DNA from: Paracoccus beibuensis | GTDB lineage: Bacteria; Pseudomonadota; Alphaproteobacteria; Rhodobacterales; Rhodobacteraceae | Assembly: GCF_026162625.1 (NCBI RefSeq) | Contig: NZ_JAOTBD010000001.1 | Span: forward strand, 62,001-126,000 | Reading direction: 5' to 3' | DNA: 64,000 nucleotides | In this document: one piece after another, positions 1-64,000 of the stretch | Position numbering within the stretch: the first letter of the stretch is position 1 | Layout of the letters: each line of letters opens with the position of its first letter | Made by a program: the position numbers and the translations under genes | Notes under the pieces: model-generated | Database searches by the model: none | Told to the model about the DNA's origin: nothing | The model's input: the letters and a program-made list of their open reading frames with translations, nothing else

Positions 1-354
1 TGTTCTTTGTCTTCTGGAGCGTCCGGCACAAGTTCCAGTGCCGCGCCCATCATGGCCAGTATCCGCGCATCAACGGCGTCGGTCTTGGCTCGTGTTCCGC
101 GGGCTTGGGCAAAGCGGCGGTTGCAACGAGTTTACCTTCACCAGAGGCAAGATTTCGGCAAAATGACGTTCAAGCGCAGCGTGATTTGCACCAGTCGCCG
201 CAAAAACAACAAGCTCTGGCATCTGCTTGCCGATCCAACGGCGCAGCGCGCGCAGGCCGCCCGCAGAATTGGGAAACTGCGCCGCCTTATCGGTGCTCAG
301 GCGGCAAGCATCGAGCGTGGCTTTCGAGATGTCTATTCCGATGGTATCCTTCAT
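1..354 (-). pseudogene. IS110-family transposase, frameshifted and cut by window edge
   Basis: The first about 70 residues read from 354 have the IS110 N-terminus: an early GIDISK (first catalytic Asp of the DEDD domain), then VVFAATGANHAALERHF, close to the family VFEATG.YH pattern, and VKVNSL. After that the frame runs out at 70, but the next frame continues the family signature as RRFAQARGTRAKTDAVDARIL down to position 1. One base is therefore missing near 130. Intact IS110 transposases are about 320-340 residues, so the rest lies outside the window. It is the only mobile-element gene seen here and lies downstream of the urt genes. The element boundary cannot be placed because IS110 elements usually lack clear terminal inverted repeats. 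Family call fairly secure; inactive status inferred from the shift. Confidence 0.75.
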
Positions 355-867
355 CGTCTTCGCGTGTCTTATGCTTGCCGTAGAGGGCTTAGCGCCGCTC
401 TGTATCCTTCCAGGCCCCAGGCGAAGACGATGGCTGATCAGACTTTAAAACGGTCCCTCACGACCAGGCGTTTGACGATCCAGCCACCGCCAATGCACGC
501 ATGCATGGCGTGGCGTGCAGTGGCTCTTCTTCGCGTAAGAGCCGGGATCGGCATAAGACAAGCCTTGAGCGTCCGGACCAAGATGTTTCGCCGAAATCTC
601 GCGACTCCGCGCCTGCACAACGCCGCCAAAAGGTTCTTGCGACATCTGCGCGTTCCGGCTCGGGGGGGGGGGGACGGTCATCGTTGATCCTGATGCCTGC
701 AAGCGTTGCGGTTCGACCCTGCGCAAGACATGCGGAGGGGCGGTGCGGTAAAGAACGGGTGCAGTGCCCGGCGGCGAAAGCTGTTGCTGCCGATGCGCCT
801 GGCACGCTGCGCGGGCCGTGCGAGTGCACGCCATTCGGCAGGGCCGGGCGCGACTGTCGCGGGCCGA
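355..867. other. Intergenic stretch without a recognisable gene
   Basis: About 510 bp between the IS110 start codon and the urtE stop codon. Open frames on both strands translate to Arg- and Ala-rich sequence with no family resemblance I can name. The part next to 354 is probably the left end of the IS110 element. A run of ten G lies near 661-670, which is a weak point for sequencing. It may be decayed DNA left by insertion. Confidence 0.5.
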
Positions 868-1575
868 TCATGCGGCGGCGTGTCCGGCCAAGCGGGCGTG
901 CAGATCCTCGCGCCGCAGCGAAGTCTTCGGGCCCTGAACGACCGCACGGCCACGCTCCATCACCAGGAAATCGTCGCCGAGGCTCCAGGCGAAGTCGAAG
1001 AACTGCTCGACCAGAACGATCGCCATGTCACCGCGGTCGCGAAGCGCGGCGATGACGCGGCCGATCTGGGCGATGATGTTGGGCTGGATGCCCTCGGTCG
1101 GCTCGTCCAGCAGCAGGATGCGGGGTTTGGTGATCAGCGCGCGGGCGATGGCCAGCTGCTGCTGCTGGCCACCGGACAGGTCGCCGCCGCGCCGGTGGAA
1201 CATGTCGGCCAGGATCGGGAAGCTGTCGAAGATCTCGTCGGCGATGCGGCGGTCGGCGCGGGGCAGGCAGGCGAGCCCGGTCTCCATGTTCTCTCGCACC
1301 GTCAGCATCGGAAAGATCGCCCGCCCTTGCGGGACATAGCCCACACCAAGCCGAGCCATCTTTTGGGCGGTCAGACGGCCAAGCGGCTTGCCGTCCAGCG
1401 TCATCTCTCGGCCAGACCGGGGATGCCGGCCTGCCAGCAGGTTCATCAGCGAGGTCTTGCCGACCCCATTGTTGCCCATCACGCAGGTGACGGCGCCGGG
1501 GCGGGCATTGATGTCGATGCCGTGCAGGATCTGGCTGCCGCCGTAATGCAGGGTCAGGTTCGTCGCGTTCAACAT
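868..1575 (-). CDS. urtE: Urea ABC transporter, ATP-binding subunit UrtE
   Basis: 235-residue ABC ATPase of the branched-chain amino acid (LivF) type, one of two ATPases powering urea uptake in the UrtABCDE system. Visible motifs: Walker A GNNGVGKTS near residue 35, signature LSGGQQQQLAIARAL, Walker B ILLLDEPTEGIQPNI, and the switch His region IVLVEQ. The EGIQPNI wording after Walker B is characteristic of UrtE and LivF. It starts 1 bp after urtD ends and is the last gene of the ure-urt operon. Length is normal for the family (about 230). Urea specificity rests on context with urtBCD and urease. Confidence 0.93.
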   Translation of the reverse strand: MLNATNLTLHYGGSQILHGIDINARPGAVTCVMGNNGVGKTSLMNLLAGRHPRSGREMTLDGKPLGRLTAQKMARLGVGYVPQGRAIFPMLTVRENMETGLACLPRADRRIADEIFDSFPILADMFHRRGGDLSGGQQQQLAIARALITKPRILLLDEPTEGIQPNIIAQIGRVIAALRDRGDMAIVLVEQFFDFAWSLGDDFLVMERGRAVVQGPKTSLRREDLHARLAGHAAA

Positions 1576-1576
1576 C

Positions 1577-2317
1577 CTATCGCCCCAAATAGACGTCGAT
1601 GACGTCGGGATTGCGGGTCACGTGATCCAAGCTGCCCTCGGCCAGGACCGACCCCTGGTGCAGCACGGTCACCTTGCAGTTCAGGCGGCGCACGAAGTCC
1701 ATGTCGTGTTCCACGACCACCACCGCCCGCGTTTCCGCCAGCTTGCAAAGCAGCGTCGTCGTCTGTTCCCGTTCCGCCAGGGTCATTCCGGCGGCAGGTT
1801 CGTCGACCAGCAGCAGGCGGGGGGCCGAGGCCAGCAGCATGCCGATCTCCAGCCACTGCTTCTGGCCGTGGCTCAGCTCGCCTGCGCGGCGGGTCAGCTG
1901 TGACGACAGGCCGACCTCTTCGGCCAGCGCCTCGACGCGGACCTGCGAGGCGCGGGACGGCCGCCAGCGCAGGACCGCGAACGGTCCGCGAGGGGCCTTC
2001 AGCGCCATGGTCAGGTTCTCGGCGACGGTCTGGTCCTCGAAGACGGTAGGGCGCTGGAACTTGCGGCCGATGCCGGCGCGGGCGATCTGCGCCTCGTTCA
2101 TCTTCAGAAGCGAGCGGCTGCCTTCGCCGAAATGCACGTCGCCCTCGTCCGGCGTGGTCTTGCCGGTCACGATGTCCATGAAGGTTGTCTTGCCCGCGCC
2201 GTTGGGGCCGATGACGGCCCGCAATTCGGCCGCGTTGATGGAGAACGACAGGTTGTTGATCGCCTTGAACCCGTCGAAGGACTTGCTGATGCCGCTGACT
2301 TCCAGAAGCGCGCTCAT
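1577..2317 (-). CDS. urtD: Urea ABC transporter, ATP-binding subunit UrtD
   Basis: 246-residue LivG-type ABC ATPase, the partner of UrtE on the cytoplasmic side of the urea permease. It shows Walker A GPNGAGKTTFMD, the altered signature LSHGQKQWLEIGMLL, which is typical of UrtD rather than LivG, and Walker B LLLVDEPAAGMT. The NLTMALK region and FQRPTVFED Q-loop are intact. Its ATG overlaps the end of urtC by 4 bp, indicating translational coupling. No frameshift is visible. Confidence 0.93.
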   Translation of the reverse strand: MSALLEVSGISKSFDGFKAINNLSFSINAAELRAVIGPNGAGKTTFMDIVTGKTTPDEGDVHFGEGSRSLLKMNEAQIARAGIGRKFQRPTVFEDQTVAENLTMALKAPRGPFAVLRWRPSRASQVRVEALAEEVGLSSQLTRRAGELSHGQKQWLEIGMLLASAPRLLLVDEPAAGMTLAEREQTTTLLCKLAETRAVVVVEHDMDFVRRLNCKVTVLHQGSVLAEGSLDHVTRNPDVIDVYLGR

Positions 2318-3507
2318 GCCTCGGCCTCCTTGTGGTGGCGGGCCTTGCGCGGCGGGCCCATGCGGCGGTCAAAGATGCCGGCGATGCCGTTGGGCGCGAA
2401 CAGCGTGACCAGCACGAAGGACAGGCCAAGCGCCACCTGCCACCAGTCCACCCAGTTCACCACATAGACGCCCAGGTTCAGGTCGGGTGCCCGCCCGCCG
2501 GTGAACCAGCTGGACAGCAGCGACACGACAACGGCCCCGATAACTGCTCCGTAAAGCCGCCCGCGACCGCCGATGGCCACCCAGACTGCCAGATGGATCG
2601 AGGCGATGGGCATCAGCTCTGCCGGGTTGATGATGCCCGCCTGCGGGTAATAGAGCGCCCCCGCCACGGCGGTGATCATTGCGGCCAGGGTGAAGACGAC
2701 CAGCTTGAACCCCTCGACCGGGTAGCCCAGGAACCGCACGCGGGTCTGATCGTCGCGAATGGCACGGATCACGCTGCCGAACTTGCCGCTGACCAGCCAG
2801 GCCGCCAGCAGGTAAAAAATCGCCAAGGCCCCGGCGGAGGTCCAGAGGAGCCAGACCGACAGCGTCGCTTGGTCGACCCCCTCCAGACCCGGCAGGTTTT
2901 GCAGGCCCGACAGCCCGTTGTTGCCGCGAAAGCCGCTGTCGTTCTGAAACAGCCAAAGCGCCAGCGTCATCGCCTGTGTCAGGATCGACAGATAGACGCC
3001 GTTCACCCGGCTGCGGAACGCGAGCCAGCCGAAGACCAGCGCCAGCAGCCCGGGCACCAAGGCGACCAGAAGCATCTGCAGCGGCAGGGAATGTGCAAAG
3101 CTCCAGACCGAGGGAAGGTCGGCGCTGCCGACGACGCCGAAGATCTGGTTGGCGGTGGCCTGTTGCAGCTCCAGCACGGTGGGGGGGATCGGGTTCTGGG
3201 CCAGCTGGACGGCGACGATGCCTTCCGTCCGGGCATACATCAGCCATTGGCCAATCATGTAGCCGCCAAGCGCGAAGAACGCCATCTGCCCCAGTGACAG
3301 GATGCCGAGATAGCCCCAGACCAGGTCCATGGCTATGGCGGCCAGCGCCAGGCACAGCGTCATGCCGAAGACCTTGACCGCCGATGTCGGGGTGACGCCC
3401 GACCCGTAGGCGTGGCTGAGCGTCGTGACCGTGGCGGTGAAGACCGCCAGCACCGCCAGCACGACCAGGACGGGGGGGTTCTGCAAAATGAACGGCTTGC
3501 GGGTCAT
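2314..3507 (-). CDS. urtC: Urea ABC transporter, permease subunit UrtC
   Basis: 397-residue LivM-type inner-membrane permease with repeated hydrophobic segments starting near residue 13. The sequence GYLGILSLGQMAFFALGGYMIG and the later GYPVEGFKLVVFTLAAMITAVAGALYYPQAGIINP are typical of UrtC. The long loop near residues 120-150 between helices also fits. It pairs with UrtB to form the transmembrane channel. The start lies directly after the urtB stop. It looks intact, unlike its partner urtB upstream. Confidence 0.92.
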   Translation of the reverse strand: MTRKPFILQNPPVLVVLAVLAVFTATVTTLSHAYGSGVTPTSAVKVFGMTLCLALAAIAMDLVWGYLGILSLGQMAFFALGGYMIGQWLMYARTEGIVAVQLAQNPIPPTVLELQQATANQIFGVVGSADLPSVWSFAHSLPLQMLLVALVPGLLALVFGWLAFRSRVNGVYLSILTQAMTLALWLFQNDSGFRGNNGLSGLQNLPGLEGVDQATLSVWLLWTSAGALAIFYLLAAWLVSGKFGSVIRAIRDDQTRVRFLGYPVEGFKLVVFTLAAMITAVAGALYYPQAGIINPAELMPIASIHLAVWVAIGGRGRLYGAVIGAVVVSLLSSWFTGGRAPDLNLGVYVVNWVDWWQVALGLSFVLVTLFAPNGIAGIFDRRMGPPRKARHHKEAEA

Positions 3508-3508
3508 G

Positions 3509-4713
3509 TCACGCCTCGGCTGCGCGGCCGCGCTGCAGGATGATGCCGCGGGGCCTGAACTGAATGAAGATGATGATGAACAGGATCATGAAGGTCTGCG
3601 CCGCCAGCGTGTTGGCGGGGTTCAGCGATTCGATGACCTTCGACAGCCCGCCGATCAGCGTGGCCCCGGCCAGCGTGCCCCAGATGTTGCCCACACCACC
3701 CACGACCACGGTCATGAAGCTTTGCACGATATAGCCCTGGCCCAGCTCCGACGTGACCTGGGCGAAAAGACCGATGGCGATGCCCGCGATGCCGGCGATG
3801 CCCGAGCCGAGGCCGAATGTCAGCATGGCAATGCGGTCGGGGTTGATGCCCATGCTGGCGGCCATGCCGGGGTTCTGGGTGACGGCGCGGACCTCCAGCC
3901 CCAGGCGGGTGCGCTTCACGATGAAGAGGAAGAGGCTCAGGAAAATCAGCGCCAAAACGAAGATCGCCACGCGGATCGAACTGATCCCGATCACGTCGTT
4001 GACCTTGATCGACCCCTCCAGCCAGGCGGCGAGGTCAGGGGCCGGGCCTGCGTGCCAAAGATGTTCTTGGCCAGCTGCTGCAGAGCGATGGACACGCCGA
4101 ATGTCGCCAGCAGCGTTTCCAGCGGGCGATGGGTCAGGTGGCGGATCACCAGCCGATAAAGGACCACCCCCGCCCCGAAGGTCACCGCAAATGCCAGGGG
4201 CAGCGCCACGATCAGCGACAGCGTGCGGTCGGAGATCAGCGTCTGCACGGTGTATCCGGTATAGGCGCCCATCATGATGAATTCGCCATGCGCCATGTTG
4301 ATGACGCGCATCACGCCGAAGGTCACGGCCAGCCCGATGGCGGCCAGGAAATAGATCGAGGCCAGGGACAGCGCGTCCAGCCCCAGGTCGATGCCCTTCA
4401 TCGCGCCAAGCCGGACCTGCGCGCGGGTCCGGGCGGCCTTGGCGGCATCCGTCACGGCGGGGTCGGCTTCGGCGTAAAGCTGGAAGAAGCGGCTGGCCTC
4501 CAGCGCGGCCGCGGCCTCGGCCTCGGTCGCGGCGGGGGGGACTGTGCCGGCGGCCTCCAGGGCCTCATGGGCGCGGTCGCGGGCCTCGGGCGAGGGCAGG
4601 TCGGCCACCGGAACGCCGCCGACATGGCCGTCGTCGATGTGCTGGGCCAGAAGCGCGCGCAGCCCGTCGCGCGTCAGCGGCGGCTGCAGCAGGTCCTGCT
4701 GCACCAGCTGCAC
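3509..4713 (-). pseudogene. urtB: Urea ABC transporter permease UrtB, frameshifted, 5' end abnormal
   Basis: LivH-type permease partner of UrtC, split over two frames. The first part (from 4713) contains GLAVTFGVMRVINMAHGEFIMMGAYTGY and NIFGTQARPLTSP, then runs to an early stop near 3991. The other frame resumes as AWLEGSIKVNDVIGISSIRV and continues to GLGSGIAGIAGIAIGLFAQV and IIIFIQFRPRGI. Restoring one base near 4028-4029 rebuilds one protein of about 401 residues. The first standard start, GTG at 4713, has no Shine-Dalgarno. The in-frame codons before it run straight back to the ureG stop with no other start and no signal peptide. The lesion may be real or a sequencing indel. No urtA lies between ureG and urtB. 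Confidence 0.82.
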
Positions 4714-4854
4714 CAGGGCGGCGTCGCGCGAAAGGTCATTGTCGCCGGGCGTCAGTTCGTGGGCGACATTGGTGCCTTCCGGCGGCTCGGTCGGGGCGGT
4801 GACTGGCGCACCAATGGGCAGCGGGCAGGTCGGGTGCCCGCTGCGCAGGCAGCG

Positions 4855-5478
4855 TCAGGTCGGCTGCAAGGTCAGACCGCCTTCGGTGACGAGGAACTCG
4901 ACGACCTGCCCGACGCCGCCGCCGTGGCGCAGCTGGGCCATGACGACGGGGCGGGGGCCGCGTGCCTCATGTGCATCCTTTTCTAGCAGCGCCACGTCGA
5001 CGCCGACATGCGGGGCCAGGTCGGTCTTGTTCACGACCAGCAGGTCAGACCTCGCCAGCCCCGGCCCGCGCTTGCGGGGAATGTCCTGCCCCGCCGCCGT
5101 GTCGATCACATAGATCGTCAGGTCGGCCAGTTCCGGGCTGAAGGTCGCGGCCAGGTTGTCGCCGCCCGATTCGATCAGGATCAGCTCCAGGTCCGGGAAA
5201 GCCGCGTTCAGGTCGGCAATGGCGGCCAGGTTGATGCTGGCATCCTCGCGGATGGCGGTATGGGGGCAGCCGCCGGTCTCGACGCCCCTGATCCGGTCGA
5301 CGGGCAGGACCTGGGCGCGCATCAGCGCCTCGGCATCCTCGCGGGTATAGATGTCGTTGGTGACGACGGCCATGGACAGGCGCGGTGCCAGCGCGCGGGC
5401 CAGTTGTTCGGTCAGCGTGGTCTTGCCCGCGCCGACGGGGCCGCCGATGCCGACGCGCAGAGGTCCGTGAAGGCTCAT
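4855..5478 (-). CDS. ureG: Urease accessory GTPase UreG
   Basis: 207-residue SIMIBI-class GTPase that drives nickel insertion into urease together with UreF, UreD and UreE. The P-loop [11 protein letters not shown] lies near residues 12-22, followed by [11 protein letters not shown]. The nickel/zinc-binding CPH motif is in [15 protein letters not shown], and [17 protein letters not shown] holds the NKxD guanine-specificity motif. The ATG overlaps the ureF stop (ATGA). The C-terminus ends [20 protein letters not shown]. The TGA stop lies in the same frame as the urtB region that follows, which matters for the urtB 5' problem. Confidence 0.96.
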
Positions 5479-6116
5479 GAGCGGAAGATCCTTGTTGTCA
5501 TGGTTTCGTGGCGCATGGCGGCCATCTCGGCCCCCCAGGCGGTGCTGGCCAGATCGGCCTCGGAGGCGTCCTGGGCCACCTTGGCGCGGGCGGTGATGCG
5601 GGGCTGCAGATCGGCCAGCATCCCTTGCCCCTCGACGGGGCCGAGGGGCAGGAAACGGACGGCCGCGCTGATCAGGCTGGCCGCCTGCGATTGCCCAAAG
5701 GCGGCGATGATCTCGGAAGCCGGCAGGGGCATGGCGGCGCAGGCGCGGCCGAAGGCCACGGGCAGAACGGCAGGGGGTTGCGCGGTTCCCGTCAGCGCCG
5801 CGACATTGGCCGCAAAGGCGGTGCCCTGTTCCACCGTCTCGGCCAGCCGCTGGCGGGACAGGCAGGCGGCGCGGGCCAGATCGTCCAGCGCCCGGTGATC
5901 CGCGCCCGGCCGCAGGGACAAAGCGACCAGCACTGCATCGGTCCAGCCCGCGCCGTGATCCAGCCAGTCCGCCAGCCATTGCGGCAGCGTTGCGCGCGTC
6001 ACCAGCCCCGCATCCATCGCCCATTCCAGCCCCTGCGACCAGGCGAACCCGCCCACCGGAAAGGCGGGCGACAGCATCTGCCACAGCCGCAGGCGCGCCG
6101 CGTCAGCCGTGCACAT
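5475..6116 (-). CDS. ureF: Urease accessory protein UreF
   Basis: About 213 residues, all-helical accessory protein that binds the UreD-urease complex and gates GTP use by UreG. Diagnostic sequence: [25 protein letters not shown] at the N-terminus and a conserved Ala-rich helical body. The start is taken at the ATG at 6116 (MCTADAARL), 14 bp inside ureE; an ATG at 6128 (MPRAM) is a close alternative. The longer open frame upstream is only ureE read in another frame. The end overlaps ureG by 4 bp. Confidence 0.93.
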
Positions 6117-6600
6117 GGCCCGGGGCATGGGTGTGGTGATCCTCGCCCGCGCCGTGCGGGTGGCCATGGTCATGCCCGAAGGTGCGGCCATGACCATAGG
6201 CGCCGCCTTCCGGGCGGAAGGGGATGTCCTTGTGGCTGATCTCGGCCCCCAGCTTGCGCAGCATCGCCTCCAGGACGTGATCCTGGCGGATGATCAGGCG
6301 ATCGGCCTCGATGCGGCAGGGGGTGTGGCGGTTGCCGATATGCCAAGCCAGGCGCGGCAGGTTGCCCCGGATGACCAGCACCGGCTCGGGCGCGGCGCGC
6401 ACGACGATCTGACGGCCGTCCGACAGCTCGAAGGCGTCGCCGTCGTCCAGGCTGGTCACCTCGGGCAGGTCGACCATGAAGTCGCCCCCGTCGAAGGTCA
6501 GGCGCTTGCGCCGCAGCAGGCGGCCTTCGTAATCCAGGCTGATCTCGCCGGCGAAAGGCGCGGGCGCGTTGCGGATGATGGCATGGGCGGTGGCGGTCAT
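6103..6600 (-). CDS. ureE: Urease accessory nickel chaperone UreE
   Basis: 165-residue nickel metallochaperone that delivers Ni to the UreDFG complex. N-terminal domain includes LDYEGRLLRRKRLTFDGGDFMVDLPE. The peptide-binding and metal domain carries WHIGNRHTPCRIEADRLIIRQDHVLEAMLRKLGA. The C-terminal tail is very His-rich (about 12 His in the last 35 residues, HGHGRTFGHDHGHPHG), a nickel store seen in many UreE. It follows ureC by about 15 bp and overlaps ureF. Confidence 0.95.
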   Translation of the reverse strand: MTATAHAIIRNAPAPFAGEISLDYEGRLLRRKRLTFDGGDFMVDLPEVTSLDDGDAFELSDGRQIVVRAAPEPVLVIRGNLPRLAWHIGNRHTPCRIEADRLIIRQDHVLEAMLRKLGAEISHKDIPFRPEGGAYGHGRTFGHDHGHPHGAGEDHHTHAPGHVHG

Positions 6601-6615
6601 GGGATGATCCTTCCC

Positions 6616-8301
6616 TCAATAGAGGAAATAGCGTTGCGCCAGCGGCAGCTCGGTCGCGGGCTCGCAGGTCAGAAGAACGCCGTCGGCGCGGACCTCGTAG
6701 GTTTCCGGGTCGACCTCGATGTCGGGCATGGCGTTGTTCAGGACCATGTCGGCCTTGCCGATGTCGCGGGTGTGTTCCACCGCGATCAGGGTCTTTTGCA
6801 GCGCCGATCCGGCCCCGGCCTCCAGCCCCGCCTGGCTGACGAAGAGGGCCGAGGCGCGGCGGTTGTGCCCCCACATGGGCCGCGAAAACATCGGCTGCAC
6901 GGGGATCGAGCCGTTCGGATCGCCCATCTGCGCCACGCTGATCTGACCGCCGACCAGCACCATCTCGGGCTTGGCGGCAAAGAAGGCGGGCGACCACAGG
7001 ACCAGGTCCGCGCGCTTGCCCGGCGCGATCGACCCGATATGCCGGCTGACCCCATGGGCGATGGCGGGGTTGATCGTGTATTTCGCGATATAGCGGCGGG
7101 CGCGCAGGTTGTCATTCTGCCCCTGCTCGCCGGGCAGGCGGCCGCGCTGGCGGCGCATCTTGTCGGCGGTCTGCCAGGTGCGGATGATCACCTCTCCGAT
7201 CCGGCCCATGGCTTGGCTGTCCGACGAGATCACGCTGAACGCACCAAGGTCGTGCAGGATGTCCTCGGCCGCGATGGTCTCGCGCCGGATGCGGGATTCG
7301 GCGAAGGCGACATCCTCGGGGACGCGGCGGTCAAGGTGGTGGCAGACCATCAGCATGTCGAGGTGTTCCTCGATCGTGTTGCCGGTATAGGGCCGCGTCG
7401 GGTTGGTCGACGACGGCAGCACGTTCGCCATGCCGACCATGCGGATGATGTCGGGGGCGTGCCCGCCGCCCGCGCCCTCGGTGTGATAGGCGTGGATGGC
7501 GCGGCCCGCGATGGCGGCCATCGTATCCTCGACAAAGCCCGATTCGTTCAGCGTGTCGGTGTGAATCATCACCTGCACGTCCATAACGTCGGCGACGGTC
7601 AGGCAGCAGTCGATGGCGGCGGGGGTGGTGCCCCAATCCTCGTGCAGCTTCAGCGCGCAGGCGCCGGCGCGGACCTGTTCCTCCAGCGGGGCCGCGACGC
7701 TGGCGTTGCCCTTGCCCGCGATGCCGATGTTGACGGGCAGGTCGGCGCAGGCCTCCAGCATGCGGGCGATGTGCCAAGGGCCGGGGGTGCAGGTCGTGGC
7801 CAGCGTGCCATGCGCGGGGCCGGTGCCGCCGCCAAGAAGCGTTGTGACCCCGGAATGCAGCGCGTGGTCCACCTGCTGCGGGCAGATATAGTGGATGTGG
7901 CAGTCGAAACCGCCGGGGGTCAGGATGCGGCCCTCTCCGGCGATGATCTCGGTTCCGGGGCCGATGATCAGGGTCACGCCCGGCTGGGTGTCGGGGTTGC
8001 CGGCCTTGCCGATCCCGGCGATGCGCCCGTCCTTCAGGCCCACATCGGCCTTGATGATGCCCTGGTGGTCGAACACCACGACGCCGGTGATCACCGTGTC
8101 CATGGCGCCGTCCGCGCGGGTGACTTGGGACTGGCCCATGCCGTCGCGCACGACCTTGCCGCCGCCGAACTTGACCTCCTCTCCCGCGATGGTCAGGTCG
8201 CGCTCGACCTCGATGAGGATCTCGGTATCGGCCAGGCGGATGCGGTCGCCGGTGGTGGGACCATAGAGCGCGGCATAATCGGCGCGGGACAGCGTCGTCA
8301 C
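6616..8301 (-). CDS. ureC: Urease alpha subunit UreC
   Basis: 561-residue catalytic subunit hydrolysing urea to ammonia and carbamate at a di-nickel site in the cytoplasm. Visible ligands and catalytic residues: HIH at 135-137 ([13 protein letters not shown]), the carbamylated Lys at about 218 in [12 protein letters not shown], His at about 247 in [16 protein letters not shown], His at about 273 in [14 protein letters not shown], and the catalytic His at about 321 in MVCHHLDR. All are intact, so the enzyme should be active. Length is close to the usual 566-572. The start overlaps the ureB stop by 4 bp. Confidence 0.98.
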
Positions 8302-8603
8302 AGCGCACCCCCGATCTGGCCGCGAAAGCCGTGCACGATCCGGTCGCCCGCATAGCCCACCAAGGTGACCTGACGCGACTGGCCGGGCTCGAACCGCACG
8401 GCGGTGCCGGCGGGGATGGCCAGGCGCATGCCGCGCGCGGCGGCGCGGTCGAAATACAGCGCCGGGTTGGTTTCGGCGAAATGGTAATGGCTGCCGACCT
8501 GGATCGGCCGGTCGCCGGTATTGGCGATCATCAGCGTGATCGTCGCGCGCCCGTCGTTCAGCGCGATCTCGCCATCGGCGGGAAGGATCTCTCCGGGGAT
8601 CAT
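8298..8603 (-). CDS. ureB: Urease beta subunit UreB
   Basis: 101-residue structural subunit of the urease trimer. It begins [19 protein letters not shown] and contains the family core [39 protein letters not shown] and [15 protein letters not shown] longer open frame runs upstream, but that part is the ureJ region in another frame, so the ATG at 8603 is chosen. It lies just after the ureJ stop and overlaps ureC by 4 bp. Confidence 0.97.
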
Positions 8604-8604
8604 G

Positions 8605-9167
8605 TCAGCCGACCGCCAGCGCCAGGCCCGCCAGCGCGGTGCCGCCGCCCAGAACGCGCAGCTCCAGCCCCCGCGACAGCAGGCGGCCAAAGGCGATGCC
8701 GCCCAGGTGCAGCGCCATGGTCGCCAGCGCGAAGCCCGCCGCGTAGAGCCCAAGCCCCGTCGCCGGCCCCTCGGCCCCATGCGCCCAGCCATGGGCCGCG
8801 CCGAAGATGACCACCACCGGGACCAGCGCCTCCAAGGGCAGGCGCACGGCCATGGCGACCAGCACGCCCAGCACCACGACCGAGGCCAGGATCATCGGCT
8901 CGACCGCTGGCAGGCCCATGCCACCCGCGCCCATCGCGCCCCCCGCCAACATCGCGCCGACGAAGGTCGCCGGCAGCGCCCAAATTGCCCGCCCGCCCAG
9001 CTGTGCGGCCAGAAGGCCAAGCGTGACCATCGCCAGCAGGTGATCGACACCGCCCACCGGATGGGCCAGGCCGTGGATGAACTGGGCGTCATGAACGTGG
9101 CCGGGATGGGCCAGCGCGGTCCCCGGAAAAACTGCGGGCAGCAGCATGGAGGCAAGGATCAGGCGTT

Positions 9168-9171
<4 letters not shown>
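8605..9171 (-). CDS. ureJ: HupE/UreJ-family membrane protein, probable nickel permease
   Basis: 188-residue protein with an N-terminal signal-like stretch ([21 protein letters not shown]) and the HupE motif [34 protein letters not shown], followed by about five further hydrophobic helices. HAHGAEGP-like His residues recur in [11 protein letters not shown]. The family is linked to nickel uptake, and its place between ureA and ureB fits nickel supply for urease. The start at 9171 overlaps the ureA stop by 4 bp. The transported ion is inferred from family and context. Confidence 0.88.
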
Positions 9172-9482
<311 letters not shown>

Positions 9483-9484
9483 CG

Positions 9485-10297
9485 TCAGACCTGCCAGATG
9501 CGGGGAAGGGGATCGGGGCGCAGCGCCCCCAGAAGTCGGTTGATCTGCCGGCGCAGCGGCCAGCCGTCATCGGCCAGCATGCGGATCAACAGGCGGCCCG
9601 GTGGCGCGCTGGCGGCGGCACTGACGCCGGGTTCGTCCAGCGCCGCGCGGGCCTGCGGCAGAAGGTCCGGCGCATGGGGCGCGACCATGGCCAGCGTGGC
9701 CAGCGCGCGGGCGCCGCCCAGCATCGCCGGGCTGTCCAGCCGCGGCAGCGTGGCATCGTCCAGCGCCAGCGCGTCGTGAAGCAGGATGCGGCCCGCGCGG
9801 CGCACGATGCGGCGGTCGCGCAGGTGCAGGCGGGCCGGACGCTCGCCCATGGCGAGGCGGCCGAGGACCAGCATCTCCAGCAGCAGGCAGCCGGCATCTG
9901 GGGCAAGATCCACCGTTGTTTCCCGCTGCAGGCGCGCGCCGTCATAGAGGATCGTTTCCTGCGGCAGCCAGTCCAGCCACCCGCCGTCGCCCACCGACAG
10001 CGACACCTGCGCCGTTGCGGTGCCGTTGGCGCGATAGGCACGCTCGGCCGTCTGGGTCGTCGCCACCGCACGGGTGCATGGGCGCAGCGCGACGCCGAAG
10101 AACAGCCGATCGCCCGAGGCGAGTCCGCCGGATGTGTTCAGGAACACGATCTCTGGCAGGCCCGCCGTCATGCGCGGCAGCATCGTTTTGGCCGAGCCCC
10201 GCTGCGCCAAGTCGATCAGCCCGCGCGGGCCGATGACGACCTGCGCCGCGCCGTGGCTGCGCTGCATGCGGATCGTGGGGGTGGTGCTGTTGAACAT
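9485..10297 (-). CDS. ureD: Urease accessory protein UreD
   Basis: About 270 residues; scaffold that binds apo-urease and recruits UreF and UreG during nickel insertion. Recognised by [34 protein letters not shown] and [26 protein letters not shown] place the start at the ATG at 10297 ([16 protein letters not shown]). The open frame extends 18 residues further to 10351, and an internal ATG at 10270 is also possible. It is the first gene of the ure-urt operon. No convincing promoter was found in the 128 bp upstream. Confidence 0.92.
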
Positions 10298-10401
10298 ACG
10301 GGCATGGGTTGCCAAAGCACGCCGCAGCGTCAACGACCGGGTACGCCGCAATTGCTTGCCGCGTGGGCATCAACATGCAGGCCGCACCGCAAATGGGCAA
10401 C

Positions 10402-10420
10402 CTGCCCGCAAACCGGGCAG
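10402..10420 (-). terminator. Hairpin after olsB
   Basis: CTGCCCG and CGGGCAG form a perfect 7-bp stem with a 5-base loop, 6 bp beyond the olsB stop codon on the minus strand. There is no U-run after it, so it would be a weak intrinsic terminator or only an RNA 3'-end hairpin separating olsB from ureD. Confidence 0.4.
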
Positions 10421-10425
10421 AAGAT

Positions 10426-11199
10426 TCAGGCGATCCGGTAGGCTATTGCGTCCAGCAGCCGCCTGCGGGACGGGGGGATGGCGCGGATCTCGACCCCGGT
10501 AAAGACATGCATCGTCTTCAGCGCTGGGTCGACGACGGCGTGGTCGCTGACCCAGCCGCCCATCGCCAGGTAGCTGCGCAGCAGCGGCGGCATCGCGGCC
10601 ATCGCGCGGCGGGGGTCCGGCTGGCGCAGGCGCAGCACGCGGGCAAAGCGGAAGACGCGGGGCGCCTTGACGCGCGGCCACCAGCGGCGCGGCGCCAGGT
10701 GGCGGTCCTTGAGCATGGCGAAGGCCTCGGCATGCGTGTCAGGATCGCAGCCGACGAAGCTGGAGCAGCCGAACAGCATCTCGACCCCGGCTTCGTCTAC
10801 ATGGCGCGTCAGGGCGGCCCAAGCGATTCGCAGGATGTCGGGATCGCGGTGGTCGGGATGGATGCAGAAGCGCCCCATCTCGACCATGGGACCGTCGAAG
10901 CGGCCCAGGGCTGCCAGGTCATAGTGCTGCGCCGAATAGCTGCGCGCGATCTGCGATCCGTCGGCCAGCGGCAGGAAGCGGAAGGTGCAGACCAGGCGCC
11001 CCGAGGCCGCGTCCTCGACCAGCATGTGCTGGCAATCGGCGTCCAGGGCGTCGGCGTCAAGGCCGTGGCCGTCGTCGATCTCTCCGGTCCGGGCCAGGAA
11101 GCACTGCCAGCGCAGCCGCTGGCAATCGCAGAGGTCCTGGTCGGTGTCGGCCAAGCGCGCGCGGTACCGACCCTTGGACAGCGGTTTCATCGTGACCAA
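10426..11199 (-). CDS. olsB: L-ornithine N(alpha)-acyltransferase, OlsB type (GNAT fold)
   Basis: 257-residue acyltransferase of the hemolysin-like GNAT group. OlsB moves a 3-hydroxyacyl chain from acyl-ACP to ornithine, the first step of ornithine lipid synthesis. Support: GRYRARLADTDQDLCDCQRLRWQCF at the N-terminus, RLVCTFRFLPL, VEMGRFCIHPDHRDPDILRIAWAALTRHV and MLFGCSSFVGCD. The partner olsA, often adjacent in this group, is not next to it; the following gene downstream is ureD. OlsB is favoured over a generic GNAT because of the N-terminal LRWQCF motif and length. Confidence 0.82.
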   Translation of the reverse strand: MVTMKPLSKGRYRARLADTDQDLCDCQRLRWQCFLARTGEIDDGHGLDADALDADCQHMLVEDAASGRLVCTFRFLPLADGSQIARSYSAQHYDLAALGRFDGPMVEMGRFCIHPDHRDPDILRIAWAALTRHVDEAGVEMLFGCSSFVGCDPDTHAEAFAMLKDRHLAPRRWWPRVKAPRVFRFARVLRLRQPDPRRAMAAMPPLLRSYLAMGGWVSDHAVVDPALKTMHVFTGVEIRAIPPSRRRLLDAIAYRIA

Positions 11200-11265
11200 C
11201 CCCTGATGGACGCGGTGCCAGTATAAGCGCCTCCTGTGTCGAAATCACGAAGGCATTCGGCCCCG

Positions 11266-12357
11266 TCAGTCGATCTCGGGATCGCCAAGCGTGTCCTGCA
11301 CGTAAAGCCGGCGGATCAGCAGCATCGCGACGATCAGCAGCGGCGTTGCAAGGATGACGCCGACGAACCCGAAGAGCCCGCCGAACGCCACGATGGCCAC
11401 GATCGTCAGCGCCGGCGGCAGCTGCACGGCATAGCGCTGGATCAGCGGCATCAGGACGTCGCCCTCGAACGTCTGGATCGCCAGGAACAGCAGGGCGACG
11501 TAAAGGGCGGTGTCGACCCCCTGCGGCAGCGCCACCAGGACCGCGATGCCGCCCGAGAAGACGGGCCCGACGATCGGCACGATGTTGGTCACACCTGCAA
11601 TCAGCGCCAGGATCAGCGTCAGCGGCACGCCCAGCAGCCACAGGCCCAGCCCGGCCAGGATCGCCACCACGACCATGTCCAGCGCCTGCCCCGCCATCCA
11701 TCGCGCCAGCTGCGTGCCCAGCTCATCCAGGATGCCCGAGGCGCGCTCGCGGCGACGCAGCGGCACCAGTCGGATCGCTCCCCTGCGATAAAGCGGCGCC
11801 TCGATCGCCAGATAGACGGCGGTGATCAGCATCAGCAGGACCGACGAGACGCTGCCCAGAAGGGTGTTCACGATGCCGGTCAGCATGCCCATCATGTCGG
11901 GCAGACGCTCGGCCAGGCGCTCGGCCCCGGCCTCGATGTCCTCGGGCAGCTTGTCCTCGACCGCCTCGCCCAGAAGATCGCCCGGCATCCAGCCGGTCAG
12001 CGCATCCCAGGATTCGGGCAGCGCATCCAGAAGGTCCCGGAACTGCGCGGCAACGGAGGACCCGGCCAGCCAGAAGCCCCCGGCCAGAGCGCCGATCACC
12101 GCCAGAACGACGATCAGCACCCCCAGCTTGACGTTGAGGGCGATCAGCCGGTGCAGCCCGTTGCCCCCGGCCCGCAACGCGATGGCGACAAGGATGGCGC
12201 CGAAGACCAGCAAGAGGACATGGGACCACGCCCACGCCGCGCCCAGAAGCAGGACCAGCGCCGCCGTCCTGACCAGCGTGCCGGTGGTCAGCGCGCGGTC
12301 GGTGCCCGCGCCGGAAGGTTCGTGCCGTGCGGGCGGGGTCGGGCGCCAGTCTGTCAT
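11266..12357 (-). CDS. AI-2E family transporter (PerM/TqsA-like membrane protein)
   Basis: 363 residues with about seven hydrophobic segments. Two helices near residues 27-65 and one near 80 precede a soluble middle region ([26 protein letters not shown], about 110-160). The C-terminal block [51 protein letters not shown] and [21 protein letters not shown] is the family signature. Members export small molecules or act as ion antiporters, and the substrate cannot be told from sequence. It is upstream of olsB on the same strand with a 66-bp gap. Confidence 0.85.
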
Positions 12358-12501
12358 GGATGCTCCTGTGCTGGCGGATCAATCCGCAGCGCGGCGTGGG
12401 GGTTCCGCCGCACCTTCTTGCCCGGGGCGGCCAAGCCTGCTAACCGGACGCGGATTTCCGTGAAGCGCGGGCGCGGCCCGCCGATCAGACAAGGTAAGAC
12501 C

Positions 12502-12924
12502 ATGGCCACCGAACGCACGCTTTCCATCATCAAGCCCGATGCCACCCGCCGCAACCTGACCGGCAAGATCAACGCCAAGTTCGAGGATGCGGGCCTGCGC
12601 ATCGTCGCGCAGAAGCGCATCAAGCTGTCGGCCGAGCAGGCGGGCAAGTTCTACGAAGTTCACAAGGACCGCCCCTTCTACGGAGAACTGGTCGAGTTCA
12701 TGGCCTCGGAACCGGTCGTCGTGCAGGTCCTGGAGGGCGAGAACGCCATCGCGAAGAACCGTGAAGTCATGGGCGCCACCAACCCGGCCAATGCAGACGA
12801 AGGCACGATCCGCAAGGAGTTCGCGCTGTCCATGGGCGAGAACTCGGTGCACGGCTCCGACGCCCCCGAGACCGCCAAGGAAGAGATCGCATTCTTCTTC
12901 TCGGGCCTCGAACTGGTCGGCTGA
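12502..12924 (+). CDS. ndk: Nucleoside diphosphate kinase
   Basis: 140-residue enzyme that equalises NTP and dNTP pools through a phospho-His intermediate. It starts [18 protein letters not shown] and carries the catalytic His in [13 protein letters not shown] at about residue 117. [17 protein letters not shown] and [18 protein letters not shown] complete the family pattern. The length is normal. It is divergent from the AI-2E gene and followed by a strong terminator, so it is probably a single-gene unit. Confidence 0.98.
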
Positions 12925-12951
12925 AGCCGCCAGGACGATGCGGACTGACCA

Positions 12952-12977
12952 AAAGGGGCCCTTCGCGGCCCCTTTCT
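12952..12977 (+). terminator. Rho-independent terminator after ndk
   Basis: AAAGGGGCC and GGCCCCTTT pair perfectly around a short CTTCGC loop, followed by TCTTCT. It lies about 27 bp after the ndk stop. Confidence 0.8.
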
Positions 12978-13069
12978 TCTGGCGCGGCTGGCAGATGGCA
13001 TCGGTTGCGGCAGCGTCGCGCAACGGCTATGCCCAGTTGCGACGCAACGATTTTTTTGGGGGAAGTGCC

Positions 13070-13996
13070 ATGCGGGCATTCGTGTTTCCGGGGCAGGGGG
13101 CGCAAACGGTCGGCATGGGCCGCGAACTGGCCGAAGCCTGGCCTGCCGCGCGCGACGTCTTCGACGAGGTGGACGAGGCGCTGGGCGAAAACCTGTCCAA
13201 GCTGATCTGGGAAGGGGATGCCGACACGCTGACGCTGACGCGGAACGCGCAGCCGGCGCTGATGGCGACGTCCATCGCGGCCTTCCGCGCGATGGAAGCC
13301 GAAGGGATCAACATCCACGATGCCGACTTTGTCGCGGGTCATTCGCTGGGCGAATATTCGGCGCTCTGCGCGGCGGGGGCGCTGACCCTGTCCGACACCG
13401 CGCGCCTGCTGCGCCTGCGCGGGCAGGCCATGCAAGAGGCCGTGCCGGTGGGCGTCGGCGCGATGGCGGCGATCCTGGGCCTCGATTTCGAAACCGTGGA
13501 CCGCATCGCCCGAGAGATCGGCGGCGACGAGGTCGTGCAGGCCGCCAACGACAACGATCCGGCGCAGGTCGTGATCTCGGGGCACAAGGATGCGGTCGAG
13601 GCCGCGGCCGAGGCGATGAAGGTCGCCGGCGCCAAGCGGGCGCTGATGCTGCCGGTGTCGGCGCCTTTCCATTCCGTGCTGATGCAGCCGGCGGCGGCGG
13701 TCATGGCCGATGCGCTGGCCGGGGTCGACATCCAGCCGCCCGCCGTGCCGCTGATCGCCAATGTCCGCGCCGAGGCGGTGATCGAGCCGGGCGCGATCCG
13801 GCGCCTGCTGGTCGAGCAGGTGACCGGAACCGTGCGCTGGCGCGAATCCGTCGCCAATATGGCCGAGGCCGGTGTGACCGAGTTCTGGGAGATCGGCGCG
13901 GGCAAGGCACTGTCCGGTATGATCAAGCGGATCACGAAGGATGCGACCGTGCGCAATGTCGGCATTCCGGCGGATGTCGCGGCGCTCAGGGGTTAA
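13070..13996 (+). CDS. fabD: Malonyl-CoA:ACP transacylase FabD
   Basis: 308 residues; loads malonyl groups onto ACP for fatty acid elongation. Motifs: FPGQGAQTVGMGREL at the N-terminus, the nucleophile elbow GHSLGEYSALCAAGAL with Ser at about 92, and PVSAPFHSVLM carrying the active-site His at about 200. The ATG at 13070 follows a GGGGGAAG Shine-Dalgarno; the longer open frame upstream is ndk in another frame. It is followed by fabG and acpP on the same strand. Confidence 0.97.
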   Translation: MRAFVFPGQGAQTVGMGRELAEAWPAARDVFDEVDEALGENLSKLIWEGDADTLTLTRNAQPALMATSIAAFRAMEAEGINIHDADFVAGHSLGEYSALCAAGALTLSDTARLLRLRGQAMQEAVPVGVGAMAAILGLDFETVDRIAREIGGDEVVQAANDNDPAQVVISGHKDAVEAAAEAMKVAGAKRALMLPVSAPFHSVLMQPAAAVMADALAGVDIQPPAVPLIANVRAEAVIEPGAIRRLLVEQVTGTVRWRESVANMAEAGVTEFWEIGAGKALSGMIKRITKDATVRNVGIPADVAALRG

Positions 13997-14051
13997 CGCG
14001 GGTCGGGGCGCTGTCCCGAGTTCCGGGATACATGAAAAAGAAGAGGCTGGG

Positions 14052-14789
14052 ATGTTCGATCTGACGGGAAAGACGGCGCTGGTGACTGGCGCCTCGGGTG
14101 GGATCGGCGGCGCGATCGCCGAGGCGCTGCATGGGGCGGGGGCGACCGTGACGCTGTCGGGCACGCGCGAGGCGCCGCTGCGCGAGCTGGCCGAGAAACT
14201 GGGCGACCGCGCGCATGTCGTGACCGCCAACCTGGGCGAGGCCGAGTCGCTGGCCGCGCTGCCCAAGGCGGCGACCGAGGCGATGGGATCGCTGGACATC
14301 CTGGTGAACAACGCCGGGATCACCCGCGACAACCTGTTCATGCGCATGTCGGACGAGGAATGGGCGCAGGTGCTGGATGTGAACCTGTCCAGCGTCTTCA
14401 AGCTGTCGCGCAGCGTCCTTCGAGGCATGATGAAGGCGCGCTGGGGGCGGATCGTCAACATCACCTCGGTCGTGGGGGCCACGGGCAATCCGGGGCAGGG
14501 CAACTATGCCGCCGCCAAGGCGGGGCTTGTCGGCATGTCGAAATCGCTGGCCTACGAGGTGGCAAGCCGCGGGATCACGGTGAACTGCGTGGCACCGGGC
14601 TTCATCGCGACGGCCATGACCGACAAGCTGAACGACGACCAGAAGGGCAAGATCCTGGGCCAGATCCCCGCCGGCCGGATGGGCAGCCCCGAGGAGATCG
14701 CCGCCGCCGTTCTCTATCTTTCCAGCCCCGAGGCGGGTTACGTCACCGGTGCCACCTTGCATGTCAATGGCGGGATGGCGATGATCTGA
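14052..14789 (+). CDS. fabG: 3-oxoacyl-ACP reductase FabG
   Basis: 245-residue short-chain dehydrogenase that reduces 3-oxoacyl-ACP with NADPH. Cofactor motif TGASGGIGG at 12-20, NNAG at 86-89, catalytic Ser139, Tyr152 and Lys156 in VGATGNPGQGNYAAAKAG, and the C-terminal VNCVAPGFIATAMTD and GYVTGATLHVNGGMAMI. The ATG at 14052 follows AAGAGG. The gap to fabD is about 55 bp, consistent with one transcript. Confidence 0.97.
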   Translation: MFDLTGKTALVTGASGGIGGAIAEALHGAGATVTLSGTREAPLRELAEKLGDRAHVVTANLGEAESLAALPKAATEAMGSLDILVNNAGITRDNLFMRMSDEEWAQVLDVNLSSVFKLSRSVLRGMMKARWGRIVNITSVVGATGNPGQGNYAAAKAGLVGMSKSLAYEVASRGITVNCVAPGFIATAMTDKLNDDQKGKILGQIPAGRMGSPEEIAAAVLYLSSPEAGYVTGATLHVNGGMAMI

Positions 14790-14838
14790 CGGGCGCTGTC
14801 GCGGCGGCAACGCCCGGCAGGAATCGTTCCGAAAGCGG

Positions 14839-14866
14839 TTGCATGAGGGTTCGTGGGTGCTATATC
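14839..14866 (+). promoter_or_regulatory. Putative sigma-70-type promoter for acpP
   Basis: TTGCAT, a 16-bp spacer and TATATC, placed about 95 bp before the acpP ATG. It would give acpP, needed in large amounts, its own transcript besides read-through from fabDG. Prediction from sequence only. Confidence 0.5.
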
Positions 14867-14960
14867 CCCCGCTTTAGCAGCAGGGGAACCGCCCTGTGCT
14901 GAACCGGACCGCGTGTCCGCGCAAAACTTGGGCGGATGCCCGCGAGAATGAGGATATGAC

Positions 14961-15194
14961 ATGAGCGATATCGCTGATCGCGTGAAGAAGATCGTGGTCG
15001 AGCATCTGGGTGTCGATGAGGACAAGGTGGTCGAATCCGCTTCGTTCATCGACGATCTGGGCGCCGACAGCCTCGACACCGTCGAGCTGGTCATGGCTTT
15101 CGAGGAAGAGTTCGGGATCGAGATCCCCGACGACGCCGCCGAAACCATCCAGACCGTCGGCGACGCGGTGAACTTCATCAAGGGCGCGGTCTGA
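14961..15194 (+). CDS. acpP: Acyl carrier protein
   Basis: 77-residue acidic carrier protein. The phosphopantetheine attachment Ser37 is in [24 protein letters not shown]. It starts [23 protein letters not shown] after a GAGGA ribosome site. The order fabD-fabG-acpP is widely conserved. fabF, usually next, is not here: a terminator and dps follow instead. Confidence 0.98.
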
Positions 15195-15237
15195 CCCGAA
15201 GCCTTTTCGGCCGCGCGCGCTTTGCACGATGGCCAGA

Positions 15238-15268
15238 CGGCGCCCCCAGCTCGGGAGGCGCCGTTTTT
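15238..15268 (+). terminator. Rho-independent terminator after acpP
   Basis: CGGCGCC and GGCGCCG pair around a CCCAGCTCGGGA middle, followed by TTTTT. It lies about 44 bp after the acpP stop and cuts the fab cluster before dps. Confidence 0.85.
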
Positions 15269-15358
15269 CATGGAAGTTGTCCCATGCGCCGGGTCCGTGG
15301 AACCCGAAGGCCAGGCACCTTGTTGTGGCGGCGAAACATCCGCAAAAAGGAGGCTTTC

Positions 15359-15832
15359 ATGGCCGTGAACGTGAAGGGTCTTGAAGACAACGCCCGCAAG
15401 ACTTCCATCGAGACGCTGAACGCCCGCGTGTCCGACAGCATCGCGTTGGGGCTGGCTGTCAAGCAGGCGCACTGGAACATGAAGGGGCCGAACTTCATCG
15501 CCGTTCACGAGTTCCTGGATGCCGTCCATGCACGCGTTCTGGCCCATACCGACGTCATGGCCGAGCGCGTGCAGATCCTGGACGGCCGCGCGATGGGAAC
15601 GGTCGAGGTCGTGAAGGATTCGGTGACCCTGAAGCCCTATCCGACGGACGTGACCAAGGTGCAGGACCACCTGACCGAGCTGTGCGCCCGCATCCGCGAC
15701 CATGGAGAGAAAGTGCGAAACGCCATCGACAGCACCGACGATGCCGGGGATGCCGATACCGCCGATCTGCTGACCGGCGTTTCTCGTGAACTGGACAAGG
15801 ACCTGTGGTTCCTGGAGAGCCACCTGGAGTAA
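15359..15832 (+). CDS. dps: Dps-family ferritin-like DNA-protection protein
   Basis: 157 residues. Dps forms 12-mers that oxidise and store iron with peroxide and shield DNA. Ferroxidase-site residues are visible in LAVKQAHWNMKGPNFIAVHEFLDAVHARVLAHTDVMAERV (about 38-77). The N-terminus is short with a few Lys (MAVNVKGLEDNARK). A strong AAGGAGG lies before the ATG. It is followed by a good terminator and converges on the sulfotransferase gene. Confidence 0.92.
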   Translation: MAVNVKGLEDNARKTSIETLNARVSDSIALGLAVKQAHWNMKGPNFIAVHEFLDAVHARVLAHTDVMAERVQILDGRAMGTVEVVKDSVTLKPYPTDVTKVQDHLTELCARIRDHGEKVRNAIDSTDDAGDADTADLLTGVSRELDKDLWFLESHLE

Positions 15833-15856
15833 CCGGCGCCCGACACGCCGCCACGA

Positions 15857-15879
15857 CGGGCGCCTTCGGGCGCCCGTTT
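15857..15879 (+). terminator. Rho-independent terminator after dps
   Basis: CGGGCGCC and GGCGCCCG form an 8-bp stem with a tight loop followed by TTT, 25 bp after the dps stop and just before the sulfotransferase stop on the other strand. It may serve both. Confidence 0.75.
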
Positions 15880-15884
15880 CCGTT

Positions 15885-16703
15885 TCAGCGGCCCAGCTTG
15901 GCGTGAACCTCGTCCAGGTCGACCTCGGCCAGGGGCATCTTGTTGTCGGGATCGTCGAAGTCGTAGCGGAACAGCTGGAAGTCGTCCTTGTAGATATCCC
16001 AGATCAGGTGGCGCGACAGGTCGTCGAAGTAATCGCTGACCTTGTGGGCGCGCTTGGGCCCGTGACCTTCCGATTCGTTGAACCGGGGCACCTCGGCCAG
16101 GTCCAGCGCCACGGGGGTGTCGGCCGCTGACAGGACCTGCGCCATCCCGTCGTTGAATGCCTCGGTGAAGAAGATGCGGTCGTAGCGGCCGCCGTTCACG
16201 ATGAAGGTCGAGATGTGACCCGACATGGCCGACCAGTGGATGTCGGGGTCCATCGGCTTGCGAAAGCGGATGGTGTCCCGGGCGAACAGCAGGAAACGGC
16301 GAAAGCTGGCGACCTGGTCGAAGTCGAAGCCGTTTTCCGGGGTGCCGACGTCGATCCCGTAGCGCTGAACCAGCTGCGGCACCAGGTTGCCGCGATAGCG
16401 GCGGCCGTTGCGCTGGATGCCGGCGATCTTGTCGAAGAAGGACGACAGGATGCGCGCATAGGGGTTGCGGACGCAGGTGAAGGTCAGCGCGTCGCGCGAC
16501 TGGACCGCACGCTCGATCGGGCCCTGGCTGTGATCCAGCGCCCATTTGTGCAGGCCCTTGCTTGCATCATGGATGTCGCCGTCGAAGAACCGGCCGTGGT
16601 CGGAATAGAACATGATCTGGCCGATGGTCGAACAGGCGCATTTCGGCACCACCCGATAAATCATGCTCTCGCTTTCGGTCATCCAGACGCCGGGAAACCC
16701 CAT
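15885..16703 (-). CDS. Sulfotransferase family protein (carbohydrate type)
   Basis: 272 residues. The PAPS-binding 5'-phosphosulfate loop is seen as YRVVPKCACSTIGQIMF near residues 16-32, and the 3'-phosphate loop as FTCVRNPYARILSSFFDKI near 74-92, matching the sulfotransferase-2 group that modifies sugars. His residues in DPDIHWSAMSGHIST are typical of this group. It is divergent from the Branch glycosyltransferase at 16857 with a 153-bp gap, suggesting both act on one surface glycan. The acceptor cannot be read from sequence. Confidence 0.8.
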   Translation of the reverse strand: MGFPGVWMTESESMIYRVVPKCACSTIGQIMFYSDHGRFFDGDIHDASKGLHKWALDHSQGPIERAVQSRDALTFTCVRNPYARILSSFFDKIAGIQRNGRRYRGNLVPQLVQRYGIDVGTPENGFDFDQVASFRRFLLFARDTIRFRKPMDPDIHWSAMSGHISTFIVNGGRYDRIFFTEAFNDGMAQVLSAADTPVALDLAEVPRFNESEGHGPKRAHKVSDYFDDLSRHLIWDIYKDDFQLFRYDFDDPDNKMPLAEVDLDEVHAKLGR

Positions 16704-16856
16704 GTTGCATTCTCCGATACCGCGGCCTGCGAGGAAGTCGGGGTCGTCTCGCTTGTCCCGACGCTGAAATCAGCTACACACAAAGCAAAACGCAGCGACG
16801 AATTCAACGCCTTGTGACCAATTGCGTGGATTCGATGACCGGACAACGCGAGGCTC

Positions 16857-18434
16857 ATGGCACGGATCGCCTTCATCCTGCTGACCCACAAGGACCCGCA
16901 GGGGGTCATCGACCAGGCAAGGCGGCTGACGGCGACGGGCGATTACGTGTCGATCCATTTCGACAAGCGCGCGCCCATGGCGATGTTCCAGCAGATCAAG
17001 GATGCGCTTGGCGACCATCCGGGCGTCGTCTTCGCCCCGCGCCGGCACAAGTGCGGCTGGGGCGAATGGTCGCTGGTTGCCGCCACGCTGGAGGCGCTGC
17101 GCGCGGCCGAGGCGGCGTTCCCCCAGGCCACGCATTTCTACATGTTGTCGGGCGACTGCATGCCCATCAAGTCGGCCGAGTTCGCGCGGGCATCCCTCGA
17201 TGCCGAGGATTGCGACTTCATCGAAAGTCTCGACTTTTTCGACAGCGACTGGATCAAGACCGGCCTGAAGGAAGGGCGTCTGATCTATCGCCACTGGTTC
17301 AACGAGCGCAACCAGAAGTGGCTGTTCTACACCTGGGTCAACCTGCAGCAGCGATTCGGGCTGTCCCGAGAGGTTCCGCGCGACCTTCAGGTGATGATCG
17401 GATCGCAGTGGTGGTGCCTGCGCCGCCAGACGGTCGAGGCGATCCTCGACCTGATCCGCGAGCGCCCCGAGATCGTGCGGTTCTTCCGCACGACCTGGAT
17501 CCCGGACGAGACGTTCTTCCAGACGCTGGTTGCCCATCTGGTGCCGCGCAAGCAGATCCGCACGCGGACGCTGACCTTTCTGATCTTCACCGACTACGGG
17601 ATGCCGGTGGTCTTCTACAACGACCACTACGACCTGCTGCTGCGCCAGGATTACCTGTTCGCGCGCAAGATCAGCCCCGAAGCGCTGGAACTGCGCGAAA
17701 GGCTGGGCGCGCTATGGCAAAGCGCCGGCCTGGGCTTCCCGATTGCCGCCGAGGGGCGGCGGCTGTTCACATTCCTGACCGGGCGCGGGCGCATCGGCCG
17801 TCGCTTTGCCCCCCGGTTCTGGGAAGCCGACGGCAGTCTGGGCGCCGAGCGTGTCGTCCACATGATCGTCGCCAAGAAATGGCATGTCGCCAAGCGGCTG
17901 ACGGCCGCGATCCGTCAGCACACGTCGGTTCCGGCAGTGGACTATGTCTTCAACGAACTGGATGCCAACCTGCCCGAGATGGGCCGCGTCGCGTCGTCGC
18001 TGAGCAAGCGCGAGCGGCACAGGCGCGCGCTGGTCAAGCTGCTCTTCGATCAGTTCGGGACCGACCGGCTGGTCTTCTGCGTTGACCCCTCGGCGCTGAG
18101 CCTGATCTCGGACTTCGAGCGGGACCGGGCCGAGACGCGGGTGCTGTTCGTCGAAAGCCGGTTCGACGACGACTATGTCCGCGGCCACATGGGCCGGATC
18201 GGCCTGGTCGGCGGCAATGCCTCCGCCGATGACGTGGCCCGGCTGCTGCCGATCATGCGCAGCGACCTGGAGCACGAGGCCGACCGCCTGAAGGAGGCGG
18301 GCTTTGCCCAGCTGTCGATCGTCTCGGACGCGGCACCGGCGGACCGCAATGCCACGGCGATCGCCGCATTCCTGGACCTGGACCGGGACGCGGCGGAGGA
18401 AATCGCCAACACCCTGCACCTGTTCACGGACTGA
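16857..18434 (+). CDS. Branch-family (GT14-like) beta-1,6-N-acetylglucosaminyltransferase
   Basis: 525 residues. The N-terminal about 290 residues resemble Core-2/I-branching enzymes: IAFILLTHKDPQGVIDQARRL, YVSIHFDKRAP, FYMLSGDCMPIKSAEFAR, GSQWWCLRRQTVEAIL and WIPDETFFQTLVAHL. The C-terminal about 230 residues form an extra domain, seen in Rhodobacteraceae homologues, that I cannot assign a function (FVESRFDDDYVRGHMGRIGLVGGNASADDV). There is no signal peptide or membrane helix, so it is cytoplasmic. The neighbouring sulfotransferase suggests exopolysaccharide or lipid-linked glycan work. Confidence 0.78.
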   Translation: MARIAFILLTHKDPQGVIDQARRLTATGDYVSIHFDKRAPMAMFQQIKDALGDHPGVVFAPRRHKCGWGEWSLVAATLEALRAAEAAFPQATHFYMLSGDCMPIKSAEFARASLDAEDCDFIESLDFFDSDWIKTGLKEGRLIYRHWFNERNQKWLFYTWVNLQQRFGLSREVPRDLQVMIGSQWWCLRRQTVEAILDLIRERPEIVRFFRTTWIPDETFFQTLVAHLVPRKQIRTRTLTFLIFTDYGMPVVFYNDHYDLLLRQDYLFARKISPEALELRERLGALWQSAGLGFPIAAEGRRLFTFLTGRGRIGRRFAPRFWEADGSLGAERVVHMIVAKKWHVAKRLTAAIRQHTSVPAVDYVFNELDANLPEMGRVASSLSKRERHRRALVKLLFDQFGTDRLVFCVDPSALSLISDFERDRAETRVLFVESRFDDDYVRGHMGRIGLVGGNASADDVARLLPIMRSDLEHEADRLKEAGFAQLSIVSDAAPADRNATAIAAFLDLDRDAAEEIANTLHLFTD

Positions 18435-18447
18435 AAGAGGACGTCCC

Positions 18448-18828
18448 ATGCCCTTCACCTATGACGACAGCAACATCTTCGCCCGCATCCTGCGCGGCGA
18501 GATCCCCTGCGACCGTGTGGCCGAGAACGACCACGCGCTGGCCTTCCGGGACATCGCGCCGAAGGTGCCCGTCCACGTGCTGGTGATCCCCAAGGGCAAC
18601 TATGTCAGCTTCGACGACTTCGCGGCCAACGCCGGCGAGGGCGAGATCGCGGGCTTCATGCGGCTCTGCGCCGAGGTCTGCGCGGCCGAAGGCGTCGGGC
18701 TGGAGCAGGGGCAGGGGTTCCGGGTGATCAGCAACGCCGGTGCGCATGGGGTGCAGGAGGTGCCGCATTTCCACCTGCACATCATGGGTGGTGCGGTGAT
18801 GGGTCCGATGATCGGCGCGCGCGGCTGA
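18448..18828 (+). CDS. HIT-family nucleotide hydrolase (HinT-like)
   Basis: 126 residues. It starts NIFARILRGEIPCDRVAENDHALAFRDIAPKVPVHVLVIPK and ends with the HIT triad HFHLHIMGG at about 107-115. HinT proteins cleave purine nucleoside phosphoramidates; the physiological substrate is usually unknown. It starts 13 bp after the glycosyltransferase stop with AAGAGG before the ATG, so it is likely co-transcribed. Confidence 0.93.
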   Translation: MPFTYDDSNIFARILRGEIPCDRVAENDHALAFRDIAPKVPVHVLVIPKGNYVSFDDFAANAGEGEIAGFMRLCAEVCAAEGVGLEQGQGFRVISNAGAHGVQEVPHFHLHIMGGAVMGPMIGARG

Positions 18829-18841
18829 CCCGCGCGGCGGG

Positions 18842-19765
18842 TCAGCCGCGGGTGAGTTCCACGAAGACGTCCTCGAGGTCCGGCTGCTCGGTCGCCACGT
18901 CGAGGATGGGGATGCCGGCCCCGCGCACCGCGTCGAGGATCTGGTCGGCGCGCAAGCGCGAGGGCGGATAGGTGATGGCCACCCGCCCGTCGGGGCGGCG
19001 CTCGTGCCGCACGCCTTCGGGCAGCGGGGGCAGCGTGACGGGGCCGCCCGTGTCCAGCACGAGCGTCTTGCCGTCGGTGCGCGACAGGAGGTCGCGGGTG
19101 TTCTGGCGGATGACCACCTCTCCGTGGTTGATGATGGCGATTTCGTCGCACATCTGCTCGGCCTCTTCGAGGTAATGCGTCGTCAGGATGATGGTCATGC
19201 CCTGGTCGTTCAGGCGGCGAACGTTGGCCCAGAGCATCTCCCGCAGGGTGATGTCGACGCCGGCCGTCGGTTCGTCCAGCACCAGGATCTGCGGGCGGTG
19301 GACCAGCGCCTTGGCCAGCAGCAGCCGCCGCTTCATGCCCCCCGACAGGTTCCTGGCATAAGCGTTGGCCTGGTCGGTCAGGCCGACCAGCGCCAGCAAC
19401 TCGTCCGTCCAGCGTTCGGATTTCGGGACGCCGTAGAGGCCCGCCTGAACCTCGAGGCTGGCGCGGGGGGTGAAGAAGGGGTCCATGTTCAGCTCCTGCG
19501 GCATGACCCCGATGGCGGCGCGCGACTGGCGCGGGTTGCGGTCCTGGTCGAAGCCCCAGATGGTGACCTGGCCGGCCGTCTTGTTCACCAGCCCCGCCAG
19601 AATGTTGATCAGCGTCGACTTGCCTGCGCCGTTCGGACCCAGAAGGCCGAAGATGCTGCCCGCGCGGATCGTCAGGTCCACGCCCTTCAGCGCGTCCTTG
19701 GCGGGGGCATTGCCCTGCGCGGCATAGGTCTTGCGAAGGCCGGTGATCTGGATGGCGTCGGACAT
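18842..19765 (-). CDS. ABC transporter ATP-binding protein (ABC-2 exporter type)
   Basis: 307 residues. Walker A GPNGAGKSTL near 43-52, Q-loop in VMPQELNMDPFFTPRASLEVQAGLYG, signature LSGGMKRRLLLAKAL, Walker B ILVLDEPTAGVDI and the switch TTHYLEEAEQMCDEI. These match the CcmA/YadG-like group whose partner is an ABC-2 permease. A C-terminal about 80-residue domain follows (LPEGVRHERRPDGRVAITYPP). No permease gene is adjacent on either side, so the partner must be elsewhere. Substrate unknown. Confidence 0.88.
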   Translation of the reverse strand: MSDAIQITGLRKTYAAQGNAPAKDALKGVDLTIRAGSIFGLLGPNGAGKSTLINILAGLVNKTAGQVTIWGFDQDRNPRQSRAAIGVMPQELNMDPFFTPRASLEVQAGLYGVPKSERWTDELLALVGLTDQANAYARNLSGGMKRRLLLAKALVHRPQILVLDEPTAGVDITLREMLWANVRRLNDQGMTIILTTHYLEEAEQMCDEIAIINHGEVVIRQNTRDLLSRTDGKTLVLDTGGPVTLPPLPEGVRHERRPDGRVAITYPPSRLRADQILDAVRGAGIPILDVATEQPDLEDVFVELTRG

Positions 19766-19855
19766 GGGATTTCCTTGCGGAGCTTGCGAAGGCAGGCGGC
19801 GCTGCGCTAATGGGGGTTAGACCAGATGATGCAAGCCGCCACAAGAAGGCCAGCC

Positions 19856-20101
19856 ATGACGCAGCACGTGACGCCCGAGACGCCTCTGTCGACCGAAACG
19901 GGGATGGAGGCGCTGACCCGACCGGCCCCGGTGACCGAGGTCGTGACCCGCTGGCGCGTCAGCTGCGACGGCGACGACGCGGCAGGGCTGGGGCATCCGC
20001 GCGTGTGGCTGGCCATCGCGCCCGAGGCCGGGTTCGTCGACTGCGGATACTGCGACAAGCGCTTCGTCATCGACCGCGACCACGCCCACGACGACCACTG
20101 A
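19856..20101 (+). CDS. zf-CHCC zinc-finger protein (NDUFS6-like)
   Basis: 81 residues. The C-terminal half carries [26 protein letters not shown] with the His-Cys-Cys set of the zf-CHCC family; the mitochondrial relative NDUFS6 is a complex I subunit. The start at 19856 ([10 protein letters not shown]) is preferred because AAGAAGG precedes it; an in-frame ATG at 19826 is less likely. It is divergent from the ABC ATPase. Role in this organism not known. Confidence 0.8.
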
Positions 20102-20152
20102 TCGCCCGCCTGTCCGCAGGGCGCGGGTCGAGCGCCCCCATCGAGGGGGCCC

Positions 20153-20337
20153 TCAACCCGGGGTGGCCTTGCCACCCTTGCCCGACCCGCCAGCCCGCGT
20201 GAACCGGCAGCGGTCCGAGCAGTAGCGCACGCTTTCCCAATCCCGCGCCATTTCCGTCGCCAGCTGAACGGCCGACTGCAGGCGGCGCATGTCTTCTGCG
20301 GCAGGTCCGACTTGCGGCGCATCGGCGGCATGGGCAT
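20153..20337 (-). pseudogene. DUF2256 small zinc-ribbon protein, frameshifted
   Basis: Two overlapping frames together spell a DUF2256 protein. From 20337: MRRKSDLPQKTCAACSRPFSWRRKW. The next frame: ARDWESVRYCSDRCRFTRAG, ending at 20153. The family pattern (KSDLP..TC..C.RPF.WRKKW...W..V.YCS..CR) is complete once one base is restored near 20248-20249 (GG-GCGCGG). The four Cys are present across the two parts. It may be a real pseudogene or a one-base assembly error. Function of the family unknown. ATG at 20337, 20331 or 20322 could be the start. Confidence 0.75.
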
Positions 20338-20408
20338 CCTTTCGGCGGCTGGAAGATCCGGGGCGGGCGTGGCAAAAGACGCATGACAGCAGCAGGGAAC
20401 AGGTGATC

Positions 20409-23207
20409 ATGGACGACGCATTCGGCAACGGCTGTCATCTGCATCTGATCGACGGATCGGCCTTCATCTTCCGTGCCTATCACGCACTGCCGCCGCTGAC
20501 GCGCAAGTCCGACGGCCTGCCGGTGGGTGCGGTCGCGGGGTTCTGCAACATGCTGTGGCGTTACGTGCAGACCGATGACGGTCACACCGCGCCGACCCAT
20601 GCGGCGGTGATCTTCGACCATTCGTCGAAGACCTTCCGGAACGAGATCTACTCGGCCTACAAGGCCCATCGCCCCGAGCCGCCCGAGGACCTGCGCCCCC
20701 AGTTCCCGTTGACGCGCGAGGCGACCCGCGCCTTCAACATCGCCTGCATCGAGACCGAGGGTTTCGAGGCCGACGACATCATAGCAGCGCTTGCCTGCCG
20801 TGCGCGCGAGGCCGGCGGCAGCGCCACGATCATCAGCAGCGACAAGGACCTGATGCAGCTGATCGGCGACGGCGTGGACATGCTGGACCCGATCAAGAAC
20901 AAGCTGATCGGCCCGGACGAGGTGTTCGAGAAGTTCGGCGTCGGGCCGGACCGTGTCGTGGACGTGCAGGCGCTGGCCGGCGACGCGGTCGACAACGTGC
21001 CGGGCGCGCCGGGCATCGGCATCAAGACCGCGGCCCTGCTGATCCAGGAATACGGCGACCTGGAGACGCTGCTGGCCAGCGCGTCCGAGATCAAGCAGCC
21101 CAAGCGCCGCCAGACGCTGATCGAGAACGCCGAGCAGATCCGCGTCTCGAAGCGGCTGGTCGAGCTGGACTGCAACACGCCGCTGGACTTCACGCTGGAG
21201 AGCCTGTCGGTGAAGGCGCCCCAGCCCGAGCGCCTGCTGGCCTTCCTGTCCGAGATGGAGTTCCGCACCCTGACGAACCGTGTGGCCGCGACCCTGGGCG
21301 CCGAGGCCCCGGTGATTCAGGCCGCGCCCGTCAGCGACGCGCCCGCCGCGCCCGAACTGCCGGCCATCGATACCGCCGCGTACGAGACCGTGACCACGGC
21401 CGAGGCTCTGGACGCCTGGATCGCGGCCATCCGAGAGGCCGGCGAGGTCGCCATCGACACCGAAACAACGGGCCTGGACGAGATGCAGGCGGATCTTGTC
21501 GGCCTGTCGCTTGCGGTGGCCCCGGGGCGGGCCTGTTATATCCCGGTGGGCCACGTGGCAGGCGGCGACGATCTTTTCGGGCAATCGGCGCGCGTGGACG
21601 GACAGCTGGACCTGCCGGTGGTGCTGGCGGCGCTGAAGCCGCTTCTGGAGGACAGGTCGATCCTGAAGATCGGCCAGAACCTGAAATACGACTGGAAGGT
21701 GCTGGCCCGCCACGGCGTCCGCATGGCCGCCCTGGTCGACACGATGCTGATGTCCTATGCGCTGAACGCGGGCACCCACAACCACGGCATGGACGAGCTG
21801 GCCGAACGCTACCTCGGCCACAAGTGCATCCCGATCAAGGACCTGATCGGGTCTGGCAAAAGCCAGATCCACTTCGGGCAGGTCGCCATCGACAACGCTG
21901 CCCCCTACGCGGCCGAGGATGCGGACGTCACGCTGCGCCTTTACCGGCATTTTGCGCCGATGCTGCCGGTCGAAAAGGTCTCGACCACCTATCACACGCT
22001 GGAACGGCCGATGATCCCCGTGCTGGCGCAGATGGAGATGGCGGGCGTGCGGATCGACACGGACGTTCTGAAGCGCATGTCGAACGCGTTCTCGCAGAAG
22101 ATGGCGGGGTTGGAGGACGAGATCTATGGCCTTGCGGGCCAGAGCTTCAACATCGGCAGCCCCAAGCAGCTGGGGGAAATCCTGTTCGACAAGATGGGCC
22201 TTGCCGGCGGTAAGCAGGGCAAGACCGGCGCCTTTTCCACCAGCGCGGACGTGCTTGAGGACCTGGCCGCCGAAGGCCACGACCTGCCGGCCCGGGTGCT
22301 GGACTGGCGCCAGATCAGCAAGCTGAAATCGACCTATACGGACGCGCTGCCGACCTATCTGAACGCAGAGACCGGCCGCGTGCACACCTGCTATTCGATC
22401 ACCGGGGCGCAGACCGGGCGGTTGTCATCGACCGATCCGAACCTGCAGAACATTCCAATCCGGACCGAGGAGGGCCGCCGCATCCGGCAGGCCTTCATCG
22501 CGCCCGAAGGCTACCGCATGGTCAGCCTGGACTACAGCCAGATCGAGCTGCGCATCCTGGCCCATGTGGCCGACATTCCGGCGCTGAAACAGGCGTTCCG
22601 CGAAGGGATCGACATCCACGCCATGACCGCCAGCCAGATGTTCGGCGTCCCGGTCGAGGGGATGGACCCGATGATCCGCCGCCAGGCCAAGGCGATCAAC
22701 TTCGGCGTCATCTACGGCATCTCGGGGTTCGGCCTCTCGCGCAACCTGCGCATCCCGCGGGCCGAGGCGCAGAGCTTCATCGACACCTATTTCGAACGTT
22801 TTCCGGAAATCCGCGCCTATATGGACAAGACCGTCACGGATGCAAAGCGCGACGGCTTCGTGACGACCCTGTTCGGCCGGCGGATCAACACGCCGGGCAT
22901 CAACCAGTCCGGACCTGCCGCCGGCGGTGCCCGCCGTGCCGCGATCAACGCGCCGATCCAGGGCGCGGCGGCCGACATCATCCGCCGCGCGATGATCCGC
23001 ATGCCCGACGCCATCGCCGACCTGCCCGCGCGGATGCTGCTGCAGGTGCATGACGAACTGGTCTTCGAGGTGCAGGAGGATGCGGTGGACGCGCTGATCG
23101 ACCGCGCGCGTGCCGTCATGGAGGGCGCTGCCGAACCCTCGCTGCGCCTTTCGGTCCCGTTGGTCGTGGACGCGGGCCAAGGCGCCAACTGGGCCGAGGC
23201 GCACTGA
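20409..23207 (+). CDS. polA: DNA polymerase I
   Basis: 932 residues in three domains. 5'-3' flap nuclease (about 1-290: LHLIDGSAFIFRAYHALPPL, EGFEADDIIA, SSDKDLMQLI, GDAVDNVPGAPGIGIKTAA). 3'-5' exonuclease with acidic residues intact (VAIDTETTGLDEM, KIGQNLKYDWKVL, YAAEDADVTLRLY), so proofreading is expected. Family A polymerase with motif A MVSLDYSQIELRILAH, motif B RRQAKAINFGVIYGISGFGLS and motif C LLQVHDELVFEV. Replaces Okazaki primers and fills repair gaps. The ATG at 20409 is chosen because the extension upstream lies over the DUF2256 gene. Confidence 0.98.
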   Translation: MDDAFGNGCHLHLIDGSAFIFRAYHALPPLTRKSDGLPVGAVAGFCNMLWRYVQTDDGHTAPTHAAVIFDHSSKTFRNEIYSAYKAHRPEPPEDLRPQFPLTREATRAFNIACIETEGFEADDIIAALACRAREAGGSATIISSDKDLMQLIGDGVDMLDPIKNKLIGPDEVFEKFGVGPDRVVDVQALAGDAVDNVPGAPGIGIKTAALLIQEYGDLETLLASASEIKQPKRRQTLIENAEQIRVSKRLVELDCNTPLDFTLESLSVKAPQPERLLAFLSEMEFRTLTNRVAATLGAEAPVIQAAPVSDAPAAPELPAIDTAAYETVTTAEALDAWIAAIREAGEVAIDTETTGLDEMQADLVGLSLAVAPGRACYIPVGHVAGGDDLFGQSARVDGQLDLPVVLAALKPLLEDRSILKIGQNLKYDWKVLARHGVRMAALVDTMLMSYALNAGTHNHGMDELAERYLGHKCIPIKDLIGSGKSQIHFGQVAIDNAAPYAAEDADVTLRLYRHFAPMLPVEKVSTTYHTLERPMIPVLAQMEMAGVRIDTDVLKRMSNAFSQKMAGLEDEIYGLAGQSFNIGSPKQLGEILFDKMGLAGGKQGKTGAFSTSADVLEDLAAEGHDLPARVLDWRQISKLKSTYTDALPTYLNAETGRVHTCYSITGAQTGRLSSTDPNLQNIPIRTEEGRRIRQAFIAPEGYRMVSLDYSQIELRILAHVADIPALKQAFREGIDIHAMTASQMFGVPVEGMDPMIRRQAKAINFGVIYGISGFGLSRNLRIPRAEAQSFIDTYFERFPEIRAYMDKTVTDAKRDGFVTTLFGRRINTPGINQSGPAAGGARRAAINAPIQGAAADIIRRAMIRMPDAIADLPARMLLQVHDELVFEVQEDAVDALIDRARAVMEGAAEPSLRLSVPLVVDAGQGANWAEAH

Positions 23208-23229
23208 GCCGAAACGGCCCCGGCGCGCT

Positions 23230-24582
23230 TCAGACCGCCACCGAATGTCCGCCCTGGGGCGCGGCATAGGCATCCAGCGCCTGTGCGATCAGCCGCGTCA
23301 GGGGGCGACCCTCGGGCGTGATCTGCAGCGCCTCGTTGCTTTGCCGCAGGGCAGGGCCGAAGCGCTGCAGGACGGGCCGGAACAGCGCCGACTGCGCGTC
23401 GGGCGACAGGTCGAAACGGCGGGTGATCTCGGCCATGTCGATGCGGAAATCGCACATCAGCGCCTCGATCATCCGGCCGCGACAGGCGTCCTCGGCAGTG
23501 AAGGCATGGCCGCGCGTCACCGGGATGCGCCCGTCGCGCACCGCTGCCGTATAGACGCCCGTCGCGGGGGCGTTCTGCGCATAGCCCTGCGGATAGCGAG
23601 AGATCGACGAAGCCCCCAGCCCGATCAGCACCTCGGCCGGATCGTCGGTATAGCCCTGGAAATTCCGCCGCAGCCGACCCTCGGCCGCCGCGCGGGCCAG
23701 TCCGTCCTGCGGTCGTGCGAAATGGTCGATCCCGATCGCTTGGAAGCCGTCGCCCCGGAACAGGTCGGACGCGGCATCGAACAGCGACAGCCGCGCCTCT
23801 CCCTCGGGCAGCGCGTCGCCGGGGATCATCACCTGCCGCTTGGACATCCACGGGACATGGGCATAGCCGTAAAGGGCGATGCGATCTGGCGACAGTGCCA
23901 GCACCTTCTGCACCGTGTCCGCGATGCGTGGCAGGGTCTGGTGGGGCAGGCCATAGAGGATGTCGGCGTTCAGCCCGGCGATGCCGTGACCGCGAATCAG
24001 GTCCACCGCCTCTGCCGTCATCTCGAAGCTTTGCGGGCGGCCGATCGTCTCCTGAATCTGCGGGTCGAAGTCCTGGATGCCGATCGAGGCGCGGGTCATT
24101 CCCGCCGCCGCCAGCGCGGCCATGCGGGGTGCGTCGATCTCGGACGGGTCGATCTCGACCGAGAACTCGCCGCCTTCCTCCAGCGGGAACAGGTTGAAGA
24201 CCGCGCCGGCCAGCTGGCAGATCAGATCGGGCGTCAGCAGCGTCGGCGTGCCGCCACCCCAGTGCAGGCGCGACAACCCGATGCGTGGCGCCAGGCGGTG
24301 GCGCAGGGCCAGCAACTCCGACCGCAGGGTCGCGACATAGGCGCGCACCGGGTCCATGCTCTGGGTGCCCTGGGTGCGGCAGGCGCAGAACCAGCACAGC
24401 CGCCGGCAGAACGGGATGTGGATATACAGCGAGATCTTCGCCCCCTCGGGCACGGCCATCATCCATCCGCCGACAAGGTCGGCGCCCATGGCCTTGAACT
24501 GCGTCGCCGGCGGATAGCTGGTATAGCGCGGCGCACAGGCCTGAAACAGACCGGCACGCCTGAGTTGCGAAATATGCTCCAT
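23230..24582 (-). CDS. hemN: Oxygen-independent coproporphyrinogen III oxidase HemN
   Basis: 450-residue radical SAM enzyme that decarboxylates coproporphyrinogen III to protoporphyrinogen IX without oxygen. The 4Fe-4S motif is IPFCRRLCWFCAC with Cys at 59, 63 and 66, and also the fourth conserved Cys68 of true HemN. LHWGGGTPTLL, SVEIDPSEID and GHGIAGLNADILYGLPHQT are family sequence. It is divergent from fnrL, with an FNR-type site between them centred about 42 bp from this start codon, in keeping with low-oxygen induction. Confidence 0.95.
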   Translation of the reverse strand: MEHISQLRRAGLFQACAPRYTSYPPATQFKAMGADLVGGWMMAVPEGAKISLYIHIPFCRRLCWFCACRTQGTQSMDPVRAYVATLRSELLALRHRLAPRIGLSRLHWGGGTPTLLTPDLICQLAGAVFNLFPLEEGGEFSVEIDPSEIDAPRMAALAAAGMTRASIGIQDFDPQIQETIGRPQSFEMTAEAVDLIRGHGIAGLNADILYGLPHQTLPRIADTVQKVLALSPDRIALYGYAHVPWMSKRQVMIPGDALPEGEARLSLFDAASDLFRGDGFQAIGIDHFARPQDGLARAAAEGRLRRNFQGYTDDPAEVLIGLGASSISRYPQGYAQNAPATGVYTAAVRDGRIPVTRGHAFTAEDACRGRMIEALMCDFRIDMAEITRRFDLSPDAQSALFRPVLQRFGPALRQSNEALQITPEGRPLTRLIAQALDAYAAPQGGHSVAV

Positions 24583-24602
24583 GCGCCTATCCTTGAAGCA
24601 AG

Positions 24603-25382
24603 ATGCGACCGCCTTCCTTGACCCAGATCAAGCCCGGACAGACGGGCACGGCAACGCATGAGGACATGCGCTGCACGGACTGTCCGATTCGCTATCGGGC
24701 AGTGTGCGCGCATTGCGAAGGCGAAGAGCTGACGAATCTGGAACAGATCAAGTTCTATCGCAGCTACGAGTCCGGCCAGGCGATCGTCTGGGAGGGCGAT
24801 CGGATGGACTTTGTCGCATCGGTCGTGACCGGGGTGGCGTCGCTGACCCAGACGCTGGAGGACGGGCGCACGCAGATGGTGGGCCTGCTGCTGCCAAGCG
24901 ATTTCCTGGGCCGCCCGGGCCGCCACGAGGCGGCCTATAACGCCACGGCGGCGACCAAGGTCGTGCTGTGCTGTTTCCGGCGCAAGCCGTTCGACCAGAT
25001 GATGCGCCAGACGCCGCACCTGGCCCATCGCCTGCTGGAAATGACCCTGGACGAGTTGGACGCGGCTCGCGAATGGATGCTGCTTCTGGGACGCAAGACA
25101 GCGCGGGAAAAGATAGCGTCCTTCATCTCCATCATCGCGCGTCGTCAGGCGGCGCTGCACAAGCGGCAGCCCGGCGGCCGCATGGTGCTGGACCTGCCGC
25201 TGACGCGAGAGGCGATGTCGGACTATCTGGGCCTGACGATCGAAACCGTCAGCCGCCAGATGACGGCGCTGAAGCGCGACGGGGTGATCGAATTGCAGGG
25301 GAAGCGCGGCGTGATCCTGCCGGACTTCGCCCGCCTGGTCGAGGAATCGGGTGACGATTCCGACGGCGGCCTGCCCGCCTGA
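24603..25382 (+). CDS. fnrL: Crp/Fnr-family oxygen-sensing regulator (FnrL/FnrP)
   Basis: Up to 259 residues. N-terminal Cys set C24, C27, C35, C38 (MRCTDCPIRYRAVCAHC) plus C123/C124 (VVLCCFRRKPF) supplies 4Fe-4S ligands as in FNR. Then the cNMP-like fold (FVASVVTGVASLTQTLEDGRTQMVGLLLPSDFLGRPGR), the dimer helix LLEMTLDELDAAREWMLLLGRKTAREKIASF and the HTH LTREAMSDYLGLTIETVSRQMTALKRDGVI, whose E..SR reads TTGA half-sites. It controls micro-oxic genes. The in-frame ATG at 24666 is a possible true start, because the FNR box lies inside the longer frame, but its ribosome site is poorly spaced. In Paracoccus the gene near cco is called fnrP. Confidence 0.93.
   Translation: MRPPSLTQIKPGQTGTATHEDMRCTDCPIRYRAVCAHCEGEELTNLEQIKFYRSYESGQAIVWEGDRMDFVASVVTGVASLTQTLEDGRTQMVGLLLPSDFLGRPGRHEAAYNATAATKVVLCCFRRKPFDQMMRQTPHLAHRLLEMTLDELDAAREWMLLLGRKTAREKIASFISIIARRQAALHKRQPGGRMVLDLPLTREAMSDYLGLTIETVSRQMTALKRDGVIELQGKRGVILPDFARLVEESGDDSDGGLPA
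24618..24631. promoter_or_regulatory. FNR-type box between hemN and fnrL
   Basis: TTGACCCAGATCAA matches the FNR consensus TTGAT-N4-ATCAA at 9 of 10 positions. It lies 36 bp before the hemN start and inside the longest fnrL open frame (codons 6-10), so it favours a downstream fnrL start. It could drive hemN, autoregulate fnrL, or both. Confidence 0.75.
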
Positions 25383-25421
25383 CCCTTTCCATCCCGCGTC
25401 ACGGCTGCTAACCGGGCGCTT

Positions 25422-25456
25422 CCCGGTCGCAGCCTACCCGGGTCACAAAAACAAGG
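25422..25456 (+). promoter_or_regulatory. Putative preQ1-I riboswitch in the queC leader
   Basis: Stem CCCGG (25422-25426) pairs with CCGGG (25438-25442) around the loop TCGCAGCCTAC, followed by the A-rich tail TCACAAAAACAAGGG. This layout and much of the sequence, including GGUCGCAG and ACAAAA(A)CAAGG, matches the preQ1-I aptamer as known from Thermoanaerobacter tengcongensis. The terminal AAGGG is also the likely Shine-Dalgarno, 8 bp before the queC ATG at 25465, so ligand binding should block translation of queC. Confidence 0.85.
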
Positions 25457-25464
25457 GTCACAGA

Positions 25465-26172
25465 ATGAAAACCACTCTCGTCTGCTCGGGCGGGCTCGAT
25501 TCCGTCTCGCTTGCCCAAGTGCTGGCAGCGGAAGGGCGGCTCTCGCGCATCGTCAGCTTCGATTACGGCCAGCGCCACCGGAAGGAGCTGGAATTCGCCG
25601 CCGCCTGCGCCGGGCGCCTGGGGGTGCCCTTCCACCTGGTCGACCTGTCGGGTCTGGGCGCGGCGCTGTCGGGGTCGGCGCTGACCGACGATGTCGCGGT
25701 GCCTGACGGCCACTATGCCGAAGACACCATGCGCGTCACGGTGGTGCCCAATCGCAACGCGATCATGCTGACGATCGCCTTCGGCATCGCCGCCGCCAAT
25801 GGAGACACGGCCGTCGCGGCGGCGGTGCATGGGGGCGATCACTTCATCTATCCCGACTGCCGGCCCGCCTTCACCGATGCCTTCGGCGCCATGCAGCGGG
25901 CGGCGCTGGACGGCTATGCCGATGTGGCACTGCACGTGCCCTTCGTGCGCGCCACCAAGGCCGATATCGTGACGGCGGGGGCCGCGGCCGGCGCGCCCTT
26001 CGCAGAGACCTGGTCCTGCTACAAGGGCGGGGATCTGCACTGCGGACGCTGCGGCACCTGCGTCGAGCGGCGCGAGGCGTTTCACCTGGCGGGCGTCGCC
26101 GACCCCACGGATTACGAGGACCGGGTTTTCTGGTGTGCCGCCGTGGCCGCCCATGTGGCAGGGGGCGCGTGA
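25465..26172 (+). CDS. queC: 7-cyano-7-deazaguanine (preQ0) synthase QueC
   Basis: 235 residues. Converts 7-carboxy-7-deazaguanine to preQ0 using ATP and ammonia in queuosine synthesis. PP-loop SGGLDSVSLAQVLAAEG at 8-24, FDYGQRHRKELEFA, VVPNRNAIMLTIA, and the zinc site ETWSCYKGGDLHCGRCGTCVERREAF near the C-terminus. The start at 25465 is fixed by the riboswitch and ribosome site just upstream; the longer frame is not supported. It overlaps queD by 1 bp and is first of queCDE. Confidence 0.96.
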   Translation: MKTTLVCSGGLDSVSLAQVLAAEGRLSRIVSFDYGQRHRKELEFAAACAGRLGVPFHLVDLSGLGAALSGSALTDDVAVPDGHYAEDTMRVTVVPNRNAIMLTIAFGIAAANGDTAVAAAVHGGDHFIYPDCRPAFTDAFGAMQRAALDGYADVALHVPFVRATKADIVTAGAAAGAPFAETWSCYKGGDLHCGRCGTCVERREAFHLAGVADPTDYEDRVFWCAAVAAHVAGGA

Positions 26173-26525
26173 TGTTTCGGATCACCAAAGAGTTCCACTT
26201 CAGCGCTTCGCACCGGCTGGACCATCTGGCGCCGGACCATCAATGCGCGCGGCTGCACGGCCATAACTATATCGTCGTGGTCGAACTGGCGGCGGCCGGC
26301 CTGAATTCCGACGGCTTCGTGCGCGATTATCACGAGCTGGCGCCGCTGAAGGACCACATCGACGGCACGTTCGACCACCGGCACCTGAACGACGTGCTGG
26401 ACGGGCCCACCACGGCCGAGAACCTGGCGCGGCATTTCTTCCAGTGGAGCCGCGCGCGCTGGCCAGAGGTCAGCGCCGTCAGGGTCAGCGAGACGCCGAA
26501 GACCTGGGCGGAGTTCCGGCCATGA
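26172..26525 (+). CDS. queD: 6-carboxy-5,6,7,8-tetrahydropterin synthase QueD
   Basis: 117 residues. Turns dihydroneopterin triphosphate into carboxytetrahydropterin, the step before QueE. Zinc His ligands: H14 (FSASHRLDH) and H29/H31 (CARLHGHNY); the catalytic Cys25 lies four residues before [11 protein letters not shown] and VSETPKTW complete the pattern. The ATG shares its first base with the queC stop (tgATG). Ends 4 bp inside queE. Confidence 0.95.
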
Positions 26526-27226
26526 GCCGGCTGCGCATCGCGGAGATCTTTGGCCCCACGATCCAGGGCGAGGGCGCGCTGATTGGCCAGCCCACGGTCT
26601 TCGTCCGCGCGGGCGGCTGCGACTATCGCTGCGCGTGGTGCGATTCGCTGCACGCTGTGGACAGCCGCTTCCGCGACAGCTGGGCCCCGATGGAGGCGCC
26701 AGAGGTCTGGGCGCGGGTGCGCGAGCTGTCGGCCGGGCGGCCGCTGACCGTGTCGATCTCGGGCGGCAACCCGGCGATTCAGGACTTCGGGCCGTTGATC
26801 GAACTGGGGCGGATCGAGGGGTACAGGTTCGCGCTGGAAACCCAGGGCTCGATCGCCCGAGACTGGTTCGTCGGGCTGGAGATGCTGGTCCTGAGCCCGA
26901 AGCCGCCGTCCAGCGGCGAGCGTGCGGACTGGGCGGCGTTTGAGGCCTGCGTCGCGGCGGGGGCGAGGCAGACGGCGCTGAAGATCGTGATCTTCGACGA
27001 CCAAGACTATGCCTGGGCGCAGGAGGTGGCGGGACGCTATCCCGACCTGCCGCTGTATCTGCAGCCCGGCAACCCGGAGGTCGATCCCGAGGTGCCGGTG
27101 GCGGCGCAGGACGTCGCGGACCGGGTCCTCTGGCTGGTAGGCAAGGTCTGCGCCGACGGCTGGTTCGCCGCACACGTCCTGCCCCAGCTGCACGTGATGC
27201 TGTGGGGCAACAAGCGCGGGGTGTGA
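26522..27226 (+). CDS. queE: 7-carboxy-7-deazaguanine synthase QueE
   Basis: 234-residue radical SAM enzyme that contracts the pterin ring. It has [32 protein letters not shown] with the CxxxCxxC cluster at 33, 37 and 40, then [12 protein letters not shown] and LSPKPPSSG. Overlaps queD by 4 bp and closes the queCDE operon; queF and tgt are not nearby. A large G-run/C-run hairpin follows. Confidence 0.95.
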
Positions 27227-27229
27227 TTG

Positions 27230-27284
27230 CGTCCCGCGACGCCGGGGGGACTGGCGGTCCCCCCGCACCCCCCTGCGCGTCGCG
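27230..27284. repeat. G-run/C-run hairpin element between convergent queE and uspA
   Basis: Nested inverted repeat: outer CGCGAC (27235-27240) with GTCGCG (27279-27284), inner GGGGGGAC with GTCCCCCC (27244-27266). It shares GTCCCGCGACG.CGGGGGG and CCCCCCGCACCCCCC with the element at 42665-42716, also between convergent genes. Likely a bidirectional terminator or small repeat family. Confidence 0.65.
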
Positions 27285-27291
27285 CCGGCCT

Positions 27292-28131
27292 TCAGCGGGC
27301 CATGAACACCGGCACGCGGGCCTGTCCCAGCATGTTGCGCGTGGCGCCGCCGAGGATCGCCTGCCGCAGCCGCGAGTGACCGTAGGCGCCCATCACCACC
27401 AGATCGGCGCCGATCTCGGTTGCGCGGCGGTTGATCTCGGCGCTGATGGTCGGCGCGGTGCGGGCGAGGATCGCGATCTCGGCCCGCACCCCGTGGCGGG
27501 TCAGCATCTGCGTCAGCGCACCGCCGGGATCCGAGCGTTCGGGCCCGCTGCTGCCGGGGTCGATGCAGGTCACCTCGACCGCTCGTGCCGCCTGCAGAAG
27601 GGGCAGGGCGCGGCGTATGGCGGCCAGTGCCTCGGACGACTGGTTCCAGGCCACGAGGACGCGCTGCGGCGGCAGTGCCGGTGTCTCTGCCTTGGGAAGG
27701 ACGAGGATCGGGCAGGACCCCTCGAAGAGCGCGGCCTCGGTAATGGTTTCCGCGTCGCCCGGCTGTCCGTCGGCATAGGGGCTGGCCAGGACCGTCAGGT
27801 CCGAGAACCGCGCGCGCAGCCCGACAAGCCCCGCGATGCTGCCCGATTGCGCGACCGCCGATTCGGTGGCCCAGCAGAGGTCGGAGGCGCTGGCCATGTG
27901 CTGACGCACCCGAGCCTGAAGCGTTTCGGCATCCGTCATCGCGGTGTCGATCGCTTCTTGCAGGCCATAGGCCGCGCCGCCGGGGAAGTAGTAGCCGGGC
28001 TGGCTGTGGTCGACCCCCAGGCAGAGAATATCCAGATGCGCATCCTGCGATGCCGCCAGCGCGGCGGCTGCCTCCAGCTGCGCCATCTGGCCGGGGTGGC
28101 TGATAACGGTCAGGATCGTCTTGTAGGCCAT
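27292..28131 (-). CDS. uspA: Tandem universal stress protein, UspA type
   Basis: 279 residues with two Usp-like halves. The N-half begins MAYKTILTVISHPGQMAQLEAAAALAA. The C-half ends VVMGAYGHSRLRQAILGGATRNMLGQARVPVFMAR, containing the ATP-binding G-xx-G-x9-G pattern. It is divergent from ccoN with two FNR-type boxes between, and a uspA in this position is known in Paracoccus-type cco clusters. Probable low-oxygen stress factor; precise role unknown. Confidence 0.9.
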   Translation of the reverse strand: MAYKTILTVISHPGQMAQLEAAAALAASQDAHLDILCLGVDHSQPGYYFPGGAAYGLQEAIDTAMTDAETLQARVRQHMASASDLCWATESAVAQSGSIAGLVGLRARFSDLTVLASPYADGQPGDAETITEAALFEGSCPILVLPKAETPALPPQRVLVAWNQSSEALAAIRRALPLLQAARAVEVTCIDPGSSGPERSDPGGALTQMLTRHGVRAEIAILARTAPTISAEINRRATEIGADLVVMGAYGHSRLRQAILGGATRNMLGQARVPVFMAR

Positions 28132-28187
28132 GGTCGCCTCCGTGGTGTCTGATGGGCCGATGCTGCGTCTGCGCGTGACGACACGCC

Positions 28188-28201
28188 TTGATCAGGATCA
28201 A
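28188..28201. promoter_or_regulatory. FNR-type box 1 between uspA and ccoN
   Basis: TTGATCAGGATCAA is a perfect match to TTGAT-N4-ATCAA. Centre about 63 bp from the uspA start, so it probably activates uspA and may help ccoN. Confidence 0.85.
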
Positions 28202-28208
28202 CCGGACC

Positions 28209-28222
28209 TTGACGCAGATCAA
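28209..28222. promoter_or_regulatory. FNR-type box 2 between uspA and ccoN
   Basis: TTGACGCAGATCAA differs from the consensus at one base and from the hemN-fnrL box at one base. It is centred 21 bp (two helical turns) from box 1 and about 117 bp before the ccoN ATG, so it is the likelier ccoN site. Confidence 0.8.
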
Positions 28223-28332
28223 GGCTCGTGCCGCGCCCGGCGCCTATTTCCGGCCCATCGACAGCCCCTGACGCCGATTCGCCGGCCGATAGGCTGAAAC
28301 CGGAACGCGAGGCTTTTGGGCACGGGGACGCC

Positions 28333-29937
28333 ATGTGGAATTACGTGAAACTTATCGGACTGGGCGGCGTGGCCCTGTTCGCCGCGATCGGGGCCAACCT
28401 GGCCCGCGACCCGGCCTACATGGTCAACGCGCTGACGGTCATGCTGGTGGCGGGCGGCCTGTTCCTGTGGACGCTGCGCCGCATCGATGAGCCGGTGCCG
28501 GTCGTCAATGCGAACCAATACCTCGACGGTCCCGTGCGCTTCGGCGTCGTGGCGACCGTTCTCTGGGGAGTCGTGGGCTTTCTGGTGGGCACCTTCATCG
28601 CCTTCCAGCTGGCCTTTCCGTCGCTGAACCTGTCGGACCTGACGCAGGGCTACCTGAACTTCGGAAAGCTGCGTCCGCTGCACACCAGCGCGGTGATCTT
28701 CGCCTTCGGCGGCAACGCGCTGATCGCGACCAGCTTCTATGTCGTTCAGCGGACATCGGCGGCGCGGCTCTGGGGCGGCAACGCGGCGTGGTTCGTGTTC
28801 TGGGGCTACAACCTGTTCATCGTGCTGGCCGCGACCGGATATATCCTGGGGGCGACGCAGTCCAAGGAATATGCCGAGCCGGAATGGTATGTCGACCTGT
28901 GGCTGACCATCGTCTGGCTGGTCTACCTTGCCGTCTTCCTGGGCACGATCATCAAGCGTCGCGAGCCGCATATCTATGTCGCCAACTGGTTCTACCTGGC
29001 CTTCATCGTGACCATCGCGATGCTGCATGTGGTGAACAACCTGTCGGTCCCGGTCAGCATCTGGGGCAGCAAGTCCGTGCAGGTGTTCAGCGGCGTGCAG
29101 GACGCGATGGTGCAGTGGTGGTACGGCCACAACGCCGTCGGCTTCTTCCTGACGGCGGGCTTTCTGGGGATGATGTACTACTTCATCCCCAAGCAGGCCG
29201 AGCGCCCGGTCTATTCCTATAAGCTGTCGATCATCCACTTCTGGGCGCTGATCTTCCTCTATATATGGGCGGGTCCGCACCACCTGCACTACACCGCACT
29301 GCCCGAATGGGCCGCGACGCTTGGGATGGTGTTCTCGATCATGCTGTGGATGCCCAGCTGGGGCGGCATGATCAACGGCCTGATGACGCTGTCGGGCGCT
29401 TGGGACAAGCTGCGCACCGACCCGATCATCCGCATGATGGTCGTCGCGGTGGGCTTTTACGGCATGGCGACCTTTGAAGGGCCGATGATGTCGATCAAGT
29501 CCGTGAACAGCCTGTCGCACTATACCGACTGGACCATCGGGCATGTCCATTCCGGCGCCTTGGGCTGGAACGGGATGATCACCTTCGGCGCGCTCTATTA
29601 CCTGACGCCGCGGCTCTGGGGGCGCGAGCGGCTCTACAGCCTGTCGCTGGTCAGCTGGCACTTCTGGTTGGCGACGATCGGGATCGTCCTCTACGCCAGT
29701 TCGATGTGGGTGACCGGCATCATGGAGGGGCTGATGTGGCGCGAGGTCGACCAGAACGGCTTCCTTGTCAACGCCTTCGCCGACACCGTCGCCGCCAAGT
29801 TCCCGATGTACGTGGTGCGCGGGCTGGGTGGAGTCCTGTATCTGGCGGGCGGCATCATCATGGCCTGGAACCTGTGGGCGACCGTCGCCCGGCAGCCTCG
29901 GGCCGCCGCCGCCACTATCGCCGTTCCGGCCGAATAA
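28333..29937 (+). CDS. ccoN: cbb3-type cytochrome c oxidase subunit I CcoN
   Basis: 534-residue catalytic heme-copper subunit with 12 or more membrane helices in the cytoplasmic membrane. Recognisable: [105 protein letters not shown] (CuB and heme His) and [23 protein letters not shown]. It reduces oxygen at high affinity while pumping protons. The ATG at 28333 is favoured; the open frame upstream carries the promoter region. First gene of ccoNOQP. Confidence 0.97.
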
Positions 29938-29947
29938 GGGGCAGATC

Positions 29948-30670
29948 ATGGCCATCCTGGAAAAGCACAAGATCCTGGAAAAGAACGCGACGCTGCTGCT
30001 GATCTTTTCCTTCCTGGTCGTCACCATCGGCGGCATCGTCCAGATCACCCCGCTGTTCTATCTGGAAAATACCATCGAGAAGGTGGAGGGCGTCCGCCCC
30101 TACACCCCGCTGGAGCTGACCGGCCGCGACATCTATGTCCGCGAGGGCTGCTATGTCTGCCACAGCCAGATGATCCGCCCCATGCGGGACGAGGTCGAAC
30201 GCTATGGCCATTACAGCCTAGCGGCCGAATCGATGTACGACCACCCGTTCCAATGGGGCTCCAAGCGCACCGGCCCCGACCTGGCGCGCGTCGGCAGCCG
30301 CTATTCCGACGAGTGGCACATCGACCACCTGCGCAATCCGCGTTCGGTCGTGCCGGAATCGATCATGCCCTCCTATGGGTTCCTGCTGGACCGGGTAATC
30401 ACGCCCGACCACATCCGCGACCGTCTGCGCACGGATGAAACCGTCGGCGTGCCCTATACCGACGACATGCTTCAGAACGCCGTGGCCGATTTCCGCGCCC
30501 AGGCCGATCCGTTCGGCGACCCGGCCCTGCAGGACCGGTATCCCGGCGCGCAGATGCGCAACTTCGACCGCCAGCCCCAGTTGACCGAGATGGACGCCCT
30601 GATCGCCTATCTGCAGATCCTGGGCACGATGGTCGACTTCTCGACCTTCGAACCCGACCCGAACCGCTGA
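29948..30670 (+). CDS. ccoO: cbb3-type cytochrome c oxidase subunit II CcoO
   Basis: 240-residue membrane-anchored monoheme cytochrome c. One N-terminal helix (about 15-37), then periplasmic domain with the heme site [13 protein letters not shown] (C68, C71, H72). [43 protein letters not shown] supplies the axial Met region. Starts 10 bp after ccoN. Transfers electrons from CcoP to CcoN. Confidence 0.97.
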
Positions 30671-30677
30671 GGCCGCC

Positions 30678-30866
30678 ATGGAAACCTATAGCTTCCTTCG
30701 CACGCTGGCCGACAGCTGGGTCCTGCTGGCGCTGACGCTGATTTTCCTGTGCGTGATCGGGTTCGTGTTCCGCCCCGGAGCGCGCCGCGCCCAGAAGGAC
30801 GCCGCCGAAAGCATCTTCCGCAACGAAACCCGTCCGGCCGAGGACAAGACCAAGGAGGACCGCTGA
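30678..30866 (+). CDS. ccoQ: cbb3-type oxidase small subunit CcoQ
   Basis: 62 residues with one membrane helix ([18 protein letters not shown], about 14-31) and a charged cytoplasmic tail ([20 protein letters not shown]). CcoQ stabilises the cbb3 complex. Its position between ccoO and ccoP is decisive. The stop overlaps the ccoP ATG by 1 bp. Confidence 0.93.
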
Positions 30867-31882
30867 TGTCCGACGAGCCCCGGAAACCGGCGGATGACGC
30901 CGAGAGGATCGGCCTGCGCCGTGCCGCCGCCGATGTCGAACATGCCGCCAAGTTGGCGGGCGACATCCCGCCGCGTCCCGCCCCCGACCAGCCGGTCGCG
31001 CCCAAGACCCGCCGCAAGGGGCGTCATGGGGTGGCGCTGCAGGAAACGCCCTCGACCGGCCACGAATGGGACGGGATCACCGAATACGACAACCCGATGC
31101 CGCGCTGGTGGCTGTGGACCTTCTATGCCACGATTGCCTGGGCGATCGGCTATGTCGTCGCCTATCCGGCCATTCCCCTGGTGACGCAGGCGACCCAGGG
31201 CCTGCTGCAGACCGACACCCGAGAGGAGGTCGCAGCCGAGATCGACCGCTTTGCCGCAGCGAACGCGCCGGTCCAGGCCGCCCTTGTCGCAGCACCGCTG
31301 GAGCAGATACCCGCCGATCCGCAACTGACCGGCTATGCCACGAATGCGGGCGCGGCGCTTTACCGGACATGGTGCGCGCAGTGCCACGGCGCGGGTGCGG
31401 CCGGGGGCGCGGGCTATCCGAACCTGCTGGACGACAGCTGGCTCTGGGGCGGCAGCCTGGCCGACATCCACCAGACCCTGCAGCACGGCATCCGCGACCC
31501 GCTGGACCCCGAGACGCGCTATTCCGAGATGCCGCGCTTCGGCACCGACGGGTTGCTGGACCGGGCGCAGATCGTGCAGGTCACCGACCACGTCCTGTCG
31601 CTGTCGGGCCTGCCGCATGACGCCGCCCGCGCGGCCGAAGGCGCGGCGATCTTCGCCGACAACTGCGCGGCCTGTCACATGGAGGACGGCAGCGGCAGCC
31701 GCGACCAGGGCGCGCCCGCGCTGAACGACCAGGTCTGGCTCTATGGCAGCGACCGCGACACGCTGGACCGCATCATCAGCCAAGGTCCCTATGGCGTGAT
31801 GCCGGCCTGGTCCAGCCGCCTGACCGAGGCCGAGATCCGTGCCCTTGCCGTCTATGTCCACGGGCTGGGCGGCGGCGAATAG
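30866..31882 (+). CDS. ccoP: cbb3-type cytochrome c oxidase subunit III CcoP, extended N-terminus
   Basis: 338 residues, diheme cytochrome c that accepts electrons from the bc1 side. Heme sites WCAQCH (C170, C173, H174) and NCAACH (C267, C270, H271). One membrane helix at about 82-104 ([20 protein letters not shown]) after the family motif [17 protein letters not shown]. About 50 extra hydrophilic residues precede this motif ([20 protein letters not shown], then a Pro-rich basic stretch), longer than in most CcoP. The assembly genes ccoGHIS are not downstream here. Confidence 0.96.
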
Positions 31883-31901
31883 CCGCCCGGTTCACCGGTT
31901 T

Positions 31902-32065
31902 CCGTGCCCGCGCTTCGGCACGGAAAAGACCGGTCCCCCGTCCTGTTCGCGCGTTCCTCGGGGGACCGGCACCTTCTTCGCGGCCCAAGACCGCGAGACC
32001 AGCTTTCGCGCCGGCCCGACCGCGTGGAAATCCGACCCCCGATCTCTTGCGCGTCCGATCGGGGG
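31902..32065. terminator. Three successive hairpins between convergent ccoP and miaB
   Basis: CCGTGCC/GGCACGG (31902-31923, followed by AAAA), CCGGTCCCCCG/CGGGGGACCGG (31930-31969, 11-bp stem) and CCCCCGATC/GATCGGGGG (32036-32065, 9-bp stem). All stems are perfect. The array probably ends both transcripts; the long loops of the second and third make simple intrinsic termination less certain. Confidence 0.6.
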
Positions 32066-32075
32066 CCGATTACCC

Positions 32076-33407
32076 TCAGGCCACCAGCTCTCCGCGCAGC
32101 GAATTCGGGGCGCTTTCCACGATCCTGACCCGCACCAGATCGCCGACCTGCGCCTGCGGCGCCTCGACGAAGACCGAATGCAGGTAGTCGGACTTGCCGA
32201 CCATCTGGCCCGCCTCGCGGCCCGCCTTCTCGAACAGCACGCCAAGCGTGCGGCCGACCATCGATTGCTGCGCCGCCTTCTGCTGGCGGGTCAGCAGGGC
32301 CTGCAGTTCCTGCAGGCGGGCATCGGCCACGGCGCCGTCGACCTCGGGGCGGTCATAGGCGGGGGTGCCGGGGCGGGGCGAATACTTGAAGCTGAAGGCC
32401 GTGCCGAAGCCGACCTGTTCGACCAGCCGCAGCGTGTCCCGGTGGTCCTCGTCGGTCTCTCCGGGAAAGCCCACGATGAAGTCGCTGGTCAGCAGGATGT
32501 CGGGCCGCGCCTCGCGGATGCGGTCGATCAGGCGCAGGTACTGGTCGGCGGTGTGCTTGCGGTTCATCGCCTTCAGGATGCGGTCGCTGCCCGACTGCAC
32601 CGGCAGGTGCAGATAGGGCATCAGCTGCGGGATGTCGCGATGCGCCGAAATCAGGTCGTCGGCCATGTCGTTGGGATGGCTGGTCGTATAGCGGATGCGG
32701 TCCAGCCCCGGCACCTCGCCAAGGGCGCGGATCAGCCGGCCAAAGCCCCATTCGCCGTCGCTGCCCGCCCCGTGCCAGCCGTTGACGTTCTGGCCCAGCA
32801 GGGTGACCTCGCGCACGCCGCGTTCCACGAGATCGCGGGCCTCTCGCATGATGCGGTCCACGGGTCGGCTGACCTCGGCCCCGCGGGTGTAGGGGACGAC
32901 GCAGAAGGCGCAGAACTTGTCGCAGCCCTCTTGCACCGTCAGGAAGGCCGCGGGCGCGCGGCGGGTGGCGCGGCGTTCGGGCAGGTGGTCGAACTTGTCT
33001 TCCTCGGGGAAGTCGGTGACGATCGCGGGCGCCTCTCCGCGCACCATCGCGGGCAGGCGGTGATAGGTCTGCGGCCCCACCACCAGGTCGACCAGCGGCA
33101 TGCGGCGGACGATCTCCTGGCCCTCGGCCTGGGCCACGCAGCCGGCGACGCCGATCTTCAGGTCCGGCTTCTCTGCCTTCAGCGGCTTCAGCCGGCCGAG
33201 ATCGCTATAAAGCTTCTCGGCCGCCTTCTCGCGGATGTGGCAGGTGTTCAGCAGGACCATGTCGGCATCGCCCTGATCCTCGGTCAGGACATAGCCTTCG
33301 GCGCCCATCGCCTCGGCCATGCGCTGGCTGTCATAGACGTTCATCTGGCAGCCATAGGTCTTGATGAAAAGCTTCTTGACGGCCTTCGAGGGGGCGTGCT
33401 GGGTCAT
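32076..33407 (-). CDS. miaB: tRNA-2-methylthio-N6-dimethylallyladenosine synthase MiaB
   Basis: 443-residue methylthiotransferase acting on A37 of tRNAs that read UNN codons. UPF0004 domain Cys at 20 ([15 protein letters not shown]), about 56 (NTCHIREKA) and about 90 (GVAGCVAQ) bind the auxiliary cluster. The radical SAM motif is [22 protein letters not shown] domain closes the protein ([21 protein letters not shown]). [14 protein letters not shown] fits MiaB rather than RimO or MtaB. Confidence 0.97.
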
Positions 33408-33466
33408 GACATGCGGTCCTTGGGATCCGCGTGCTGATACAGGAAAGCACTGGTCTTGGAAAGCGC

Positions 33467-34621
33467 TCAGGCCATGGCCGGCACCTGCTGCCGCAGCGGC
33501 AGGACAAGCGGTGTCCCGCGGCGGGCGTGATGCTGCGCCAGCCGGCGCGCCTGGCCGCCCAAGGGGGTCAGGCGCGCCTTGGGCAGTTCGACGTCGGGCC
33601 CCGTCATTCCGGCAAGCCGCATGATGGTGGCGCGGGTGTCCGGATCGTGGGTCTTCAGGGCTTCCGGCCCGGCATACATCGATTCGGTCACGGCGCCGTT
33701 GGCATGGACCAACTCGTGCCGGGGCAGCAGGATGTGGATGTAGGTGACCGTCGCCAGGTCCTCCACGACGTCGATCCCCCTGACCGCGACCAGCTGCTTG
33801 GCGGCGACAAGGATTTCGGCCGATCCGAACCGTGCCTCGGCCGTGGCCGAGCGGATCAGCATCCGATGCTGGGGCGACACGAGGAGGTCGCGGTCCGGCA
33901 TCCCCGGCCCCAATGCACCCGCCGAAAGGCGGATGGGCCGCAGATGGGCGGCGTCGGCATCCAGATGCACCTCGCGGGTCCCGATCCAGAGGATCGGCTG
34001 CGCACCGCTGTCGACCGTCAGGACCAGATCGCCCACCGCCAGGCCCTCGATCGCGCAGGGACCGTGCGGCGTCGCGATCATCGTGCCGGGGGTGAAGCAG
34101 GTCGCGGACCTCGGGCTTTCGGCCGGGGGCGGCGCGAAGCGGTCGAAGGTGAGCTGCCCTGTTCCGGGTCCCGGATAGAAGAGGTTGGTCTTGTCAGTCG
34201 GAAAGCTGCGCGACAGATCGAGGACCAGATGCCCGCCGCTGCCCTGGTTTTCCAGCACGATGTGATTTTCGCCGCCGCCCATGCCTGCGACCAGATCGTC
34301 TTTGGGAACCAGCCGCGCGAATGTCGGGCTGCTGCCGGGCTTGGGCCAGCCCGCGCCGTTCGCATAGGGGTCGCCCCCGGGGTCCTGCGCCGGATCGTAT
34401 TTCTGGATGTCCCAGAACTGGCCGTTCCTGAAGGTCGTGTCGGTGCCGTTGGTGTTTCCCACCCAGACCAGCCGGTAGTAGTCGGTCGACCCGCCGACGG
34501 CCGAAGCGTCCCTTACCTCCATCCCGAAGCCCGGATCGCCGGGGTTGCGGAAGTTGGTCGGCTGGCTGGCGGTCCGCGCCAGGTGATTGCCCGTGAAGAC
34601 CAGCGGTCCCGAATAGTTCAT
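33467..34621 (-). CDS. Hint (Hedgehog/intein-like) domain protein
   Basis: About 384 residues from the ATG at 34621; the open frame runs 57 residues further upstream but that part looks non-coding. An N-terminal region rich in Gly, Asp and Asn ([41 protein letters not shown]) resembles extracellular bead-like proteins. A Hint_2 domain starts at about Cys175: [28 protein letters not shown], then VSPQHRMLI and [18 protein letters not shown]. Hint_2 proteins are frequent in Rhodobacteraceae and may be secreted by a type I system. Whether it self-cleaves is unknown. The C-terminal about 60 residues are basic. Confidence 0.75.
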
Positions 34622-34834
34622 CTTGACGACGCCTCTGCTGCCGGTGCCGAAGGTCCGGGCTGATCTGCATGATGGTGAGGTGCGCCGTTCTGGTGCGGCC
34701 GGGTTCTTCGCGAACCCGGTGACATTGTGGCCCCCGATCAGGGCCGTGACGGGTGAAAGGTAACCCTGCTGAGGGCGTTCCGCCAAACCCAAAGTCCATC
34801 AAATGCGTCGCATGCGGCCTTGCGTGTGCGGCCA

Positions 34835-34863
34835 TTGAACGTGCGGTTCCGGGCGGATAGCCT
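34835..34863 (+). promoter_or_regulatory. Putative promoter of the omega-transaminase gene
   Basis: TTGAAC, 17-bp spacer, TAGCCT. The predicted start of transcription (about 34870) falls inside the inverted repeat 34861-34883. Prediction from sequence only. Confidence 0.45.
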
Positions 34864-34883
34864 GTGACCGAACCGGTCACAGG
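34861..34883 (+). promoter_or_regulatory. Perfect 10-bp inverted repeat before the omega-transaminase
   Basis: CCTGTGACCG and CGGTCACAGG flank a 3-bp centre. The right arm runs into AGGAG, the probable ribosome site, 8 bp before the ATG at 34893, and the left arm overlaps the predicted -10. It could be a repressor operator or, in RNA, a hairpin hiding the ribosome site. Confidence 0.6.
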
Positions 34884-34892
34884 AGCATCACG

Positions 34893-36254
34893 ATGACGAC
34901 CCCGCAAAGCTGGGAAGCCCGCGCCGACGAATATTCGCTCTACGGCTTTACCGACCTGCCAAGCGTGCACAAGCGCGGCGCCGTCGTGCTGACGCATGGC
35001 GAGGGACCCTATGTCGTCGACGTGAACGGCAACCGCTACCTGGACGCCAATTCGGGCCTGTGGAACATGGTCGCGGGCTTCGACCACAAGGGTCTGGCCG
35101 AGGCCGCCAAGGCGCAGTACGACCGCTTTCCCGGCTATCACGCGTTCTTCGGCCGGATGTCCGACCAGACGGTGATGCTGTCGGAAAAGCTGGTCGAGGT
35201 GTCGCCGTTCGCGCGCGGCAAGGTGTTCTATACAAACTCGGGGTCCGAGGCGAACGACACCATGGTCAAGATGCTGTGGTTCATGCACGCCAGCGAAGGG
35301 AACCCGCAAAAGCGCAAGATCCTGACGCGCTGGAACGCCTATCACGGCGTGACGGCGGTCTCGGCCTCCATGACCGGCAAGCCCTATAACGAGGTGTTCG
35401 GCCTGCCGCTGCCGGGCTTCATCCACCTGACCTGCCCGCATTACTGGCGCTTCGGCCAGGAGGGCGAGACCGAGGAGCAGTTCACGCAACGCCTGGCACG
35501 CGAGCTGGACGAGACGATCGAAGCCGAGGGCGCCGACACCATCGCGGGCTTCTTCGCCGAACCCGTGCAGGGGGCAGGGGGCGTGATCCCGCCGTCCGCC
35601 GGTTACTTCCAGGCGATCATGCCGGTGCTGAAGAAGCACGGCATCCCCATGATTGCGGACGAGGTGATCACGGGCTTCGGCCGCACCGGGAACACCTGGG
35701 GCAGCCAGACCTATGACTTCGTGCCCGACGCCATCATCAGCTCCAAGAACCTGACGGCGGGCCTCTTCCCGATGGGCGCGGTGATCCTGGGGCCGGAACT
35801 GACGGACCGCCTGCAGGCCGCGATCGACAAGATAGAGGAGTTCCCGCACGGCTTCACCGCATCCGGGCACCCGGTCGGCTGCGCGGTCGCGCTGAAGGCC
35901 ATCGACGTCGTGATGAACGAGGGGCTGGCCCAGAACGTCGTCGACCTCGCCCCTCGCTTCGAGGACGGGCTGCGCCAGCTGGCCCAGAACCCGAACATCG
36001 GCGAATACCGCGGCGTGGGCTTCATGTGGGCGCTGGAGGCGGTGCGCGACAAGGCCACCAAGACCCCGTTCGAGGGGCACCTGTCGGTCAGCGAACGCAT
36101 CGCCAACACCTGCACCGACATGGGCCTGATCTGCCGCCCGCTGGGTCAGTCCATCGTCCTCTGCCCGCCCTTCATCCTGACGACCGCGCAGATGGACGAG
36201 ATGTTCGAGAAGCTAGACAAGGCGCTCGGGAAGGTCTTCGCCGAACTGGCATGA
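34893..36254 (+). CDS. Class III omega-amino acid:pyruvate aminotransferase
   Basis: 453-residue PLP-dependent fold type I transaminase. Matches the Paracoccus/Rhodobacter omega-transaminase group: WEARADEYSLYGFTDLPSVHKRG, NSGLWNMVAGFDHKGL, FYTNSGSEANDTMVKMLWF, WNAYHGVTAVSASMTG, IADEVITGFGRTGNTWG and the PLP Lys in IISSKNLTAGLFPMGAV (about 290). Arg at about 415 (GLICRPLGQSIVLCPPF) would bind the substrate carboxylate. It moves amino groups from amines or omega-amino acids to pyruvate; the natural substrate is not clear from context. Single gene with its own promoter and hairpin terminator. Confidence 0.9.
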   Translation: MTTPQSWEARADEYSLYGFTDLPSVHKRGAVVLTHGEGPYVVDVNGNRYLDANSGLWNMVAGFDHKGLAEAAKAQYDRFPGYHAFFGRMSDQTVMLSEKLVEVSPFARGKVFYTNSGSEANDTMVKMLWFMHASEGNPQKRKILTRWNAYHGVTAVSASMTGKPYNEVFGLPLPGFIHLTCPHYWRFGQEGETEEQFTQRLARELDETIEAEGADTIAGFFAEPVQGAGGVIPPSAGYFQAIMPVLKKHGIPMIADEVITGFGRTGNTWGSQTYDFVPDAIISSKNLTAGLFPMGAVILGPELTDRLQAAIDKIEEFPHGFTASGHPVGCAVALKAIDVVMNEGLAQNVVDLAPRFEDGLRQLAQNPNIGEYRGVGFMWALEAVRDKATKTPFEGHLSVSERIANTCTDMGLICRPLGQSIVLCPPFILTTAQMDEMFEKLDKALGKVFAELA

Positions 36255-36271
36255 CGTGATCCGAATTGATC

Positions 36272-36305
36272 CGAACGCAGGCAGGGCGTCCCCGGCCTGC
36301 GTTCG
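36272..36305 (+). terminator. Hairpin after the omega-transaminase
   Basis: CGAACGCAGGC and GCCTGCGTTCG form a perfect 11-bp stem with a 12-base loop, 18 bp after the stop. The T-run is missing (TTCCG follows), so it is a terminator-like structure. Confidence 0.6.
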
Positions 36306-36758
36306 TTCCGATCCCTACGGCGGCAGGAAGTTGGTTCGACGGCCGTTTCCGTCCCTCGCCGGTGAAGGCATGCAGCGTCTTTTCCGCATGGGGAGTGGGC
36401 CGGTCAGGGGGTTTACCCCTATTTGACGCGCGTATCAGAAGCTTCCGCGCCCATGATCGGGGATTGCGTGGCGACGGGGGGATTTGCCGGCCTCAAGGGG
36501 CCCGGCGGTGGCGGGACCCTTGCGGGCCCCGCGGTCGTTCAGGAGCTGCGGCGGGTGCAGTCGTGCTGCTGTCACCGCTGGCTGGTATCGGCAACGGGGA
36601 CCCGCCGGCGGGACTCGCCTGAAGGCAGACTCGATATAGTCGGATCAACGGATGTGACGGGCGCTCGGCCAAATCCAAGAGGACGACGGGTGGCGCTATG
36701 CTTGACAGCGCCCGGTTTCGAAGTCGCCCGCATAGTCTCCTCTACAAGGATACTGACG
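36306..36758. other. Intergenic stretch without a recognisable gene
   Basis: About 450 bp between the transaminase hairpin and the comEC stop. Short open frames on both strands show no family resemblance. It holds an inverted repeat GGGGCCCG (36497-36504) with CGGGCCCC (36523-36530). An unannotated small RNA or a lost gene is possible; lexA, often next to comEC in related genomes, is not here. Confidence 0.45.
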
Positions 36759-38897
36759 TCATCGCCCAAGACGGAGGGGCGCGGCGTGGTGGACGGTCGG
36801 CCGGCCGTTGGAGAAGCCGATGGACACGGCGCCGGTGGCGGCAAGCCGCCCGGGGTCCAGCAGCAGGCAGGGTGTGGGGTCTGCAAGGTCGACCGGTTCC
36901 GAGGCCACGACGATCCGCAGGGGGCGACAGGCCTCGGCCGCGCGTTCGCCCGAGCCCTTGCCGGTCAGGTGCCACAGCTGCCACTCCTCGGGCAGGTCGG
37001 CCACCCGGTTGCGGCGGTCGCCCGACCATGCCGGCCGGTTGGCAGCGTGCTCTTGCGTCGACATGTCGCCGTCTTCCTGAAGCCACGTGGACACCACGAA
37101 CGATCCGCCCGAAGGTTTCGAGATCGCCCGCCCCTGCGGCGTCATCACGCCCACGGCCTCGCCTTCGGGCGCGATCAGCAGCAGCGGCCGGCTGGCCGTG
37201 ATCCATGCGGCCGCCGCCGCGGCCATCAATGCGATGCCAAGGCCCAGGCCCGCCGTCGCCACGCTGCGGCGCCAACCGCCGCGCCAGCAGAGGATAGCCA
37301 GCGCCGCGCCGAACTCCATCATCGGGACCACCGGGCCGGGGGGCAGCGGAAGCGCCGTGACCGCCCCACCGAGGTTCGCGACCTGCTCTGCGACCAGCAG
37401 CATCCACTTGGTGCCGATGCCCATGATCCAGAGGGCGGGACCCTCCAGACCGACCAGCGCCAGGATCGCACCGATGACGCCCGCTGGCATGACGAGCGTT
37501 CCCATGACGGGAACCGCCAGCAGGTTCGCCAGCAGCCCGTACTGGGCCATGCGGTTGAAATGCGCCGCCGCGATGGGGGAAGTCGCGACCGCGGCGACCA
37601 GGGACGACACGATCAGCATCGCGCCCGGGCGCAGCCACCAGGGCAGGCGCGGGCCGATGCGCGACCAGGGCCCATAGGACAGGATCAGCGCGATGGTGGC
37701 GGCAAAGCTCATCTGGAAGCCGGCGCCGGTTACCGCCTCGGGGCTGTAGATCAGGATCACGGTCGCGGCCACGGCGACCGTGCGCAACGAAATCGCCCGC
37801 CGGTCGACCATGATCGCACCCAGCATGACGGCAACCATGATGAAGGCCCGCTCGGTCGCGACGCCGCCGCCCGACAGCCACAGATAGCCCGCCGCCGCCG
37901 CCAGCGCGCCGCCCGCCGCGACCTTGTGCAGCGGCCGGCCAAGGCCCATGCCGCCAGCCTGGACCAGGACCGTCGCCAGCCGCAGTCCGCCATAGACGAA
38001 GCCCGCCAGCATCCCCATGTGCAACCCGGAAATCGAGATGATGTGGTAGAGGTTCGATGCCCGCATCACCTCGTTCGTCTGTTCCGAAATGCCCGACCGG
38101 TCGCCCGTCATCAGCGCCGATGCCACCGCGCCCGCCTGGCCGCCGATGCGGTCCTGGATCGCGGCGCTGATCGCCATGCGGGCGCGGTGCATCCACCAGA
38201 TGCCGCCCTCGACCGGGGCGACGGACATGATCGGCGTGCGGGTGTACCCGACGGCGCCAAGCCCCTCGAACCACGCATGGAGGCGGAAGTCGAAGCTGCC
38301 GGGCGAGGCCGGGGCAGGGGGCGGACCCAGATGGCCGGTCAGCATCACGCGCTGGCCCAGGGGCGGCAGCGCACCATCGCCCATCAGCGACAGGCGCACC
38401 CGCGCCGGGGTCCGGTCGGGGGGCAGGTCGCGCAGCACCACGCGGTCCAGCGTCAGGCGCATGCGGTCGCGGCTGGAGCGGTCGATCTCGATCACTCGCC
38501 CCTCGACCGGGCCATAGTAGCGCCATTCCAGCACGGGGGCCGCGACATGGGCGGCACGAACGCCGGCCAGCCCCGTGCCGCCGGCGACCAGGCAGATCAC
38601 AAGCGCCCCCAGGTGCAGGGCGTCGGCGGCCGGCCAGCCGATCCGCCCGCGCTCGGCCCAGGTCGGTGCAAATCGGGCAACGACAAGGGCAGACAGCAGG
38701 ACCGCCGCGATCGCGGCCCATTCCGGCCAGCCCAGCAGCGCGGGCCGCAGGAACCACAGCCCGATCCCGGCCGACAGGCAGACCGGCACCCAGGGGAACA
38801 GACCCGCGCGCACCGCCGCCGCAGGTCGGACGCGCGGCACGGGGACGATCCGGGGCCGGGCATGGGGCAGGGGCGCCGTGCCCGACTGGGGCAACAT
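36759..38897 (-). CDS. comEC: ComEC/Rec2-family DNA-uptake channel protein
   Basis: 712 residues. Helices start near residue 30, followed by the DUF4131-like soluble domain ([32 protein letters not shown]). The Competence domain is marked by [46 protein letters not shown] and [32 protein letters not shown]. The C-terminal about 130 residues lack the HxHxDH motif of the beta-lactamase-like nuclease domain, a short form found in alphaproteobacteria. It would carry single-stranded DNA across the inner membrane; competence is not proven by its presence. Confidence 0.93.
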
Positions 38898-39012
38898 CCT
38901 TGTCCTTTCGGGGACCGTTGACTATCAATTGCCGCGAAGATGGCACGGCGATGCTTACCGAAGTGTTAACGCCAGACCGCCCCGCCACGTCACCTCTCTG
39001 CCGAAGGCCCGC

Positions 39013-40407
39013 ATGTCCCAGACCCCTCCCGTCACCCGCTTCGCCCCCTCGCCCACCGGCTTTCTGCATATCGGAGGCGCCCGGACGGCACTGTTCAACT
39101 GGCTGTTCGCCCGCGGACGCGGGGGCAAGTTCCTGCTGCGGATCGAGGATACCGACCGCGCCCGGTCCACGCCCGAGGCGACCGCCGCGATCCTCAAGGG
39201 CCTGACCTGGCTTGGCCTCGACTGGGACGGGGAACCGGTCAGCCAGTTCGCCCGCAAGGACCGCCATGCCGAAGTCGCCCAGCAGATGCTGGCGAACGGC
39301 ACGGCCTACCGGTGCTTCTCGACGACCGAGGAAATCGCTGCCTGGCGCGAGGCGAACCCGCGCCAGCCCTTCGCAAGCCCATGGCGCGACGCGATCGACC
39401 TTCCGGACGCGCCCTTCGCGATTCGCCTCAAGGCCCCGCGGACGGGCGAGACGGTGATCGACGACCAGGTGCAGGGCGAGGTGCGCGTCGCCAACGACCA
39501 GCTGGACGACATGGTCCTGTTGCGCAGCGACGGTACGCCGACCTACATGCTGGCGGTGGTGGTGGACGATCACGACATGGGCGTGACGCATGTGATCCGG
39601 GGGGACGATCACCTGACCAACACCGCGCGGCAGATCCAGATCTATGACGCGATGGGCTGGGACCGCCCGGTCTTCGCCCATATCCCGCTGATCCACGGCG
39701 AGGACGGCAAGAAGCTGTCCAAGCGCCACGGCGCGGTGGGCCTGCACGAATTCGCGGCGCTCGGCTATCCGCCCGCGGCGATGCGCAACTATCTCGCCCG
39801 CCTCGGCTGGAGCCATGGCGACGACGAACTGTTCGACGACGCGCAGGCGCGCGAATGGTTCGACCTGTCGGGCATCGGGCGCGCGCCTGCCCGGCTGGAT
39901 TTCAAGAAACTGGAACATGTCAGCGGCCACCACCTTCGCACGATGAGCGATGCGGCCGTCATGTCCGCGCTGGAGGACTACCTTGCGGAAATTGGGGCGG
40001 CATCGCTGACGGCGCTGCAGCGGGACCGCATCATGGGCGCGATGGCCGTGCTGAAGGACAAGGCGAAAACCCTGCCGGCGCTGCTGGATCAGGCCCGGTT
40101 CGCGATGATCGAGCGGCCCGTGCAGGTGGATGAGAAAGCGAACAAGTCTCTGGATTCGGTATCCCGTGGTATGCTGCGATCGTTGACTGCCGCAGTGCAG
40201 AATGTTAGCTGGAGCCGAGACGATCTGGAGGGTGCGGCCAAGCAGGTTGCCGAGGCGAACGGCGTCGGGCTTGGCAAGATCGCGGGACCTTTGCGGGCGG
40301 CCTTGGCCGGGACCGGCGCAACCCCCAGCGTGTTCGACATGATGACTGCGCTTGGCCGCGAAGAGACGCTGGCCCGGCTTCAGGACCAGACCGATTTGGC
40401 AGGCTGA
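39013..40407 (+). CDS. gltX: Glutamate-tRNA ligase
   Basis: 464-residue class I aminoacyl-tRNA synthetase. HIGH-like motif [21 protein letters not shown] near 9-29, [13 protein letters not shown], and the KMSKS-like loop [13 protein letters not shown]. Divergent from comEC and followed by gltA, a usual order in Rhodobacteraceae. These bacteria often have two gltX copies, one charging tRNA-Gln too; which copy this is cannot be told here. Confidence 0.96.
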
Positions 40408-40480
40408 GGCCTGCCGCAACATGCCCGGATCCCGTCACGACGTGACGATGGGGCGGGCTTAGCCGGAAAGGACGCACAGG

Positions 40481-41770
40481 ATGGCGGACAAGACAGCCAA
40501 ACTGCGAATCGACGAACAGGAATACGAGCTGCCGATCCTCAGCCCGACGCATGGACCGGAGGTTCTGGACATCCGCAAGCTCTATGGCCAGGCGGACGTG
40601 TTCACCTATGACCCTGGCTTCACCTCGACCGCCAGCTGCGATTCGACGATCACCTATATCGACGGCGACAAGGGAGAACTGTGGTATCGCGGCTATCCGA
40701 TCGAACAGCTGGCCGCCAAGTCGAACTACTTGGAAGTGTGCTTCCTGCTGCTTTACGGCGAACTGCCCACGGCCGAGCAGATGACCGACTTCCAGAACCG
40801 CATCACGCGCCACACGATGGTGCATGAACAGATGCACAACTTCTTCCGGGGCTTCCGTCGCGACGCGCATCCGATGGCGACCATGGTCGGCGTCGTGGGG
40901 GCCATGTCGGCCTTTTACCACGACTCGACCGACATCAGCGACCCGTGGCAGCGCGAGGTCGCCTCGATCCGCCTGATCGCGAAGCTGCCGACGATCGCCG
41001 CAATGGCCTACAAGTATTCGATCGGCCAGCCCTTCGTCTATCCGCAGAACGAGCTGGATTATGCGTCGAACTTCCTGAACATGTGCTTCTCGGTTCCGGC
41101 CGAGAAATACAACGTGGACCCGGCCCTTGCCCGCGCCATGGACCGCATCTTCACGCTGCATGCCGATCACGAACAGAACGCCTCGACCTCCACCGTGCGC
41201 CTGGCCGGGTCGTCGGGAGCGAACCCCTTCGCCTGCATCGCGGCCGGCATCGCCTGTCTGTGGGGCCCCGCCCATGGCGGCGCCAATCAGGCCTGCCTGG
41301 AAATGCTGCGCCAGATCGGCACCGTCGACCGGATCCCGGAATACATCGCGCGCGCCAAGGACAAGGACGACCCGTTCCGCCTGATGGGCTTTGGTCACCG
41401 TGTCTACAAGAACTTCGACCCGCGCGCGAAGGTCATGAAGGAGTCCGCGGACGAGGTGCTGGACCTTCTGGGTGTGGCCGACAATCCGACCCTGCAGGTC
41501 GCCAAAGAGCTTGAGCGGATCGCGCTGGAGGACGAGTACTTCGTCTCGAAGAAGCTCTATCCGAACGTGGACTTCTATTCGGGCATCATCCTCGAGGCGA
41601 TGGGTTTCCCCACCTCGATGTTCACACCGATCTTCGCGCTGTCGCGCACGGTTGGCTGGATCGCCCAGTGGAAAGAGATGATCGCCGACCCGCAGAACAA
41701 GATCGGCCGCCCGCGGCAGCTGTATGTCGGCAGCGGCAAGCGCGACTACATCGACCTGTCCGCTCGCTGA
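40481..41770 (+). CDS. gltA: Citrate synthase (type II)
   Basis: 429 residues, condenses oxaloacetate and acetyl-CoA at the entry to the TCA cycle. Catalytic His and Asp regions: [15 protein letters not shown] (about 265-280), [20 protein letters not shown] (about 303-322), and [16 protein letters not shown] (Asp about 365). The N-terminal Cys-containing extension and [21 protein letters not shown] are typical of the NADH-sensitive hexameric form. AAAGGAC precedes the ATG. Confidence 0.97.
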
Positions 41771-41982
41771 GGGCCAAGGCGGCGGCACCGGCCGCCGGTC
41801 AGGCTTCGCAATGCCCCGTTTCCGCAAGGAGGCGGGGCATTGGCTTTGTCGGGGCTGCCGCAGGGCGGGAGATCGTGCCGGTGCCGCGGATCCGCCGGAT
41901 GCCGCGTGCCGTCCCGATGTCCGGGGGCGGCGGCACCGACAGGGCCTTGCGCGATGGCCGTCGCGGTGGCAAGGGAGCCGGC

Positions 41983-42648
41983 ATGAGCGAGATTGATCAG
42001 GCAGGGGCGCCCAGGCTGGCGCTTGTGACGGGGGCCTCTCGGGGTCTGGGCGCGGCGCTGGCCGAGGGGCTGGCGGCGCGGGGATACCACGTTCTGGCGG
42101 TGGCCCGGACGGTGGGCGCGCTGGAGGAACTGGACGATCGGATCAGGGCCGCCGGTGGGCAGGCAACGCTGGCGCCGATGGACATCAACGACCCCGCGCC
42201 CATGCAGCAGATGGTGCAGGCGATCCGCGACCGCTGGGGCGGGCTGGACCTGTGGGCGCATACCGCCGTACACGCCGCGCCCCTGGCGCCCGCGCCGCAT
42301 ATCGAGGGGCGGGATTGGTCGAAGTCGATGCTGACCAATGTCGAGGTGACGCGCGGGCTGATCGCGCTGCTGGAGCCGCTGTTGCGCCTGCAGGGCGGCA
42401 CGGCGCTGTTCTTCGACGACCCGCGCGCCGGGCAAAAGTTCTTCGGCGCCTATGGGGCCAGCAAGGCGGCGCAGATCGCGCTGGCCCGCAGTTGGCGGGC
42501 GGAGACGGTGCAGACCGGGCCGCGCATCGTGATCGATGCGCCGGCGCCCATGCCGACGGCCGTACGCGCCAGGTTCTATCCCGGCGAAGAGCGGGGCGCG
42601 CTGTCGCCCTGCAAGAACGAAGCCGAACGGATCCTGAACGCGCTCTGA
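41983..42648 (+). CDS. Divergent short-chain dehydrogenase/reductase
   Basis: 221 residues. The Rossmann motif LALVTGASRGLGAALAEGLAARGYHVLAVART is at the N-terminus and YGASKAAQIALARSWRAE holds the YxxxK pair. The NNAG segment is replaced by AHTAVHAAP, and where the catalytic Ser is expected the sequence reads TALFFDDPRAGQ without Ser, so activity may be altered. Similar proteins are annotated as SDR oxidoreductases in Rhodobacterales. The start at 41983 (MSEIDQ) follows GGGAGCC; the open frame extends upstream over the gltA end without support. Confidence 0.75.
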   Translation: MSEIDQAGAPRLALVTGASRGLGAALAEGLAARGYHVLAVARTVGALEELDDRIRAAGGQATLAPMDINDPAPMQQMVQAIRDRWGGLDLWAHTAVHAAPLAPAPHIEGRDWSKSMLTNVEVTRGLIALLEPLLRLQGGTALFFDDPRAGQKFFGAYGASKAAQIALARSWRAETVQTGPRIVIDAPAPMPTAVRARFYPGEERGALSPCKNEAERILNAL

Positions 42649-42664
42649 CTGCGGCCGAGCCTTA

Positions 42665-42716
42665 CGTCCCGCGACGGCGGGGGGCTGCCTGCCCCCCGCA
42701 CCCCCCGGGTGTCGCG
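42665..42716. repeat. G-run/C-run hairpin element between convergent SDR and pepP
   Basis: Outer CGCGAC (42670-42675) with GTCGCG (42711-42716), inner GGGGGGC with GCCCCCC (42679-42697), then CACCCCCC. Near copy of the element at 27230-27284, with the same placement between converging genes. Probably a bidirectional terminator. Confidence 0.65.
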
Positions 42717-42723
42717 CCCCGTT

Positions 42724-44523
42724 TCAGCCGAGCGGATCCGTCGCGGCCCTGAGCCAATCCTGTTCGGCCGGGTCGAGCCGGTCGACCAGCGCGTCCCGCA
42801 CCTGGGCGTGATAGGCGTCGAGCCAGGCGATCTCGTCCCGCGACAAGGCCGCGACGTCGATCAGCCGCCGGTCGATGGGGCAGAGCGTCAACGTCTGGAA
42901 GCCCAGCATCTGGCGGCCGGGCTCGGCCTCGGCCTCGGTCACCGCGACCAGGTTCTCGATCCGGATGCCGAAGCTGCCTTCGCGGTAGTATCCAGGCTCG
43001 TTCGAGAGGATCATGCCGGGCTCCAGCGCCATGTCGCTGACGCGGCTGATCCGCGCGGGGCCCTCGTGAACGCAGAGTGCGGCGCCGACGCCGTGGCCGG
43101 TGCCGTGGTCGAAGTCGAGCCCCTGTTGCCACAGGAACTGCCGCGCCAGTGCATCCAGATGCGCGCCGCCCACGCCTTTCGGGAAGCGCGCGCGGGTCAG
43201 GGCGATCATGCCGCGCAGGACCGCGGTGAAGGGGGCAACCGCGTCCTGCCGCACCTGCCCGAGCGTCACCGTGCGGGTGATATCCGTCGTGCCGTCGCGA
43301 TATTGCCCGCCCGAATCGATCAGCAGCAGTTCACCATCGGCAAGGCGGCGGTTCGACCGTTCGGTCACGCGGTAGTGGACGATGGCGCCGTTCGGGCCGG
43401 CGCCCATGATCGTGTCGAAGCTGATGTCGAGGATCCCTGCGTCGCGGCGCAGATCCTCCAGCCGCCGGACCACATCGATCTCGGTCAGCGCGGCCGGGTC
43501 CTGCGCGTCGAGCCAGGCCAGAAGCCGCACCATCGCGACGCCGTCGCGGTGGTGCGCCGCCTGCATGCCCGCCAGTTCGGCCGCGTTCTTGCGGGCCTTG
43601 GGCAAGAGCGCGAGGTCCGCCCCCCGCACGATGTCGGTGCCGGCATCGTCGAGGATGCGGAATGCGGCCTCGGGCGCGGTGGCCGGATCAAGCCGCACGG
43701 GTCCTTCCAGGTCGGTCAGCGCGGCCGCCAGCGCATCGGCCGGCAGGATCGAGACGTGGTTGCCCAGATGCGCCCGCAGGTCATCGTCGAACTTGGCCGG
43801 ATCGGCAAAGAGCGCGACGTGGCCCGTGTCCGACAGGACCGCAAAGGACTGCACCACCGGGTTCTTGGGCAGGTCGCTGCCGCGGATGTTCAGCAGCCAC
43901 GAGATCGAGTCGGGCAGCGTCAGCAGCGCCGCCGCCTGACCCTCGGCCTTCAGCTGGACGGCCAGGCGCGCCCGCTTCTGGGCGGCGCTTTCGCCGGCGA
44001 CATCCTCGGGGTGAGTGCGCGCGGCGCCGACCGGTGGGGCCGGGCGGTCGGGCCAGATGGCGTCGACCGGGTTGTCGTCCAGCGCGATCAGCGCGATGGA
44101 GCTGCCTTCCAGCGCGGCGTCGATCGTCTCGATCTCTCGCCGGGTGTGCAGCCAGGGGTCGAAGCCCACGCGGCCACCCTGCGGCAGCGCCTCGCGCAGC
44201 CAGTCCGAGGGCCGCGTCTCGGGCCAATCCACCGGCGTGAAGTGGCGCAGATCGATCTGCCCCCTGACCTGCACGCGGTAACGGCCGTCGACGAAGACGC
44301 CGGCCCGGTCCAACGTCGCAATGGCAAAGCCCGCGCTGCCGGTGAACCCGGTCAGCCAGGCCAGCCGCGCATCGGCGTCGGCCACGTATTCGCCCTGGTG
44401 CACATCGGCGCGGGGCACGATGACGGCGGACAGATCCTGGTCGCGCATCACCTGGCGCAGGGCCTCCAACCGGGCGGCGTGGTCGCCGCCGCCGGCGGGA
44501 TCTTCAAAGCTTTGGAAACTCAC
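42724..44523 (-). CDS. pepP: Xaa-Pro aminopeptidase (M24B)
   Basis: 599 residues from a GTG at 44523 that overlaps the preceding hydrolase stop (GTGA). Two creatinase-like N-terminal domains (LRQVMRDQDLSAVIVPRADVHQGEYVADADARLAWLTGFTGSAG) precede the pita-bread catalytic domain. Metal ligands: LLIDSGGQYRDGTTDITRTV (two Asp), DFDHGTGHGVGAALCVHEGPARIS (His) and LSNEPGYYREGSFGIRIENLV (two Glu). All are intact. The length fits the long, three-domain aminopeptidase P type. Removes N-terminal residues before Pro. Confidence 0.92.
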   Translation of the reverse strand: MSFQSFEDPAGGGDHAARLEALRQVMRDQDLSAVIVPRADVHQGEYVADADARLAWLTGFTGSAGFAIATLDRAGVFVDGRYRVQVRGQIDLRHFTPVDWPETRPSDWLREALPQGGRVGFDPWLHTRREIETIDAALEGSSIALIALDDNPVDAIWPDRPAPPVGAARTHPEDVAGESAAQKRARLAVQLKAEGQAAALLTLPDSISWLLNIRGSDLPKNPVVQSFAVLSDTGHVALFADPAKFDDDLRAHLGNHVSILPADALAAALTDLEGPVRLDPATAPEAAFRILDDAGTDIVRGADLALLPKARKNAAELAGMQAAHHRDGVAMVRLLAWLDAQDPAALTEIDVVRRLEDLRRDAGILDISFDTIMGAGPNGAIVHYRVTERSNRRLADGELLLIDSGGQYRDGTTDITRTVTLGQVRQDAVAPFTAVLRGMIALTRARFPKGVGGAHLDALARQFLWQQGLDFDHGTGHGVGAALCVHEGPARISRVSDMALEPGMILSNEPGYYREGSFGIRIENLVAVTEAEAEPGRQMLGFQTLTLCPIDRRLIDVAALSRDEIAWLDAYHAQVRDALVDRLDPAEQDWLRAATDPLG

Positions 44524-45212
44524 AATTTGATGGCCTTCATGACTTCGGGTTCGATGACCTGGACGCCCGGCAGTCCGGCGATCAGGGCGCTGGCATCCTG
44601 GTCCAGTGCAGGGAAGGTCTTGTAATGGCAGGGGATGACGGTCTTGAAGTCGAAATAACGCTTCGCAGCATAGGCGGCGCGCGTCATGTCCATGGTGAAG
44701 TGGCCGCCCGCGCAGAGGATGCCGATGTCCGGCTTGTGCAGGTCGCCCATCCATTCCATGTCGGCCATGATGTCGGTGTCGCCCGAGACATAGATCACGT
44801 GGCCGTCGCCCGCGATCATGTAGCCCGATTCGTGGCCCGCATAGACCGGCCCGTTCGGCCCCGCGATCGAGCTGGAATGCGTTGCGTTCACCATCGTGAC
44901 CTGCGCGCCGCCCAGGTCGACCGTGCCGCCCTTGTTGAAGCCGATGCCGTCGATGCCTTCGGAGTCCTGCCAATGGCTGATCAGGTCGAAGATGCCCACG
45001 ACGGGGATCTTCAGGTCCCGGGCCAGCGCCAGCGTGTCGCCGCTGTGGTCGCCATGGCCGTGGGTCAGCAAGATATGCGTCGCCCCCCGGACGGCGTCGT
45101 CGCGCGCGCCGTCGGGAAAGGCGGGATTGCCGGTCATCCAGGGGTCGATCAGGATCACGGCCTGTTCGATTTCAAGCCGAAAGGCGGAATGGCCAAGCCA
45201 GGTCAGGTTCAT
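44520..45212 (-). CDS. UPF0173 metal-dependent hydrolase (beta-lactamase fold)
   Basis: 230 residues. Metal motif THGHGDHSGD near 50-59, LGGAQVTMVNATHSSSI, YVSGDTDIMADM and VIPCHYKTFP give the His/Asp set of the UlaG-like group. Substrate unknown for this family. It ends inside the pepP start codon, so the two are translationally coupled. Confidence 0.9.
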   Translation of the reverse strand: MNLTWLGHSAFRLEIEQAVILIDPWMTGNPAFPDGARDDAVRGATHILLTHGHGDHSGDTLALARDLKIPVVGIFDLISHWQDSEGIDGIGFNKGGTVDLGGAQVTMVNATHSSSIAGPNGPVYAGHESGYMIAGDGHVIYVSGDTDIMADMEWMGDLHKPDIGILCAGGHFTMDMTRAAYAAKRYFDFKTVIPCHYKTFPALDQDASALIAGLPGVQVIEPEVMKAIKL

Positions 45213-45289
45213 CGGGTCCTCCTTGAGGATCAGGTTAGCCGCCGCGACGGGCGCTGACCAGAACCCCCAGCAAAGGGCAAGGGTTGCCT

Positions 45290-47026
45290 TCAGACCGGCG
45301 CGGCGTCGTCCAGGCGCAGGCGCAGGCGCTCGCGTCCACCCCAGGTCGACAGCTCCAGCTTGCCGGCCAGATGAAAGCGCCGGCCCTTGGCGCCGATCAG
45401 GCCCGGCCCGAGCGGGCCGTCCATCGCACCCCAGGCGACGGCCTCCAGAGCGGGCGCGCCGGAGCTGCGGAACGAGAGCCGCAGGTGGCGGTCGCCCATC
45501 GTCGCGGCGCTGTCGATCAGCTGATCGGCAAAGGCGAAGCGCGGGGCCGGGGCGGCCTGCCCGTAGGGACCGGCGTCTTCAAGCATCCGGTACATCTGCG
45601 GTGTGGCACCTGCGCATTCCAGCAGGCCCGAGATGCGCAGCTCTCGCCCGCCGGTGCGGCCTGCAAGGTCGCGGGCGATCAGGTCGGCCAGGCGTTCCAT
45701 CGCGGGGGCGATCTTGGCTTCCTCGGCCGTCAGCCCGGCGGCCATCTCGTGCCCGCCACCTTTCAGCAGCAGCCCCTCGCGCGCCAGCCGCTGGATCGCC
45801 CGCCCCAGATCGATGCCGGGGACCGAGCGGGCGCTGCCCTTGCCGATGCCGCCCTCGACCCCGATCACGACCGAGGGGAGGTCAGTCGCCTCTTTCACGC
45901 GGGCGGCGACGATGCCGACCACGCCGGGATGCCAGCCGGGACCGGCGGCCCAGGACAGGCGCGGATCGCCCCGCGCCTCGACCTGCGCCAGCGCCTCCAG
46001 CCGCACGGCGGCCTCGATGTTGCGGCGGTCGCGGTTCAGCTCGTCCAGCTGGCGCGCCAGGTCTTCGGCCTGGCGCGGATCGCGGCAGGACAGGCACAGC
46101 GCGCCCAGATCGGCCCGCCCCACGCGCCCGCCCGCGTTGATGCGCGGCCCCAGAAGAAAGCCCAGGTGAAACGCCGCAGGGGGGCCGTCCAGCCGCGCGA
46201 CATCCGACAGCGCCACCAGCCCCGTCCGCTGCCGCCGCGCCATCACCGCCAAGCCCTGGCGGACGAAGGCGCGGTTCACGCCGACCAGCGGCGCCACATC
46301 GGCCACCGTCGCCAGCGCCACAAGGTCCATCATCGCCATCAGGTCGGGCTCTGGCAGCCCGCGGGCCCGCAGACCGCGTCCTGCCTGCACCAGCGTCAGG
46401 AAGACGACGCCTGCCGCGCAGAGATGCCCAAGCGTTCCGTCCTCGTCGTTGCGGTTCGGGTTCACGACGGCCAGGGCGGGCGGCAGCGTCTCGCCGCCCA
46501 GGTGGTGGTCCAGCACGATCACGTCGCAGCCCTTGGCGGCGGCCAGCGCGTCGTGGCTCAGCGTGCCGCAATCGACGCAGACGATCAGGTCGTGGTCCCG
46601 CGCCAGCGCCTCCATGGCGGGGACGTTCGGGCCATAGCCCTCGTCGATGCGGTCGGGGATATAGAGGGTCGCCTGCCGCCCCTGCTGGTGCAGCCAGTCG
46701 ATCAGCAGCGCGGCCGAGGCCCCCCCATCGACGTCGTAGTCGGCGAAGATGGCGATCCGCTGGCCGGTCACGGCCGCCTCGACCAGCCGGTCGGCCGCGA
46801 CATCCATGTCGCGCAGCAGCAGCGGGTCGGGCAGCAGGTCGCGCAGCTTCGGGGTCAGGAAGCCCGAGGCCTCGGCGGGTTCCACCGCGCGTTCGGCCAG
46901 CACCCGCGCCACGGGCAGGGGCAGGGCGGCCTGCTGCGCCAGCCCTTCGGCCCGCCGCTCAAGCTCCGCCTCGGGGCCGATCCAGCGCCGACCCGTCAGC
47001 GAGCTGTCGATTCCCAGAAACGCCAC
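45290..47026 (-). CDS. recJ: Single-stranded-DNA-specific 5'-3' exonuclease RecJ
   Basis: 578 residues from a GTG at 47026 (MAFLGIDSSLTGRRW), preceded by AGAGG; the open frame upstream is non-coding. DHH domain motifs: AIFADYDVDGGASAALL, VCVDCGTL, VIVLDHHLGGETLP and AAGVVFLTL. DHHA1 domain: LLLKGGGHEMAAGLT near 420-435, followed by the OB-fold (LRISGLLECAGATP). Acts in RecF-pathway recombination and mismatch repair. It follows glpX with a short hairpin-bearing gap. Confidence 0.95.
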   Translation of the reverse strand: MAFLGIDSSLTGRRWIGPEAELERRAEGLAQQAALPLPVARVLAERAVEPAEASGFLTPKLRDLLPDPLLLRDMDVAADRLVEAAVTGQRIAIFADYDVDGGASAALLIDWLHQQGRQATLYIPDRIDEGYGPNVPAMEALARDHDLIVCVDCGTLSHDALAAAKGCDVIVLDHHLGGETLPPALAVVNPNRNDEDGTLGHLCAAGVVFLTLVQAGRGLRARGLPEPDLMAMMDLVALATVADVAPLVGVNRAFVRQGLAVMARRQRTGLVALSDVARLDGPPAAFHLGFLLGPRINAGGRVGRADLGALCLSCRDPRQAEDLARQLDELNRDRRNIEAAVRLEALAQVEARGDPRLSWAAGPGWHPGVVGIVAARVKEATDLPSVVIGVEGGIGKGSARSVPGIDLGRAIQRLAREGLLLKGGGHEMAAGLTAEEAKIAPAMERLADLIARDLAGRTGGRELRISGLLECAGATPQMYRMLEDAGPYGQAAPAPRFAFADQLIDSAATMGDRHLRLSFRSSGAPALEAVAWGAMDGPLGPGLIGAKGRRFHLAGKLELSTWGGRERLRLRLDDAAPV

Positions 47027-47077
47027 GCTGCCTCTTCTTCCTTGCCCCAAGCACCCCCAGGGAGGTCCCGGAACGGG

Positions 47078-47097
47078 ATGGGGGGCCGCGCCCCCAT
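47078..47097 (-). terminator. G/C-run hairpin between glpX and recJ
   Basis: ATGGGGG and CCCCCAT pair around a 6-base GC loop a few bases after the glpX stop. No U-run follows on the minus strand. It may trim or weaken read-through into recJ. Confidence 0.45.
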
Positions 47098-47100
47098 ACC

Positions 47101-48066
47101 TTACTTGATCGGGTTGCGATAGATCATCCGCCGCACCGACCCGGTCTTCGACCGCATCAGGATCGTCTCGGTGGTCAGGTGCCCCGGTTCCCGCTTGACG
47201 CCTGCAACGATGGACCCGTTCGTCACCCCCGTCGCCGCGAAGATCACGTCGGCCGTGACAAGGTCGTCGCGCGCATAGATGCGGTCCAGGTCGGTGATCC
47301 CGGCCTTGCGGGCGCGGCCCTTCTCGTCGTCGTTGCGGAACATCAGCCGGCCCCACATCTGCCCGCCCATGCATTTCAGCGCCGACGCCGCCAGCACGCC
47401 CTCGGGTGCGCCGCCCGAACCCATGTACATGTCAATGCCGGTCAGTTCGGCCTCGGCCGTGTGGATCACGCCGGCGACGTCGCCGTCGGTGATCAGGCGG
47501 ATCGCCGCGCCCGTGTCGCGGACCTCGGCGATCATGTCCTCGTGGCGCGGACGCTCCAGGATGCAGACGGTGATGTCGCCTGCCTCCACGCCGCGCGCCT
47601 TGGCCAGGGCGCGGACACGCTCGGCCGGGGTCATGTCGAGGCTGACGACGTCCGTCGGATAGCCCGGCCCTATGGCCAGCTTGTCCATGTAGACGTCGGG
47701 CGCGTGCAGCAGCGTGCCGCGCGGCGCCATGGCGATCACCGTCAGCGCGTTCGGCATGTCCTTGGCGGTCAGCGTCGTGCCCTCCAGCGGGTCCAGCGCG
47801 ATGTCGACCTCGGGGCCCTCGCCGGTGCCGACCTCTTCGCCGATGAACAGCATCGGGGCCTCGTCGCGCTCGCCCTCGCCGATCACGACGACGCCCTTGA
47901 TGTCCAGCATGTTCAGCTGGTCGCGCATGGCGTTGACGGCGGCCTGGTCGGCGGCCTTTTCATCGCCGCGACCGATCAGCCGGGCCGAGGCGTGGGCGGC
48001 AGCCTCGCTGACGCGGGCGAGGCCCAGTGACAGCATCCGGTCGTTGAAATCCTTAGGCGCGGTCAT
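47101..48066 (-). CDS. glpX: Class II fructose-1,6-bisphosphatase GlpX
   Basis: 321 residues. Metal and phosphate residues lie in VVIGEGERDEAPMLFIGEEVGTGEGPEVDIALDPLEGTTLTAKDMPNA (about 59-106). TVIAMAPRGTLLHAPDVYMDKLAIG and GSGGAPEGVLAASALKCMGGQMWGRL match the class II family. It catalyses the committed step of gluconeogenesis. No other Calvin or gluconeogenic genes are adjacent. Confidence 0.96.
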   Translation of the reverse strand: MTAPKDFNDRMLSLGLARVSEAAAHASARLIGRGDEKAADQAAVNAMRDQLNMLDIKGVVVIGEGERDEAPMLFIGEEVGTGEGPEVDIALDPLEGTTLTAKDMPNALTVIAMAPRGTLLHAPDVYMDKLAIGPGYPTDVVSLDMTPAERVRALAKARGVEAGDITVCILERPRHEDMIAEVRDTGAAIRLITDGDVAGVIHTAEAELTGIDMYMGSGGAPEGVLAASALKCMGGQMWGRLMFRNDDEKGRARKAGITDLDRIYARDDLVTADVIFAATGVTNGSIVAGVKREPGHLTTETILMRSKTGSVRRMIYRNPIK

Positions 48067-48147
48067 GTCCCTCGTCCCTCTCTCCTTGGCTTCACGGGTG
48101 TCTTAGGTGGCGCGGCGGGGGGCGGCAAGGGTGACGGCGCTAACGTA

Positions 48148-48429
48148 TCAGCTTTCTGACAGATCCAGCGACAGCGCGTGAATCTGCGGCACGATGTCGC
48201 CCAGGGTGGCATGGACCAGACGGTGCCGCTGGACCCGCGACAGGCCCTTGAAGGCGGGCGAGGCGATGCGGATATGGAAGTGGCTTTCCCCGCCTTCGCG
48301 AAAGCCCGCATGACCGCGATGCTGTTCGCTTTCGTCGCTTATCTCCAGCTGTGTCGGGTCCAGCGTTGCCAGGCGCGCCCGCATCTTGTCGGCGATCATC
48401 TGCAGTTCCTTTCCGTCAAGGCCTTTCAT
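48148..48429 (-). CDS. BolA-family protein
   Basis: 93 residues. Class II KH-like fold with the family core HRGHAGFREGGESHFHIRIASPAFKGLSRVQRHRLVHATLGD. The conserved His in RLVHA would bind an Fe-S cluster with a monothiol glutaredoxin. Divergent from the J-domain gene by about 50 bp, a common pairing in Rhodobacteraceae. Confidence 0.92.
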   Translation of the reverse strand: MKGLDGKELQMIADKMRARLATLDPTQLEISDESEQHRGHAGFREGGESHFHIRIASPAFKGLSRVQRHRLVHATLGDIVPQIHALSLDLSES

Positions 48430-48480
48430 GTGCCGCCAAATACCCTAAACTGCCGCCTCCGAGTCGCAAAGGTGCCCCTC

Positions 48481-49110
48481 ATGAGCAAGAACGACCCGTT
48501 CGGTTTTGATATCTCCGCCGCCAAGGACAAGAAGCGCAAGACCAAGGGACGGCGTGGGATGTCGGGGGCGTTCGAGACCTCGACCCGCATCTGCGAGCGC
48601 GAGGGCTGCAACGAGCCGGGCCAGTACCGCGCGCCCAAGAACCCGCGGAACCTCGACGACTATTTCTGGTTCTGCAAGGAGCATGTCCGCGAATACAACG
48701 CGAACTGGAACTATTTCCAGGGCCAGTCCGAGGAAGAGTTCCAGCAGTTCATCGACAACGCGACCGTGTGGGAACGTCCGACGAAGCCCTTCGGCCGGTC
48801 CGCGCAAGAGGACAAGTGGGCCCGCCACGGCGTCAGCGACCCGCTGGAGATCCTGGGCGCCAACGGCACCGCGCCCGAGGCCCGCGCCCAGTCCACCGCC
48901 CGCAAGCTTCCGCCCACGGAACGTCGGGCCCTGGACATCCTGGAAGCCAAGGACAGCTGGACGCGGATGGAAATTCGCAAGCAGTACAAGTCGCTGGTCA
49001 AGGACCTGCATCCCGACATGAACGGCGGCGACCGGTCCGACGAGGATCGCCTGTCCGAGGTGGTCTGGGCCTGGGACCAGATCAAGGACAGCCGTTTCAT
49101 CCGCGACTGA
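48481..49110 (+). CDS. J-domain protein with N-terminal Cys-rich region
   Basis: 209 residues. A compact J-domain at the C-terminus: RALDILEAKDSWTRMEIRKQYKSLVKDLHPDMNGGDRSDEDRLSEVVWAWDQIKDS, with HPD at about 178-180. The N-half has Lys-rich FDISAAKDKKRKTKGRRG followed by CEREGCNEPGQYRAP...YFWFCKEHVREYN, three Cys and a His that could bind zinc. Likely co-chaperone of DnaK for a specific client; no G/F region is present, so it is not DnaJ itself. Confidence 0.88.
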   Translation: MSKNDPFGFDISAAKDKKRKTKGRRGMSGAFETSTRICEREGCNEPGQYRAPKNPRNLDDYFWFCKEHVREYNANWNYFQGQSEEEFQQFIDNATVWERPTKPFGRSAQEDKWARHGVSDPLEILGANGTAPEARAQSTARKLPPTERRALDILEAKDSWTRMEIRKQYKSLVKDLHPDMNGGDRSDEDRLSEVVWAWDQIKDSRFIRD

Positions 49111-49118
49111 TCGGTCGC

Positions 49119-49135
49119 GGGCAGGGGGGCTGCCC
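49119..49135. terminator. G-run hairpin between convergent J-domain gene and lnt
   Basis: GGGCAG and CTGCCC pair around GGGGG, 8 bp after the J-domain stop and 23 bp before the lnt stop. Same style as the elements at 27230 and 42665 but shorter. Confidence 0.45.
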
Positions 49136-49158
49136 CCGCCCGCCCCGCTGGCGTTGCG

Positions 49159-50685
49159 TCAGGACCGGCGGAGGCGCTGCGTCAGGGCCGCGCCCAGCAG
49201 GACCAGGATCAGCAGCGTCACCAGGGGCATGTTGCCCATGCGCATCCAGACCGTCGGGGGCAGAGCGCCCGGCAGGTGGGCGTCGATCTTGCCGGCGGTG
49301 TTCAGCGGCAGGCTGTCGCGGATCTGGCCACGGGCGTCGATCACGGCGCTGACGCCGGTATTCGCGGCCCGGATCAGCGGAAGCCCCGTCTCGATCGCGC
49401 GCAGGCGGGCTTGCGAAAGGTGCTGGTACGGCCCCGAGATGCGGCCGAACCAGGCGTCGTTCGTCGCCTGCAAGAGCCATTCCGGCCGTTCGTCGAGGCC
49501 GCGCACATGTTGCGGGAAAATGGCCTCGTAACAAATCAGCGGCTGAAAGTCGGGCGCGCCAGGTGCGGCAAGGACCGCCGGACCGGGGCCTGCCGAGTAG
49601 CCGTTGCCCTGCTGGGCGGCAAAGGCGCCGATGCCGAACCGCGCCAGCGCATCGCCCCACGGGATGTATTCGCCGAAGGGGACAAGGTGGAACTTGTCAT
49701 AGATGCCAAGGACCCGGCCACCGTCGATCACGGCGAGGCTGTTGTAGAACCGGCTGCCCTCACGCCGCTGGATGCCCATGACCAGGGGCGCGCCGGCGGC
49801 GTCCGACATGGCGGGTAAGACCCCGGACGCTTCGTCGAGCAGGAAGTTGACGGCCGTTTCCGGCCAGATGACCAGGTCGCGCTGCCCGGGCTGTGTCGAG
49901 AGGTCGAGAAGTCGCTGGAAAAAGACGGTGGACCACTCGGGGTCCCACTTGAGGCTTTGCGTCGCGTTGGGCTGGACGATCCGCAGCGTTGTGCTTGTGT
50001 CGGCAGGGCCGGGTGTCGCCAGCCGGGCAAGGCCCGCGGCCCATGCCGCCCCGACCGCCAGCAACGCCAGGATCAGACCCGGCAGGACCGCCGCGACTCG
50101 TGGCTGCCCCTGGCGCCGCAGCAGGTGCGGCAGCACGGCAACAGTCATGGTCAGCACGCCAAGCCCCGGCGCACCGATCCAGGCAGCCAGTTGCGCGACC
50201 GGTGTGTCGATCCAGGCGTGGCCGATCAGCGCCCAGGGAAACCCGGTGAAGATCCAGCCCCGCAGCCAGTCCGAGAGGATCAGGGCGGCCGCGACGGCCA
50301 GCAGGCGGCCGCGACCCGAGGAGACGCTGGCGGCGGCCCAGATCGGCAGCGCCCAGAAGAGCGCGCCGCCAAGCGCCATCAGAAGCAGCGCGAACGGCGC
50401 GATCCAGCCATAGATTTCGGGTTCGACCAGGAACGGCTCGACGATCCAGGACAGCGCGAGGGCGAACCAGCCGAAGCCGCTTGCCAATGCATGCCAGAAC
50501 GCCGTGACGGGCCGGACCGACGCGATGCGCCACAGAAGGATCGATAGCGCGATGGGGGTGGCGGCCCAGATGCCGAAGGGCGCAAGGCCAAAGGCTGCAA
50601 CGATCCCCAGGCCGGCGTCGACAAGCAGATGGCGCAGGGGCGGACGGCCCCTGCGCCTTGATCTTGACGCGTCGCGGGTCATCAC
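49159..50685 (-). CDS. lnt: Apolipoprotein N-acyltransferase Lnt
   Basis: 508 residues. About six N-terminal helices (GIVAAFGLAPFGIWAATPIALSILLW onward) and a periplasmic nitrilase-like domain with the Glu-Lys-Cys triad: LVIWPETAVNFLL (Glu about 270), GIYDKFHLVPFGEYIPW (Lys about 335) and PLICYEAIFPQHV (Cys about 388). Adds the third acyl chain to lipoproteins at the outer leaflet of the inner membrane. ATG at 50685 or 50682, overlapping the helicase stop. Confidence 0.95.
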   Translation of the reverse strand: MMTRDASRSRRRGRPPLRHLLVDAGLGIVAAFGLAPFGIWAATPIALSILLWRIASVRPVTAFWHALASGFGWFALALSWIVEPFLVEPEIYGWIAPFALLLMALGGALFWALPIWAAASVSSGRGRLLAVAAALILSDWLRGWIFTGFPWALIGHAWIDTPVAQLAAWIGAPGLGVLTMTVAVLPHLLRRQGQPRVAAVLPGLILALLAVGAAWAAGLARLATPGPADTSTTLRIVQPNATQSLKWDPEWSTVFFQRLLDLSTQPGQRDLVIWPETAVNFLLDEASGVLPAMSDAAGAPLVMGIQRREGSRFYNSLAVIDGGRVLGIYDKFHLVPFGEYIPWGDALARFGIGAFAAQQGNGYSAGPGPAVLAAPGAPDFQPLICYEAIFPQHVRGLDERPEWLLQATNDAWFGRISGPYQHLSQARLRAIETGLPLIRAANTGVSAVIDARGQIRDSLPLNTAGKIDAHLPGALPPTVWMRMGNMPLVTLLILVLLGAALTQRLRRS

Positions 50686-52811
50686 GCCTCGGCGTCTGCG
50701 TCCCGCGGTTGTTCGGCCGCAGTCTCTGGCTCGGTCTTCTTGCGACGGGTGCGCTTGGGCTTTTCGGCCGCTGCCTCGGCGGCAGGCTCGTCGGTGGCCT
50801 TCTTGCGCCGGGTCCGCGTGGGCTTGGTCGCTTCGGCTTCGGGTGCTGCCGCCTCGGGCTCGGCCTTTTTGCGACGGGTGCGCTTGGTCTTCTCGGCTGC
50901 TTCCTCGGTGGCGGGCGCGTCTGCCGCAGGCTTGCGGCGGGTGCGCGCGGGCTTGACGACTTCGGCTTCGGCTTCGGGTGCCAAGGCATCAGCTTCGGGC
51001 GACGGAGCCGCAGCTTCCGCTTCGGACACTGCAGCTTCGGGCTCGGCCTTCTTGCGGCGGGTGCGCTTGGGCTTCGGCGCCACCTCTGCGGCGGTTTCCG
51101 CGGCCTCGACCGCGGGAGCCTCTGCCGGAGAATCGGCGGGTGCAGGCGTGTCCGCGACCGGCTTTACGGCTTCGGGCTGGGCCACGACCTCTGGTGCGGC
51201 TTCCACGGCAGGCGCCTCGGTCTTACGCCGTCCACGAGAGCGGCGATTGGCAGGCTTGGCTTCGGGTTCCGCCGGCGCGGGCTGCGGCTCTGCCACGGGT
51301 TCGGCGGTTGCCACGTCACTGCGGATCTCGACCAGCATGAACTGCGGAATGTGGTCGCCCATGCCGACGATCGGCTGGCCACGGTCATGGCCGCGCCCAT
51401 CCTGGTCGCGCCCGCGGCGACCGTCGCGGCGGTCTCCACGGCGCTCTTCGCGGCGCGGCTCGTCCTTGCGCGCCTCGGACCGGGACTCGGGGCGCGGTTC
51501 GGGCCGAGGCTCGGGGCGCGAGCGGTTCGCTTCGGAGGCCGCCGGTTCCGCGACCGCCTCGGGGCGGTCCTCATCGCGGCGGCGGCGACGGCCGCGCTCG
51601 CGCGATCCGCCGCGGCGCTCCTCGCGTTCGGCCGGTGCGGCAACCACATCGGACGGAGCGAAGCCGGCAGGGATCTCGACGCGCGGGAGGGACTTCTTCA
51701 GCAGCGATTCTATCGCGGTAAGGTACTTTTCGTCGGACGGGGTCGAGATGCTGACGGCGGTTCCCAGGCGGCCGGCGCGGCCCGTACGGCCGATGCGGTG
51801 GACATAGTCCTCGGCATGGCTGGGCAGGTCATAGTTGAAGACGTGGCTGACAGCCGGGATGTCCAGGCCGCGCGCCGCCACGTCGGACGCGATCAGCAGG
51901 CGCAGCTTGCCGTCGCGGAAGCTTTCCAGCGTCCGCGTCCGCTGGCTCTGGTCCAGGTCGCCGTGGATCGGCGCCGCGTCATAGCCGTACTTGGCCAGCG
52001 ATTTCGCGACGATGTCCACGTCGGTCTTGCGGTTGCAGAAGATGATGGCGTTGGTCAGCCCCTCGCCCTCGGCATCGATCAGGGCGCGCAGCAGGTCACG
52101 CTTCTGCTTGGCTGCAGCGTCGCGGCGGGCGGGGGTGATTTCCACCAGCCGCTGCGTGATCGTCTCGCTTGCGGTGGCCTGTCGGGCAACCTCGACCCGT
52201 TCGGGCGAATGGAGGAAGGTGTTGGTGATGCGCTCGATCTCGGGGGCCATGGTGGCGCTGAAGAACAGCGTCTGGCGCGTGAAGGGCGTCAGCTGGAAGA
52301 TACGCTCGATATCGGGGATGAAGCCCATGTCCAGCATGCGGTCGGCCTCGTCCACGACCATGATCTGAACGCCGGTCAGCAGCAGCTTGCCGCGTTCGAA
52401 ATGGTCCAGAAGCCGGCCGGGCGTCGCGATCAGCACGTCCACGCCGCGGTCGATCAGCTTGTCCTGTTCGCCGAAGCTGACGCCGCCGATCAGCAGCGCC
52501 TTTGTCAGGCGGGTGTGCTTGGCATAGACGTCGAAGTTTTCGGCGACCTGCGCGGCCAGTTCGCGGGTCGGGCAGAGGACCAGCGACCGCGGCATGCGAG
52601 CCCTGGCGCGACCGCGGCCCAGCAGGGTGATCATCGGCAGCGTGAAGCTGGCCGTCTTGCCGGTCCCGGTCTGAGCGATCCCCAGCACGTCGCGGCCTTC
52701 CAGCGCAGGCGGAATCGCCCCCTGCTGGATGGGCGTCGGGCTTTCATAGCCGGCTTCCACCACGGCCTGCAGCACTTTGGGGTCAAGCTTCAGATCAGCG
52801 AATTTCGTCAT
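50682..52811 (-). CDS. DEAD-box RNA helicase, RhlE-like, with long repetitive basic tail
   Basis: 709 residues. Helicase core (about 1-375): Q-motif GYESPTPIQQ, AQTGTGKTAS at 46-55, PTRELAAQV, VVDEADRMLDMGF, FFSATMAPEI, VAARGLDIP and HRIGRTGRAG. A low-complexity tail follows. About 405-480 is Arg/Glu-rich (ERRGGSRERGRRRRRDED). About 520-709 is Ala/Glu/Pro with five Lys-Arg patches of the type KxxRTRRK. Such tails bind RNA non-specifically. A promoter and about 130-bp leader lie upstream. Roles in cold or ribosome assembly are inferred from family. Confidence 0.93.
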   Translation of the reverse strand: MTKFADLKLDPKVLQAVVEAGYESPTPIQQGAIPPALEGRDVLGIAQTGTGKTASFTLPMITLLGRGRARARMPRSLVLCPTRELAAQVAENFDVYAKHTRLTKALLIGGVSFGEQDKLIDRGVDVLIATPGRLLDHFERGKLLLTGVQIMVVDEADRMLDMGFIPDIERIFQLTPFTRQTLFFSATMAPEIERITNTFLHSPERVEVARQATASETITQRLVEITPARRDAAAKQKRDLLRALIDAEGEGLTNAIIFCNRKTDVDIVAKSLAKYGYDAAPIHGDLDQSQRTRTLESFRDGKLRLLIASDVAARGLDIPAVSHVFNYDLPSHAEDYVHRIGRTGRAGRLGTAVSISTPSDEKYLTAIESLLKKSLPRVEIPAGFAPSDVVAAPAEREERRGGSRERGRRRRRDEDRPEAVAEPAASEANRSRPEPRPEPRPESRSEARKDEPRREERRGDRRDGRRGRDQDGRGHDRGQPIVGMGDHIPQFMLVEIRSDVATAEPVAEPQPAPAEPEAKPANRRSRGRRKTEAPAVEAAPEVVAQPEAVKPVADTPAPADSPAEAPAVEAAETAAEVAPKPKRTRRKKAEPEAAVSEAEAAAPSPEADALAPEAEAEVVKPARTRRKPAADAPATEEAAEKTKRTRRKKAEPEAAAPEAEATKPTRTRRKKATDEPAAEAAAEKPKRTRRKKTEPETAAEQPRDADAEA

Positions 52812-52946
52812 TCGGGGCTTTCCAATAAGCCGCGCCCGTTATGGCGCGTTGCGTTCCAATGCCGCGCGCGTTCGGCGCTAGGGCGGCAGATGTGGGACGC
52901 AGTCTCGGACGCCCCGCCTTTGTGCCCGCCGGATGCAGGCCCGCGT

Positions 52947-52975
52947 TCCCTAGACGAAAGTCGCTGCCGCGTCAA
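52947..52975 (-). promoter_or_regulatory. Putative promoter of the DEAD-box helicase gene
   Basis: On the minus strand TTGACG, exactly 17 bp, TAGGGA. Transcription would start about 52940, leaving a leader of about 130 bases before the ATG at 52811. Confidence 0.55.
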
Positions 52976-53056
52976 TCTTTTGCATCCGGGCCCGTGACCG
53001 GAACCGGCAGGGCGACCACCGGATTGTCTGCGACGGCCCGAAGCGAAGGAACCCGG

Positions 53057-54946
53057 ATGGAGCATGAGGTGGTGCAGGGGCTGACCCCGGTGCAGGTGGT
53101 GGCGCTGGTGGGCGTGCTGGGCGTGGGCGCGCAATGGCTGGCCTGGCGCCTGCGACTGCCCGCCATCGTGCTGATGCTGGCAATAGGCTTGCTGGTGGGT
53201 CCGGTGATGGGGTGGTTTCTGCCCGAACGCGACCTTGGCCCCATCTATCGCCCGCTGATCGCGGTCGCCGTGGCGATCATCCTGTTCGAGGGGGGGCTGA
53301 CGCTCGACTATGCCCGGCTGCGGGACGCGCGGGCCCCGGTGCAGCGGCTGGTCTATCTGGGCGCGCCGCTTGGCTGGGCGCTATCGGCGCTGGTCCTGTG
53401 GCTGGCGGTCGGGCTGTCCTGGCAGTCGGCAGCGGTCTTCGGCGGCGTCATGGTCGTGACTGGTCCTACCGTCATCGCGCCCATGCTGCGCCAGGCCCGT
53501 CTGCGCGCCCGCCCCGCCCAGGTCCTGCAATGGGAGGCGATTCTGAACGACCCGATCGGCGTGCTGATCGCGGTCCTCGTGCTCGAGGTCGTGCTGGTGC
53601 TGGAAACGGGCGTCTCGGTGGGCGCTGCGGCCTGGGTGCTGGGCACCGGCATCGGCTTTGCGACCGTCGCGGGCTGGGTCGCGGGCAAGGGCATGGCGGT
53701 GGCCTTTGGCCGCGCCTGGGTGCCGGAATACATGAAGGTGCCGGTGCTGTTCGTCAGCGTGGTTGCCGTCTTTGCGGTCACCGACAGCGTGCTGCATGAA
53801 ACCGGTCTGCTGGCCGTCACCATCATGGGCATGATGCTGGCCAACGCGAAGCTCTCATCCTATGTCGAGCTGCACCGCTTCAAGGAGCATGCGACGATCC
53901 TGCTGGTGTCGGGCGTGTTCGTGCTGATGGCGGCGTCGCTGGACTTCGCCACGCTGGGGCAATTGACCTGGCGGGCGGCGCTGTTCGTGCTGTTCACCGT
54001 GGCGCTGGCACGCCCGCTGCAGGTGATGCTGCCGCTGATCGGGACGCAGCTGCCGATGAAGGAACGCTGGCTGATCGCGCTGACCGGGCCGCGAGGCGTG
54101 GTCATGGTGGCGGTCTCGGGCCTGTTCGGGGCCAAGCTGGTCGATGCGGGAATCGAGGACGGCGCGACGCTGGCGCCCTTGGCCTTCATCATCGTGCTGG
54201 CCACGGTGCTGATCTACGGCTTCACCCTGGCGCCACTGGCCCGGCGGCTTGGCCTTTCGGGGCCGGAACGTCCGGGCCTGCTGATCATCGGCGGATCGCC
54301 CTTCGCGGTGGCCCTGGCGCAGGCGCTGGAGAAGGCGGGCGTCGACGCCCTTATCGCGGATACGAACCGCCAGCACCTGGCGCCCGCGCGCCATGCTGGG
54401 CTGCCGACCTATTACGGCGACATCCTGGGCGAGGCGGCCGAGCACCAGGTCGAGTTCATCGCCTATCCCGTCGTTCTGGCCGCGTCCGACAATGACGCCT
54501 ACAACACGCTGGTCGCAACCGACCTTGGCCCGGACCTGGGCCGCGACGCCGTCTGGCAGATCAGCCGCGTGCGCGACCGGTCGCGCCACGCGCTACCGGC
54601 GCAGCTGGGCGGGCAGCGGCTGGCCGGCCGTCCCACCTTCGAGGCGGTGAACCAGCGGCTGGCCGAGGGATGGACCCTGCGCAGCACGCGGCTGACCGAC
54701 GAATACGACATGGACGACTGGCAGGCCGAGCGTCCGGGCGCCGAGCCTTTCGCCGTCGTCACCAAGGCAGGCGTGCTGCGCTTTGCCGGTCCCGACCAGC
54801 CCGTGGCGGTGCAGGCGGGCGACTGGATCACGGCCTTTCTGCCGCCCGAGCAGTCCGAGGCCTCGGATGCGCCCGCCCCGGAACTGGCCGCCGAGGCCGC
54901 CGATGTCGCCCGCGAGCGGCGCGAACGGGGCGAAACGGGCAGCTGA
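53057..54946 (+). CDS. Cation:proton antiporter (CPA family) with cytoplasmic C-terminal domain
   Basis: 629 residues. About 12 helices in residues 10-400 with family marks LPAIVLMLAIGLLVGPV, IILFEGGLTLDYARLR, MVVTGPTVIAPMLRQARLR, WEAILNDPIGVLIAVLVLE (the ND pair of ion binding) and ALTGPRGVVMVAVSGLFG. The C-terminal 220 residues form a TrkA-N-like nucleotide-binding domain (PGLLIIGGSPFAVALAQALEKAGVDALIADTNRQHL) and a small TrkA-C-like part. Na+ or K+ as substrate cannot be told apart. The ATG follows GAAGGAAC. Confidence 0.88.
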   Translation: MEHEVVQGLTPVQVVALVGVLGVGAQWLAWRLRLPAIVLMLAIGLLVGPVMGWFLPERDLGPIYRPLIAVAVAIILFEGGLTLDYARLRDARAPVQRLVYLGAPLGWALSALVLWLAVGLSWQSAAVFGGVMVVTGPTVIAPMLRQARLRARPAQVLQWEAILNDPIGVLIAVLVLEVVLVLETGVSVGAAAWVLGTGIGFATVAGWVAGKGMAVAFGRAWVPEYMKVPVLFVSVVAVFAVTDSVLHETGLLAVTIMGMMLANAKLSSYVELHRFKEHATILLVSGVFVLMAASLDFATLGQLTWRAALFVLFTVALARPLQVMLPLIGTQLPMKERWLIALTGPRGVVMVAVSGLFGAKLVDAGIEDGATLAPLAFIIVLATVLIYGFTLAPLARRLGLSGPERPGLLIIGGSPFAVALAQALEKAGVDALIADTNRQHLAPARHAGLPTYYGDILGEAAEHQVEFIAYPVVLAASDNDAYNTLVATDLGPDLGRDAVWQISRVRDRSRHALPAQLGGQRLAGRPTFEAVNQRLAEGWTLRSTRLTDEYDMDDWQAERPGAEPFAVVTKAGVLRFAGPDQPVAVQAGDWITAFLPPEQSEASDAPAPELAAEAADVARERRERGETGS

Positions 54947-54958
54947 AGGGGCTTTCGG

Positions 54959-54987
54959 TTGACCTCGGGCGACCTCTGGCGTTAACC
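54959..54987 (+). promoter_or_regulatory. Putative promoter of argS
   Basis: TTGACC, 17-bp spacer, TTAACC; predicted start of transcription about 20 bp before the argS ATG. Confidence 0.5.
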
Positions 54988-55013
54988 CGCGGGGGTCAAC
55001 CAGGAAGCTTCAC

Positions 55014-56756
55014 ATGAACCTTTTCACGGATCTCCGCGGCGTCGTCGTCGAGGCGCTGGACCAGATGGCTGCGGCGGGCGAGCTGCCCGCGGGCCTGGAT
55101 ACCGCCAATGTCACGGTCGAGCCGCCGCGCGATCCGGCGCATGGCGACATGGCCACCAACGCCGCGATGGTGCTGGCCAAGCCCGCCGGCATGAAGCCGC
55201 GCGACATCGCCGAGAAGCTGGCCGCCCGACTGACCGATCCGCGCATCGGCGCGGCCGAGGTCGCGGGACCGGGCTTCCTGAACCTTCGGCTGTCGCCGGT
55301 CGTCTGGCAGGGCGTGGTCAAGGCCGCGCTGACGGAAGGCGCCGAATTCGGCCGGTCGGACCTGGGCGCCGGCCAGAAGGTCAATATCGAATTCGTCAGC
55401 GCCAACCCCACCGGTCCGATGCATGTGGGCCACGTGCGGGGCGCGGTCTTCGGCGACGCACTGGCGCGCCTTCTGGACTTTTCCGGCCATGACGTGACGC
55501 GGGAATACTATGTCAACGACGGCGGTGCGCAGGTCGACGTGCTGGCGCGGTCGGCATACGAGCGCTATCGCGAGGCCAACGGGCTGGAGCCCGAGATCCG
55601 CGAGGGGCTCTATCCCGGCGACTACCTGATCCCGGTCGGAGAGGCGCTGAAGGCCGAATACGGCGACAGCCTGCTGGACAAGCCGGAAGAAGACTGGCTG
55701 GTCCCGATCCGCGAATTCGCCACCCAGGCCATGATGGCCGAGATCCGCGGCGACCTGGCCGCGCTTGGCGTTCAGATGGACGTCTATTCCAGCGAAAAGG
55801 CGCTTTACGGCACCGGCCGGATCGAGGCCGCGATCGAACGGCTGCGCGGCATGGACCTGATCTATCGCGGCGTTCTGGAACCGCCCAAGGGCAAGCTGCC
55901 CGAGGATTGGGAGGAACGCGAACAGACGCTGTTCCGGTCCAGCGCGCATGGCGACGACGTGGACCGCCCGATCCAGAAATCGGATGGGGCCTGGACCTAT
56001 TTCGCGCCCGACATCGCCTATCACTGGGACAAGATCGACCGCGGCTTCGACCAGCTGATCGACGTCTTCGGCGCCGATCACGGCGGCTATGTCAAGCGCA
56101 TGAACGCCGCCGTGAAGGCGCTGTCGGACGGGCGCGTGCCGCTGGACATCAAGCTGATCCAGCTGGTCAAGCTGTTCAAGAACGGCGAGCCGTTCAAGAT
56201 GTCCAAGCGCGCCGGCACCTTCGTCACGCTCCGTGACGTGGTCGAGGAGGCGGGCGCCGACGTCACCCGCTTCATCATGCTGACCCGTAAGAACGACGCG
56301 CCCCTGGATTTCGACTTCGCCAAGGTGCTTGAACAGTCGAAGGACAACCCGGTCTGGTACGTCCAGTATGCCAGCGCCCGCGTCCATTCGGTCCTGCGCC
56401 GTGCGGCCGAGGCGGGAATCGATGCCGGCGACAGCGCCCTTGCGGCGGCCGACCTGTCGGTCCTGTCCCACCCGGCCGAGCTGGAGCTGGCCCGCAAGGT
56501 CGCCGAATGGCCGCGGCTGGTGGAGCATGCCGCCCGCGCGCATGAACCGCACCGGGTGGCCTTCTTCCTCTATGACATCGCATCGGACCTGCATTCGCTG
56601 TGGAATCGCGGCAACGAGGACACGTCGCTGCGCTTCATCCAGGATGGCGATCCGGTCACGTCCCAGGGAAAAATTGCGCTGGTGCGGGCGGTTGGCGTTG
56701 TGATTTCAAGCGGTCTCGCTATTCTTGGGGTCACGCCGGCGGAAGAGATGCGCTGA
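55014..56756 (+). CDS. argS: Arginine-tRNA ligase
   Basis: 580-residue class I synthetase. N-terminal Add-1 domain, HIGH motif [22 protein letters not shown] near 122-143, [21 protein letters not shown], and KMSKR-type [19 protein letters not shown]. The DALR anticodon-binding domain ends the protein. First of an apparent operon with the SPOR protein, nagZ and scpAB. Confidence 0.97.
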
Positions 56757-56827
56757 CCAACAGCGCCACTGCCGGTCGTGGCTGAAGCAGGCAAAGTAAA
56801 CCCGGAACAACCGGCAGGCAGGCAGAC

Positions 56828-57964
56828 ATGGCAGTGATGGATTTCCGCGAAGGCGGCTATGTGTTCTCGCGTCACAAGGTGAAGCGCGAATTTTCGTACG
56901 ACCAGGCGGGCTGGACCGACAGCCGCGATCCGGGTCGCGATGTGCTTCGGCACGACGAGGGTGTGGCCCCCGACAGCCTGTCGGCGCGCCTGGCGCGGCT
57001 GACGCATTACATCGGCGCGGTTGCCTCGGTCGCGCTGATGGTGGTGCTACTGGCCTGGGGTTGGCAGCTGGTGTCGCGCGACGTCTCTGCCGTCCCGGTC
57101 ATTCGCGCGGTCGAGGGCGAGGCCCGGACTACGCCCGAAAATCCCGGCGGGCAGCTGACGAACCACACCGGCCTTGCGATCAATACCGTTGCCGGCGGCA
57201 AGGAGGCTGCGCCGGTCGACCAGGTCGCCATCGCGCCTCCGGCGGTCGGCTTGGCCGAGGATGACGTCGCCATGGGCGAGCTGGGCGCCACTGTGCGCGA
57301 GCCGTCGAACCCGTCCGAAACGCCGCTGACCTTCGACGGAGAGCCGGTCGTCCCCCTCTCTGACAGCGAGGCCCGCGCCATGGCGGAAGCCGAGGCTGCA
57401 GCCGCGGCCGAACGCGCGCTGGCCGACCAGGCCGTGAACGAGGCCGCCATCATCGACGCCCCCGCGACCGAAGGTCCGGTCAACGAAGTCGTCACGGACG
57501 AAAACGGCATGCCTGCTCAGGCCGCGGCCATTGCCGAAGCCCTGGCCCAGGCCCAGGCCAATCCCGGCGTGCTGGTCGCCTCGTCCCGGCCGGCACCGCG
57601 CCCGCGCGTCATGCAGGTGGCCGCAGCCCCCGCCGCCGCGGCGCCCGCACCGGCCCCTGCCGCCGCCGCGCCTGCGCCTGCACGCGCGCCTGAACCGGCG
57701 CCTGTCGCCAGCTCGGCCAGCGGACCGGTCGTCCAGGTCGGCGCCTTCGACAGCAACGCCATCGCCCAAGGGGAATGGCAGCGGCTGGCCGGTCGCAACG
57801 GCTCGCTCTTCTCCGGCAAGGCGCCGGTGATCCAGGAGCATCAGTCGAACGGCCGCACCTTCTGGCGTCTGCGCGTCGCAGGCTTCGGCTCGCTCAGCGA
57901 AGCGCGGCAGTTCTGTTCGGCGCTGCAGTCGTCGGGCACCGACTGCCTGGCGCTCGGCGGCTGA
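56828..57964 (+). CDS. SPOR-domain membrane protein
   Basis: 378 residues. Cytoplasmic N-terminus of about 55 residues, one membrane helix (YIGAVASVALMVVLLAWGWQLV, about 61-82), a long Ala/Pro/Glu linker, and a C-terminal SPOR domain (GPVVQVGAFDSNAIAQGEWQRLAGRNGSLF, FWRLRVAGFGSLSEARQFCSAL). SPOR domains bind denuded septal peptidoglycan, and the position before nagZ and scpAB fits a division role. Two Cys flank the last helix and could form a disulfide. Confidence 0.9.
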   Translation: MAVMDFREGGYVFSRHKVKREFSYDQAGWTDSRDPGRDVLRHDEGVAPDSLSARLARLTHYIGAVASVALMVVLLAWGWQLVSRDVSAVPVIRAVEGEARTTPENPGGQLTNHTGLAINTVAGGKEAAPVDQVAIAPPAVGLAEDDVAMGELGATVREPSNPSETPLTFDGEPVVPLSDSEARAMAEAEAAAAAERALADQAVNEAAIIDAPATEGPVNEVVTDENGMPAQAAAIAEALAQAQANPGVLVASSRPAPRPRVMQVAAAPAAAAPAPAPAAAAPAPARAPEPAPVASSASGPVVQVGAFDSNAIAQGEWQRLAGRNGSLFSGKAPVIQEHQSNGRTFWRLRVAGFGSLSEARQFCSALQSSGTDCLALGG

Positions 57965-57965
57965 T

Positions 57966-58943
57966 GTGGCCGCGAACGCCACCATTCTCGGCGGGATCGC
58001 CGGGTTGACGCTGTCGGCCGACGAGGCCGCTTTCTTCCGCGACGCCGACCCCTGGGGCTTCATCCTGTTCAGTCGCAATGTCGACAGCCCGCAGCAGCTG
58101 ATCCGCCTGACCTCCGATCTTCGGGACGCGGTCGGGCGGGATGCCGTCGTGACCGTCGACCAGGAGGGCGGGCGCGTCCAGCGCCTGCGCGGCGCCAACT
58201 GGGCCGACTGGCCCGAGCCGCTGGACCAGGCCCCCGCCGGTCCGCGCGCGATGTGGCTGCGGTATCACCTGATCGCGCAGGAATTGCGGGCCGTCGGCAT
58301 AGATTCGAACTGCGCCCCGACACTGGATGTCGCCCAGGCCCAGACGCACCCGTTCCTGCGCAGCCGCTGTCTTGGCACCGACCCGGCGGCGGTCGCCGAA
58401 CTGGGCCGCGCCGCGGCCGACGGGATGCTGGCGGCGGGCGTGCTGCCGGTCATGAAACACATGCCCGGACATGGGCGCGCCGTCGTGGACAGCCACCATG
58501 GCCTGCCGGTCGTGGATGCGCCAGAATCCGGGCTGGACATGGATTTCGCGCCCTTCCGCGCCCTGAACGATCTGCCGATGGGGATGACCGCACACATCCG
58601 TTTCACCGCGCTGGACGATGCGCCGGCCACGGCCTCGGCCCGGATGATCGGCCTGATCCGCGACCGGATCGGGTTCGACGGGCTGCTGATGACGGACGAC
58701 ATCACCATGAACGCCCTGTCGGGGACCGAGGCCGAGCGCGCGTCAGCCGCCATCGCGGCGGGCTGCGACCTTGTTTTGCACTGCAACGGCACCGTGGCGC
58801 AGATGGAGCCGGTCGTCGCGGCATCCGGCCCCATGTCCGCCGAGGCCTGTCGCCGGGCGGATGCGGCCCTGGCGCTGCGCCGCCCCCTGGTCGGGACCGA
58901 CATCGTCGCGCTGACAACGGAACTTCGCGGGCTGCTTTCTTGA
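57966..58943 (+). CDS. nagZ: Beta-N-acetylhexosaminidase NagZ
   Basis: 325-residue GH3 enzyme from a GTG at 57966, directly after the SPOR stop. VTVDQEGGRVQRLRG, MKHMPGHGRAVVDSHHGLPVVD (the His-containing loop special to NagZ) and DGLLMTDDITMNALSG (catalytic Asp). Cleaves GlcNAc from anhydro-muropeptides in cell-wall recycling. Cytoplasmic, no signal peptide. Confidence 0.95.
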   Translation: MAANATILGGIAGLTLSADEAAFFRDADPWGFILFSRNVDSPQQLIRLTSDLRDAVGRDAVVTVDQEGGRVQRLRGANWADWPEPLDQAPAGPRAMWLRYHLIAQELRAVGIDSNCAPTLDVAQAQTHPFLRSRCLGTDPAAVAELGRAAADGMLAAGVLPVMKHMPGHGRAVVDSHHGLPVVDAPESGLDMDFAPFRALNDLPMGMTAHIRFTALDDAPATASARMIGLIRDRIGFDGLLMTDDITMNALSGTEAERASAAIAAGCDLVLHCNGTVAQMEPVVAASGPMSAEACRRADAALALRRPLVGTDIVALTTELRGLLS

Positions 58944-58992
58944 CAGGACCGCGGCGCGGCGGAACTCTGCCCGCCTGACGCAAGGAGGCCCT

Positions 58993-59817
58993 GTGGCCAA
59001 ACCCCATGTGCCCCATCTGACGCCCGTTCCCCCAGACGGCCTCGACCCCGCCGAGGTCGCGCAACGCCGCGCCGAAGAGGCGCTGATCGTCGATGTCGGC
59101 GGCTACGAGGGGCCGCTGGACCTGCTGCTGACGCTGGCCCGCACGCAGAAGGTCGACCTGCTGAAGATCCGCGTCCTGGACCTGGCCCAGCAGTACCTGA
59201 ACTTCGTCGAAAGCGCCCGCGCCCTGCGGATCGAGCTGGCGGCCGACTACCTGGTCATGGCTGCCTGGCTGGCCTTCCTGAAGTCGCGCCTGCTGCTGCC
59301 GCCCGACCCCGAGGCCGACGGCCCCTCGGCCGAGGACATGGCCGAGCATCTGGCTTTCCAGCTGGAGCGTCTGGCCGCCATGCGCCGGGTGGCGGCGCAG
59401 TTGATGGGCCGCGACCGCCTGGGACAGTCGCGCTTTCCGCGCGGCGCGCCCGAAACCGTGGCACGCACCCGGCGGACCCAGTGGCAGGCCGGGCTGATCG
59501 ACCTGATGCGCGCCTATGCGCGGCTGAAGACGCGCGACGAATTCCGGCCCTATGCCTTCGACCGTCATGACGTTTTCACGATGGAGCAGGCGCTGGAGCG
59601 TCTGCGCCGCCTGATTGGCTTCACCGGCGACTGGACCGACCTGGCCGTCTTCCTGCCCGAAGGCTGGGGGGCCGACCCCAAGCGCCGCCGCAGCGCGACG
59701 GCGGCGACATTCGCAGCCTCGCTGGAACTTGCGCGGCAGGGCCGGCTGGAGATACGGCAGACGGACACCTTCGCGCCCATCAGCTATCGGCCCAAAGCCC
59801 ATGACGACCCCGCCTGA
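58993..59817 (+). CDS. scpA: Segregation and condensation protein ScpA
   Basis: 274-residue kleisin that joins SMC and ScpB. N-terminal SMC-neck part: VDVGGYEGPLDLLLTLARTQKVDLLKIRVLDLAQQYL and ELAADYLVMAAWLAFLKSRLLLPPDPE. The GTG at 58993 is set by AAGGAGG just before it. Overlaps scpB by 17 bp. Confidence 0.95.
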   Translation: MAKPHVPHLTPVPPDGLDPAEVAQRRAEEALIVDVGGYEGPLDLLLTLARTQKVDLLKIRVLDLAQQYLNFVESARALRIELAADYLVMAAWLAFLKSRLLLPPDPEADGPSAEDMAEHLAFQLERLAAMRRVAAQLMGRDRLGQSRFPRGAPETVARTRRTQWQAGLIDLMRAYARLKTRDEFRPYAFDRHDVFTMEQALERLRRLIGFTGDWTDLAVFLPEGWGADPKRRRSATAATFAASLELARQGRLEIRQTDTFAPISYRPKAHDDPA

Positions 59818-60472
59818 CTTTCCGCCCCCTCCCATGCCTCAGCAGGAGCGCATGGTCGAGGCGATCCTGTTCGCCAGCGCGCAGCCCCTGACGGTCCGCG
59901 AGCTTGCGGCGCGGATGCCGCATGGCTGCGACCCGGCCGAGGCGCTGGCGGGCCTGCGGCGGACCTACCAGGATCGCGGCGTAGTGCTGGAGAGGATCGG
60001 CGACGGTCACGCCTTTCGCACCGCGCCCGACCTGTCCTTCCTGATGCAGGCGGATACGGTCGAGACCCGCCGCCTGTCGCGCGCCGCCGTCGAAACGCTG
60101 GCGATCATCGCCTATCATCAGCCCGTCACCCGCGCCGAGATCGAGGAGATCCGCGGCGTCGCCGTCAGCCGGGGCACGCTGGACCAGTTGATCGAGATGG
60201 AGTGGGTGCGCGTCGGACGCCGCCGCATGACGCCCGGCCGCCCGGCAACATATATCGTGACGGAAGCGTTCCTTGACCATTTCGGGCTGGAATCGGCGCG
60301 CGACCTGCCGGGGCTTGCCGAATTGCGGGCAGCGGGCCTTCTGGAGTCGCGGCCGCCCGCCGAAGGGCTGGGCCTGCCCCTTGCGGGGGCCGGGGACGAC
60401 CCCGATGAGGAGCCGGAGGAGCCGGAGGAATCAGCCGAGGACCTCTTCGACGAGGAGCAAGACCGCCCATGA
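59801..60472 (+). CDS. scpB: Segregation and condensation protein ScpB
   Basis: 223 residues, two winged-helix domains: MVEAILFASAQPLTVRELAARMP and ALAIIAYHQPVTRAEIEEIRG-type core (VETLAIIAYHQPVTRAEIEEIRGVAVSRGTLDQLIEMEWV). GRPATYIVTEAFLDHFGL follows. The C-terminal about 30 residues are very acidic (EEPEEPEESAEDLFDEE). Stop overlaps the next small gene by 4 bp. Confidence 0.94.
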   Translation: MTTPPDFPPPPMPQQERMVEAILFASAQPLTVRELAARMPHGCDPAEALAGLRRTYQDRGVVLERIGDGHAFRTAPDLSFLMQADTVETRRLSRAAVETLAIIAYHQPVTRAEIEEIRGVAVSRGTLDQLIEMEWVRVGRRRMTPGRPATYIVTEAFLDHFGLESARDLPGLAELRAAGLLESRPPAEGLGLPLAGAGDDPDEEPEEPEESAEDLFDEEQDRP

Positions 60473-60654
60473 ATATGAACCAGCTGTTCAACATGTTCAC
60501 CCGCCTCGTCGCGCGCCGCGCGATGAACTGGGGGATCAACAAGGGCATCAACACGCTGTCCGGCAAGAAGCACGGCCGCGGCCACCATCAGAACAGGCAG
60601 GCGCGCGATCTTGCCCGCAAGATGCGGGTGCTGAGCCGGCTGACGCGGCACTGA
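60469..60654 (+). CDS. Small basic protein of unknown function
   Basis: 61 residues, strongly basic with His-rich middle: MNQLFNMFTRLVARRAMNWG, then KKHGRGHHQNRQARDLARKM. The start overlaps the scpB stop (ATGA), a good sign of a real, translationally coupled gene. No Cys, no membrane helix, no recognised domain. A role with nucleic acid or chromosome segregation is only suggested by charge and position. Confidence 0.65.
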   Translation: MNMNQLFNMFTRLVARRAMNWGINKGINTLSGKKHGRGHHQNRQARDLARKMRVLSRLTRH

Positions 60655-60696
60655 ACCCCTCTCGCCATTCCCTGCGGCAGAGGCTAGGGCTGCGGG

Positions 60697-61800
60697 ATGA
60701 GCGATACCGATTTCGACATCTTCCTGGTCGCCACGCCGGGGCTTGAGGCGCCGCTGGCGGCCGAGGCCGCGGCCCTTGGCTGGCAGCCCGTTATCCAGCC
60801 CGGCGGCGTCACCATCCGCGGCACCTGGCGCGACGTCTGGCGCGCGAACCTGATGCTGCGCGGGGCGACGCGGGTGCTGGCGCGCATCGGCGGGTTCCGC
60901 GCAATGCACCTGGCGCAGCTGGACAAGCGCGCGCGCAAGTTCCCTTGGGCCGACCTCTTGCGCCCCGATGTGCCGGTCAAGGTCGAGACGGTCTGCCGAG
61001 CCTCGAAGATCTATCACGCCGGAGCGGCGACGCAGCGGATCGAGCGGGCGATCTCGGAGGAGCTTGGCGCGCCACTGGCCGCCGATGCGCCGATCACGAT
61101 CAAGGTGCGGATCGAAGACGACCTCGTCACCTTCAGCATCGACACGACCGGAGAGTCGCTGCACAAGCGCGGCCACAAGGAGGCCGTCGCCAAGGCCCCC
61201 ATGCGCGAAACGATGGCGGCCATGTTCCTGGCCGAGATGGGCTTCAACGGCAGCCAGCCGGTGCTGGACCCCATGTGCGGCTCGGGCACCTTCGTCATCG
61301 AGGCGGCCGAAATGGCGCTGGGGCTGATTGCGGGACGCAGCCGGGGCTTTGCCTTCCAGCATCTGGCGAACCATGACCTTGCCGCCATCGCGCGGCTCGC
61401 GACGGCGCCCCGCCGCGATGCCTCTGCCCGCTTCTTCGGCAGCGACCGCGACCCCGGCGCCATTCGGATGAGCCATGCCAATGCCGAACGGGCGGGGGTG
61501 GGCGGTGTCGTAAGTTTCGAAGCGTGCCAGATCGCCGACCGTCAGTGTCCCGATTGCAAGCCCGGCATCGTGATCGTGAACCCGCCCTATGGCGCGCGAA
61601 TCGGCAACAAGGGTCCGCTGTTCGGCCTGCACGCGCAGATGGGAGAGGTGTTCCGCACCCGCTTCCAGGGCTGGCGCATCGGCATCGTCACCAGCGAGGC
61701 GGGGCTTGCGAAGGCGACGGGGCTGCCCTGGCAGGCGCCGGGGCCGATCGTGGCGCATGGCGGGCTGAAGGTCCGCCTGTGGCAGACCGGACCGCTCTAG
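60697..61800 (+). CDS. THUMP-domain class I SAM-dependent RNA methyltransferase (RlmL-like)
   Basis: 367 residues. N-terminal ferredoxin-like and THUMP region (about 1-160), then a Rossmann methyltransferase: PVLDPMCGSGTFVIEAAEMALG for SAM binding, and the guanine/adenine target motif VIVNPPYGARIGNKG. Resembles the N-terminal half of RlmKL, which makes m2G2445 in 23S rRNA; the RlmK half is absent. It ends 4 bp into the convergent dcd. Confidence 0.88.
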   Translation: MSDTDFDIFLVATPGLEAPLAAEAAALGWQPVIQPGGVTIRGTWRDVWRANLMLRGATRVLARIGGFRAMHLAQLDKRARKFPWADLLRPDVPVKVETVCRASKIYHAGAATQRIERAISEELGAPLAADAPITIKVRIEDDLVTFSIDTTGESLHKRGHKEAVAKAPMRETMAAMFLAEMGFNGSQPVLDPMCGSGTFVIEAAEMALGLIAGRSRGFAFQHLANHDLAAIARLATAPRRDASARFFGSDRDPGAIRMSHANAERAGVGGVVSFEACQIADRQCPDCKPGIVIVNPPYGARIGNKGPLFGLHAQMGEVFRTRFQGWRIGIVTSEAGLAKATGLPWQAPGPIVAHGGLKVRLWQTGPL

Positions 61801-62876
61801 CCGAACTGCTTGGCGAGCTTGAGGCCCTGGCCCTGGTAATTGGACTTGATCCCCTCGCCATAGAGGCGCTCGGGACGGGCCGCCATGCGTTCATAGACCA
61901 GCCGCCCGACGACCTGCCCATGCTCCAGCACGAAGGGCGCCTCGTGGCAGCGGACCTCCAGCACGCCGCGCGCGCCGGTGCCGGTCGCGCCGATGCCGAA
62001 GCCCGGGTCGAAGAAGCCCGCGTAATGGACGCGGAATTCGCCGACCATCGCCAGGTAGGGGGCCATCTCGGCCGCGTAATCCGCCGGGATCGCCACCGAT
62101 TCGCGGCTGACGAGGATGTAGAACGCGCCCGGGTCCAGGATCAGGCGGCCGTCGGTCGTGTGCAGCTCGTCCCAGAAGTCGCGGGCGGAATAGGCGCCGA
62201 TGCGGTCGAGGTCGATCACTCCGCTATGCGGCCGCGCCCGGTAGCCGACCAGGTCCCCCGCTGACGGCCGCAGATCCACCGAGAAGCCCAAGCCCTGGTC
62301 GATCAGCGCCGGGCCCTCGCCGACCAGCGGTTCTTGTGCATTCAACGCGATCAGCTCGGCGTCTGACAGCACCGCTTGTCCGCGCCGCAGCCGCAACTGG
62401 TTCAGCCGCATGCCGGGGCGCACGAGGACCGAGAAGCTGCGCGGGCAGATCTCGGCGTAAAGCGGGCCGTCATAGCCTTCGGGCAGGCGATCGAACTCGG
62501 TCCCGTCATCGGTCACCAGCCGCGTCAGCAGGTCCAGCCGGCCCGTGGATGATTTCGCATTGGCGACAGCCGTCAGCCCGGCGGGCAGGGCGATGCCTTC
62601 CTGCAGGGGCACTAGATAGACGCAGCCGCGTTCCAGAACCGCGCCCCCGGTCAGGTCCATCTGGTGCATCTGGAAATCTTCCAGCCGGTCGGCGATGCGG
62701 CGCCCGCGACCGGCAAGGAAGCTGGCGCGCAGGCGATAAGCCGCCGCACCGAGGCGCAGGTCCAGCGAAGCTGGCTGGATCTGTTCGGGCAGGATCGGCG
62801 CATCGTATCTGATCGCGCCGGACCCGATCAGCTTGCGGATCTCGCTGTCGGGCAAAACACCGTTCATCCTGGACAC
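61797..62876 (-). CDS. dcd: 2'-deoxycytidine 5'-triphosphate deaminase, double-length type
   Basis: 359 residues, about twice the size of the E. coli enzyme, with two dUTPase-like halves. N-half: GSGAIRYDAPILPEQIQPASLDLRLG and LTAVANAKSSTGRLDLLTRLVTDDGTEFD with the SSxGR substrate loop. C-half: GFFDPGFGIGATGTGARGVLEVRCHEAPFVLEHGQVVGRLVYERM. This long form is known from alphaproteobacteria. It makes dUTP from dCTP for dTTP synthesis. ATG at 62876 or 62867 (MNGVLPDSEI). Confidence 0.92.
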   Translation of the reverse strand: MSRMNGVLPDSEIRKLIGSGAIRYDAPILPEQIQPASLDLRLGAAAYRLRASFLAGRGRRIADRLEDFQMHQMDLTGGAVLERGCVYLVPLQEGIALPAGLTAVANAKSSTGRLDLLTRLVTDDGTEFDRLPEGYDGPLYAEICPRSFSVLVRPGMRLNQLRLRRGQAVLSDAELIALNAQEPLVGEGPALIDQGLGFSVDLRPSAGDLVGYRARPHSGVIDLDRIGAYSARDFWDELHTTDGRLILDPGAFYILVSRESVAIPADYAAEMAPYLAMVGEFRVHYAGFFDPGFGIGATGTGARGVLEVRCHEAPFVLEHGQVVGRLVYERMAARPERLYGEGIKSNYQGQGLKLAKQFG

Positions 62877-62895
62877 TCTCGGCTGCAGATAAGGG

Positions 62896-62927
62896 AAACG
62901 CCCATCCCCGGAAGGGGACGGGCGTTT
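62896..62927 (-). terminator. Rho-independent terminator of tRNA-Pro
   Basis: AAACGCCC-CCCC and GGGG-GGGCGTTT pair with one mismatch around GGAA. It lies 7 bp after the tRNA 3' end on the minus strand and could also act for plus-strand transcripts. Confidence 0.75.
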
Positions 62928-62933
62928 TCGGAA

Positions 62934-63011
62934 TGGTCGGGCCGGCGAGATTCGAACTCGCGGCCTTCCGCCCCCCAGACGGACGCGCTAACCAGGCTGC
63001 GCCACGGCCCG
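62934..63011 (-). tRNA. tRNA-Pro, anticodon GGG
   Basis: 78 bases with encoded CCA. Acceptor CGGGCCG pairs with CGGCCCG followed by A and CCA; the T-arm has GAGTTCGAATCTC; the anticodon stem TCCGT/GCGGA holds loop CTGGGGG, giving anticodon GGG. The D-arm GCGCAGCCTGGTTAGCGC is regular. It reads CCC and CCU codons. Confidence 0.95.
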
Positions 63012-63090
63012 ACGCGCATCGTATAGAGCGATCCGGCAGGCCAGCACAAGGGCAACATTGCGGAAATCTGCGCCGAATGTCGCGGAGTTG

Positions 63091-64000
63091 TCACGAAAGG
63101 CGAAGCATCGCCCGAGCGAGCCGCAACGCTACGGCGTGCGCGGCGTCGGTCTGCGGATCAAGGACCGGAACATGCTGCAGCAGACGCGCCAGACGTGTCA
63201 GGCGGCCCAGCCATTGCGGTGCGGCTTCAAGACAGTCTGGCAAGTGAATGGGATGCTCCGCCATCGATGGCGGGGCTGGCGCGGGAGGGGGCGCGTCAGG
63301 CATGGGCTCGTGTGGAGCCTGCAGGAGGGTGTCTGCGAGGGGTTGGACAGGTTCGCCGGCCTCCGCAGGGTCCGGCAGCGTCGTGTCACGAGAAGCCACG
63401 CGGGACGCGGGATCGTCGGGGACATGCGCCGCGCTTGAAATGTTGGTCCCCGCGCTCTCGTCTCCGGCAGCAGCTTCCGTCAGCGGCTGAAACCTCTGGT
63501 CCATCTGCGCGGGATCTTCAGACCGGTGGTGCGGCCGCTCGTCCAGGTCGGGGTCGAACATTGGATCGGGGTGAGCCGTCGTCTCTGCCTCGTCAGGCGT
63601 GTCGGGATCCGCCGCGCCAGCGACGTCGACGGCCACGCCGCCGGTTTCGCTGACCGACGACGCGTCGGTCCTGCCATCAACGGCAGCCTGAGGCCGCCCA
63701 TCGGGCGGTTTGGTGAACGGCTCCTCCTCGTCCGGCGCCAGCCCGGACAGCCGCGCCAGCCCCCGGGCGCGGACTGTTTCTCCACGGTCGGGCGCAAGCG
63801 CCATGCGCGCGCCGCGGATGGTCAGACCCTTGTCGCGCAGCAGCTCCACGAGACCGGCGGCCAGCGCAACATCGGCAGGGCGGTAGTAGCGGCGCCCATC
63901 GGCACGCTTCATCGGCCGCAGCAACGGGAACTGTGTTTCCCAGTAACGCAGGACATGGGGCGCGACGCCGATCAGGTTGGCGACCTCACCGATCGACCGG
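63091..64000 (-). CDS. MerR-family transcriptional regulator, 5' end outside the window
   Basis: At least 303 residues; the start lies beyond 64000. The visible N-terminal part is a Mer[69 protein letters not shown]. After about residue 75 comes a long Asp/Pro/Ala-rich linker with no Cys or known effector domain, then a short helical end ([16 protein letters not shown]). In related genomes this type lies after ihfA and before tRNA-Pro, as here. Regulated genes unknown. Confidence 0.9.

Follow-up and report, generated by a model that had tools for sequence, protein, structure and literature searches.

The leader of queC in Paracoccus beibuensis very probably contains a class I preQ1 riboswitch (preQ1-I; we put the probability at about 0.92), closest to the type II aptamer Tte of T. 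tengcongensis and expected to lower queC translation on predicted binding of preQ1. The element lies on the forward strand of the window, by which we mean the whole 64,000-nucleotide stretch of DNA that was analyzed. Positions 25422–25456 read CCCGG-UCGCAGCCUAC-CCGGG-UCACAAAAACAAGG, the next base is a G, and 8 nt separate the element from the queC ATG at 25465. A sequence-only reading had proposed a preQ1-I aptamer merged with the queC ribosome site at this place, and its letters are present exactly where it put them. An aptamer overlapping the queC Shine–Dalgarno sequence is also still the best reading of the locus, with support from comparative counts, covariation, and a further copy before queF.

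The leader consists of four blocks, CCCGG (25422–25426), TCGCAGCCTAC (25427–25437), CCGGG (25438–25442), and TCACAAAAACAAGGG (25443–25457), of which the first and third are the 5′ and 3′ strands of stem P1 and pair with each other. Loop L1 (UCGCAG, 25427–25432), with the same letters as in Tte (PMC10639078, excerpted text), is expected to be the loop side of the pseudoknot stem P2, and the last base of loop L2 (CCUAC, 25433–25437) is the C expected to read the ligand (25437), which together with the A before it makes the type II “AC.” The A-rich loop L3 (25443–25452) would cross P1 in the predicted pseudoknot and includes a C expected to pair in P2 (UCACAAAAAC); the Shine–Dalgarno sequence AAGGG (25453–25457), whose AAGG stands 8 nt from the ATG, is the expected 3′ side of P2. 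The gene behind the leader, queC, encodes 7-cyano-7-deazaguanine synthase and spans 25465–26172 (TIGR00364, 165.2 bits against a cut-off of 150.3). It is overlapped by queD (26172–26525; TIGR03367, 88.8 bits, slightly below the cut-off of 89.25), and queD is overlapped by queE (26522–27226; TIGR03365, 349.7 bits, cut-off 206.1), all features being on the forward strand.

The element has both the specificity C that precedes the 3′ strand of P1 and an A-rich L3. Within preQ1-I, we assign it to type II because the AC step is present and UU is absent (UAC followed by CCGGG and GG followed by UC, at 25425–25442), according to the type criteria given in the excerpted text of PMC11625349. The UC step and the 11-nt loop set it apart from type III.

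Conservation before queC

QueC was matched in 53 of 121 Paracoccus genomes. We left out five weak or distant matches (G256, G170, G182, G227, and G257) and read the leaders of all 48 remaining genomes with a QueC orthologue; the aptamer core stands before queC in 47 of them, the exception being G169, whose queC has 68% identity. Among the best 80 of 562 relatives, referred to as the named loci, the core was found in 79, the exception being a MAG (L102). In total, 129 queC leaders were read and the pattern failed in three, including the distant G256. The 126 core-bearing leaders hold 28 distinct aptamer sequences and are not independent, since the named and genus sets overlap in some genomes. 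The recurrence of the same core in the genus and among the named loci, together with six Rfam matches falling on the leader (see below), places the element beyond chance.

The loop started with UCGCAG in 126 of the 129 leaders, a constancy that, like that of the inner stem, is partly by construction because the search pattern fixed both. L2 is CCUAC in 119 of the 126 core-bearing leaders and CCCAC in seven, AAAACAAGG was found in all 28 distinct aptamer sequences, and the spacing from AAGG to the ATG varies from 7 to 10 nt across the 126. The outer P1 pair, which the pattern left free, is standard in 126/126 leaders and takes six forms (A–U 67, C–G 35, U–A 14, G–U 4, U–G 3, and G–C 3), the short stem being kept by pairing. 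The covariation score computed from 27 distinct queC rows exceeded those of all 500 shuffles and of every slid register. Covariation rests on this one pair, as the inner four of the five P1 pairs are invariant in the queC rows; the letters of P2 are invariant as well, so P2 carries no covariation signal. One record among the loci (L101), titled Nocardioides marinus, has a queC and leader of Rhodobacteraceae type with 76% identity and is probably mislabeled.

A second copy before queF

We built a model, R1, from the queC-leader rows (alignment A2, without the Tte row and one short-tail row) and found with it a second aptamer in the same genome, at G000:C11:283114–283143 (L160 1501–1530) on contig 11, outside the window. 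This copy is a reduced form with CAGG, and the ORF behind it is QueF-II (TIGR03139, 142.9 bits, cut-off 86.9). Across the 121 Paracoccus genomes, all 74 exact 19-base cores among the matches listed precede a queuosine gene on its own strand by no more than 150 nt, 42 of them queC and 32 queF. Exact matches alone were counted here; two-mismatch matches to the core pattern were noise, with a reversed control pattern scoring alike. Of 38 further genus sites, exact and near (L257–L294), 35 stand before queF, and the near matches L289, L290, and L294 lie elsewhere.

QueF was matched in 85 of the 121 genomes; one match (G211) is a broken fragment, and 18 stand behind queC or queE in one operon. For stand-alone queF, a hand tally gave an aptamer or variant in 49 of 66 genomes (two of the 49, G175 and G216, judged by eye) and none in 17. 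The aptamer stands on queF in 30 of the 31 genomes having both queC and a stand-alone queF and in 19 of the 35 in which no queC orthologue was found (Fisher P 6e-5, a value that ignores kinship, several of the queC-less genomes being incomplete). G047 and G159, the latter without a QueC match, have a leader of the queC type at some distance upstream of queF, an arrangement that loss of queCDE with retention of its leader would produce. QueF is rare in the Rhodobacteraceae (26 of 149 genomes), and among the queF loci of other genera of the family the core is present in 1 of 24, G047 alone, while 6 of 24 directly follow queE by eye; from these loci, the queF copy looks rare outside Paracoccus.

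Three queF leaders showed individual changes. The leader L292, from a genome without a queC match (G251), has the ligand-reading C changed to T and a broken A-tract (CCCAT-CCGG-TCAAGGCAGGAG) and looks like a decayed or changed switch. In G169, whose divergent queC has no aptamer, the queF leader L338 keeps the CCAAAACAGGAGG tail and has lost the stem and loop. The leader L361 of G175 has GCGG...CCGC instead of CCGG...CCGG, by eye a two-sided change within the stem.

Proposed mechanism and ligand

In the mechanism that we propose, preQ1, once accumulated, would slot in between the stems P1 and P2 and pair there with C25437. P2, the pseudoknot stem, would form between UCGCAG and CAAGG and capture the first Shine–Dalgarno bases, and ribosomes would then initiate less on queC and, via the overlapping genes, on queD and queE. 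With the second copy before queF, the outcome would be a two-gene feedback loop acting on preQ0 synthesis and on the reduction of preQ0 to preQ1, and the bacterium very probably turns down both the queC and the queF step when the product builds up. Binding of preQ1, its repressive (OFF) effect, base pairing in the pseudoknot, and a control point at translation rather than transcription are our inferences. Translational repression is the natural reading because the Shine–Dalgarno sequence lies inside the fold and no terminator-like site was found in 25340–25640; transcription attenuation was rejected on the latter ground.

The same fold could mainly sense preQ0, or both compounds about equally, and in this way gauge QueC’s own product. 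preQ0 is the product of queC, and the preference of Tte, a type II aptamer, for preQ1 over preQ0 is just 17-fold (PMC11625349, excerpted text). We consider preQ0 sensing unlikely, since 49/66 Paracoccus genomes have this core in front of a stand-alone queF and an OFF switch driven by preQ0 would there turn down QueF, the enzyme that consumes preQ0. For this reason preQ1 appears to be the likelier signal, and it has a use in the genome, given that tgt and queA are both present above their cut-offs.

Distribution beyond Paracoccus

R1 matched 21 of 248 genomes of the family and, at E ≤ 0.1, 8 of 385 genomes of the class. In seven of the eight class genomes, from families f1, f105, f112, f136, and f155, the match stands before queC; in the eighth (G511), no queuosine gene was seen at the match. 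Two further R1 places in those genomes are the queF copy of P. beibuensis itself and a place in G075 where no queuosine gene was seen. QueC was matched in 142 of 372 genomes of the class. For the phylum we used the model R2, built on alignment A3, whose Tte row sits one column off in the second loop, and obtained matches in 26 of 319 genomes. Nine of them score at least 43 bits, and all nine are alphaproteobacteria with queC behind the match. A further 17 score no more than 27.5 bits and seem to be chance matches; no QueC or QueF was seen at the 14 that were placed, and the remaining three are L380, L388, and L391.

An Rfam scan of 20 other alphaproteobacterial queC leaders, taken from the low-scoring end of the 142 genomes, gave no preQ1 match. 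Two Rfam-negative queC leaders resemble the element. The first (L297, genome G533) reads CCTG-TCGTAGCAC-CAGG-TTAAAAACACG, with differences in both stems, and by eye looks like a divergent member. The second (L303, genome G503) reads GCCGG-TCGCAGAATTCCTAC-CCGGC-TTTACAGAG-AAAACAAGG, with a four-base insertion in the second loop and an extended L3, and is a probable member missed by the whole-genome searches. Such misses are likely, as those searches score 18–38 first-look candidates per genome. As far as these searches reach, the aptamer is a feature of one part of the alphaproteobacteria.

Stem length, L3 length, and folding

The length of L3 is coupled to the outer P1 pair. Among 51 distinct sequences from queC, queF, and other alphaproteobacteria, an L3 spacer of at least 4 goes with a formed outer pair in 30 of 31 cases and a spacer of 3 or less in 5 of 20 (P 7e-8); the figures for AAGG-type leaders alone are 30 of 31 and 3 of 9 (P 1e-4). 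The spacer cut was chosen post hoc, and both P values ignore kinship. The coupling fits an H-type pseudoknot and not a plain hairpin, since a longer stem needs a longer crossing strand.

Folding energies, computed for nested folds only, gave no support. Taken by itself, the aptamer forms P1, yet its energy is no better than that of shuffled sequences (z −0.24); for the 59-nt queC leader, P1 is absent from the minimum-energy fold and three of its pairs persist in the centroid (z 0.87), and the queF leader of the same genome is similarly unremarkable (z 1.26).

With a near-invariant core and little covariation within the stem, the conserved leader could be read as a protein site, bound by a translational repressor or a DNA-binding regulator of queuosine genes, with a likeness to preQ1-I arising by convergence. 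This we regard as very improbable: the match to Tte is base for base and includes unpaired bases and the AC specificity step, the outer P1 pair covaries and is coupled to L3 length as in an H-type pseudoknot, and the Shine–Dalgarno overlap is held at near-fixed spacing.

Scores against the Rfam PreQ1 model

The sequence-only reading had named the Rfam PreQ1 model (RF00522) as a check and the lack of a hit as a refutation, and the outcome was divided. At the curated cut-offs (gathering threshold 39 bits), there was no match at the queC leader, and a permissive scan of 261 bases placed PreQ1 at 25417–25460 with 17.8 bits. Taking the missing hit as a literal refutation would mislead, because the element fails the curated Rfam cut-off. 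The queC leader was the sole PreQ1 match reported genome-wide at E ≤ 10, with an E-value of 0.79 (3.94 Mb; 150 of 174 first-look candidates scored), and the score by itself proves nothing, as 14 of 14 control genomes also had a match at E ≤ 10 and six of 14 at E ≤ 1.

In the Rhodobacteraceae, 0 of 149 genomes exceeded the PreQ1 cut-off, the best score being 33.4 bits, in a search with stricter filters and at most 38 candidates scored per genome; the queC site of P. beibuensis itself went unreported there. At E ≤ 1, the search gave 21 places in 18 of the 149 genomes, with the core present at three (L002, L004, and L005). When ten hand-picked loci of the 80 named ones (66 kb) were scanned with all 4227 families at E ≤ 10, the PreQ1 model, which is untrained on these sequences, gave six matches, all exactly on the queC leader, and none in the other four loci. 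The preQ1-I class is thus detectable in queC leaders by an independently built model, though below its curated threshold. The model was blind to the queF leader of the same genome and matched 0 of 20 other queF leaders, nine of which carry the core or a close variant. We read the sub-threshold score as a limit of the model’s reach and not as an exclusion; a database cut-off does not define an RNA class.

A chance hairpin beside the Shine–Dalgarno sequence, in keeping with the weak single-genome evidence (E 0.79, with controls matching too) and a folding z-score near zero, is refuted by the comparative counts, namely the core in 47/48 and 79/80 leaders and the 74/74 exact cores among the matches listed that precede queC or queF, and its probability is negligible. 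As for the preQ1-I riboswitch, neither the low Rfam score nor the invariant inner stem and P2 nor the plain folding energy would contradict membership in the class. The case is a comparative one, built from aligned sequences: the match to known letters, the outer-pair covariation and its coupling to L3 length, the near-fixed spacing to the start codon, and the association with queC and queF.

Transcription and neighboring features

The sequence-only reading had also drawn attention to a surrounding micro-oxic respiration block, a context that turned out to be incidental. Of the 48 genus loci, 30 were tested for FnrL upstream of queC and 14 had it, as did 6 of the 80 named loci, the aptamer being nearly universal there. 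Allowing one mismatch at most, we found no FNR-box-like site in the stretch from fnrL to queC. Control of queC by FNR under micro-oxic conditions was rejected on the lack of such a site and on the fnrL neighborhood not being conserved with the aptamer. The window as a whole has four such sites, at 24618, 28188, 28209, and 29485; two of these form a pair (28188–28201 and 28209–28222, with 0 and 1 mismatch) at the start of an ORF from 28228, which we take to be a cbb3 oxidase subunit.

A scan for sigma-70 consensus promoters at the queC leader found none. The position profile has weak peaks, some near –36 and –12/–13 from the core, and as a guess, transcription may start near the 5′ end of the aptamer. 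Elsewhere in the window, positions 7863–8152 of the forward strand match Rfam 5_ureB_sRNA (81.6 bits, cut-off 40); at a guess, urease coding sequence and not an RNA gene may underlie the match. In Yoonia sediminilitoris, an ar14 sRNA-like match (L123 2580–2708, forward strand; 57.2 bits, cut-off 58.8) stands ∼250 nt before the aptamer.

Discussion

The preQ1-I class is known; the Paracoccus members before queC and queF appear to be new, and the reduced queF form is possibly new too. In the literature searched, the type II set of a 2014 survey of preQ1 classes being outside its scope, we found no description of the element in Rhodobacterales or Paracoccus. For a lineage in which the public PreQ1 model gives no match above its cut-off (0/149 family genomes), the finding offers a preQ1 regulon that can be tested, and it indicates that the Rfam PreQ1 cut-off can hide a whole cohort. 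The queC and queF forms are a natural pair of aptamers differing in stem and L3 length, which bears on the minimal RNA for preQ1 sensing, and the position before queF is informative as to whether preQ1 or preQ0 should be the controlling ligand.

A wider interpretation, to which we give slightly less than even odds, is that an alphaproteobacterial preQ1-I cohort exists below the Rfam cut-off and in Paracoccus constitutes a two-gene feedback regulon, in which queC(DE) carries the form with a 5-bp stem and long L3 and stand-alone queF the reduced one with a 4-bp stem and short L3. On this view the reduced form would count as a subtype of its own, among the smallest of the preQ1 aptamers; it persists in Paracoccus genomes that gave no queC and would need to salvage preQ0.

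The preQ1-I class is widely distributed in Bacillota, Proteobacteria, and Fusobacteria (PMC11477304, excerpted text), and other bacteria are known to regulate queCDEF with it (PMC11625349, excerpted text). The closest known relative is the Tte aptamer, given in the excerpted text of PMC10639078 as CUGGG-UCGCAG-UAAC-CCCAG-UUAACAAAACAAGGG. It shares with the queC element a 5-bp P1, UCGCAG, AC before the 3′ stem strand, and an A-rich tail with AAAACAAGGG, so that the likeness drawn by the sequence-only reading holds for both the loop start and the tail. The stem sequences differ and both pair; in the Paracoccus element the inner P1 pairs are nearly frozen in sequence and the second loop is one base longer (CCUAC vs. 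UAAC). In Tte two Shine–Dalgarno bases are buried (PMC11625349, excerpted text), and by likeness the same would be expected in Paracoccus; the Tte switch controls a putative preQ1 transporter (PMC3905878, excerpted text), whereas the Paracoccus element stands before queC.

The preQ1-I switch of Bacillus subtilis, of type II and on the queCDEF operon, has the fold class and pathway genes in common with Paracoccus (PMC11625349 and PMC9495176, excerpted texts). It acts by transcription termination, whereas the Paracoccus aptamer shares bases with the ribosome site and the search there for a terminator-like site was negative. Type III, from Escherichia coli and other gamma-proteobacteria, is likewise proteobacterial and translational and has the AC step and an AAGG Shine–Dalgarno sequence within the fold, but it differs in having UU atop the 5′ strand of P1, a shorter pyrimidine-rich loop, and a position before yhhQ, compared with the UC, 11-nt loop, and queC/queF position in Paracoccus. 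Within Paracoccus itself, the queC and queF forms share the CCGG-UCGCAGCCCAC-CCGG core, an A-rich tail, and the Shine–Dalgarno overlap; the queF form has mostly lost the outer pair, leaving a 4-bp P1, and has an L3 spacer of 2 and CAGG, whereas most queC forms have a spacer of 5–6 and CAAGG.
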